Below, piece by piece: positions 1-35,467 of a DNA stretch of 35,467 bases (position 1 is its first letter; every line of letters begins with the position of its first letter). Under the pieces are notes generated by a model. It ran no database searches. It was not told the DNA's origin and saw nothing but the letters and a program-made list of their open reading frames with translations. Location of the stretch: contig CAIYFD010000250.1 of NCBI GenBank assembly GCA_903925425.1, positions 1 to 35,467 on the forward strand, written 5' to 3'. The position numbers and the translations under genes were made by a program. The DNA is from an uncultured Opitutia bacterium (lineage in GTDB: Bacteria > Verrucomicrobiota > Verrucomicrobiia > Opitutales > Opitutaceae).

Positions 1-72
1 CTCGCGCGATCATTCCGGCGAAATCCATTGTTCACGCCCCGCGGCGCCGCTGAACTGCCCTCCCCTTCGTCC

Positions 73-891
73 ATGCTTTCCGCCATCACCGCCTCCCTTG
101 TCCCCGAAGCTCGCGGCGGGCCGTTTGTCTTCTGGGACGGCCTTGAGGATGCCTGCGCCCAGGCGGAACAACTTGGCTTTGACGGGCTGGAGATCTTTCC
201 GCCTTCATCCGCGGCCCTCGCCATGCCCGCCGTCGGCGAACTGCTGGCCCGCCACGGGCTGCGCGCGGCCGCCGTCGGCACCGGCGGCGGCTGGGTGACG
301 CGCCGCCTGACCCTGACCCATTCCGACGCGAACGTCCGCCGCGAGGCGCGGGACTTTGTCCGTGCCATGATCGATGCGGCCGGCCAGCTCGGCGCCCCCG
401 TGATCATCGGTTCCATGCAGGGACGCTGGGAGGGCGACGTCACCCGCGATCAAGCGCTCGGCTGGCTGGGCGAGGCCTTGGTCGAGCTCGCCGCACACGC
501 TTCCCGGCACGGCGTGCCAGTGCTGCTTGAGCCGCTCAACCGCTATGAAACCAATCTCTGCCGCAGCCTCGGGGAGACCGCAGCCTGGTTGCGCACGCTG
601 CCCGCGGACAACATCCGCCTGCTCGCCGACCTGTTTCACCTGAGCATTGAGGAGTCCGATCTGGCGCAAGCGATCCACGCCGCCGGCCCGCTGCTCGGGC
701 ACGTGCATTTCGCCGACTCCAACCGGCTCGCGGTCGGGCTGGGGCACACAAACATGGCGCCGATCATCGCTGCGCTCCGTGCGACGGGTTACACCGGCTA
801 TCTTTCCGCCGAAATCCTGCCCCTGCCGGATCCGGCCAGCGCCGCCCGGCAGACCATGCAATCCTTCCGCCAATGGGTTCCGCGGTCCTGA
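73..891 (+). CDS. sugar phosphate isomerase/epimerase-like TIM-barrel protein
   Basis: The 272-residue product has the AP-endonuclease-2/xylose-isomerase-like TIM-barrel fold. Visible metal-site landmarks in order are a Glu in the LLEPLNRYE segment, Asp and His in LADLFHLS, His in HVHFADSNR and Glu in the C-terminal SAEILPLP strand. The family isomerises or epimerises sugars and keto-acids in the cytoplasm using a divalent metal; the exact substrate cannot be read here. I chose ATG at 73; a TTG at 28 lies in frame, but its extra residues do not look like barrel sequence. It is the first complete gene of a five-gene run, and the next gene starts 7 bases after its stop. A third-frame open stretch ending in TGA at 51-53 may be the tail of an upstream operon gene cut by the window edge, but it is too short to call. 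Confidence 0.85.
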   Translation: MLSAITASLVPEARGGPFVFWDGLEDACAQAEQLGFDGLEIFPPSSAALAMPAVGELLARHGLRAAAVGTGGGWVTRRLTLTHSDANVRREARDFVRAMIDAAGQLGAPVIIGSMQGRWEGDVTRDQALGWLGEALVELAAHASRHGVPVLLEPLNRYETNLCRSLGETAAWLRTLPADNIRLLADLFHLSIEESDLAQAIHAAGPLLGHVHFADSNRLAVGLGHTNMAPIIAALRATGYTGYLSAEILPLPDPASAARQTMQSFRQWVPRS

Positions 892-898
892 ATCCCCC

Positions 899-1345
899 AT
901 GCTCAAAACCTCGCTCACCCATCCTGAAATCCTCCGCGTTCTCGCCCGCGCCGGGCACCACGCCAAGGTCCTGATCGCCGACGGCAACTATCCCGTTTCG
1001 ACGAAGCGCGGCCCGAATGCCGAGGTCGTCAGCCTTAATCTCGCGCCCGGCGTCGTGACCGTCGCCCAGGTGCTGCGCGCGGTGCTTGGCGTCGTCCCGG
1101 TGGACCACGTCAACACCATGGGCATCCCGCCCGACGATCCCTATGCCCAGAGTGGCGAACCGCCGGTCTGGAACGAGTTCCGCACCGTAATCTCGGAATC
1201 GGGGGCGCGCCTCACCCTCGAGCCGGTCCTGAAATGGGACTTCTACAAGCATGTCGAAAGCGCGGATCACGTTCTCACCATTCAGACCGGTGATCAGGCG
1301 CTCTGGGCCAACGTGCTCCTCACCGTCGGCTGCCGGGTGTCTTGA
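899..1345 (+). CDS. fucU: RbsD/FucU family sugar mutarotase
   Basis: The 148-residue protein resembles RbsD/FucU mutarotases, which interconvert the alpha and beta anomers of L-fucose or ribose so the next enzyme receives the right form. The N-terminal block with HPEILRVLARAGHHAKVLIAD contains the conserved His and Asp region, and the C-terminal part ends in a QTGDQALWANVLLTVG-type strand. Length is close to E. coli FucU (140). The ATG at 899 is chosen because the family N-terminus MLKTSLTHPEIL begins there. It sits between an isomerase-like gene (7-base gap) and an aldo/keto reductase (3-base gap), so it is almost surely co-transcribed. A fucose role rather than ribose is inferred from the oxidative enzymes downstream. 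Confidence 0.88.
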   Translation: MLKTSLTHPEILRVLARAGHHAKVLIADGNYPVSTKRGPNAEVVSLNLAPGVVTVAQVLRAVLGVVPVDHVNTMGIPPDDPYAQSGEPPVWNEFRTVISESGARLTLEPVLKWDFYKHVESADHVLTIQTGDQALWANVLLTVGCRVS

Positions 1346-1348
1346 ACC

Positions 1349-2281
1349 ATGCAAACCCGTTCACTCGGCCAAACCGGCCTGCAGGTACCCCGCCTCAGTT
1401 TCGGCGCCAGCTCGCTCGGTGCGGAATTCCGCAGCGTCACCCTCGATGAGGTGCTCACCAGCGTGCGCACGGCGCTCGACTGCGGCCTGTCGCTGATCGA
1501 CACCTCGCCTTTCTATGGACGCGGCATGAGCGAAGTCCTGCTCGGCCTGGCCCTCAAGGGAGTGCCCCGCGATTCGTACCTGCTCTGCACCAAGCTCGGG
1601 CGCTATGACCTCACGCACTTCGATTTCTCCGCCAAACGCGTGGCGGAGAGCGTCGACGTGTCCCTGCACCGCCTCGGCACCGACCATCTCGACATCGTGC
1701 TCTGCCACGACATTGAGTTCGTGCCGCTCCCGCAGATCGTGGAGGAAACGCTCCCGGCGCTGCGGAAGATCCAGCAGTCCGGCAAGGTCCGGTTCATTGG
1801 CTTCAGCGGCTATCCCATGAAGATGTTCCGGAATCTCCTGGAGCGGACCTCGGTGGACTGCGCGCTCAGCTACAACCAATACACCCTGCAGAACACCCGC
1901 TTTGCCGACGAGCTTGTGCCGGTGCTAAAGTCCCGCGGCATCGGCGCAATGAATGCGGGCCCCTTCAGCGCGCGGCTGCTGACGAACGCTCCTTTGCCCG
2001 CGTGGCTGAAGGAACCGGAAGCCGTCAAGGCCGCCGCCCGCCAGGCCGCAGCGCTTTGCGCCAGCCGCGGCTCTGACATCGCCAAGCTCGCCCTGCAGTT
2101 CTCGATCGCGCACGATGACATAGCCACGACGGTCGCGGGCAGCGCCAACCCGCAGAACATCCGCCGCTGGGCGCAATGGGCGGAGGAACCGATCGACCGC
2201 GAACTGCTCGCCGAGGTGCAGGCCATCTTCGCTCCAGTAAAGAACCTCGGGCATGCCGAGGGGCTGCCGGAGAACAACTGA
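1349..2281 (+). CDS. aldo/keto reductase, likely L-fucose (aldose) 1-dehydrogenase
   Basis: The 310-residue product is an aldo/keto reductase of the D-threo-aldose 1-dehydrogenase / L-galactose dehydrogenase type. The N-terminus LGQTGLQVPRLSFGASSLG is the family opening. Catalytic tetrad positions are visible: Asp in LIDTSPFYGRG with its Tyr, Lys in LLCTKLGRY, and His in DIVLCHDIEF. The C-terminal SAN.QNIRRWAQWAEEP region is where NAD(P) is bound. Members of this group oxidise C1 of L-fucose or L-galactose to the lactone. The gene starts 3 bases after the mutarotase stop, and a lactonase-type amidohydrolase lies two genes on, which supports a mutarotation, oxidation and lactone-hydrolysis sequence. 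The substrate is inferred. Confidence 0.85.
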   Translation: MQTRSLGQTGLQVPRLSFGASSLGAEFRSVTLDEVLTSVRTALDCGLSLIDTSPFYGRGMSEVLLGLALKGVPRDSYLLCTKLGRYDLTHFDFSAKRVAESVDVSLHRLGTDHLDIVLCHDIEFVPLPQIVEETLPALRKIQQSGKVRFIGFSGYPMKMFRNLLERTSVDCALSYNQYTLQNTRFADELVPVLKSRGIGAMNAGPFSARLLTNAPLPAWLKEPEAVKAAARQAAALCASRGSDIAKLALQFSIAHDDIATTVAGSANPQNIRRWAQWAEEPIDRELLAEVQAIFAPVKNLGHAEGLPENN

Positions 2282-2291
2282 TTCGCCCGCC

Positions 2292-3320
2292 GTGAAAGCC
2301 ATCCAGCTCGAAAAACCCCAGTCGTTCCGCGTCATCGCGACCGCGGAGCCGCCGCCGCCCGGTCCCGGCGAGGCCCTCGTGCGGATCCATCGCGTCGGCA
2401 TCTGTGGGACCGACTACGGCGGCTACCTCGGCAAAATGCCGTTTTACTCCTACCCGCGCATCCCGGGGCACGAGCTCGGTGTCGAGGTCCTCGCGGTCGG
2501 AGCGGGCGTGACCGATGTCCGGCCGGGCGACCACTGCGCCGTTGAGCCCTACATCAATTGCCAACGCTGCTATGCGTGCCGGCGCGGGCTCAACCACTGC
2601 TGCGAACAGAGCCAGACGCTCGGCGTGATGTGCGACGGCGGGCTCTGTGAGCGCATGATCCTGCCCGCGCGCAAACTCCACGTCTCGCGCCAGCTCAGCT
2701 TCGAACAGCTCGCCCTCGTCGAGACCCTTGCCATCGGCTGCCATGCCGTGGATCGCGGCGGCGTCATCGCCGGCCTGAACGTCCTCGTGATCGGGGCCGG
2801 GCCGATCGGGCTGTCCGTGATCGAGTTTGTGAAGATCGCTGGGGCCCGCTGCCTCGTGCTCGACGTGAACGAGGCCCGCCTCGCCTTCTGCCGCGACCGG
2901 CTGCGGGTCGCAGCCACGATCCCAGCCCGCCGCGATGGCTCGGAGCTGAAGGCCCTCGAGACCCTGACGCAGGGCCAGCTCGCCGACGTCGTGATCGACG
3001 CAACCGGGAACAACCAGTCAATGAGTCAGGCCCTCGCCTACTGCGCGGCTGGCGGCCGCCTCGTGTACGTCGGCATCTCGCAGCAGGAAATCGCGTTTCC
3101 CCACGCCACGGTCTTCCACCGCCGCGAACTCACCCTGCTCGGTTCACGCAACGCGCCCTCCCGCGACTTCGCGCGCATCATCGCCCTGATCGAGACCGGC
3201 CGGATCGACACCGCGCCTTGGATCACGCACCGCGCGGGCTTCGACAACATGATCGCCGAATTCCCTTCCTGGCTCGAACCGCGCACCGGCGTGATCAAGG
3301 CCATCGTGGCACTGACATAA
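2292..3320 (+). CDS. zinc-dependent alcohol dehydrogenase (MDR family)
   Basis: The 342-residue medium-chain dehydrogenase has the catalytic zinc region GICGTD followed by PGHELG, and a structural-zinc Cys cluster (NCQRCYACRRGLNHCC). The Rossmann motif VIGAGPIGLSV comes next. I chose GTG at 2292, 10 bases after the previous stop, because VKAIQLEKPQ is the normal family N-terminus. An upstream in-frame ATG at 2253 would overlap the reductase gene. In non-phosphorylative L-fucose or L-rhamnose routes such enzymes oxidise a hydroxyl on an aldonate or 2-keto-3-deoxy-aldonate, so it may act after the missing dehydratase step. The substrate is not determined by the sequence. Confidence 0.87.
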   Translation: MKAIQLEKPQSFRVIATAEPPPPGPGEALVRIHRVGICGTDYGGYLGKMPFYSYPRIPGHELGVEVLAVGAGVTDVRPGDHCAVEPYINCQRCYACRRGLNHCCEQSQTLGVMCDGGLCERMILPARKLHVSRQLSFEQLALVETLAIGCHAVDRGGVIAGLNVLVIGAGPIGLSVIEFVKIAGARCLVLDVNEARLAFCRDRLRVAATIPARRDGSELKALETLTQGQLADVVIDATGNNQSMSQALAYCAAGGRLVYVGISQQEIAFPHATVFHRRELTLLGSRNAPSRDFARIIALIETGRIDTAPWITHRAGFDNMIAEFPSWLEPRTGVIKAIVALT

Positions 3321-3341
3321 ACCAAGTATTCGGACCTCCCC

Positions 3342-4172
3342 ACGAAACTCGATTCCCACCAGCACTTCTGGCGTTACGACGCCACGGACTACCCTTGGAT
3401 CGGAAAAGGCACGCCGCTGGAGCAGGACCGGCTGCCGGCCGACCTCGCGCCGCTGCTGGCCACCGCTGGAATCGAGGGATGCATCGCGGTGCAGGCCCGC
3501 CAATCCCTCGCCGAGTCGCGTTGGCTGCTCTCGCTCGCGGATGAGTCGCCCATCATCAAAGGCGTGGTCGGCTGGGTGGACCTTCGTTCAGGGGAGGTGG
3601 GGGCCCAGCTCAAGGAACTGTCCGCCCATCCGCGTTTCCGGGGCGTCCGGCATGTCGTGCAGGACGAGGCCAACGACCGTTTTATGCTCGGGGCCGATTT
3701 CCAGCGCGGCATCGCTCAGCTCGCCGACTTCGGACTCACCTACGATCTCCTGATCTACCCGCGGCAACTGCCCGCAGCGATCGAGCTCGTGCGGCGCTTC
3801 CCGCGCCAACGGTTCGTCCTCAATCACATCGCCAAACCCGCAATCCGCACCGGAGTGTTGTCACCGTGGCGCGAGCAGGTGCGCGAACTCGCGGCATCCC
3901 GGAATGTGCTCTGCAAGGTGTCCGGGATGGTGACTGAGGCCGACCCTGCAGTCTGGAAGCCGGCGGATTTCGAGCCGTTCCTGGACACGGTCTTTGCCGC
4001 GTTCGGTCCGGCACGCCTCATGTACGGCAGCGACTGGCCGGTGTCCCTGCTGGCAGCAACCTACGAGCGGCAGCACGCCCTGGTCGCCGACTATGTGAAC
4101 CGACACGCCCCCACCGCCACGGACAAGATCTTCGGCGACAACGCCGCGTGGTTCTACGGAGTCTCGCTCTAG
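3342..4172 (+). CDS. amidohydrolase family 2 lactonase (L-fuconolactonase-like), ACG start
   Basis: The 276-residue protein is an amidohydrolase of the fuconolactonase type, predicted to open a sugar lactone to the acid. The metal-binding HxH lies in KLDSHQHFWRYD at the very N-terminus. Further landmarks are KGVVGWVD, a His in FVLNHIAKP and the C-terminal metal Asp in MYGSDWPVS. No ATG, GTG, TTG or CTG occurs in frame between the TAA at 3318-3320 and the HxH motif. The codon where family members normally carry Met (M-K-L-D-x-H-x-H-F-W) is ACG at 3342. Starting at the first available in-frame GTG (3489) would delete the metal site. So it either uses a rare ACG start, is reached by readthrough from the same-frame dehydrogenase upstream, or has a mutated or misread start. 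No clear Shine-Dalgarno is visible. Confidence 0.82.
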   Translation, partial: TKLDSHQHFWRYDATDYPWIGKGTPLEQDRLPADLAPLLATAGIEGCIAVQARQSLAESRWLLSLADESPIIKGVVGWVDLRSGEVGAQLKELSAHPRFRGVRHVVQDEANDRFMLGADFQRGIAQLADFGLTYDLLIYPRQLPAAIELVRRFPRQRFVLNHIAKPAIRTGVLSPWREQVRELAASRNVLCKVSGMVTEADPAVWKPADFEPFLDTVFAAFGPARLMYGSDWPVSLLAATYERQHALVADYVNRHAPTATDKIFGDNAAWFYGVSL

Positions 4173-4492
4173 GGCAGATCTGGCCGCCGAAGGGCGGAGG
4201 CTCGATCTGGCTCGAAATGGCTAGCTGCGAAAAGGCGCAGAAAGCGCAAACACGGAGATCGCTCCCGGGCGCGGGCACCCGGACGACAAAAATGGAATTC
4301 GTTTTAGGCGGAGCGCCCCCACCGCGCGATAGATCGGTTGCGCATCGCCTGCGCTGCCGGACCGCAGAATTCTCGGGCGCGGTGCCCGGCAGGAATCGCG
4401 GCCGTCCCGCCGTAGACTTGGCGAGGGGAAAAGGCGTCGACCCTATCGGATCGGCCGATTCCCGCCCCCGATTACCAACGTCCCACTTGCCT
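4173..4492. other. intergenic region between convergent genes
   Basis: This 320-base stretch separates the end of the sugar operon from the end of msrA, which is transcribed towards it. A short GC hairpin (CCGCC-GAAG-GGCGG, 4184-4197) follows the lactonase stop but has no T run, so it is not a convincing intrinsic terminator. I see no coding potential with family resemblance, no RNA gene and no repeat. Confidence 0.6.
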
Positions 4493-5020
4493 CTACGCGC
4501 GTGGCGCCAATGCCGCGCGCAGCTTTTTCACCTTCGGCGCGATCACGTAGGCGCAGTAGCCCTCGGTCGGGTGCTTGGCGAAATAGTCCTGATGATAGTC
4601 CTCGCCCGGCCAGAATTTTTCCAGCGGCCCGATCTCGGTGGTGATCGGGTCCTCGAATTTTTGCTGCGCCACGACCTTCGCCTGTTCCGCCGCGGCCTGC
4701 TGCTCAGCGCCGGCACAAAGGATGATCGAGCGGTACTGGGAGCCCTGGTCGTTGCCCTGGCCGCCGACCTGCGTGGGATCATGCACTTGCCAGAAGAACT
4801 CCAGGAGCTTCTCCAGCGACACCACCGCAGCATCGTAATCGATCTTGATCACCTCCGCATGGCTCGTGCGATGAGCACAGATCATCTCATAGGTTGGGTT
4901 ATCCTCCGCGCCGCCCGCGTAGCCGGACGTCACCGCCTTCACGCCAGGGAGAAGCTTGTAGGCCGCCTCAGTGCACCAGAAACAACCACCACCTAGGACC
5001 AATGAAGAGGAATTGCTCAT
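4493..5020 (-). CDS. msrA: peptide-methionine (S)-S-oxide reductase MsrA
   Basis: The 175-residue protein reduces the S-epimer of methionine sulfoxide in proteins and free methionine, repairing oxidative damage in the cytoplasm. The active-site motif GGGCFWCTEA is at residues 10-19, with the nucleophilic Cys at 13. Downstream are the conserved YAGG, the HDPT.VGGQGND.GSQYRS segment that forms the substrate pocket, and YHQDYFAKHP near the C-terminus. Length is normal for the short MsrA form. It stands alone, facing the end of the sugar operon, and its 5' side borders the heptad repeat region. There is no fused or adjacent MsrB. Confidence 0.96.
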   Translation of the reverse strand: MSNSSSLVLGGGCFWCTEAAYKLLPGVKAVTSGYAGGAEDNPTYEMICAHRTSHAEVIKIDYDAAVVSLEKLLEFFWQVHDPTQVGGQGNDQGSQYRSIILCAGAEQQAAAEQAKVVAQQKFEDPITTEIGPLEKFWPGEDYHQDYFAKHPTEGYCAYVIAPKVKKLRAALAPRA

Positions 5021-5095
5021 GGCTTTATTGTGTCCTGCATACGATTCCGTTCGCTCTGAGTGTCAAACGTGCTGCGACGTCCATCTGGCAATTCC

Positions 5096-5151
5096 GAGGA
5101 CAGAGGACAGAGGACAGAGGACAGAGGACAGAGGACGGAAGACAGAGGGCA
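5096..5151. repeat. tandem heptanucleotide repeat, GAGGACA x 8
   Basis: Eight consecutive 7-base units start at 5096. The first five are perfect GAGGACA; the last three are degenerate (GAGGACG, GAAGACA, GAGGGCA). Because 7 is not a multiple of 3, every frame reads a repeated peptide (for example EDRGQRT on the plus strand), so open frames here are repeat artefacts. The array lies in the gap between msrA and the ABC permease gene. Confidence 0.93.
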
Positions 5152-5178
5152 GCCTCGGAAAAGCGATAGGCCGTTCTC

Positions 5179-5213
5179 GGATGTCCGCCGTCTGTCCTCC
5201 GCCATCCGCCCTC
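5179..5213. repeat. degenerate inverted copy of the GAGGACA heptad array
   Basis: Read on the minus strand from 5213, this stretch falls into in-phase heptads GAGGGCG, GATGGCG, GAGGACA, GACGGCG and GACATCC. These resemble the plus-strand array at 5096-5151. TCTGTCCTC at 5191-5199 is an exact 9-base complement to units of the first array. The two arms could pair around a spacer of about 27 bases. Confidence 0.7.
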
Positions 5214-5237
5214 GGGCGGTCAATGCCGCCCTGGGCC

Positions 5238-6680
5238 TCAGGCCCGCTCTTTAGCATTCAGCACCGCAAGATCCTTCCAGTACGACCGCGTCTGCCAGCA
5301 GGCCGTGATCAGGGAGACGATCGCGATCGCGCACTGCGCGAGCACCACCGAATTTCCCGGCGTACCGCGGGTGAACTCCATCCAAAAGGCCGACACGGGC
5401 AGCATACTCGCGACCTCGAGCCACCAGCGCGGCATCAGGGGCGCATTACTGAAGACCGATGTCACCGCCGCGATCAGGCCGAGTGCGCCGATCGTGAGTG
5501 CGTAAACCGCGCCGGTGTTCTTGTTCTTCCGGGCGAGGCCCGCCCGCAACGCGGCGGGGAACGCCAGTCCGCCGGCGACGAGCAGGGCGAGGCGAAGAAA
5601 TGAAAGCCGCTCGCCGGGACTGTAGAGCCCGCCCCACCAGACGAGGGCGCAGACCACCGAGCCCGCCAGCAGCGTGAACGCCAAGGCGCTCTGCCAGCCG
5701 GGCTGGAACAGCGGGGCCACCAGCCGTCCGGGCACCCCGCGTTTCACGAAGTTCCGCCAGTGAATACCCATCGGGAGGCGCACGCTGGCGATCTCCATCG
5801 CGGCCACGACGATCAGGATGCAGGCCGCAAAACCGAATTGGTAGCGGGCGAGCTCCGCCTTGCCCATCAGGGCGAACACCGGCACGGGCAGGAAGGCCGG
5901 CAGCGCCAGCAGCCGGGTGACGAGCGCATAGTTTTCCGCCGGGGCCGCAATCCGGCGCACCGCGCCGACGAGGAAAAACAGCAGCAGGAGCACGCCGTCG
6001 AACACGGCGAGGCTGGGACTATCCGCCGCGAAGCTCAGTGGACCCGCGTAAGCCACCGCGCCGGCCGCGCTGCGGAACGCCGGCATCCCGGTGCCGTAGC
6101 CGATCAGGATCACGATCGGAATCGCCGCCATGCGCGGCAGGCCGGAACACCACAGCGCCGCGGCCGTCAGCAGGCCGCAGCCGCTCAGCAACAGGCAGCA
6201 ACGGAAGGCGTCGTCCGCGAGATCCACCGAGCCGGCGAAATACCGGACAAAGCCATAAGGCAGCATCGAGACGAGCAGGAGGAAACCCTGCGCCACGAGC
6301 GAGGCCCACTTGCCCAGCACGATGCGCCAGGCGCTGAGGTGCGTGAGCACGAGCAGGTCGAGCGTGCGGCTGTCGACTTCGGCGCGGAGGCCGACCAACG
6401 CGCGCGCCGGCAGCACGAGGAGCAGCATCACCGCGAGCAAGGTCCAGAAGAACGTGTTGCTCGTGTCCGCCGCCGCCGCGCGGGCCGCGGGCGTGGCGCC
6501 GGGCAGCGCGATGACCGTGGTCGTCATCGCGACGACCATCACGGCGTGGAAGAGGATCACGATCGCGAAGAACCCGCGCGTGTGCAGGCCCTGCCGGAGC
6601 TCCTTGACGAGCACGGCGGGCACCCACGAGGGGAAGTCATTGCATTCAAAAGGAGCGTGCGGGAGCGCGGCAGTTTTCAT
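5238..6680 (-). CDS. ABC-2 type transporter permease
   Basis: The 480-residue integral membrane protein is the permease of an ABC exporter. The N-terminal segment VPAVLVKELRQGLHTRGFF, followed at once by a hydrophobic helix, is typical of ABC-2 permeases (the KEL.q..R amphipathic opening). About a dozen hydrophobic segments follow, with a motif like VDSRTLDLLVLTHLSAWRIVLGK between early helices that matches the coupling-helix region of this group. The ATG overlaps the stop of the ATPase gene (ATGA at 6677-6680), so translation is coupled. The substrate is unknown. The protein is longer than simple six-helix ABC-2 permeases. Confidence 0.85.
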   Translation of the reverse strand: MKTAALPHAPFECNDFPSWVPAVLVKELRQGLHTRGFFAIVILFHAVMVVAMTTTVIALPGATPAARAAAADTSNTFFWTLLAVMLLLVLPARALVGLRAEVDSRTLDLLVLTHLSAWRIVLGKWASLVAQGFLLLVSMLPYGFVRYFAGSVDLADDAFRCCLLLSGCGLLTAAALWCSGLPRMAAIPIVILIGYGTGMPAFRSAAGAVAYAGPLSFAADSPSLAVFDGVLLLLFFLVGAVRRIAAPAENYALVTRLLALPAFLPVPVFALMGKAELARYQFGFAACILIVVAAMEIASVRLPMGIHWRNFVKRGVPGRLVAPLFQPGWQSALAFTLLAGSVVCALVWWGGLYSPGERLSFLRLALLVAGGLAFPAALRAGLARKNKNTGAVYALTIGALGLIAAVTSVFSNAPLMPRWWLEVASMLPVSAFWMEFTRGTPGNSVVLAQCAIAIVSLITACWQTRSYWKDLAVLNAKERA

Positions 6681-7651
6681 GACTCCTCCTTTTCATTGGC
6701 TTGGGAAGCGGACGGTGCGCGGAGCATTTCCATAAAAGTCTCCTCCAGGCGGCGTTCTTCGCGGTGGAAATCCACCACGCCGATGTTGTCCGCCATCATC
6801 CGCTTCAGCTCCTCCCGGAGCAGGGTCGGGTCGCCGGAGTCGAATTCCGCCTTCACACCGTCGGTCAGCTCCTCGAGCACGGACCACTTGGCGCGGTCCT
6901 CGAGCCACTTCACCGCGGGTTCCACGGCGCCCGCGACGGTGATGTTGATGATGCTGATCCCGGCCGTGTTGTCGCCGCGACGCAGCGCATGGGTGTCGCC
7001 GTGGTGGACGACCTTCCCGCGATCCATAAAGAGGAGCATGTCACACATCTCGCCGAGCTCGGAGAGGATGTGGGAGCTGATCAGCATCGTCTTGCCGCGT
7101 TCGCGGAGGAGATGGATCAGGTGCTTGAACTCGTGCCGGGCCTTGGGATCAAGGCCGGCCACGGGCTCGTCGAGGATGAGGAACTCCGGGTCGTTGATCA
7201 GGGCGCGGGCAAGGCACACGCGCTGCAGCTGACCCTTCGAGAGCTTGTCGATCGGTCGGTCGCGGAGCGGGTGCAGGTTGGTGAACTCGGCGATCTCGCC
7301 GAGGCGACGGGTGCGCGCCGCGCCGTGCAGGTCCTGCGCGCGGGCAAAGAAGTCGAGGTACTGCAGCACCGTCGTGTCCTTGTACGGCGTGAAGTGGTCG
7401 GGCATCCAGCCGAGGCGGCGGCGCACGTCGTTGGGCTGCTCGACAACGTTCACACCCCCGAGCAGGACCGTTCCCTCGGTCGGCAGGTCGAGCGTGGAGA
7501 GGATGCGCATCGCGGTGGTCTTGCCCGCGCCATTCGCGCCGATCAGGCCGGTGACCTGGCCGGCCTCGAGCGTGAAGGAGATGCCGTCGACGGCGTGGAA
7601 GCCGTTGAAGGTGCGGCGCAGGTTGCGGACTTCGATGAAAGGTTTGCTCAT
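6677..7651 (-). CDS. ABC transporter ATP-binding protein
   Basis: The 324-residue ATPase drives the adjacent permease. Walker A GANGAGKT is at residues 38-45, the signature is LSKGQLQRV, and Walker B with D-loop is FLILDEPVAGLD, followed by the switch His in ISSHIL. A C-terminal extension of about 90 residues after the nucleotide-binding domain is usual for ABC-2/CcmA-like ATPases. I chose the ATG at 7651 (MSKPFIEV) over longer versions because it overlaps the upstream gene's stop by four bases (7648-7651). It is the middle gene of a three-gene operon. Confidence 0.93.
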   Translation of the reverse strand: MSKPFIEVRNLRRTFNGFHAVDGISFTLEAGQVTGLIGANGAGKTTAMRILSTLDLPTEGTVLLGGVNVVEQPNDVRRRLGWMPDHFTPYKDTTVLQYLDFFARAQDLHGAARTRRLGEIAEFTNLHPLRDRPIDKLSKGQLQRVCLARALINDPEFLILDEPVAGLDPKARHEFKHLIHLLRERGKTMLISSHILSELGEMCDMLLFMDRGKVVHHGDTHALRRGDNTAGISIINITVAGAVEPAVKWLEDRAKWSVLEELTDGVKAEFDSGDPTLLREELKRMMADNIGVVDFHREERRLEETFMEMLRAPSASQANEKEES

Positions 7652-10161
7652 GGGGTGGTGGCTTCCGCCGGGGGCTGGTTCCAGACTTTGGCCGCCGCGA
7701 GGCCGGTGACGAGAATCTCGCCATCCTGCCAACGGATGGAGGTGAGAGTCGGAATGGGGGCGAACTCGTTGTCGCCGGTGCGCGCCGTCCAGCGGCCGGG
7801 CTGCCGGTGGGACGCCGCCGCAAAGATGGCGCCGAGCGACTTCGATCCGTGCGGCTGCAGGCGCGGCCAGACCGCCGCTGCATCCTTCGCCGCGGTGAGC
7901 ACCGCGGCCTTGCCGGACTCGAGCGCTGGTGCGGTCCAGACCCGGTCCTGGTCATCGACCCACGCGAAATCCGTCAGAGTCGTCTTCAGGGTCGAGGTCA
8001 CGGTCGGGGTGCCGTCGGCCGCCTGGGAATTCAACTCAACCTTGCCGGGCGCGGGGACAAAACGCCGAAGCTGGTAGGCCTGATAACTGCGGCTGCGGAA
8101 CCAGCCACCGGAGGCTTGCCCGGACTCGCGCACGAGTTCCGCTCCGCCCAGCTGGGCGCCGCCAGCCTCGAGCGAGGCCGCGGCCATCACAGCGTCGTCC
8201 GGCAGCGCGAAGCTCCGCGACATCAGGATGCCGGTGCGCGAAACCTGGTCCTGGAAAACCGCCGCCCCGCCATCCTCGGGCGCCAGTGCCACCACGCTGC
8301 TGCGCACGCCCTCGCCGCCGAGGCCGACGCGGGCCACGACACCTGCGCCCATCACGATGGCGCCCACCAGTGCGATTAGCGGCATCGTGACGAGCGTCCG
8401 GTGCCGTTTACCGGCGGGGGCAAAGACGAGGAGATTCACCGGGCCCGCCGCGACGGCGAAACCGATGAGCACATAGACGAGCCAGCGCGTGTCGGAACGC
8501 TCGCCGGCACCAAAGGACTCGATCGAGCCGTGGTCCCGCGCGAGCGTCTCGCCGATCGGCAGGCTGAGCGACGGCGCGGACAGCTGGAGCTGGCGGCTGA
8601 TTTCCGCCGGGGGCAAATAGCCGATCAAACCACTCAGGGGGACGATCGCTCCGGCGCCCACCCGTTCGATCTGGCCCGACTCCTCGGAGTCGGTGGCGAG
8701 CACGAGGCGTCCGCCAAGCGCGACCCAGCGGCGGAGCGCCACCCGATGCTCCGCGTCGAGCTTCGTATACTCCGACTGCCGCAGCACCACGGCGTGCAGC
8801 GACGCCCACAAGCGCCAATCGGCCGGAAGCGTGGCGGGATCCACCTCGGTCACAGTCGGCGAACCGCGCAGGTTGCCGAGGGCGAGGCGTTCCAGCAGCG
8901 AGTCCTTGATCTGGGGCGGCACCACGATCGGCGGCATGGGTTGGATCTCGCCATTGAGCGTGGCCGATAGATCGGTCCAGACCGGCCGGGCGACTCCCGG
9001 CCCGGCCACTTCCACCAGAATCCGGCCCGGCTCCGCCGAGCCGAGCACGGCAGAGAAAGGTCCCGGTGAGGCGTTGTCGGTGGCGGCGGCGGTCACCAAG
9101 GTCGTGACGGTGAACTTGCGAATCACGCCGCCCGGCAGCACCGGCGCCGGGGACAGCGACACCAGCGTGTCGGCGGGCAACGCGTCGGGCGTCGGCTGCG
9201 CGAGCAGCGTGGAGGGACCGGTCTCGGTGATGGATGTGGTCACGACACCGTCGCGGTCCGCAAAGCTGGCCGGCACGGACGGCTGCACAACGCCGCTCCG
9301 GCGCAGGTAGCCGTAACGCCAGAGCGCGAGCAGATTGCCGCTGACCGCCTTGCGGTAGGCATCGGCGCGCGAGGTTGGCGGCACCTTCAAGGAGGCCAGC
9401 GTTTCCGGTGCGACGTAGGTGATCGTGCGCACGACCTGGCTGGGATCGAGCGCGGCGTGGAGATTAACGATCACGCCCGGCGGCAGCGACTCGGCGGGCG
9501 GGCGCACCATCGCGAGCGCGTTGCCCGTCTGCTCAAAGGTGACGACGCCGTTCTGGGTCGTGACCGACTCGCTCACACCCCACGGGGTGTCGAGCAACGT
9601 GGTCGGCCCGAGCAGCGCGGTGGCGGCGGCCTCCAGGGCCGCCGCGGCGGCGGCACTGCTGACGGGCGGAGTCGCCAACGCGGGTGCCGGAGGGTTCGCC
9701 GCGTAAATCGGCGTCGGTTCGCGGGGCACATTTGGATCCAGCACCAACGCGGCCACGATGCCCGGCACCGCCATCGGGGCATAAATCCAGCTCTCCTTCG
9801 TCGCCCCGGCCGGGACCGCGATCTGCACGCCGCCGTTCGTGCGGCCGGGAAACGAGGAGGTTTCGCCCGAGGTGACGGTCACGGTCCAGATCCCGTCGCG
9901 GGCCGAGTGGTTTTCCACCGCCACGCGCACGGGCACGAAGCCGAAGTGCGGCGCATAGGTCAGCGGCGTGGACAACCGGATCGTGATGCCAGAACCGCTC
10001 ACCGTGGGAACGTCGCGGATGCTTTCGGCACGAGCCAGCGCGCCCGCCATCAAGATGCCGAGCAGGCCCACAGCACCCTGCCGACCAACAAAGACCAAGC
10101 TCCGCCCACCCGCTTCAAGAGCGGCGCGCAAGCGGGCGAACAGATGCGGGAACGGGATCAA
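7648..10161 (-). CDS. large secreted/membrane protein with GATase-like domain, ABC-exporter partner
   Basis: I do not recognise a named family for the whole 837-residue protein. Residues 20-45 form a hydrophobic export signal ending in ALARA. About 50-430 is beta-rich with long Ala/Pro linkers (an Ala-rich run near 169-183). Residues 440-510 (WASLHAVVL, RRWVALGGRLVLAT) look like a class I glutamine amidotransferase-like fold without an evident catalytic triad, as often seen in membrane proteins beside ABC-2 exporters. Two membrane helices follow at about 560-583 and 590-612, with the motif AAGPVNLLVF between them, then a soluble C-terminal domain. The predicted start is TTG at 10159-10161 with a weak ribosome site. 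Its stop overlaps the ATPase start, so it is the first gene of the exporter operon. Confidence 0.78.
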   Translation of the reverse strand: MIPFPHLFARLRAALEAGGRSLVFVGRQGAVGLLGILMAGALARAESIRDVPTVSGSGITIRLSTPLTYAPHFGFVPVRVAVENHSARDGIWTVTVTSGETSSFPGRTNGGVQIAVPAGATKESWIYAPMAVPGIVAALVLDPNVPREPTPIYAANPPAPALATPPVSSAAAAAALEAAATALLGPTTLLDTPWGVSESVTTQNGVVTFEQTGNALAMVRPPAESLPPGVIVNLHAALDPSQVVRTITYVAPETLASLKVPPTSRADAYRKAVSGNLLALWRYGYLRRSGVVQPSVPASFADRDGVVTTSITETGPSTLLAQPTPDALPADTLVSLSPAPVLPGGVIRKFTVTTLVTAAATDNASPGPFSAVLGSAEPGRILVEVAGPGVARPVWTDLSATLNGEIQPMPPIVVPPQIKDSLLERLALGNLRGSPTVTEVDPATLPADWRLWASLHAVVLRQSEYTKLDAEHRVALRRWVALGGRLVLATDSEESGQIERVGAGAIVPLSGLIGYLPPAEISRQLQLSAPSLSLPIGETLARDHGSIESFGAGERSDTRWLVYVLIGFAVAAGPVNLLVFAPAGKRHRTLVTMPLIALVGAIVMGAGVVARVGLGGEGVRSSVVALAPEDGGAAVFQDQVSRTGILMSRSFALPDDAVMAAASLEAGGAQLGGAELVRESGQASGGWFRSRSYQAYQLRRFVPAPGKVELNSQAADGTPTVTSTLKTTLTDFAWVDDQDRVWTAPALESGKAAVLTAAKDAAAVWPRLQPHGSKSLGAIFAAASHRQPGRWTARTGDNEFAPIPTLTSIRWQDGEILVTGLAAAKVWNQPPAEATTP

Positions 10162-10290
10162 ACAGTGGCAAGCGGAAGAGGGGCGACACCGAGGGGCCCG
10201 ATAAGACGAAGCCTAAGCGGCATCGTTGCACGTCAATACTTCCAAAGGGATGACCGGGAAACGTCCGTCCCGGCACCGACAACCGGAACG

Positions 10291-11976
10291 TCAACGCGTC
10301 AGCTTCCGGTACTTGATCCGGTGAGGCTGGTCGGCCTCCTTGCCCTTCCGACGGCGGTAATCCTCCTGGTAGGCGGAGAAATTTCCGTTGAACCAGTGGA
10401 CATAGCTGTCGCCCTCAAACGCGAGGATGTGGGTCGCCACGCGGTCGAGGAACCAGCGGTCGTGGGACACCACCACGGCGCAGCCGGCGAAGTTCTCCAG
10501 GCCCTCCTCCAGCGCACGGATCGAATTCACGTCGAGGTCGTTGGTCGGTTCGTCGAGGAGGATCAGGTTCGCGCCGCTCTTGAGCAGGCGCGCGAGGTGC
10601 ACGCGGTTGCGTTCGCCGCCGGAGAGGATGCCGACCTTCTTCGACTGGTCGGCGCCGGTGAATCCGAACTGCGCGCAATAGGCCCGGGAGTTCAGCTCGC
10701 GGTTGGCGAGGCGCATGATCTCCTCGCCGCCGCTGATCGCCTGCCAGATCGTCTCATGGTCGGGCAGCGAGTCGCGCGACTGGTCAACGTGCGCGATCTT
10801 CACGGTGTCGCCCACGCGCAGCGTGCCGGTGTCGGCCTGCTCCACGCCGGTGATGAGGCGAAACAGCGTGGTCTTGCCCGCGCCGTTGGGTCCGATCACG
10901 CCGACGATGCCGCCGGGCGGGAGGGAAAAGTTCAGTTTCTCAAAGAGCACGTTTTCGCCGTAGGCCTTGGAGACATTGACCGCCTCCACCACGAGGGTGC
11001 CGAGCCGCGGGCCGGGCGGGATGAGCAGCTCGAACTCCCGTTCCTGCACGGCGACGTTCTGCTTGAGCATCGTCTCGTAGGCGGTGATGCGCGCCTGGGA
11101 TTTCGTGATGCGGGCCTTGGCCGACTGGCGGATCCACTCGAGCTCGCGGGCCATCGCCTTCTGCCGGCGATCCTCGGTGCGCTGCTCGACCGCGGCGCGC
11201 GCCTGCTTCTGCTCGAGCCACGAGGAGTAGTTGCCTTTCCACGGGATGCCGTGGCCATAGGAAAGTTCGAGGATCCACTGCGCCACGTTGTCGAGGAAGT
11301 AGCGGTCGTGCGTCACGGCGATGACCGTGCCCTCGTAGCGGGCGAGGTGCTGCTCGAGCCAGTTCACGCTCTCGGCGTCGAGATGGTTGGTCGGCTCATC
11401 GAGCAGGAGTATCGCGGGCTTCTGGAGCAGGAGCCGGGCAAGGGCGACGCGGCGGCGCTCGCCGCCGGAGAGTTTGTCCACGGGTTGGTCGCCGGGCGGG
11501 CAACGCAGGGCGTCCATCGCCATCTCGACCTGCGGGGCGACATCCCACGCGCCGAGCGCCTCGATCTTTTCCTGCAGGTCGCCCTGCTTCGTCGCGATCT
11601 TATCCTTCTCCTCATCCGTCTCCGCCGCGCTCAACTCGTCCCAGGTGGCATCGTAGGCGGTGGTGAGGTCGGTGAAATGCTTCACGCCCTCCTCGACGCA
11701 GGCGCGGACCGTGGCGCCGGGGGTGAGGTGCGGCTCCTGCTCGAGGAAACCGACCGGGTAGCCCGGCTCGAAATGCACGCGGCCGTCGATGTCGGTGTCG
11801 CGACCCGCGAGGATGCGCAGCAGCGAGGACTTGCCGGAGCCGTTGAGGCCGAGGACGCCGATCTTGGCCCCGTGGTAAAACGAGAGTGAGATGTCGCGGA
11901 GGATCTCCTTGCGCTCGATTTTCTTCGAGACGCCCAGCATGGAGAAGATGATCTTCGGTTCGTCGGGCTTGGCCAT
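10291..11976 (-). CDS. ettA: ABC-F protein EttA, energy-dependent translational throttle
   Basis: The 561-residue cytoplasmic protein has two ABC ATPase domains and no membrane segment. ABC1 shows Walker A GLNGSGKS (43-50), signature LSGGERRRV and LLLDEPTNHLD. ABC2 shows GPNGAGKT, signature LSGGERNRV and LLDEPTNDLD. Between them are the EttA arm region and a basic linker, RQKAMARELEWIRQSAKAR. EttA binds the ribosomal E site and gates entry into elongation according to ATP/ADP level. Length and N-terminus (IIFSMLGVSK) match EttA rather than Uup or antibiotic-resistance ABC-F proteins. It is transcribed alone, 129 bases upstream of the exporter operon. Confidence 0.94.
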   Translation of the reverse strand: MAKPDEPKIIFSMLGVSKKIERKEILRDISLSFYHGAKIGVLGLNGSGKSSLLRILAGRDTDIDGRVHFEPGYPVGFLEQEPHLTPGATVRACVEEGVKHFTDLTTAYDATWDELSAAETDEEKDKIATKQGDLQEKIEALGAWDVAPQVEMAMDALRCPPGDQPVDKLSGGERRRVALARLLLQKPAILLLDEPTNHLDAESVNWLEQHLARYEGTVIAVTHDRYFLDNVAQWILELSYGHGIPWKGNYSSWLEQKQARAAVEQRTEDRRQKAMARELEWIRQSAKARITKSQARITAYETMLKQNVAVQEREFELLIPPGPRLGTLVVEAVNVSKAYGENVLFEKLNFSLPPGGIVGVIGPNGAGKTTLFRLITGVEQADTGTLRVGDTVKIAHVDQSRDSLPDHETIWQAISGGEEIMRLANRELNSRAYCAQFGFTGADQSKKVGILSGGERNRVHLARLLKSGANLILLDEPTNDLDVNSIRALEEGLENFAGCAVVVSHDRWFLDRVATHILAFEGDSYVHWFNGNFSAYQEDYRRRKGKEADQPHRIKYRKLTR

Positions 11977-12001
11977 GCCAGCGACTCAACCGCCCTGGCG
12001 T

Positions 12002-12073
12002 CCGCGGGCAAGCCCAGGCCTTTGGCCAGCCTGTCACGGATTGCATGACAGGCTGGCCGGAGCCCGCCCGCGG
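12002..12073. repeat. long imperfect palindrome upstream of ettA
   Basis: A perfect 13-base inverted repeat (GGCCAGCCTGTCA at 12024-12036 and its complement at 12046-12058, 9-base loop) is nested in an outer 8-base pair, CCGCGGGC at 12002-12009 and GCCCGCGG at 12066-12073. It begins 26 bases upstream of the ettA ATG and lies in the divergent region shared with the secreted-protein gene. No T run follows on either strand, so it is not a standard terminator. Confidence 0.85.
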
Positions 12074-12230
12074 TCGCGCCACCTCATTTTACGGCTGTGC
12101 TAAAAATGCCACTTCTCGGAAGAAAATCGTCGTGTCCCCCGCGCAACCTACCATCGTTTTTTCTCCGCGGCACCCCCACCCCTTTCCCGCGTTCCGGTCA
12201 GCCACCCTTAACCGTCAGCGTCTCCATTCC

Positions 12231-12740
12231 ATGATCCCCATGAAAACACCCGGTTTAGTCCTCGCCGTTCTCGGCCTGCTCATCTTCCGCATTCCCGCCG
12301 CCCACGCCCAGGGGTTTAGCGGAAATATCAACGGCACCCCGGGCATCGCGCTGCCGGTCGAAAATTTATACAAACCCGTCTCGGCGGGCCGCACCTACAC
12401 CGACCTCGAGTTGACCTCCCTCACCCGGGCCGAGGAGGACACCGGCAATCAGGCCGTGCTCGAGGGCGTCGGCAAGCTGGTCAAGGCAGCCAACGACGCC
12501 CGCGCCGCCTTGGTGACCGCCAGTCTGACTGTCCCCACCAATGCCGCCAATCTGGAGACCAAGGCCAAGGCGCTCGCCGATGCCGAAACGGCCCTCGCCA
12601 ACGCCCGGGCAACCACCCTTGCGCCTCTGGTGAAGAAGATTCTGCCGAAATCGGACGAGGCAAAGATCCGCGCGGCCGCCAGCACCATGGAAACACGCGC
12701 CACCGCGCGTGCCGCCCTCGCCGCCCGAGCCGCTCAATAA
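12231..12740 (+). CDS. small secreted Ala-rich protein of unknown function
   Basis: The product is 169 residues from ATG 12231, or 166 from a second ATG at 12240, which gives a better signal peptide. Counting from the second ATG, residues 1-23 are a classic Sec signal with cleavage after AHA before Gln24. The mature part begins QGFSGNINGTPGIALPVENLYKP. It continues as a predicted helical, Ala/Lys/Glu-rich region with segments such as ETKAKALADAETALANARAT. I recognise no domain. It is followed after 37 bases by the PQQ-type propeller gene in the same direction, so the two are probably co-expressed and both exported. An extended -10-like TGCTAAAAAT near 12098-12107 could be its promoter. Confidence 0.72.
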   Translation: MIPMKTPGLVLAVLGLLIFRIPAAHAQGFSGNINGTPGIALPVENLYKPVSAGRTYTDLELTSLTRAEEDTGNQAVLEGVGKLVKAANDARAALVTASLTVPTNAANLETKAKALADAETALANARATTLAPLVKKILPKSDEAKIRAAASTMETRATARAALAARAAQ

Positions 12741-12777
12741 GCCGCCCGCACCCACCCACCCAGAAAACATATTTCAG

Positions 12778-15036
12778 ATGAAAAAACTTTACCTCGCCCT
12801 CTTCGCCACCGCCGCCGCCACCGCGGTTTACGCGTACCCCGAACTCAATGTCGCCGATGGCTCCATTGAGTCGGCGGACGGCCTCTTCGTCGGCCGCGAA
12901 TTCACCCTCGCGAAGGACTTCAAGATGGAGCTGCTCTACAACGTCCCCGCCTCCGAGGGACAGTGGGTTCCCATGACCTGGGACAACAAGCACCGCCTCG
13001 TCGTCGGTTCACACAACACCGACCAAGTTTTTCGCCTCACGATTCCCTCCGTCGGCACCAATGACGCGGTGAAGGTGGAGTCGGTCGGCGTCCCCGTCGG
13101 CGCCAACGAGGGCCTCCTCTACGCGTTCGACAGCCTGTACATGGACGTAAACCGCAGCACCACGATGCGCCCCGGCATCTACCGGATCACCGACACGAAC
13201 AAGGACGACAAATACGACAAGGTCTCCGTCATCCGCAACGTCCAGCCCAACCAGACCGGCGGGCCAGGCGGCGACCACGGCACGCACGACCTGAAGCTCA
13301 CGCCGGACGGCAAGAGGATTTCCTGGGTCGCCGGCAACGAGACCCGGCCGACGGACTGGCAGAGCTCCCGCGTGCCGATGATCTGGGGCGAGGACAACCT
13401 CGTGATGCGGCTCCAGCAGACCGGCCCCGGCTTCAACCGCGCGCCTTCCGCCTACATCACCACCTTCGACCCCGAGGGGAAGGACTTTGAGCTCTACGCC
13501 ATGGGCATGCGCAACCCGGTGTCGCACCAGTACAACAAGGACGGCGAAATGTTCGTCTACGATTCCGACATGGAATTCGACAAGTCCACGCCCTGGTACC
13601 GCCCGACCAACGTCCAGCACATCATCAGCGGCTCGGACGCCGGCTGGCGCGACGGTTCGCGCAAACACCCGACCTACTTCCTGGACTACCACGGCGTGAT
13701 CGCGTCGATCGGTTCCGGTTCGCCGACGGGCGCCGTGTTCGGCACGGGAGCCAAGTTCCCCGCCCGCTACCAGGACGCGTACTTCATCTGCGACTGGTCC
13801 TACGGCAATCTCTGGGCGGTCTTCATCAACCCGGACGGCTCTTCCTACAAGGGTGAGGCCATGCCATTCGTCAGCGGCAGTCCCTTCCCGGTGACCGGCG
13901 CCCTGGTGAACGAAGTCGACGGTTCCCTGATCGTCCAGACCGGCGCGCGCGCCACGACCCAGCTCTACCGGATCACCTACACGGGCAAGGAATCCACCGC
14001 CCCCACCAAGCCGGACGCCATCTACGCCGCCAACCGGGCCACCCGGAAGAGCCTCGAGGCCTTCCACGGCAAAGCCGACGCCAAGGCCGTTCCCGCCGCG
14101 TGGTCCTATCTCGACAGCGAGGACCGCGCGACCCGCTTCGCCGCCCGCACTGCGCTGGAGTGGCAGGATCCGAAAACGTGGCAGGACCGCGCGATTGCCG
14201 AGATGAATCCCCGCGCCTCGATCGCAGCCATCGCCTCGCTCGCCCGCGTCAGCGGCCGTGACGAATGGTTCAGGGGGCCGGATTACAAGCCGACCGACCC
14301 GGTCCTGGCGGCGCGGATGATCGCTTCACTTGAGCGCATCGACATGGAAGGCATCACCTACCAGGACAAACTCGACCTGCTCCGGGCGCTGAGCCTGGTG
14401 TTCATCCGCACGGGCCCGCCCGACGAGGCCACCCGCCAGCGGCTGATCGCCAAGTTCGACCGGATGCTTCCGACCCGGATGCGCGAGCTCAACATGGACC
14501 TCGCAGAGATGCTCGTCTATCTGCAGGCGCCGAGCGCGGCCCCCAAGGTCATGGCCCTCATGCGCACCGCGCCGAGCACGCCCTTCTACGCGATCCCGGA
14601 ATACATCAACGCCGTCGGCCGGCCCCGCGCCAGTGCCGGCGGTTCCCCCGGCTCCGCGGGCGGCAAGACCAACTTCGGCCTGCTCCGCCAAGAGGAGCAG
14701 ATTCAATACGCCGAGCTGCTCCGCACGCTCAAGACCGGCTGGACCCCCGAGCTGAGCAAGGAATTCCTGGAATGGTTTGTCGCGGTCGGGAAGGATTACT
14801 CGGGCGACAACAGCTTCACGGCCGCCATCCAGATCATGCGCAACGATACCATCTCGCAGCTCCCGGCGGCCTTTAAGCCCGCCCTGCAGTCGTTGATCGA
14901 CACCCCGATCGCCTTCACCGCCGCCCGCGGCGGTCGCGCTGGAGCTGGTGCCCCCGCCGCCGGTGGGGCCCGCGGTGGTGCCGTCACCCCGGCGACCCCG
15001 GTCCCGGTCGCTCCCGCTGCTCGCGGCACGCCGTAA
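12778..15036 (+). CDS. secreted PQQ/sorbosone-dehydrogenase-like beta-propeller protein
   Basis: The 752-residue exported protein starts at ATG 12778, with a signal peptide ending VYA at residue 19. Residues about 40-410 look like the six-bladed propeller of PQQ-dependent sugar/sorbosone dehydrogenases common in planctomycetes and verrucomicrobia. Segments include LVVGSHNTDQVFRL, GDHGTHDLKLTPDGK, YAMGMRNPVSHQY and DAYFICDWSYGNLWAVF. Residues about 420-700 appear helical and HEAT-like. The last 38 or so residues are Ala/Gly/Pro-rich low complexity. No CxxCH haem site is present, unlike many relatives with a C-terminal cytochrome domain. Substrate and cofactor use are unproven. A strong terminator follows directly. 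Confidence 0.82.
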   Translation: MKKLYLALFATAAATAVYAYPELNVADGSIESADGLFVGREFTLAKDFKMELLYNVPASEGQWVPMTWDNKHRLVVGSHNTDQVFRLTIPSVGTNDAVKVESVGVPVGANEGLLYAFDSLYMDVNRSTTMRPGIYRITDTNKDDKYDKVSVIRNVQPNQTGGPGGDHGTHDLKLTPDGKRISWVAGNETRPTDWQSSRVPMIWGEDNLVMRLQQTGPGFNRAPSAYITTFDPEGKDFELYAMGMRNPVSHQYNKDGEMFVYDSDMEFDKSTPWYRPTNVQHIISGSDAGWRDGSRKHPTYFLDYHGVIASIGSGSPTGAVFGTGAKFPARYQDAYFICDWSYGNLWAVFINPDGSSYKGEAMPFVSGSPFPVTGALVNEVDGSLIVQTGARATTQLYRITYTGKESTAPTKPDAIYAANRATRKSLEAFHGKADAKAVPAAWSYLDSEDRATRFAARTALEWQDPKTWQDRAIAEMNPRASIAAIASLARVSGRDEWFRGPDYKPTDPVLAARMIASLERIDMEGITYQDKLDLLRALSLVFIRTGPPDEATRQRLIAKFDRMLPTRMRELNMDLAEMLVYLQAPSAAPKVMALMRTAPSTPFYAIPEYINAVGRPRASAGGSPGSAGGKTNFGLLRQEEQIQYAELLRTLKTGWTPELSKEFLEWFVAVGKDYSGDNSFTAAIQIMRNDTISQLPAAFKPALQSLIDTPIAFTAARGGRAGAGAPAAGGARGGAVTPATPVPVAPAARGTP

Positions 15037-15055
15037 TCCGTTGCTTCAGTCTTCA

Positions 15056-15089
15056 GCCCATCGCCCGATTCCGGGCGATGGGCTTTTTT
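15056..15089 (+). terminator. rho-independent terminator
   Basis: A perfect 12-bp stem (GCCCATCGCCCG / CGGGCGATGGGC) with loop ATTC is followed by six T. It starts 20 bases after the propeller gene stop and ends that transcript. Confidence 0.95.
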
Positions 15090-15146
15090 GTGCCCGGCTC
15101 CTTTGAGGGAACGATAAAGCTATCGCCCGTGCCCGAGGCGGGCGCC

Positions 15147-15170
15147 GCCACGCTCAAAGTCGTGGCTTTT
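15147..15170 (+). terminator. weak second hairpin with T run
   Basis: GCCACG and CGTGGC pair around an 8-base loop, followed by TTTT. It lies between the strong terminator and the dihydrouridine synthase gene. It may be a backup terminator or an attenuator for the next gene. Confidence 0.35.
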
Positions 15171-15309
15171 CACCCTCTCCCGTCCGCGGCGTGAATTGCA
15201 TGGCCTCGCCACGGCCAACGCCGCCCGCTGGCCCTACCGAATCAGGACCCGGCGGTAGCAGGTGCCGCCGGTTCTTGCGCCCGCCTTCACGGGCGGCATT
15301 GTCCGCCGT

Positions 15310-16416
15310 ATGCGCCTCGGACCGCACGAGCTCTCGTCGAATCTCTTCCTCTCCCCGCTCGCGGGCTACACCAACCTGCCCTTCCGCCTGACGCTGCGGG
15401 AGATCGGCGGCCTCGGCTGGGCGACGACCGATCTGGTCAACGCCCGCTCGCTGCTCGAGCGCAACCCGACCGCGCTGAAACTCACCGCCACCGCCCCGGG
15501 CGACCAGCCACTCGCGATCCAGCTTTTTGGCAGCGTGCCGGAAGAGATGCGCGACGCCGCGATCGAGTGCGAGCGGATGGGCGTGCAGTCAGTCGACATC
15601 AACATGGGCTGCCCGGTAAAGAAGGTGGTCAAGATCGGCGGCGGCTCGGCCATGATGACCGAGCTCGACAAAACCGCGTCGCTCGTGCGCGGCATGGTCA
15701 ACGCCGTGAAAATCCCGGTGACGGCCAAGATGCGCCTCGGCTGGGATGACGACAATCTGACCGCGCCGGACCTCGCTCGCGTGCTGGAGGATGTCGGCGT
15801 CGCGGCCATCTTCGTGCACGGCCGCACCCGCGCCCAGGGCTTCTCGGGCCGGGTGAATCTCGCCGGCATCCGCAGTGTGGTGCAGGCGGTGCGGAAGATT
15901 CCCGTGATCGGCAACGGCGACGTCACCACGCCCGAGGCGGCGAAACACATGCTCGCCGAGACCGGTTGCACCGGGGTGAGCGTGGGGCGCGGCGCGTTCT
16001 ACGACCCGTGGATCTTCCGCCGCACGGATGCGTTCCTGCGCACCGGCTCGCTGCCGCCGGAACCGGCGTTCGCCGACCGGATCGGGGTGATGCGGCGCCA
16101 CTTCGAGCGCTACCTCGATTTCTACGGCGACGAGCGCGGCGCCAAACTCTTCCGCAAGGTCGCGCCTTGGTACACGCGGACCTTCGGGCCCTCGAAGCCA
16201 TTCAAGCGGCGGATCATCACGATCACCTCGCGGGCCGATTTCGAGGCGGCGGTCGCCGAGTATCTCACGTGGCGCGTGCAGTTCTGCGACACCAGCGGGG
16301 AGCTTCTGCCCAAGTTTGCCCCGGTGCCGCTGACGTCATCATTCCTTCTCACGGACGACGAGGCTGAGGCGCTGCCCGCGATCAAGGTGCCCAAGGGCCC
16401 GGCCGAGGTGTGGTAG
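15310..16416 (+). CDS. tRNA-dihydrouridine synthase (Dus family)
   Basis: The 368-residue FMN enzyme reduces uridines in the tRNA D-loop. The N-terminus LSPLAGYTNLPFR is the FMN-binding opening of Dus proteins. The catalytic Cys, at about residue 101, lies in DINMGCPVKKVVK. The C-terminal FMN phosphate region reads VIGNGDVTTPEAA and TGCTGVSVGRGA. I chose ATG 15310 (MRLGPHELSSNLFL) over a GTG at 15262, whose extra residues look unrelated. Dus subtype (B-like by general appearance) is not certain. The gene converges on the next one with only three bases between stops. Confidence 0.92.
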   Translation: MRLGPHELSSNLFLSPLAGYTNLPFRLTLREIGGLGWATTDLVNARSLLERNPTALKLTATAPGDQPLAIQLFGSVPEEMRDAAIECERMGVQSVDINMGCPVKKVVKIGGGSAMMTELDKTASLVRGMVNAVKIPVTAKMRLGWDDDNLTAPDLARVLEDVGVAAIFVHGRTRAQGFSGRVNLAGIRSVVQAVRKIPVIGNGDVTTPEAAKHMLAETGCTGVSVGRGAFYDPWIFRRTDAFLRTGSLPPEPAFADRIGVMRRHFERYLDFYGDERGAKLFRKVAPWYTRTFGPSKPFKRRIITITSRADFEAAVAEYLTWRVQFCDTSGELLPKFAPVPLTSSFLLTDDEAEALPAIKVPKGPAEVW

Positions 16417-16419
16417 GCC

Positions 16420-17628
16420 TCAGAAATAAGGCCGCGAAACGGTGGCGCCGGTCTTGTCGCGGAATGTGAGCACCTTCTTGTCGGCATCAATCGTGTCGAG
16501 CACCACGCCGAGTGCATCGTCAACGATGCCCCCGCGGCTGATCAGGCGGCCGTTGATGAAGGCCGCGGGATTATTGCCGCCGGCCCGGACGCTGGAAATT
16601 TTCGCGTTCACCGCCCACGACTTGAACGCCGGGCTGGCGTCAGCCGTGGCATCGACGCCCTTGGTGGTCGCGGTGATCCCCGCCGCCACCTTGACCTCGG
16701 CGGAAGCCGGGGCCGAGCCGCCTTGAACCGGCGGCGCCGCCAGGTTCGGGGCAGCGGGCGCGCGGTCTTCAATCGTCTCCGGGGCCGCGACCTTGCCGTC
16801 GCCCGTGCGGCCGGCGACGACCGCTTTGGCTTTCTCAACCGCCTTGCCAGCGGTGGAAGCGGCCGGGGCGGGGCCGGCCGGTGTCGGCGTCGTCCCGGGA
16901 GCCGCGGCCGTCTTTGGAGCGGAGGGAGTATCGGTCTTGGGCGCCGGCGCCTTGCGCACGATGGGAGGTGGCGGCGGCTCTTCCTTGAAAAGAATTTGCC
17001 ACGCGGCGAATCCGCCACCGACGAGCACCACGACCCCGGCGACGAGCAGGATCACGCGCTTTTTGCCGCCGCGCTTCGGGGTGCCGGCCAGCACGGAAAT
17101 CGGCGAGCCGGGAGGCTCAGAAGTGATGGGCCCCGGGGGCCGGATCTTGAGCTTGGGTGCCGCGGGTGCGCCATCTTCGACGGGAGCGAGAGCCGAATCC
17201 GTGGCGGCAGGCTCGGCAGCAACAGCGCCTTCGGCTGGCGCAGACTCGGCCGGAGCCGGTGCTGACGCCATGGGCGGATTGCTCCCAATCACTTCCGGGA
17301 GAGGCTCCGGAATCGGCGCGGCCGCGACCACGGGGAGCGTGTCGGGCGCCGGAGCGGGCAGCTTGGGCTTGAGTTTGAATTTGCCGGATTCCGCAGAGGG
17401 AGCAGTTGCGGCGAGCGGCGGCACAACCTCCGACTGAGGCTCCTCCGCAACCGGTGCAGGTGGGGGAACCGGAATCGGACTGCGCGTGGCCGAGGGTGGC
17501 GATGCCGGGGCGGGCGGCGCGGGCTCAACTGCAGGGGCGGCAGACGTTTCCGCCTTGGGCTCGACCGTCGCGGCTGGGTCAACCTTCAAGCGGGGCTTGA
17601 GGCGCAGCGGTTGTGGCTCGTCGCTCAT
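16420..17628 (-). CDS. Pro/Ala-rich bitopic membrane protein with GspB-like C-terminal domain
   Basis: This 402-residue protein has a cytoplasmic Pro/Ala-rich N-terminal half, a single membrane helix at about 191-212 after RGGKKR, a Pro/Ala-rich linker, and a small C-terminal domain of about 60 residues (FINGRLISRGG, VLDTIDADKKVLTF). The C-terminal domain resembles the periplasmic domain of type II secretion protein GspB. This is a similarity by eye and not a proven homology. Three short motifs recur in the N-terminal half: LRLKPRLK (9-16), FKLKPKLP (84-91) and KLKIRPPG (159-166). ATG 17628 is chosen for its clean MSDEPQPLRLKP start. No other secretion genes are nearby. Confidence 0.75.
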   Translation of the reverse strand: MSDEPQPLRLKPRLKVDPAATVEPKAETSAAPAVEPAPPAPASPPSATRSPIPVPPPAPVAEEPQSEVVPPLAATAPSAESGKFKLKPKLPAPAPDTLPVVAAAPIPEPLPEVIGSNPPMASAPAPAESAPAEGAVAAEPAATDSALAPVEDGAPAAPKLKIRPPGPITSEPPGSPISVLAGTPKRGGKKRVILLVAGVVVLVGGGFAAWQILFKEEPPPPPIVRKAPAPKTDTPSAPKTAAAPGTTPTPAGPAPAASTAGKAVEKAKAVVAGRTGDGKVAAPETIEDRAPAAPNLAAPPVQGGSAPASAEVKVAAGITATTKGVDATADASPAFKSWAVNAKISSVRAGGNNPAAFINGRLISRGGIVDDALGVVLDTIDADKKVLTFRDKTGATVSRPYF

Positions 17629-17723
17629 CGGGGCATTGAAGGAAGTTTCCCGACGGCAAGGAACCAAAAAAAGTCTCGCGGATCCCCATCTTTCGGAAAA
17701 CGTCCCCAAACGCCGAAAAAATC

Positions 17724-17993
17724 ATGAAACGACTGCTTTGCGTGTGCCTGCTTGTCCTAACCGCCTTCTCCACCACGGGCTGTACGTTGCTGCGGAAGAA
17801 CCGCCCCTCCTCTCCGGCCAAGCCGAAAACGGTCACGGCCCTCGCGGCTGACACCGACGCCTCGTTCCGGGTGCTTTGGACCGCCCAACGGCAGAAGGAA
17901 CTGGTCACGCAAGGGCTTACGCCCGCTGCCGCGACCGCCAAGGCCGCCGCGGATTACACCGCCCAATACGGCTATACCAACCCGAAGCCCTGA
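17724..17993 (+). CDS. small lipoprotein
   Basis: The 89-residue product starts MKRLLCVCLLVLTAF and has a lipobox-like STTGC with the lipidated Cys at residue 20. The mature chain carries charged and helical sequence (WTAQRQKELVTQGLTPAAATAKAAADY) and has no recognised domain. It is probably anchored in the outer membrane. It is transcribed divergently from the Pro-rich membrane protein gene, with 95 bases between starts, and converges on the decarboxylase gene. Function unknown. Confidence 0.75.
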   Translation: MKRLLCVCLLVLTAFSTTGCTLLRKNRPSSPAKPKTVTALAADTDASFRVLWTAQRQKELVTQGLTPAAATAKAAADYTAQYGYTNPKP

Positions 17994-18021
17994 AAAAGGG
18001 CTGGGGAAAAGCGCGCCCGCG

Positions 18022-19161
18022 TCAGCGATTGACGTGGACCACTTTCGCGGGCGGAAACCCGTTGAAGTAGGTCGCCGAGGCGTGGCTGTAGGCGCCGATG
18101 TTGACGCTGTAGACGAGGTCGTCGCGTTCCAACGCGGGCAGGTTCTCGGCCATGGAGACCACATCGAGCGCGTCGCAGGTGGGGCCGAAGACCGAGGAGA
18201 GCTGCGTCGGGCCTTTCTTGAACGCCTTGATGGGATACTTGCAGTGGTCGAAGATCACGCCGGAGTACGTGTGGTACACGCCGTCGTTGATGTAATAGCA
18301 CGGCTTGCCGTCGCGGACGGCCTTGCCGATGACCTTCGACACGGCGTAGCCGGCCGAGGCGACCATGAAGCGGCCAGGCTCAGCGAGGATCTGGATATCC
18401 TTCGGGAAGAGCCGGTCGATCTCCTTGTTGATCACGGCCGCGAGCTCGCGGAACGGCTTCACCGACGCGTCGTAAGGGGCTGGGAAGCCGCCGCCGATGT
18501 CGATCAGGTTCATCTTCCGGTAGCCGCGGTCCTGCGCCTCCTTGAAGATGGCGGCGGTGAGGCTCAGGCCCTGGACGTAGTTGTCGAAGTTGGTCGTCTG
18601 GCTGCCGACGTGGAAGCTGATGCCCTCGACGGTGAGACCGAGCTTGTCGGCCTCGAGGATGAGGTCGACGGCCTCGCCGGGCGCGGCGCCGAACTTCGAC
18701 GAGAGCTCCACCATCGCGCCGGTGTTCGGCACCTTGAGGCGGAGCGCGAGGCCGGCGTTCGGGGCGTGCTTCTTGATCTTCCGGATCTCCTCGCTGTTGT
18801 CGAAGGTGACGAGGGGCTTGTACTTGTTGAGGCTCTCGAGCGTCTCGACCGGCTTGGTCGGGTTGGCGTAGATGATCTTGTCCCAGATCCACTCCTGCCG
18901 CTTCTTCGCCGGCATCTTCTTGATGTTCTCATGGACAATCATGAACTCCGGCATCGAGGCGACGTCGAAGCTGGCGCCCTCCTTGAAGAGGGTGCGCACG
19001 ATCTCCGGGTCCGGGTTGGCCTTCACTGCGAAGTAAACCTGGACACGCGGCAGGTAGCGCCGGAACTGGCGGTAGTTCTTCCGCAGCTCTTCGTGATCGA
19101 TCACGAAGAGCGGCGTGCCGTGCTGCTTGGCGAGCTGCTGGAGACGGGAGAGGGCGATCAT
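18022..19161 (-). CDS. PLP-dependent ornithine/lysine decarboxylase (fold type III)
   Basis: The 379-residue enzyme has the alanine-racemase-like fold of eukaryotic-type ornithine decarboxylases. Visible residues are the PLP Lys47 in YFAVKANPDP, His184 in HVGSQT, the Gly-rich DIGGGFP (221-227), EPGRF (261-265), Asp305 in VIFDH, and Cys329 in FGPTCDALD, the motif that completes the active site across the dimer. The CD after GPT argues for ornithine decarboxylase rather than carboxynorspermidine decarboxylase. It would convert ornithine to putrescine (or lysine to cadaverine). It lies 19 bases downstream of the homospermidine synthase gene on the same strand, which supports the putrescine role. 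Confidence 0.88.
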   Translation of the reverse strand: MIALSRLQQLAKQHGTPLFVIDHEELRKNYRQFRRYLPRVQVYFAVKANPDPEIVRTLFKEGASFDVASMPEFMIVHENIKKMPAKKRQEWIWDKIIYANPTKPVETLESLNKYKPLVTFDNSEEIRKIKKHAPNAGLALRLKVPNTGAMVELSSKFGAAPGEAVDLILEADKLGLTVEGISFHVGSQTTNFDNYVQGLSLTAAIFKEAQDRGYRKMNLIDIGGGFPAPYDASVKPFRELAAVINKEIDRLFPKDIQILAEPGRFMVASAGYAVSKVIGKAVRDGKPCYYINDGVYHTYSGVIFDHCKYPIKAFKKGPTQLSSVFGPTCDALDVVSMAENLPALERDDLVYSVNIGAYSHASATYFNGFPPAKVVHVNR

Positions 19162-19180
19162 GGCGGGAGGGCGGCCGGAC

Positions 19181-20635
19181 TCAGCCAGCGTCGGTCACCA
19201 AGAAGTTCTTGAACTGCCAGGGATCCTTCCGGTCAAGGTCGGGCGGGTTGAACTTGTCAAAGGTGGTATCGCGGCCCTTGAGCGGGGTCCAGTCGTACGG
19301 CTTCGAGATCCAGCGGCCGAGGTAGGCCTTGGAGATCTTGAGGATGTAATCATGCGGCAGGGCATCGGGGACCACGACCCCCTCCTCGGGGTTCTCGATC
19401 ATCCACATCGACGCGGCGACGACCGAGATCGCGACCTGCATCGTGGTGGCGTTCTGGTGCGGGACCAGGCGGCGGGACTCCTCGATGGTCAGGTCGGAAC
19501 CGACCCACCACGAGTTGTACTCGTGCCCCATCAGGAGCGCACCCAGCACATCGGCGCCGGCGGTGATCTCGTCGTTCATGATGCGCTGATTCTCGTTCAA
19601 ATGGTAGTTGTAGCCACGCATCTCGTTGAGCGAGGCGATGGCCTCGTCGCAGGGGCAGTAGGCGTAGTGCATCGTCGGACGGTAGACGGCCTTGCCGTTC
19701 CTCCAGACGGTGAGCTTGTCGGAGATGGTGAAGGCCTCGCCGTGGCGGACGACCATGCCGAGGATGTTCCAGCTGTCGGGCACGAAGGAACGGACCCAGA
19801 CATTCATGCCCATCTGGGCGAGGCAGATCTGGTTCTTCGGGCCGCTCTTGTGCTGGAAGGCGTGCTTGGGGAGCGTCTTCTCGTGGGTGCCCCAGCCCAT
19901 CTCGGAGGTCGTGGTGCCTTCCTCGCGGAAGCCCTCGATGCTCCAGGTGTTCACGAACTCGTCGATCTGCTTTGGCTGGTCGGTGATCTGCGTGTCGCGC
20001 TCGGAGCAGTGGATGACCTTCACACCAAGTTCCTGGGCGAGGAGGTTGAACTGCCGGTCCTCGATCAGAGCCGTGATCTTCTTCGCGCGGGCGCCCTTCG
20101 CCTTCTTGTCCTTGATGAGGCGGTTGCCGATATCGATCAGGCCCTGCTTCACGAAGTGCGAGATGAGGCCGGGATTGGCGCCGTGCTCGATGACGGCCGT
20201 CGGGCCCTTGGTTTTCCACTTCGCCAGCATCTTCCGCAGGTTCATGTGGCGGTGATAAAGGGTCTTCTCGGTCGGATGGGAGCCGCTCTTGTAGGGATCC
20301 CAAAGCTCGGTCGACGTGTTGATGTAGCGCACGCCATTGTCGTGGCACCACTGCAGGATCTCGAGGGCGTCGATGTTCCAGGCGAGGTCGATCAGGATGT
20401 CGCCGGGGCCGACGTGCTTCGCCAGCAGCGTGGTCATGTTGTCTTCCGTGACGCGGTCGCGGACAAAGCGGACGCCCTTCTTGATCCACGGGGCGAGCTT
20501 CGCCTTACGGTCCACGAAATCCATGACCGTGACGTTCTTCGCCGGCACCTTGATGTGCTTGAACAGGATGGGCAGGGTGCACTCGGCAACCGCGCCATAA
20601 CCGACGAAGAGGACTTTGTTTTTGAATTCGATCAT
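19181..20635 (-). CDS. hss: homospermidine synthase
   Basis: The 484-residue protein matches bacterial homospermidine synthase, which joins two putrescines (or putrescine and spermidine) using NAD to give sym-homospermidine. The N-terminal Rossmann motif is VLFVGYGAVAECTLPIL (residues 8-24). Further landmarks are NTSTELWDPY, EHGANPGLISHFVKQ and a C-terminal YLGRWISKPYDWTPL. Its length (about 480) distinguishes it from carboxynorspermidine dehydrogenase (about 400). I chose ATG 20635 (MIEFKNKVLFVGYG) over an upstream in-frame start because the family begins right before the nucleotide-binding strand. It is the first gene of a two-gene operon with the decarboxylase. Confidence 0.9.
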   Translation of the reverse strand: MIEFKNKVLFVGYGAVAECTLPILFKHIKVPAKNVTVMDFVDRKAKLAPWIKKGVRFVRDRVTEDNMTTLLAKHVGPGDILIDLAWNIDALEILQWCHDNGVRYINTSTELWDPYKSGSHPTEKTLYHRHMNLRKMLAKWKTKGPTAVIEHGANPGLISHFVKQGLIDIGNRLIKDKKAKGARAKKITALIEDRQFNLLAQELGVKVIHCSERDTQITDQPKQIDEFVNTWSIEGFREEGTTTSEMGWGTHEKTLPKHAFQHKSGPKNQICLAQMGMNVWVRSFVPDSWNILGMVVRHGEAFTISDKLTVWRNGKAVYRPTMHYAYCPCDEAIASLNEMRGYNYHLNENQRIMNDEITAGADVLGALLMGHEYNSWWVGSDLTIEESRRLVPHQNATTMQVAISVVAASMWMIENPEEGVVVPDALPHDYILKISKAYLGRWISKPYDWTPLKGRDTTFDKFNPPDLDRKDPWQFKNFLVTDAG

Positions 20636-20985
20636 GATTTCTCGGGCGTTTCTTGCGTGCCGCGGCTCCGGGTTGATCACCGGTTCTGGTTTCGCGGCGC
20701 GCGCAAATTAGCGTTTCGAACAGAGCGGCAATCGTTCGAGACTGACAAGAGTTTTTGCGGCGCCCGCGCCGCCGTTGCGTGACGATCCCGCGGCGGCGCG
20801 TTTTCCCTCCCTCCGCCCGGAAAAATTCATTTCCCGGCCCCGGGTGTTCGGTTTCGGTTCGGGTGACGTTTTTAGACGGGGCGCAACGCCACCGGCGACC
20901 CGCCCGAGACCTCCTCAACGCCTCTCCGGCCGAGCGCCCAGATTCCGCCACTTCCGGCGGGAAGTGAAAGCCGCGGCGCCTGCCG
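20636..20985. other. intergenic region upstream of homospermidine synthase
   Basis: This 350-base gap lies between argC and the homospermidine synthase gene, both on the minus strand. It holds a 10-bp GC hairpin (CGCGCCGCCG at 20765-20774 with its complement at 20791-20800, then TTTT on the plus strand). It also holds a 7-bp hairpin (CACTTCC-GGCG-GGAAGTG, 20949-20966) just downstream of argC. No clear promoter or open frame with family resemblance is visible. The promoter of the polyamine operon must be here. Confidence 0.6.
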
Positions 20986-22011
20986 TCAGGCCAGACCTGC
21001 CGTCTCGGGGAAGCCGCACCAGAGATTCATGATCTGCACGGCCTGACCGCTCGCGCCCTTCACGAGGTTGTCCTCGGCGGACGTGATCACGAAATTGCCG
21101 GTGCGCGGGTCGAGCACGGCGGAGAAATCACAGCGATTGGTGCCGACGGTCGCGGCCGTATCGGGGGTCTCGCCGCTCGGCAGGATCTGCACGAACGGCC
21201 GGCCGGCGTAGGCGGCGTTCCACGCGGCATAGAGTTTCTCGATGGTCGCACCGGGCGTCGCCGGAACCGTGATGGTCGTCGCGATGCCCCGCCGCATGGG
21301 GGCGAGGTGCGGATTGAACTGGATCACGGTCTTTGCGCCGGTGTGCACGGCGAGCTGTTCCTCGACCTCGGCAAGGTGGCGGTGCTTCACCAGCCCGTAG
21401 GCCTTCGTGCTCTCGGCCCGCTCGACGTAGAGGTACATCTCATCGACCTTCCGGCCGGCGCCGCTCACGCCGCTGAAAGAGTTCACCACAATGTGCTCGC
21501 GCGTCACGAGCCCGGCCTTCAGCACGGGCACGAGCGGCAGGAGGATGCTGGTGGGATAACAACCGGGCGCCGCAATCAGCTTCGCCTCGATCTTCCAGGC
21601 GGGGGGCGTGAGCTCTGGCAGCACGAAACGCGCGGACGACAACAACTCCGGCGCGTGGTGTTTTCCGTAGTACTTCTCGTAGGTCGCGAGGTCGGCGATG
21701 CGGAAGTCGGCGCTTAGATCGATCACCCGCTTACCGGCGGGCACGAGCACCTTCGCATACTCGGCCGCCGCGCCGTGGGGAAGCGCGAGGAAGAACAGAT
21801 CGATGTCGCCCTTGGCGAGCGCGGCGGCGTCGGAGTCGACAAATGTCAGCCCCTGATCGACACCGCGCAAAGACGGCATCACCTGCGCAAGGGCCTTGCC
21901 CGCATTGGAGCGCGAGGTGACCGCCGCGAGCGTGACCTGCGGATGGCCGAGGAGCAGTTTGACCAGGACTTCGCCCGAGTAACCGGAGGCACCGATGACG
22001 CCAACTTTCAT
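20986..22011 (-). CDS. argC: N-acetyl-gamma-glutamyl-phosphate reductase
   Basis: The 341-residue enzyme makes N-acetylglutamate semialdehyde in arginine/ornithine synthesis. The N-terminal NADP motif is GVIGASGYSGEVLVKLL, the catalytic Cys151 is in AAPGCYPTS, and the family signature SFSGVSGAGRK follows. ATG 22011 is chosen because MKVGVIGASGYSG is the standard start. No other arginine genes are beside it, but the next genes downstream on the same strand use ornithine and putrescine. Confidence 0.96.
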   Translation of the reverse strand: MKVGVIGASGYSGEVLVKLLLGHPQVTLAAVTSRSNAGKALAQVMPSLRGVDQGLTFVDSDAAALAKGDIDLFFLALPHGAAAEYAKVLVPAGKRVIDLSADFRIADLATYEKYYGKHHAPELLSSARFVLPELTPPAWKIEAKLIAAPGCYPTSILLPLVPVLKAGLVTREHIVVNSFSGVSGAGRKVDEMYLYVERAESTKAYGLVKHRHLAEVEEQLAVHTGAKTVIQFNPHLAPMRRGIATTITVPATPGATIEKLYAAWNAAYAGRPFVQILPSGETPDTAATVGTNRCDFSAVLDPRTGNFVITSAEDNLVKGASGQAVQIMNLWCGFPETAGLA

Positions 22012-22072
22012 GATGAGGGGAGGTTTGAAGAGGGCGGGCGCGAGGCCAGCCGGAAATGGTGAAGCATCAGGT

Positions 22073-22849
22073 TCAGAACGTCGTGGAGCAGCCAAGCGAC
22101 GCAAACCCGCGGGCCGTGGTGCGCGGGTCGGCAGTCGTGGGGAAAGCGCCCGGCTTGATGAAAGCGCCGGATCCGACGGCATAGGTCCATCCGACGACCA
22201 GCTTCGTCCGATGACTCACTTGGTAAGGCAGGCTGACACCAATCTGGGTATAGTTTCCCCACGCCTTGGTCTTGCCGGCGAAAGCCGAGACCTCATTCCG
22301 CCGAAGATAGGTTCCGGTCGTGCCGTTGAAATCGAGCTCGGTGCCGAACGAAGGCAGCGCGAGCGCATAGACTCCGGCTACCTCGAGTGTCGTTGCCTCA
22401 AGATTAAGGTCATGGCTCAACTTCGGGGTCAGGCTGACCCCGGCAAAACTCCCATGGATCGCGAGACTCGGCTCAAACGTGGTCCGGCGGAATCCCAGCG
22501 TGCGATCCGCGCGGGGATAGGTGTAAAGCGTGGCGCCAGGCGTCAGCGTGAGCTGACCGCCGGTGTGAAAATCCTGCCCAACATAGATATCGGCCTCCGC
22601 ACCCGGAGACGAGGGGCCCGAGCCCTCGAGCGGAACACTGGTCCACAGGCCGGCGCCGAAATCACCGTTGGCAAAATCGATTGCGGTCTGCAGTGCGGCC
22701 CCGCCCCGGTCCTGCCCCCGGAAGATATGCCGGGAAACAACCGTCGGGCTCACGCTGCCGGTCCATTCGTCCGCCCGCGCCGCCGCGGGGGCACCGAGCA
22801 CAAAGCCGGTGAGCAGCGAGGGAAGAAGGAATTTTAGAGGATGCGGCAT
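22073..22849 (-). CDS. TorF-family putative outer-membrane barrel protein
   Basis: The 258-residue exported protein has a signal peptide ending ARA at about residue 26, then alternating beta-strand sequence ending in a terminal Phe (CSTTF), as in outer-membrane barrels. The mature N-terminus (VSRHIFRGQDRGGAALQTAI then GDFGAGLWTS) matches the TorF/TIGR02001-type putative porins. It is related to the gene at 23910-24647, whose corresponding region reads EYVFRGIKSAGDSFQPS and NFNAGFWSNQP. Substrate unknown. It lies 61 bases upstream of argC on the same strand. Confidence 0.85.
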   Translation of the reverse strand: MPHPLKFLLPSLLTGFVLGAPAAARADEWTGSVSPTVVSRHIFRGQDRGGAALQTAIDFANGDFGAGLWTSVPLEGSGPSSPGAEADIYVGQDFHTGGQLTLTPGATLYTYPRADRTLGFRRTTFEPSLAIHGSFAGVSLTPKLSHDLNLEATTLEVAGVYALALPSFGTELDFNGTTGTYLRRNEVSAFAGKTKAWGNYTQIGVSLPYQVSHRTKLVVGWTYAVGSGAFIKPGAFPTTADPRTTARGFASLGCSTTF

Positions 22850-22899
22850 AGAAGAGCCAGAGACAGGAAATTGGTGGGCGCTGACCGGGATGTCGGGGC

Positions 22900-22934
22900 A
22901 AAAAAAACCGCCGGCGCGGTGAAGCGACGGCGGT
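22900..22934 (-). terminator. rho-independent terminator after rpsI
   Basis: On the minus strand, ACCGCCG and CGGCGGT pair (22934-22928 with 22913-22907), followed by a run of eight T. It sits 24 bases after the rpsI stop and separates ribosomal-protein transcription from the downstream barrel gene. Confidence 0.9.
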
Positions 22935-22958
22935 GAAAGGGTCCCAGGGACCGAAGCC

Positions 22959-23357
22959 TTAGCGCTTCGAGAACTGGAAGCGCTTGCGCGCGCCGGGCTG
23001 GCCGGGCTTCTTACGCTCCTTGGCGCGGGGATCGCGCTTGATGTGGCCCGCCTTCTTCAGGGGGATGCGGAGCTCCATGTTCATCTTCTGCAGGGCGCGG
23101 GCGATGCCGTGGGCAACCGCCCCGGCCTGACCGGCGACGCCGCCACCCGTGACATTGGCCGTCACGTCGATTTTCTCGCGGAGGCTGACGGTCAGGAGCG
23201 GCGCGTAGGCCTGCTTGGAGAAATTCTCGTGAGAGAAGTAGCTGTCGAAGGTGCGACCGTTGACGGTCAGCTTGCCGGTGCCCTCGGTCAGGCGGATGCG
23301 CGCGGTGGCGGTCTTGCGGCGGCCCGTGGCGATGAAGATGGTGGCGGTAGTGCTCAT
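22959..23357 (-). CDS. rpsI: 30S ribosomal protein S9
   Basis: The 132-residue protein has the S9 landmarks [14 protein letters not shown] near the N-terminus, [20 protein letters not shown] in the middle, and the basic C-terminal tail [11 protein letters not shown] that reaches the P-site tRNA. It follows rplM by 16 bases, the usual bacterial pair. A strong terminator follows. Confidence 0.98.
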
Positions 23358-23373
23358 GAACTAAAAGCGAGGA

Positions 23374-23802
23374 TCAAACGGAGACCACAACCGGGTTCTG
23401 GGCATCGTGGTCATGCTTCGGGCCGGCGAAGACGCGAAGCTTGGTCAGCATCTTGCGGGCGATCCGGTTCTTCGGGAGCATGCCCTTCACGGCGTGCGTG
23501 ATGATGAACTCGGGGTTCCGGGCCCGCTGCTGGGCCATGTTGCGGAAGCTTTCGCCGCCGACGAAGCCAGAGAAGAACATGTACTCGTTCTGCACTTCCT
23601 TCTTGCCGGTGAGGACGACCTTCTCGGCGTTGATGATGACGACAAAGTCGCCGTTATCCACGGAAGGAGTGTAGGCGGCCTTGTGGCGGCCGCGGATGAT
23701 GTTAGCCGCTTTAACAGCGAGACGGCCGAGCACCTTGCCCTCAGCATCAATAAGATGCCACTTGGGTTGCACGGTCTCCTTTTTGGCAAGGAAGGTTTTC
23801 AT
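23374..23802 (-). CDS. rplM: 50S ribosomal protein L13
   Basis: The 142-residue product has the normal L13 length. Landmarks are WHLIDAEGKVLGRLA, the NGDFVVIINAEKV strand, and the conserved region AVKGMLPKNRIARKMLTKLRV. ATG 23802 (MKTFLAKK) is chosen over a version five codons longer at 23817 because it gives the family length. It leads the rplM-rpsI operon. No Shine-Dalgarno is obvious in the short leader. Confidence 0.98.
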   Translation of the reverse strand: MKTFLAKKETVQPKWHLIDAEGKVLGRLAVKAANIIRGRHKAAYTPSVDNGDFVVIINAEKVVLTGKKEVQNEYMFFSGFVGGESFRNMAQQRARNPEFIITHAVKGMLPKNRIARKMLTKLRVFAGPKHDHDAQNPVVVSV

Positions 23803-23817
23803 GGGAAAAGGGGCCAA

Positions 23818-23845
23818 GTGCTAGGGTCTGGGGAAATCCTGTCAA
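23818..23845 (-). promoter_or_regulatory. putative sigma-70-type promoter of rplM-rpsI
   Basis: On the minus strand a perfect -35 TTGACA (23845-23840) is followed by a 16-base spacer and a -10-like TAGCAC (23823-23818). Transcription from here would begin about ten bases before the rplM ATG, giving a very short leader. The -10 match is only 3 of 6. Confidence 0.42.
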
Positions 23846-23858
23846 CCCTTTGTTCGAC

Positions 23859-23882
23859 AAAAAACCCTGCCCGCACGGGCGG
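23859..23882 (-). terminator. probable terminator of the TorF-type gene
   Basis: On the minus strand a 6-bp stem with one G-T pair (around CGCCC-GTGC-GGGCAG) is followed a few bases later by six T (23864-23859). It lies between the barrel gene stop and the rplM promoter. Confidence 0.5.
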
Positions 23883-23909
23883 AGATGGGGCGGAGGCGTG
23901 CAGCCCGGG

Positions 23910-24647
23910 TCAGAAGCTGATGGTTATGCCGGCGGTGAACCAGGTTTTCTCCTTCGGCGCCCCGGTCAGGGGGGTCACGTTTTCATTCCGGACATAATGG
24001 CCGGCCACCGTGAAGGTGGCGTTGCGCGCCAGCTTGTATGGAATGCTGACGTCGACCCCGTAATAGCTGTAGGACTCGTTGACCGGAGCACCGGCGGCAT
24101 CCGGGGCGCCATCGCGCATCCGGACAGTCCCGGCAAAGACACTCGTCTCCAAGGTCGCCGAGTTCACCCCGCCCACCGGCATCTTGTGCCCGATCGAGGC
24201 TTGGACGGTGTCGGACTTGAGTCGGAAATCATGATAGTAGAACAGGCTCGGGGTGAGCGGAGCCATGTCGTACGAGGAGCCGATCGAGACTTCGGAGGTG
24301 TCCTTGGTCTGCCCCAGGCTGCCCTTCGCCTCGGGGTACAAGTAATACGTGGCGGCGCCCTCGACGGAGAAGCGGCTGTTCACGTTCCAGCGGTAACCCG
24401 TGTAGAGGTCGATCTCGTCGTCCTCGTTCTTGGTGATCGGCTGGTTGCTCCAGAACCCGGCATTAAAATTGCCCACGGCGACCTCGACCGAGGGCTGGAA
24501 TGAATCCCCGGCGGACTTGATGCCGCGAAAAACGTACTCCGACGTGTAAGTAAAGTCCGTGGTGACGGTGTAGGCCGGCACCGGATCGGCCGCGCTGAGC
24601 ACGGAGCCGGTCGCCAGGGCCGCAAGGAAGAGGGTGATTTTTTTCAT
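23910..24647 (-). CDS. TorF-family putative outer-membrane barrel protein (paralogue)
   Basis: The 245-residue exported protein begins MKKITLFLAALATGSVLSA, a Sec signal. Its mature N-terminus (DFTYTSEYVFRGIKSAGDS, then NFNAGFWSNQP) is the TorF-type family pattern. It ends GITISF with the terminal Phe expected of outer-membrane barrels. Mid-protein segments such as DEIDLYTGYRWNVNSRFSVEG are amphipathic strands. I chose ATG 24647; longer upstream readings lack a signal. It resembles the protein at 22073-22849 and lies on the other side of rplM-rpsI. Divergent from the DUF423 gene with 100 bases between starts. Confidence 0.85.
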   Translation of the reverse strand: MKKITLFLAALATGSVLSAADPVPAYTVTTDFTYTSEYVFRGIKSAGDSFQPSVEVAVGNFNAGFWSNQPITKNEDDEIDLYTGYRWNVNSRFSVEGAATYYLYPEAKGSLGQTKDTSEVSIGSSYDMAPLTPSLFYYHDFRLKSDTVQASIGHKMPVGGVNSATLETSVFAGTVRMRDGAPDAAGAPVNESYSYYGVDVSIPYKLARNATFTVAGHYVRNENVTPLTGAPKEKTWFTAGITISF

Positions 24648-24747
24648 GGGTGTTCGTTGGGGTTGCCGGCACCGGTCCACGTCCCGGCGGCTCCCTGACC
24701 TGAGAAACAGCATCGCGTTCCCGGCAGGGGAAATCAACGGTGCAGTC

Positions 24748-25143
24748 ATGCGGAATCCGCTTCTTGCCAGCAGCCTTTTCGGACTCACCGGCGTTGTTCT
24801 TGGCGCCTTTGGCGCGCACGCCCTGCATGACCACCTCGTGACCCGTGGCACCACCGGCACTTGGGAAACGGCGGTCTTCTACCAGCTGATCCACGCCCTG
24901 GCTTTGCTGGGAGTCGGGCTCACGCGACCCGCGGCGGGACTGCCGCGCTGGCTGGGGCGGGCTGCCCTAGCGTGGGCCGCGGGCATCGTGCTCTTCTCGG
25001 GGTCGCTTTACGTTTTCGCCCTCGGGGGACCCAAGTTGATTGGGGCCATCGCCCCTCCCTTTGGCGGCCTGTGCCTGATCGCCGGCTGGGCCTGTGTCTT
25101 CCTGCACGCCAAAGCGGCCAGTTCCACGGGTTCGAATTCCTGA
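24748..25143 (+). CDS. DUF423 family membrane protein
   Basis: The 131-residue protein has four hydrophobic segments. The family opening GLTGVVLGAFGAHALHDHL is followed by WETAVFYQLIHALALL and SGSLYVFALGG, all hallmarks of DUF423 (YgdD-like). The biochemical role of the family is unknown. ATG 24748 gives the standard length. Its stop overlaps the next gene's start by one base (TGATG), so the two are translationally coupled. Confidence 0.9.
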   Translation: MRNPLLASSLFGLTGVVLGAFGAHALHDHLVTRGTTGTWETAVFYQLIHALALLGVGLTRPAAGLPRWLGRAALAWAAGIVLFSGSLYVFALGGPKLIGAIAPPFGGLCLIAGWACVFLHAKAASSTGSNS

Positions 25144-26543
25144 TGCAACTGCCGGAAAATCTCCGGGCGATCCTGGCGGCGCTGCGCCGCGCCGGGCGCC
25201 CCCGTCTGGTCGGGGGCTGTGTGCGCGACTGGCTGCTCGGCCTCGACACGAAGGACTACGACGTGGAGGTCGCCGGCCTGGACTTCGACACCATGCACCG
25301 GATCCTGGCGCCCTTCGGCGCGACCGACGTGGTGGGCCGCAGCTTCGGCGTGATCAAGCTGAACCTCGGCGAGCGGACGCTGGACTTCTGCCTGCCGCGC
25401 CGGGAATCGAAAACCGGCGCCGGCCACCGCGGCTTCGCCGTCGCGCCGGATCCCACCCTCAGCGATGCCGAGGCCGCGGCGCGGCGGGACTTCACGGTCA
25501 ACGCGATCGGCTACGATCCCTTTACGAATCAGCTGATCGATCCCCTCGGGGGGCAGGCCGATCTGGTGGCACGACGCCTCAGGCACGCCGGCCCCGGGTT
25601 CGCGGACGATCCGTTACGCGTGCTGCGGGCAGTACAACTGGCCGCGCGCTTTGACCTGCAACTGGCACCGGAGACCGCCGCGCTCGCGCGTTCGATCTCG
25701 GACACGTTCATCGAGCTGCCGGTCGAACGCATCTGGTCCGAGTGGGAAAAGTGGGCCACACGCTCCCTCCGGCCGTCGCGCGGCCTCGAAGTGCTCGAGC
25801 AAGCGGGATGGCTGCGCCACTTCCCGGAGATCGCCGCCCTGCGCGGCACCCCGCAGGAACCCGAGTGGCACCCGGAGGGCGACGTCTTCACGCACACCCA
25901 GTATTGCCTCGATGCGCTCGCGGGACTTCCGGATTGGCGTTCGGCCGGCGCCGCCCGCCGGCGCCTGCTCCTGTTCGGTGTGCTCGCGCACGACTTCGGC
26001 AAGCCATCCACCACCGCCCACGCCGAGCGGCACGGGGTCCTGCGCTGGATCAGCCCGGGGCACGAATCCGCCGGCGGTCCGCTGGCCGAATCTTTTCTGC
26101 GCCGGATCGGGGCTCCGCTCGACCTCACGCCGCCTGTCGTCGCACTGGTCGTCTCCCATCTCGTCCACCACCACGGTCCCAGTGCCGACTACTCGGACAG
26201 CCAAGTGCGGCGGCTCGCCCGGCGGCTCGATCCCGCGACGATCGACGACCTGACGCTGGTGATGACCGCGGACTCGCTGGGTCGCCCTCCCCTGCAATCG
26301 CCGGAGACCCTGGAACGCATCTCCCGGTTAAAATCCCGGGCGGCGGCCCTCGAACTTGAGAAATCCGCGCCGCGGCCGCTGATCCAAGGTCGCAACCTCA
26401 TCGCCCTCGGCTTCAAGCCGGGACCCACTTTCGGCCCGATCCTCGACCGCGCCTTCGAGGCACAGCTGGACGGGGAGTTCACCGACGCCACGGGAGCGCA
26501 GGTCTGGCTGAAGCGCCAGATCGAGACCGCCGGGCCGGCCTGA
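25143..26543 (+). CDS. cca: CCA-adding tRNA nucleotidyltransferase-type enzyme with HD domain
   Basis: The 466-residue protein belongs to class II nucleotidyltransferases that add or repair the tRNA 3' CCA. The head domain shows LVGGCVRDWLLG and the metal pair in KDYDVEV, and RRDFTVNAIGYD is the motif that binds the base template. DDPLRVLRAVQLAARF and ERIWSEWEKW follow. A later HD phosphohydrolase domain contains FGVLAHDFGKPST and SHLVHHHG, as in E. coli-type Cca. Poly(A) polymerase or A-adding activity cannot be separated by eye. It overlaps the DUF423 gene by one base. Confidence 0.9.
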   Translation: MQLPENLRAILAALRRAGRPRLVGGCVRDWLLGLDTKDYDVEVAGLDFDTMHRILAPFGATDVVGRSFGVIKLNLGERTLDFCLPRRESKTGAGHRGFAVAPDPTLSDAEAAARRDFTVNAIGYDPFTNQLIDPLGGQADLVARRLRHAGPGFADDPLRVLRAVQLAARFDLQLAPETAALARSISDTFIELPVERIWSEWEKWATRSLRPSRGLEVLEQAGWLRHFPEIAALRGTPQEPEWHPEGDVFTHTQYCLDALAGLPDWRSAGAARRRLLLFGVLAHDFGKPSTTAHAERHGVLRWISPGHESAGGPLAESFLRRIGAPLDLTPPVVALVVSHLVHHHGPSADYSDSQVRRLARRLDPATIDDLTLVMTADSLGRPPLQSPETLERISRLKSRAAALELEKSAPRPLIQGRNLIALGFKPGPTFGPILDRAFEAQLDGEFTDATGAQVWLKRQIETAGPA

Positions 26544-26596
26544 ACCGTTTCCACCGCCGTTGCTGGGGTAAGCTGACGTGAACGGTTGTTACCCGG

Positions 26597-26617
26597 AAGG
26601 GGGCTGCGCTCCTTTTT
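26597..26617 (+). terminator. weak terminator-like hairpin after the cca-type gene
   Basis: AAGGGG and CTCCTT can form six pairs including one G-T around a 6-base loop, followed by TTT. The spacing (about 50 bases after the stop) fits, but the stem is weak. Confidence 0.35.
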
Positions 26618-26690
26618 ATGTAAAAAACCGGGGTTAGGCGCAGATTAGGTGAAAGATCGGGTACCAATCTGACGTTATAGGGGTTCAAGG

Positions 26691-27332
26691 ATGAACCTAC
26701 CCCCGGAAGATCTTGATCCTTCGCTTCTGACCCGAGCCAGCCTGCTCCTCCGCCTCCGCAACTGGGAGGATTCCGTGAGCTGGTCGGAGTTCTACCGTCT
26801 CTACTTCAAGCTCGTCTACAGCCACGGCCGGCGGGCCGGACTCAACCACAGTGAGGCCGAGGAGGTGGCCCAGGATGTTTTTCATTCCGTGGCGGAGTCG
26901 ATTGCGACCTTCTCACCCCAGCCCACCCGCGGCTCATTCCGTCGCTGGCTGCTGAACCTGACCCGCTGGCGGGTGATCGACTACCGGCGACAGGACGACG
27001 TGATGGCGCCGAGGGTCCGGGCCAGACTGCCCGAGCACGAGAACGCCGGCACCTCGTTGATCGAGAGCCTGCCGGACCCAAGCATCGTCGAGGAGGAATG
27101 CTGGGAGGTCGACTGGCGGTCCGCCGTTCTCGATGCGGCCATGGCCCGGGTGGCAAAAAAGTGCCCGGCCAAGAAATTCCAAGTCTTCGAGCTCTACACC
27201 CGGCGCCACTGGACCGCCGCCCAGATCGGCCGGGAACTGGGGATGAATGCCGCGGGCGTCTACCTCATTACCCACCGGCTGACGCGCAAACTGAAGAAAG
27301 AGGTGGCCCGGCTGGCGACCCGGATCGGCTGA
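26691..27332 (+). CDS. ECF-type RNA polymerase sigma factor
   Basis: The 213-residue protein has region 2 at about 35-100 (FYRLYFKLVYSHGRR, EAEEVAQDVFHSV, GSFRRWLLNLTRWRVIDYRR) and region 4 at about 162-207 (FELYTRRHWTAAQIGRELG with a helix-turn-helix). The long acidic linker between them (residues 110-150) is unusual but seen in sigma factors of planctomycetes and verrucomicrobia. It lies 44 bases upstream of a Ser/Thr kinase-WD40 gene, a pairing known in these phyla, and no zinc anti-sigma factor is beside it. The gene has its own 147-base upstream region containing a possible promoter, which I could not define. Confidence 0.9.
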   Translation: MNLPPEDLDPSLLTRASLLLRLRNWEDSVSWSEFYRLYFKLVYSHGRRAGLNHSEAEEVAQDVFHSVAESIATFSPQPTRGSFRRWLLNLTRWRVIDYRRQDDVMAPRVRARLPEHENAGTSLIESLPDPSIVEEECWEVDWRSAVLDAAMARVAKKCPAKKFQVFELYTRRHWTAAQIGRELGMNAAGVYLITHRLTRKLKKEVARLATRIG

Positions 27333-27376
27333 CCGCCCGCCCCGCAAAACCAAGCGGCGGCCGCCTCGGCATCGCC

Positions 27377-29374
27377 ATGACACTCCCCCTGCCCATTCGA
27401 CCAGACATTGCCGACTACCGTTTACTCACGCTGATCGGGCGGGGAAGCTATGGGGACGTCTGGCTGGCCCGCGGCTTCACCGGGCCCCATCGCGCGATCA
27501 AGGTCGTCTGGCGAAACCGTTTCGAGGACGACAAACCCTACCTCGGTGAACTGCGCGGCCTCCAGCACTTCGCCGCGATTTCCCTGACCGAAGCCGGCCA
27601 GCTCGCGCTGCTGCATGTCGGCTACAACGAGGCCGCGGGCTTTTTCTATTATGTGATGGAGGCCGCGGACGACGCCGGGGGCGGCCCCATCGATCCCGCA
27701 ACCTACGTTCCGAATACGCTGGCCGAGGCCCTGCGGCGACGGGGGCGCATTTCCGCGGCCCAGACCCTCGGCATCGCCGCCTCACTCGCCGAGGCGCTGG
27801 CCGGACTTCACGCCCGGGGTCTGGTCCATCGCGACATCAAGCCCTCCAACATCATCTTCGTGGCGGGCGCCGCCAAGCTGGCCGATATCGGCACCGTGGG
27901 TTCGATCACTTCGGACCAAGCCGTGGCAGGGACCCCGGGCTACGCGCCGTTGGAAGGCCCGGGCACCACCGCGGCGGACGTCTTCAGACTCGGCAAGGTC
28001 ATCTACGAAATCCTGATGGGGCTGGATCGCGCGAGTTTTCCCCGGCTGCCCCCGGGCTTTGAGACGTGGCCGGATCGGATCCTACTGCTCGAGCTGAACG
28101 AAATCATCGCCAAGGCCTGCGACCCTTCGCCCGCCCGGCGCCATCCCGACGGATCCTCCCTGCTCGACGAAATCAGGGATCTGCAAAGCGGAAGATCCGT
28201 TCGCCAGTTGCGCCGGCGTTCCCAAGCCATGCGCACGAGCGCGGTCGGACTCGCCGCGGCCGTGGCCCTGTTGGTTGTCACTCTCGTCCCCTTCATGATA
28301 AGCGAGCGCTGGCAGCGGCCCCGGGAGTACTACCAGTACGCCCTCAGCCGGGCGGCACTGGCACTTGAACTCGGCGACCCGATCCGCGCGCAAAAAGAAC
28401 TGCTGGCCGCGCGATCCGCCCCCGCCGCATCCGACCCCCGGGGCCTCGAATGGTATGCCCTCTGGAATGAGGCGGCGCTTCGCACCCCCAACACCGAGAC
28501 CGCGCCAAACCCGGCCGAGGATCGCCGCCACGCCCTGAACATTTCCCGCGATGGCCGCCAGGTGGCCGTCACCGGACCCGGGCCCGTCATCAGTCTGATT
28601 GCGACCGGTTCACTGCAGCCGATTGCCAGCGTCGGAACCGGCGCCCGCCCCGCCGGTTTCCTTCCGGATGACTCCGTCTTGGCCTGGTCCGACTCCGGCA
28701 CCTTGCACACCTGGAGCGCCCAAAACGGGCTGAGGGAAGTCGCACACCTCGTCATGGGCCGCTCCGTCCGCCTGCTGACCCTGGCGACCGACGGCTCCCT
28801 TTTCGCCGCCGCCGGGGCGGACGGAATCCTGGAAATCTGGGACGCTCCGGGTTCCCGCCTGCGGCACACGATCAACGCGCACCCCGGGAAGCGAATCACC
28901 GGACTCGCCGTTTCCCACCACGGGGAACTGATCGCGACCGTGGGTGAAGACTTCCACCTACGGATCTGGCGCACGGCCAGCGGGATCCTCGAGGCCGATG
29001 CCCTGGCCCCGGCCGGCGTGCGCGCCCTGGCGTTCGGCCCCGGCGCACGCCATCTCGCGCTCGCGCTCGAATCGGGCGGCCTGGAGCTGCGGCGCACGCC
29101 GGATTTGGGCATGGTCGCGCGGATCGAAACGGGCGGGACCGGCTTTCATGCGGTGGCCTTTGACCTCGAGGGCCGCCGGCTGCTGGCCGGAGAAGCCACC
29201 GGTGCTCTGGCCGTTTATGATACCAACGACTGGTCGGAGGTAGCCCGTCTTCCCGCGGGCGCAGGACGAGGCCCAATCCAATCCCTGGCCTTCAGCGAGG
29301 ACGGCCGGACCCTCGCCGCGCAGCTGGCCGACGGATCGCTCCGCGTGTGGCCCCTGACCGAGCAGGCACCGTAA
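27377..29374 (+). CDS. transmembrane Ser/Thr kinase with WD40-type sensor domain
   Basis: The 665-residue protein has an N-terminal kinase domain: P-loop IGRGSYGDVW (20-29), Lys42 in RAIKVVW, catalytic loop HRDIKPSNII (151-160). The metal-binding DFG is DIG (170-172), and the activation segment ends GTPGYAPLEG instead of APE. A single membrane helix lies at about 288-308, so the C-terminal part is probably periplasmic. That part (about 350-665) is made of WD40-like repeats (SVRLLTLATDGSLFAAAG, ILEIWDAPG, ITGLAVSHHGELIATVG, HLRIWRT). It likely regulates, or responds with, the sigma factor encoded 44 bases upstream; this is inference from neighbourhood. ATG 27377 is chosen before the kinase P-loop. 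Confidence 0.88.
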   Translation: MTLPLPIRPDIADYRLLTLIGRGSYGDVWLARGFTGPHRAIKVVWRNRFEDDKPYLGELRGLQHFAAISLTEAGQLALLHVGYNEAAGFFYYVMEAADDAGGGPIDPATYVPNTLAEALRRRGRISAAQTLGIAASLAEALAGLHARGLVHRDIKPSNIIFVAGAAKLADIGTVGSITSDQAVAGTPGYAPLEGPGTTAADVFRLGKVIYEILMGLDRASFPRLPPGFETWPDRILLLELNEIIAKACDPSPARRHPDGSSLLDEIRDLQSGRSVRQLRRRSQAMRTSAVGLAAAVALLVVTLVPFMISERWQRPREYYQYALSRAALALELGDPIRAQKELLAARSAPAASDPRGLEWYALWNEAALRTPNTETAPNPAEDRRHALNISRDGRQVAVTGPGPVISLIATGSLQPIASVGTGARPAGFLPDDSVLAWSDSGTLHTWSAQNGLREVAHLVMGRSVRLLTLATDGSLFAAAGADGILEIWDAPGSRLRHTINAHPGKRITGLAVSHHGELIATVGEDFHLRIWRTASGILEADALAPAGVRALAFGPGARHLALALESGGLELRRTPDLGMVARIETGGTGFHAVAFDLEGRRLLAGEATGALAVYDTNDWSEVARLPAGAGRGPIQSLAFSEDGRTLAAQLADGSLRVWPLTEQAP

Positions 29375-29430
29375 AAAGGCCGGCGGCGCTCCCCTGGGAA
29401 AACCCTGAAGCAAAAAGTCAGCTTGCGAAC

Positions 29431-29450
29431 GGCCCCAGCCGGGCCTTCTT
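29431..29450 (+). terminator. short hairpin between kinase and desaturase genes
   Basis: GGCCC and GGGCC pair around a 5-base loop, followed by TTCTT. It lies just before the GTG start of the desaturase. It may be a weak terminator or may influence that gene's ribosome access. Confidence 0.28.
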
Positions 29451-29460
29451 GTGGCCGACT

Positions 29461-30687
29461 GTGAACGACGCCAGCGCATCATCTTCATCTTTGCCCCTGC
29501 CCCGCCGCATCATCACCGCCTTGGGCCAGTGGATCGACTCGGATTATTGTCCCGAGGGCGCCGAAAAGATGCGGGCTTCGCCCGACCGGGTCGACCTGGT
29601 CCGGATCATGCCGTTCATCTTCCTCCACCTCGGCTGCCTCGCTGTCCTTTGGGTCGGCTGGAGCCCGATGGCCATCTGGACCGCCGTGGCCCTCTATTTC
29701 CTGCGGATGTTCGCGGTCACCGCGATCCACCACCGCTACTTTTCGCACAAAACCTACAGCACCTCGCGCCCCGTCCAATTCCTGCTGGCGGTCTGGGCCG
29801 CCACGACCGTGCAACGCGGATCGCTGTGGTGGGCGTACCATCATCGCCATCACCACGCCCACAGTGACGGGCCGGATGACGTCCATTCGCCCCATGTCCA
29901 TGGTTTCTGGTGGTCGCACATCGGCTGGATCACCAGCCGGCGCAATTTTCCGACCGACTATTCCACCATCAAGGATCTGGCGAAATTTCCCGAGCTGGTG
30001 ATGTTGAACCGCTTCGACCTCGTGATCCCGGTGCTCTTCGCCACGGCCATCTTCGGCACAGGCCAGTTCCTCGCCCACGTCGCGCCGGCGCTGGGCACCA
30101 ACGGACCGCAGCTGCTGGTCTGGGGGTTCTTTATCAGCACCACGTTCCTTTTCCACGGGACGGCCTGCATCAACTCGATGGCCCACCTCATGGGCCGGCC
30201 GCGCTTCAAGACCGACGACGACTCGCGCAACAGCTTCATTCTCGCGCTCATCACCCTTGGCGAAGGCTGGCACAACAACCACCACCGCTACCAGTCCGCG
30301 ACCCGCAACGGATTCTATTGGTGGGAAATCGACCCAACCTACTACGGACTCAAGGCGCTCTCGTGGACTGGCTTGATCTGGGGCCTCAAGTCCGTCCCTC
30401 AGTCAGTCCTCGAGGAAGGCGCGCATGCCGATCACCACGCCTCCGTCGCCGCCGCCCGCCGCGCGGCTGTCCACGCGGAACACTCCCACTCCCCACTGCG
30501 TCACGTTGTCCCCGCTGCCGCGGCGATCGCCGTCGCGACCGTCAATTCCGCCAACACCGGGATGGCCCCGAAAGCCGTGGCGCCCGCTGTCCACCATCAG
30601 GATCCCTCCGCCGCACCGGCCCGGAACCGCGCGGACTCCACCCCGGGCCGCGCACCGGCTCAGGTCGGCGATTCCGACCGGTCCTGA
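29461..30687 (+). CDS. membrane fatty-acid desaturase (acyl-CoA/acyl-lipid delta-9 type)
   Basis: The 408-residue integral membrane enzyme introduces a double bond into fatty acyl chains with a di-iron centre. The three His boxes are HHRYFSH (about 90-96), HHRHHHAHSD (about 127-136) and HNNHH (about 271-275), with hydrophobic helices around them. The order and spacing match stearoyl-CoA-type desaturases. I chose GTG 29461, since no ATG fits before the first helix and the frame further upstream overlaps the kinase gene. Beyond the catalytic core is a tail of about 75 residues rich in Ala, His and Pro. The last 28 bases overlap the convergent ribbon-helix-helix gene. Confidence 0.9.
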   Translation: MNDASASSSSLPLPRRIITALGQWIDSDYCPEGAEKMRASPDRVDLVRIMPFIFLHLGCLAVLWVGWSPMAIWTAVALYFLRMFAVTAIHHRYFSHKTYSTSRPVQFLLAVWAATTVQRGSLWWAYHHRHHHAHSDGPDDVHSPHVHGFWWSHIGWITSRRNFPTDYSTIKDLAKFPELVMLNRFDLVIPVLFATAIFGTGQFLAHVAPALGTNGPQLLVWGFFISTTFLFHGTACINSMAHLMGRPRFKTDDDSRNSFILALITLGEGWHNNHHRYQSATRNGFYWWEIDPTYYGLKALSWTGLIWGLKSVPQSVLEEGAHADHHASVAAARRAAVHAEHSHSPLRHVVPAAAAIAVATVNSANTGMAPKAVAPAVHHQDPSAAPARNRADSTPGRAPAQVGDSDRS

Positions 30688-30863
30688 GCTTTGCCTGGGT
30701 CCTTGCGCGGGACCGTCGGGTTGGGCCGGATCAGATCAAGGTCACGGTGTTCGAGATCCGCCCGCACCGCATGGACGATCAGCTCGTTCACGGTGCAGTT
30801 GCGGCGCCGGGCCTCCTTCTCCAGGAGGTTTTGGAGTCCCAGCGGGAGCCTGATTTCTGCCAT
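30660..30863 (-). CDS. small ribbon-helix-helix (Arc/MetJ-like) protein
   Basis: The 67-residue product starts at ATG 30863, preceded by GAAAGG as a ribosome site. A TTG start at 30917 would add 18 residues but also spells a promoter-like TTGACA, so it is less likely. The N-terminus MAEIRLPLGLQNLLEKEARR, then CTVNELIVHAVRADLEHR, has the strand-helix-helix pattern of Arc-like regulators. It is encoded convergent to and overlapping the desaturase end, and divergent from another ribbon-helix-helix gene. No toxin partner is adjacent. Confidence 0.7.
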   Translation of the reverse strand: MAEIRLPLGLQNLLEKEARRRNCTVNELIVHAVRADLEHRDLDLIRPNPTVPRKDPGKAQDRSESPT

Positions 30864-30905
30864 AACCCTTTCGCGATCCACAAGCAGATACGGTTGTTTC
30901 CTGTT

Positions 30906-30948
30906 GTTAACTGTCAATAATGTTTCCCCCTTTTCTTTAACGGTTAAC
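30906..30948. promoter_or_regulatory. paired GTTAAC palindromes between divergent RHH genes
   Basis: Two GTTAAC palindromes lie at 30906-30911 and 30943-30948, 37 bases apart centre to centre, between two divergent ribbon-helix-helix genes. A perfect -35-like TTGACA (minus strand, 30917-30912) touches the first. They could be operator half-sites for autoregulation; no binding evidence is available. Confidence 0.35.
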
Positions 30949-30970
30949 TCCGCACGCTACGCCTCGAACC

Positions 30971-31231
30971 ATGCCTCCGGAAAAAGGACGTACCTTTGTC
31001 AGCCAGAGTATTTCATTCCCGCCCGAGCTGCTGGCCCGGGCGAAGGACCGGTCGGAGCGGCTGGGGCTACCCTTCAGCACCTATGTCCAAAAGTGCATTG
31101 AGCGCGACCTGATCGCCCGGGATCCGATTGTGTTTGCGGAGCGCGATCCCTCGTCGGGCCTGATGGTGGCCGAGGACCCGGCGACGGCCGCGGTGCCGCG
31201 CCCCAAGGCAGGCGCGGGCAAGGCCAAGTAG
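30971..31231 (+). CDS. small ribbon-helix-helix-like protein
   Basis: The 86-residue protein has a strand SQSISFPPELL, helix AKDRSERLG, then LPFSTYVQKCIERDLIARDP, the strand-helix-helix layout of CopG/Arc-like DNA-binding proteins. The C-terminal third is Ala/Pro/Lys-rich and probably disordered. It is divergent from the other ribbon-helix-helix gene with 107 bases between the chosen starts. The lipid operon begins 108 bases downstream on the same strand, so it could regulate that operon; this is inference. Confidence 0.68.
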   Translation: MPPEKGRTFVSQSISFPPELLARAKDRSERLGLPFSTYVQKCIERDLIARDPIVFAERDPSSGLMVAEDPATAAVPRPKAGAGKAK

Positions 31232-31339
31232 CGCCGGGCGTGATGCCGGCGCGCGGGTCTTCTGTCACGCAGGACGATTTGTCGGCGCCAGGATAGCCCC
31301 TAAGCTTCGGCGATCCTTCCGCCGTCCCTACCCCGCCCC

Positions 31340-32659
31340 GTGTCACGCCTCGCCATCATCGGTTCCGGCATCGCCGGGCTCGGCTGCGCCCATTTCCTGC
31401 GCCGCGATTTTGACGTGACCCTCTTTGAGGCCGAATCCCGGCCGGGCGGGCACGCCCACACGGTCGAGGTCGCCGAGCGCGGCACCGGCCGGATGCTGCC
31501 CGTGGACACCGGCTTCATGGTTTTCAACCAGGTGACGTACCCGCTGCTCACCCGCCTGTTCGCGGAGCTCGGCGTCGCGACCAAGCCCACCGACATGTCG
31601 TTCAGTGTGCGGCACGTGGCGAGCGGACTCGAGTTCTGCGGTTCATCGCTGAACCACCTGTTTGCCCAGCGCCGCAATCTCCTGCGCCCGCGTTTCTACC
31701 GGATGCTCGCCGCCATCAACCGGTTCAACCGCGAGGCCGTGGCCGCCCTTGATCAACCCGGCGCGCAGCTCGGGACCCTGCGCGAATACGTCAGCCGCCG
31801 CGAGTACGGTGAGGATTTCCTGAACCTCTATCTCGTGCCGATGAGCTCGGCCGTCTGGAGCACGCCGCCGCGGTTGATGCTGGGGTTCCCGGCGCTGACG
31901 TTGCTGCGGTTTTTTCACAACCACGGTTTCCTCGGGCTCCATACCCAGCATCCGTGGCGGACCGTCGCCGGTGGATCGCGCACCTACGTCGAACAGCTCA
32001 CCGCTCCGTGGCGCGACCGGGTCCGCCTCGGCCAGCCCGCCCTCGCCGTGAGCCGGCACGAGCAGGGAGTCACCGTGACTTCCGGCCACGGCGCGCCCGA
32101 ACACTTCGACCAGGTGATCCTCGCCTGCCATGCCGACCAGGCGCTCCGCCTGCTGCAGGACCCGCGGCCGGATGAAACGCGTCTGCTCGGGGCCTTCCGC
32201 TACCAGCCCAACATCGCGACCCTGCACACCGACGCGTCCGTGATGCCGCGCACTCGCCTCGCATGGTCGAGCTGGAATTACGAGATCGCCTCGGGCGGCG
32301 ACGATCCTGCCGCCGCGACCCATTATTGGATGAATGCGCTCCAGGGCGTCTCGGATCGCGAAAACTACTTCGTGAGCATCAATCGGCCGGAGGCCATCGA
32401 TCCCGCCCGGGTCCTGCGCCGCATTCCCTGCGAGCATCCGTTGTTCGACCTCGCCGCCCTCGCCGCCCAGCCCCAGCTGCCAGGCTTGAATGCCGCGGCG
32501 CTGAACACAACCGGTACCTATTTCGCCGGCAGCTATTTCCGTTACGGATTCCATGAGGACGCACTGCTGAGCGCCTATAATCTTTCTACCCTCCTGCTCG
32601 GGCGTGATCCCTGGCCGATGGGTAATACTAACCCTGGAAATAGCGCGGCTAGCGTTTGA
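31340..32659 (+). CDS. FAD-dependent oxidoreductase of the CFA/DUF1365 gene cluster
   Basis: The 439-residue flavoprotein has the N-terminal dinucleotide motif AIIGSGIAGLGCAHFL (about 5-20), then the FAD ribose Glu in FEAESRPGGHAHT and the family phrase DTGFMVFNQVTYP. Near the C-terminus is FAGSYFRYGFHEDAL. It belongs to the amine-oxidase/phytoene-desaturase-like group that is repeatedly encoded next to DUF1365 and cyclopropane-synthase genes. The start is GTG 31340. The exact reaction is not established from sequence; oxidation or desaturation of a modified acyl chain is a reasonable guess. It is the first gene of the operon, 36 bases before DUF1365. Confidence 0.88.
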   Translation: MSRLAIIGSGIAGLGCAHFLRRDFDVTLFEAESRPGGHAHTVEVAERGTGRMLPVDTGFMVFNQVTYPLLTRLFAELGVATKPTDMSFSVRHVASGLEFCGSSLNHLFAQRRNLLRPRFYRMLAAINRFNREAVAALDQPGAQLGTLREYVSRREYGEDFLNLYLVPMSSAVWSTPPRLMLGFPALTLLRFFHNHGFLGLHTQHPWRTVAGGSRTYVEQLTAPWRDRVRLGQPALAVSRHEQGVTVTSGHGAPEHFDQVILACHADQALRLLQDPRPDETRLLGAFRYQPNIATLHTDASVMPRTRLAWSSWNYEIASGGDDPAAATHYWMNALQGVSDRENYFVSINRPEAIDPARVLRRIPCEHPLFDLAALAAQPQLPGLNAAALNTTGTYFAGSYFRYGFHEDALLSAYNLSTLLLGRDPWPMGNTNPGNSAASV

Positions 32660-32695
32660 CGCCACGCCGCCGCCGCACAGCTTCTGGACCGCCCC

Positions 32696-33568
32696 ATGCC
32701 CTCCTGTCTTTACGAGTGCCATGTGATGCACCAGCGCTTCACCCCGGCGGCTCATCGCTTTGTCTACCGGATTTTTCTTTTTGGCATCGATCTCGATGAG
32801 CTCGATGAGCTCGACCGCCGCCTCCCGCTCTTTTCCGTCGACCGACCCAATCTCTTTTCCTTCCGGCAATCCGACTACCTCAAGCTCGACGGGCCGGTCC
32901 ACAACGGCGCCAGCGAAACCGCGGCCCCCAGTTCAGCCATCCCGCTGAAGCAACGCGTCGCGGCCTTCCTCCGCACCCGCGGGATCGAGCTCGGCGGCGG
33001 ACGGGTGACACTCGTCACGCTCCCGCGCGTCCTCGGCCACATCTTCAACCCCGTCTCGTTTTATTTCTGCCACGACCGGCATGGCGCCCCGCTTGCCGCC
33101 ATCGCCGAGGTGACGAACACCTTCCGCGAGTCCAAGCCGTTCCTGCTCGGCACCGAGCGCCTCGTTGCGCCCGGTGCCGCGGGCGCACCCGCAGCCTTCC
33201 GCCACCGCGAGCCAAAGTTCTTCTACGTCTCGCCGTTCTCGGACGTCGATGTCGCCTTCGATTTTCACCTCAAGGTGCCGGGCGCCGCCCTTTCCCTCCA
33301 GATCGACGACTACACCGGTGCGAACCGCATGCTCACCAGCATGCTGACCGGCCGGCGCGAGAGTTTATCGCGCAGCCGATTGGCATGGTACGCATTGAAG
33401 TATCCCCTGCTGAGCCTCCGGATCGTTGCGCTCATCCACTGGCACGCGCTGCTCCTCTGGTTCAAGAAAGTCCCCTGGTTCGCCAAGGCCGCCCGGCCCG
33501 CCGATCAGCGCGATGTCCACCAACCCCATTCGTCTCTGCACCCCGGTCGTCCCCGAACTTCTCCATGA
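32696..33568 (+). CDS. DUF1365 family protein
   Basis: The 290-residue protein starts MPSCLYECHVMHQRFTPAAH, then FVYRIFLFGIDLDEL, the typical DUF1365 opening, and has the family segment LGHIFNPVSFYFCHD in the middle. Its function is unknown. It is nearly always found beside CFA-type methyltransferase and FAD oxidoreductase genes, which implies a role in the same lipid modification. The stop overlaps the start of the methyltransferase gene by four bases (ATGA), giving translational coupling. Confidence 0.92.
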   Translation: MPSCLYECHVMHQRFTPAAHRFVYRIFLFGIDLDELDELDRRLPLFSVDRPNLFSFRQSDYLKLDGPVHNGASETAAPSSAIPLKQRVAAFLRTRGIELGGGRVTLVTLPRVLGHIFNPVSFYFCHDRHGAPLAAIAEVTNTFRESKPFLLGTERLVAPGAAGAPAAFRHREPKFFYVSPFSDVDVAFDFHLKVPGAALSLQIDDYTGANRMLTSMLTGRRESLSRSRLAWYALKYPLLSLRIVALIHWHALLLWFKKVPWFAKAARPADQRDVHQPHSSLHPGRPRTSP

Positions 33569-34812
33569 TACCGATCACCAGAACCGGCACGTTCCCCTTC
33601 TTCGACGTCTGTCCCTCCCTGTGTCGCGTCTTCGTTCTGCGGGCCCTCGCCCGGATGCCGCACGGCCATCTCCGGATCATCCTTCCCGATGGCAGCAGCC
33701 GTTCCTTTGGAGACGGGCAGGGCCCTGCCGCGGTGATCCGCGTGAAGCTCGAGCGCTTTTTCCATCGCTGCTTTTTCGCGGGCGACATCGGTTTTGCGGA
33801 AGCCTACCTTGACGGGGACTGGGAGACGCCGGACGTCACGGCCGTGATCACCTGGTTCATCCTCAATCATGAGGAGGCCCCGACCCTCTCCGGCTCGCGG
33901 CGGCAACACTCGTTCTCCCGCAACCTCCTCGGCCTCGCCAACCGACTCAGGCATCTGCTGCGGCCGAATTCCCGCAGAACTTCCCGCCGCAACATCAGCG
34001 AGCACTACGATCTCTCGAACGATTTCTTCGCACTGATGCTCGATCCGTCGATGATGTACTCCTCGGCCCGCTGGGCGACCCCCGAGCTATCCCTGGCGGA
34101 AGCGCAACGGGAGAAAAACGAGTCCATTTGCCGGAAACTCCGGTTACGCCCTGAGGACCACGTGCTCGAGATCGGCACCGGCTGGGGCGGCTGGTCCATC
34201 CACGCGGCCAAAAACCACGGCTGCCGCGTGACCACCGTGACCATCTCGGCCCAGCAACATGAACTCGCCCGGCAACGCGTAGCCGAGGCCGGGCTGTCCG
34301 ACCGGATCGACGTGCAGCTGCGCGATTATCGCGCGCTCAGCGGCCAGTTCGACAAGATCGTGTCGATCGAGATGCTCGAGGCGGTCGGCCACAAATACCT
34401 GCCCGAATACTGCGCGGTCCTCGACCGCGTGCTCGCGCCCGACGGGCTGATCGCGCTCCAGTTCATCACCTGTCCCGACCATCGCTACGAGGAGCTCCGC
34501 CGCGGCGTGGACTTCATCCAGAAGCACATTTTCCCGGGCTCGCTCCTACTCTCGCTCCAGCGGGTCAACGATTGCCTTGTGGAGGCCGGCGGTTTCCAAG
34601 TCCAGGCCGTGGACGACTTCGGCCCCGACTACGCCCGCACGCTCCGCCTGTGGCAGGATAATTTTCAGGCCAGGATTGAGGAGGTCCGCGCGCTGGGCTT
34701 CGACCAGCGGTTCATCCGCAAATGGGGCTACTATCTCTCCTACTGCGAGGCCGCCTTCGCGCAGCGCCACATCTCGGTCGTGCAAACCCTGCACTCCCGG
34801 GCAAAGCCATGA
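33565..34812 (+). CDS. cfa: cyclopropane-fatty-acyl-phospholipid synthase-like SAM methyltransferase
   Basis: The 415-residue protein matches CFA synthase, which uses S-adenosylmethionine to add a methylene across a cis double bond of membrane phospholipid acyl chains. The N-terminal lipid-binding domain has FFAGDIGFAEAYLDGDWETPD. Then come ISEHYDLSNDFFALMLD, the SAM motif VLEIGTGWGGWSIHAA (about 199-214), the conserved Glu region SIEMLEAVGHKYLPEY, and FIQKHIFPGS. It may instead make methylated or furan-type fatty acids, since DUF1365-linked members are not always cyclopropane synthases. Its start overlaps DUF1365 and its stop overlaps DUF1475. Confidence 0.92.
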   Translation: MIPITRTGTFPFFDVCPSLCRVFVLRALARMPHGHLRIILPDGSSRSFGDGQGPAAVIRVKLERFFHRCFFAGDIGFAEAYLDGDWETPDVTAVITWFILNHEEAPTLSGSRRQHSFSRNLLGLANRLRHLLRPNSRRTSRRNISEHYDLSNDFFALMLDPSMMYSSARWATPELSLAEAQREKNESICRKLRLRPEDHVLEIGTGWGGWSIHAAKNHGCRVTTVTISAQQHELARQRVAEAGLSDRIDVQLRDYRALSGQFDKIVSIEMLEAVGHKYLPEYCAVLDRVLAPDGLIALQFITCPDHRYEELRRGVDFIQKHIFPGSLLLSLQRVNDCLVEAGGFQVQAVDDFGPDYARTLRLWQDNFQARIEEVRALGFDQRFIRKWGYYLSYCEAAFAQRHISVVQTLHSRAKP

Positions 34813-35222
34813 TTCTTTTCCTGCGCGGCCTTTTCCTCGTCGTGCTGGCGTCGATGCTGGCCGTCACTTCCTGGGCCAGCTACCGGTGCCCGCTCTTCGC
34901 CGTCCCCCGCGAGGTCTATGAACATCCCTGGTTCATCGCCACGATGGCCGACACCTACTGGGGCTTCCTCACGTTCTACGTCTGGGTCGTCTACAAACAG
35001 ACCTCGTCGGTGGCGCGCGGGGCTTGGCTGATCGCCATCCTGCTGCTCGGCAATGTCGCCATGTCACTCTACTGCCTCGCCGAGCTATTACGGGCCGACC
35101 CGGCGGCAGGCCTCGCCCCGGTGCTCACCACGAGGCGCCACGGCCCGGGCCGACTCGGACTCGCGCTCGCGGCCCTCGGCGTGGTCGTGATCGCGCTGGC
35201 CTGGCCGACGAACGCGGCTTGA
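34809..35222 (+). CDS. DUF1475 family membrane protein
   Basis: The 137-residue protein has four predicted membrane segments: FLRGLFLVVLASMLAVTSWA, WGFLTFYVWVVYK, AWLIAILLLGNVAMSLYCLAEL and a C-terminal helix. The core MADTYWGFLTFYVWV matches DUF1475, a family often carried in CFA/DUF1365 operons. The function is unknown. The ATG overlaps the methyltransferase stop (ATGA at 34809-34812), so it belongs to the operon. Confidence 0.82.
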   Translation: MILFLRGLFLVVLASMLAVTSWASYRCPLFAVPREVYEHPWFIATMADTYWGFLTFYVWVVYKQTSSVARGAWLIAILLLGNVAMSLYCLAELLRADPAAGLAPVLTTRRHGPGRLGLALAALGVVVIALAWPTNAA

Positions 35223-35255
35223 GCCGCGCTTCCAGCTGCGTCTTGCTTTCCCCCC

Positions 35256-35467
35256 GTGGATCCATCCCCCGAGCCGAAGCCCCCCACCATGGCCCGCACC
35301 TTCTGGCAACGCCGGGTGCGCGATCCCATCGTCAACCAGCTGACCCAGGGGATGACTCCGGAGAAAATGGCGCTCACACTCTCCGTGGGCAGCGCCCTCG
35401 CGCTTTTTCCCATCCTCGGGACCACGACCGTGCTGTGTCTCGTGGTCGGCCTCGTCCTGCGGCTCAA
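35256..35467 (+). CDS. DUF2062 family membrane protein (partial, cut by window end)
   Basis: Only the first 70 or so residues are in the window. The segment TPEKMALTLSVGSALALFPILGTTTVL then a hydrophobic helix is the DUF2062 pattern. I use GTG 35256 as the start, giving VDPSPEPKPP before MARTFWQ; the ATG at 35289 is equally possible. It follows DUF1475 by 33 bases and is probably the next gene of the lipid operon. Confidence 0.75.
   Translation, partial: MDPSPEPKPPTMARTFWQRRVRDPIVNQLTQGMTPEKMALTLSVGSALALFPILGTTTVLCLVVGLVLRL

Follow-up and report, generated by a model that had tools for sequence, protein, structure and literature searches.

The lactonase-like gene described here, from an uncultured Opitutia bacterium, has an ACG codon at the position where its relatives begin with a canonical start, which raises the question of whether this codon is a working start, the result of a recent change or a wrong base. 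The window, i.e., the whole stretch of 35,467 nucleotides that was analysed, is an entire contig of a genome of 2.93 Mb in 377 contigs, with 92.9% completeness. The features on which the argument rests are as follows.

28..891, + strand, sugar epimerase/isomerase-like TIM barrel, at the contig end (PF01261, E 5e-42)
899..1345, + strand, FucU/RbsD-like mutarotase-type protein (NF008761 and NF011949, both below cut-off)
1349..2281, + strand, aldo/keto reductase (PF00248, E 2.7e-48)
2292..3320, + strand, zinc-dependent dehydrogenase with a probable GTG start (PF08240 and PF00107; NF007489 matches from residue 1, below cut-off)
3318..3320, + strand, TAA stop of the upstream dehydrogenase, in the lactonase frame
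3321..3341, + strand, gap of 21 bases between the dehydrogenase TAA and the ACG, with the 3' end CCTCCCC (C at -1 and -2)
3342..3344, + strand, ACG at the Met position of the lactonase
3342..4172, + strand, coding frame of amidohydrolase-2 / L-fuconolactonase type, ACG through stop (PF04909, E 2.3e-44; NF052480; PDB 4dlf)
3357..3365, + strand, HxH metal motif, His-Gln-His (from the sequence and the PDB 4dlf alignment)
3489..3491, + strand, GTG, the first canonical start of the lactonase frame; a start there would drop HxH

The lactonase-like protein is a member of PF04909 (Amidohydro_2), scoring 152.7 bits against a cut-off of 26.4 and covering positions 2-288 of the 289 in the profile. It also aligned with PDB 4dlf (E 5.8e-57), including the HxH and SDWPV stretches. 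The HxH motif is presumably a metal ligand, a role known from the amidohydrolase family. Against NF052480 (L-fucono-1,5-lactonase) the protein scored 273.3 bits, below the curated cut-off of 400. Judging from its gene content, the five-gene cluster may fairly be read as a sugar-acid lactonase operon; elsewhere in the genome, one MR_MLE_C (dehydratase-type) gene scored above cut-off. Downstream of the cluster, at window 5096-5152, there is an array of eight copies of the 7-base unit GAGGACA. A three-unit pattern of this repeat gave 17 partly overlapping matches (at most two mismatches) on several contigs of the genome, and the reversed control gave none.

Following the TAA at 3318-3320, the codons are ACC AAG TAT TCG GAC CTC CCC ACG AAA CTC GAT TCC CAC CAG CAC. 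The lactonase-like frame occupies window 3321-4172 and is open over 283 codons, with no ATG, GTG, TTG or CTG in frame between the TAA and the HxH motif at 3357-3365. The first canonical start, GTG 3489, comes 44 codons past the first His of HxH. These codons agree with an earlier note on this DNA, which had described an intact HxH preceded by none of the four start triplets and a dehydrogenase ending in the lactonase frame 21 bases before the ACG. RNA folding around the start is ordinary (z -0.02).

The earlier note had also taken ACG 3342 to be the normal Met position, and alignment with relatives places their start at this codon. The set of relatives comprises 131 loci, among which some redundancy between collections may remain; it is what was left of 145 loci after manual removal of 14, namely two entries for the window, duplicates, and fragments or neighbouring loci from the DNA search. 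A canonical start is present within 12 codons before HxH in 129 of the 131 relatives (122 ATG, 5 GTG and 2 TTG), and in 101 of the 129 it stands exactly five codons before the first His, as does the ACG in the window. ACG is found at the aligned codon in none of the 131. An earlier alignment of 110 loci, one of which was the window, had ATG at this codon in 83, GTG in 5 and TTG in 1, and nearly all of the others had a canonical start a few codons off. The exceptions are locus L079, with ATC at the Met position (lactonase start near 4001), and the distant locus L029 (32% identity), with GTG 16 codons before the His. In L079, an ATG 11 codons above the ATC, 16 codons before the His, may serve as the start instead.

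The lactonase gene is absent from both same-genus genomes examined (75% and 98% complete), and a search for closer copies in 57 relatives, 252 family genomes and the DNA of 19 found none in the genus. The nearest copies, among the best loci of the 176 family genomes with a match, are 65-68% identical. Because the nearest copies are only this similar, we infer the age and direction of the codon change.

The lactonase gene is without sign of decay. In a comparison with 87 relatives of at least 50% identity, 38 of the 39 invariant columns and all 26 nearly invariant columns were kept. The broken column is a change of Asp to Asn beside a conserved His (residue 168 of P0001, window 3822-3824), and Asn was found in the same column in three other loci among 140 aligned loci, two of which are the window itself. 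One broken column is normal, because 11 of the 87 relatives likewise break one when left out in turn. The lactonase drifts no faster than its dehydrogenase neighbour, the difference in identity (dehydrogenase minus lactonase) being 0.076 for the window versus 0.076 (sd 0.037) in 300 other pairs. The codon score of the gene, 0.31 per codon versus a median of 0.37, is the 52nd from the bottom of 184 long frames. This leaves three readings, i.e., a recent change, a codon that still functions, or a wrong base.

Among the three explanations that the earlier note had put forward, the one with most support is a sequence error or a new mutation: none of the relatives examined shares the codon, the reading frame is unbroken, and the rate and the conserved residues are normal. 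Most likely, the ACG reflects either a commonplace start-codon change of recent date or an error in the consensus, and not a new mode of initiation. Our leading reading, held tentatively and a little short of an even call, is a change that is real and recent, or a minority allele incorporated in the assembled genome, leaving a start-weakened allele of an ordinary lactonase from a sugar-acid operon. The ancestral start would have been ATG (or GTG), and a single base change would suffice to turn ATG into the ACG of this genome. We infer low expression of such an allele, with the normal fMet initiator tRNA probably yielding little full-length protein from the ACG, far below the level from ATG. 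In general, codons of this kind initiate at a few percent of the ATG level or well below it. This reading is favoured because a canonical start lies near the motif in 129 of the 131 relatives and ACG is at the aligned codon in none, the frame is open, the conserved columns are kept and the drift is normal. The points against it are that no close copy allows the change to be dated, that a consensus error fits equally, and that an invariant Asp has become Asn.

A consensus or assembly error would mean that the true codon at 3342 is a canonical start and that the contig is wrong by one base, which we regard as possible but rather unlikely. The 377 contigs and 92.9% completeness would be in keeping with a draft or metagenome assembly, and a single base accounts for everything, the rest of the gene being normal. 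However, the codon is 3.3 kb away from the end of a 35 kb contig, and no other lost 5' end holds up in the 225 frames surveyed in about 10% of the genome, so errors that break a start or a frame are uncommon. This survey used 14 stretches (loci L177-L190) and the window, together 287,206 bases, in which scoring by codon usage gave 232 gene-like frames, 225 of them with their 5' end inside the sample. Each of the 225 frames has some canonical start, and coding signal upstream of the first one was found in four. In the lactonase frame, the 56 codons ahead of GTG 3489 carry a coding signal of 18.4 log units, which extends to the 5' end of the frame. Three other candidates were rejected. The frame at C326 36311-36634 (108 codons, 16.5 log units) runs antisense to a gene for chaperonin-10 (E 9e-34) and is thus a shadow; the one at C326 8146-8871 encodes a response regulator with its domain from residue 21, fitting an ATG at residue 19; and the one at window 17640-17990 is short, matches nothing in Pfam and has a suitable ATG, after which a lipoprotein-like signal can be made out by eye. 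No second case of an ACG start was found among the 225 frames.

It is unlikely, in our view, that the ACG is a working start, kept by selection for low lactonase in a genome that initiates without Shine-Dalgarno pairing. The starts in the genome sample are without clear Shine-Dalgarno excess. Shine-Dalgarno 4-mers were found before 14 of 199 starts versus 12 in one shuffle, and before 11 of 149 versus 8.9 shuffled in a second count; the start caller used is approximate, which would dilute any signal. Before 46 unambiguous ATG starts, there were 3 4-mers versus 2.05 and 3 5-mers versus 0.8. At the ACG site itself, GGA 3332-3334 is the sole stretch resembling the Shine-Dalgarno core. Some Verrucomicrobia are counted as Shine-Dalgarno-scarce in the excerpt of a survey (PMC10783764).

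A C at -1 precedes 76% of 142 ATG starts in the genome sample, versus 44% of in-frame internal ATGs and 41% of 111 out-of-frame upstream ATGs, and it precedes 85% of the 46 unambiguous ATG starts. No clear excess was seen for the 40 GTG starts (55% versus 51% inside genes) or the 15 TTG starts (33% versus 30%). When the lactonase start was anchored by homology, 35 of 43 family loci and 46 of 86 others had C at -1, counted with family lists typed by hand that left at least the family records L034 and L092 in the second group. With C at both -1 and -2, the ACG is supported as the old start site. For other genomes, self-training on 20-60 kb gave models that were too weak (for instance, 3 ATG starts in G002). 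With the G000 model, C at -1 was found in 68% of 28 starts in G002 and in 62-75% of 6 to 13 starts in G005, G006 and G022, of which G022 is uninformative, C also preceding 64% of its internal ATGs. None of seven samples outside the family showed a clear excess (6 to 15 starts each), and the papers listed by a literature search include none on C at -1 in the Verrucomicrobia group. C at -1 is a possible alternative start signal in this family. A recent change of the codon is further favoured because the ACG lies in the start context of the genome and no other flagged frame of the 225 survives.

The initiation machinery was also examined. The gene infC is present with its usual start (in-frame TTG ATG), and an altered IF3 was rejected on this ground, only start codons having been looked at. 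A tRNA scan gave 31 matches, of which 30 were scanned with ARAGORN (L152 is without an ARAGORN call). Three tRNA-Met(CAT) were found, one of them of initiator type, and none of the 30 scanned tRNA loci is an initiator-type tRNA reading ACG. The sole tRNA with an anticodon for ACG, tRNA-Thr(CGT), was rejected as a special initiator, since it lacks initiator features (by eye). General use of ACG in the genome is unsupported by the frame survey, and both infC and the initiator anticodon are ordinary. To our knowledge, RNA editing is unlikely in bacteria.

The initiator tRNA (L164 1501-1577) has the anticodon stem TCAGG/CCTGA, i.e., A29-U41 and not the usual G29-C41. A pattern of this tRNA left open at 29 and 41 had a match in 47 of the 57 relatives and in 156 of the 194 genomes from the phylum, the genome itself being counted in both sets, and 10 and 38 genomes, respectively, had no exact match. 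Among the matches listed, all had A with T at 29/41 and none had G with C. For Mycoplasma pneumoniae, the excerpt of PMC10568206 gives AU/GC/GU at this place. Because A29-U41 is phylum-wide, it cannot explain one ACG codon and is at most permissive. The presence of one initiator-type tRNA-Met and of none reading ACG is another reason to favour a recent change, together with the existence of natural weak-start mutants: in Listeria, rsbW start mutants with ATG changed to ATA or ATT lower translation and arise in nature and under selection, as the excerpt of PMC13068326 describes.

A maintained ACG start is consistent with the start context (C at -1 and -2), with the intact gene and its normal rate, and with the A29-U41 pair in place of G29-C41. 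Weak regulatory starts are known as well, such as the GTC start of Streptomyces sigR under IF3 control (excerpt of PMC5472188) and the AUU and AUA starts of S. aureus cvfC1 and ccpN (excerpt of PMC13009471). However, no relative among the 131 has the same triplet, the genome sample has no second ACG case, and relatives keep canonical lactonase starts although A29-U41 is found across the phylum. The S. aureus starts come with extended Shine-Dalgarno motifs, which are absent at the window site, and no ACG is used by any of the bacterial weak-start cases compared, as far as the excerpts describe them. We consider it quite unlikely that the ACG is maintained as a genuine start of low efficiency, in a lineage which, without Shine-Dalgarno pairing, would use C at -1 and the A29-U41 initiator and may tolerate a middle-base mismatch better than E. 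coli does.

The earlier note had also raised translational coupling as a route to a non-canonical start. This is possible, and re-initiation across the 21-base gap of the window would be conceivable. However, the case is weakened by the absence of a clear Shine-Dalgarno excess, by the 21-base gap and by the limits of re-initiation in an E. coli reporter, where it drops with distance to less than 3% at 40 bases and is lowered by extra IF3 (excerpt of PMC2268962). In relatives with a related dehydrogenase directly upstream, the gap to the lactonase ranges from -4 to 230 bases (39 relatives), and in L034 (same record as L111), which is 65% identical, the two genes overlap by four bases. Translation from GTG 3489 or another downstream codon would give a shortened protein and is very improbable: no canonical start precedes GTG 3489 in the frame, but the product would lose HxH, which is conserved in relatives, and the 18.4 log units of coding signal lie ahead of it. 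Hardly credible is a dehydrogenase-lactonase fusion by readthrough of the TAA, for which the frames agree and the intervening 21 bases are all sense codons: in 39 of 39 relatives with the adjacent dehydrogenase, its frame stops before or overlapping the lactonase start, which argues against the fusion that the earlier note had called formally possible, and a frame in common with the upstream gene is no special sign, because 8 of the 39 relatives have it too.

For now, the finding amounts to a single start-codon change in a single draft genome. Should the ACG prove to be in use, it would represent a naturally occurring start in bacteria that has a middle-base mismatch, in a lineage with a start signal that is not the textbook one; a literature search, judged from titles and abstract openings, found no natural bacterial ACG start. 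The C at -1 without clear Shine-Dalgarno excess and the A29-U41 initiator are more general than the ACG codon itself.

The protein resembles PF04909, PDB 4dlf and NF052480 in its full-length match, and it shares the aligned HxH and SDWPV stretches with 4dlf. As in L-fucono-1,5-lactonase systems, its operon also encodes a mutarotase-like protein, an aldo/keto reductase and a zinc dehydrogenase. However, its score is under the NF052480 cut-off, so that the substrate is only putative, and it differs from the L-fucono-1,5-lactonase family in the ACG at its start position and the Asn for Asp beside the conserved His. In having an intact gene with a start triplet other than ATG, GTG or TTG, it resembles infC, sigR, cvfC1, ccpN and rsbW as the excerpted sources present them. 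In contrast to the ACG of the window, the known weak-start genes are described there as backed by profiling, genetics or reporters. According to the same sources, infC, sigR, cvfC1 and ccpN are established or conserved cases, whereas the window is one sequence without conservation of the triplet. The nearest parallel to the ACG, going by the excerpted account, is provided by the newly arisen rsbW mutants of Listeria.
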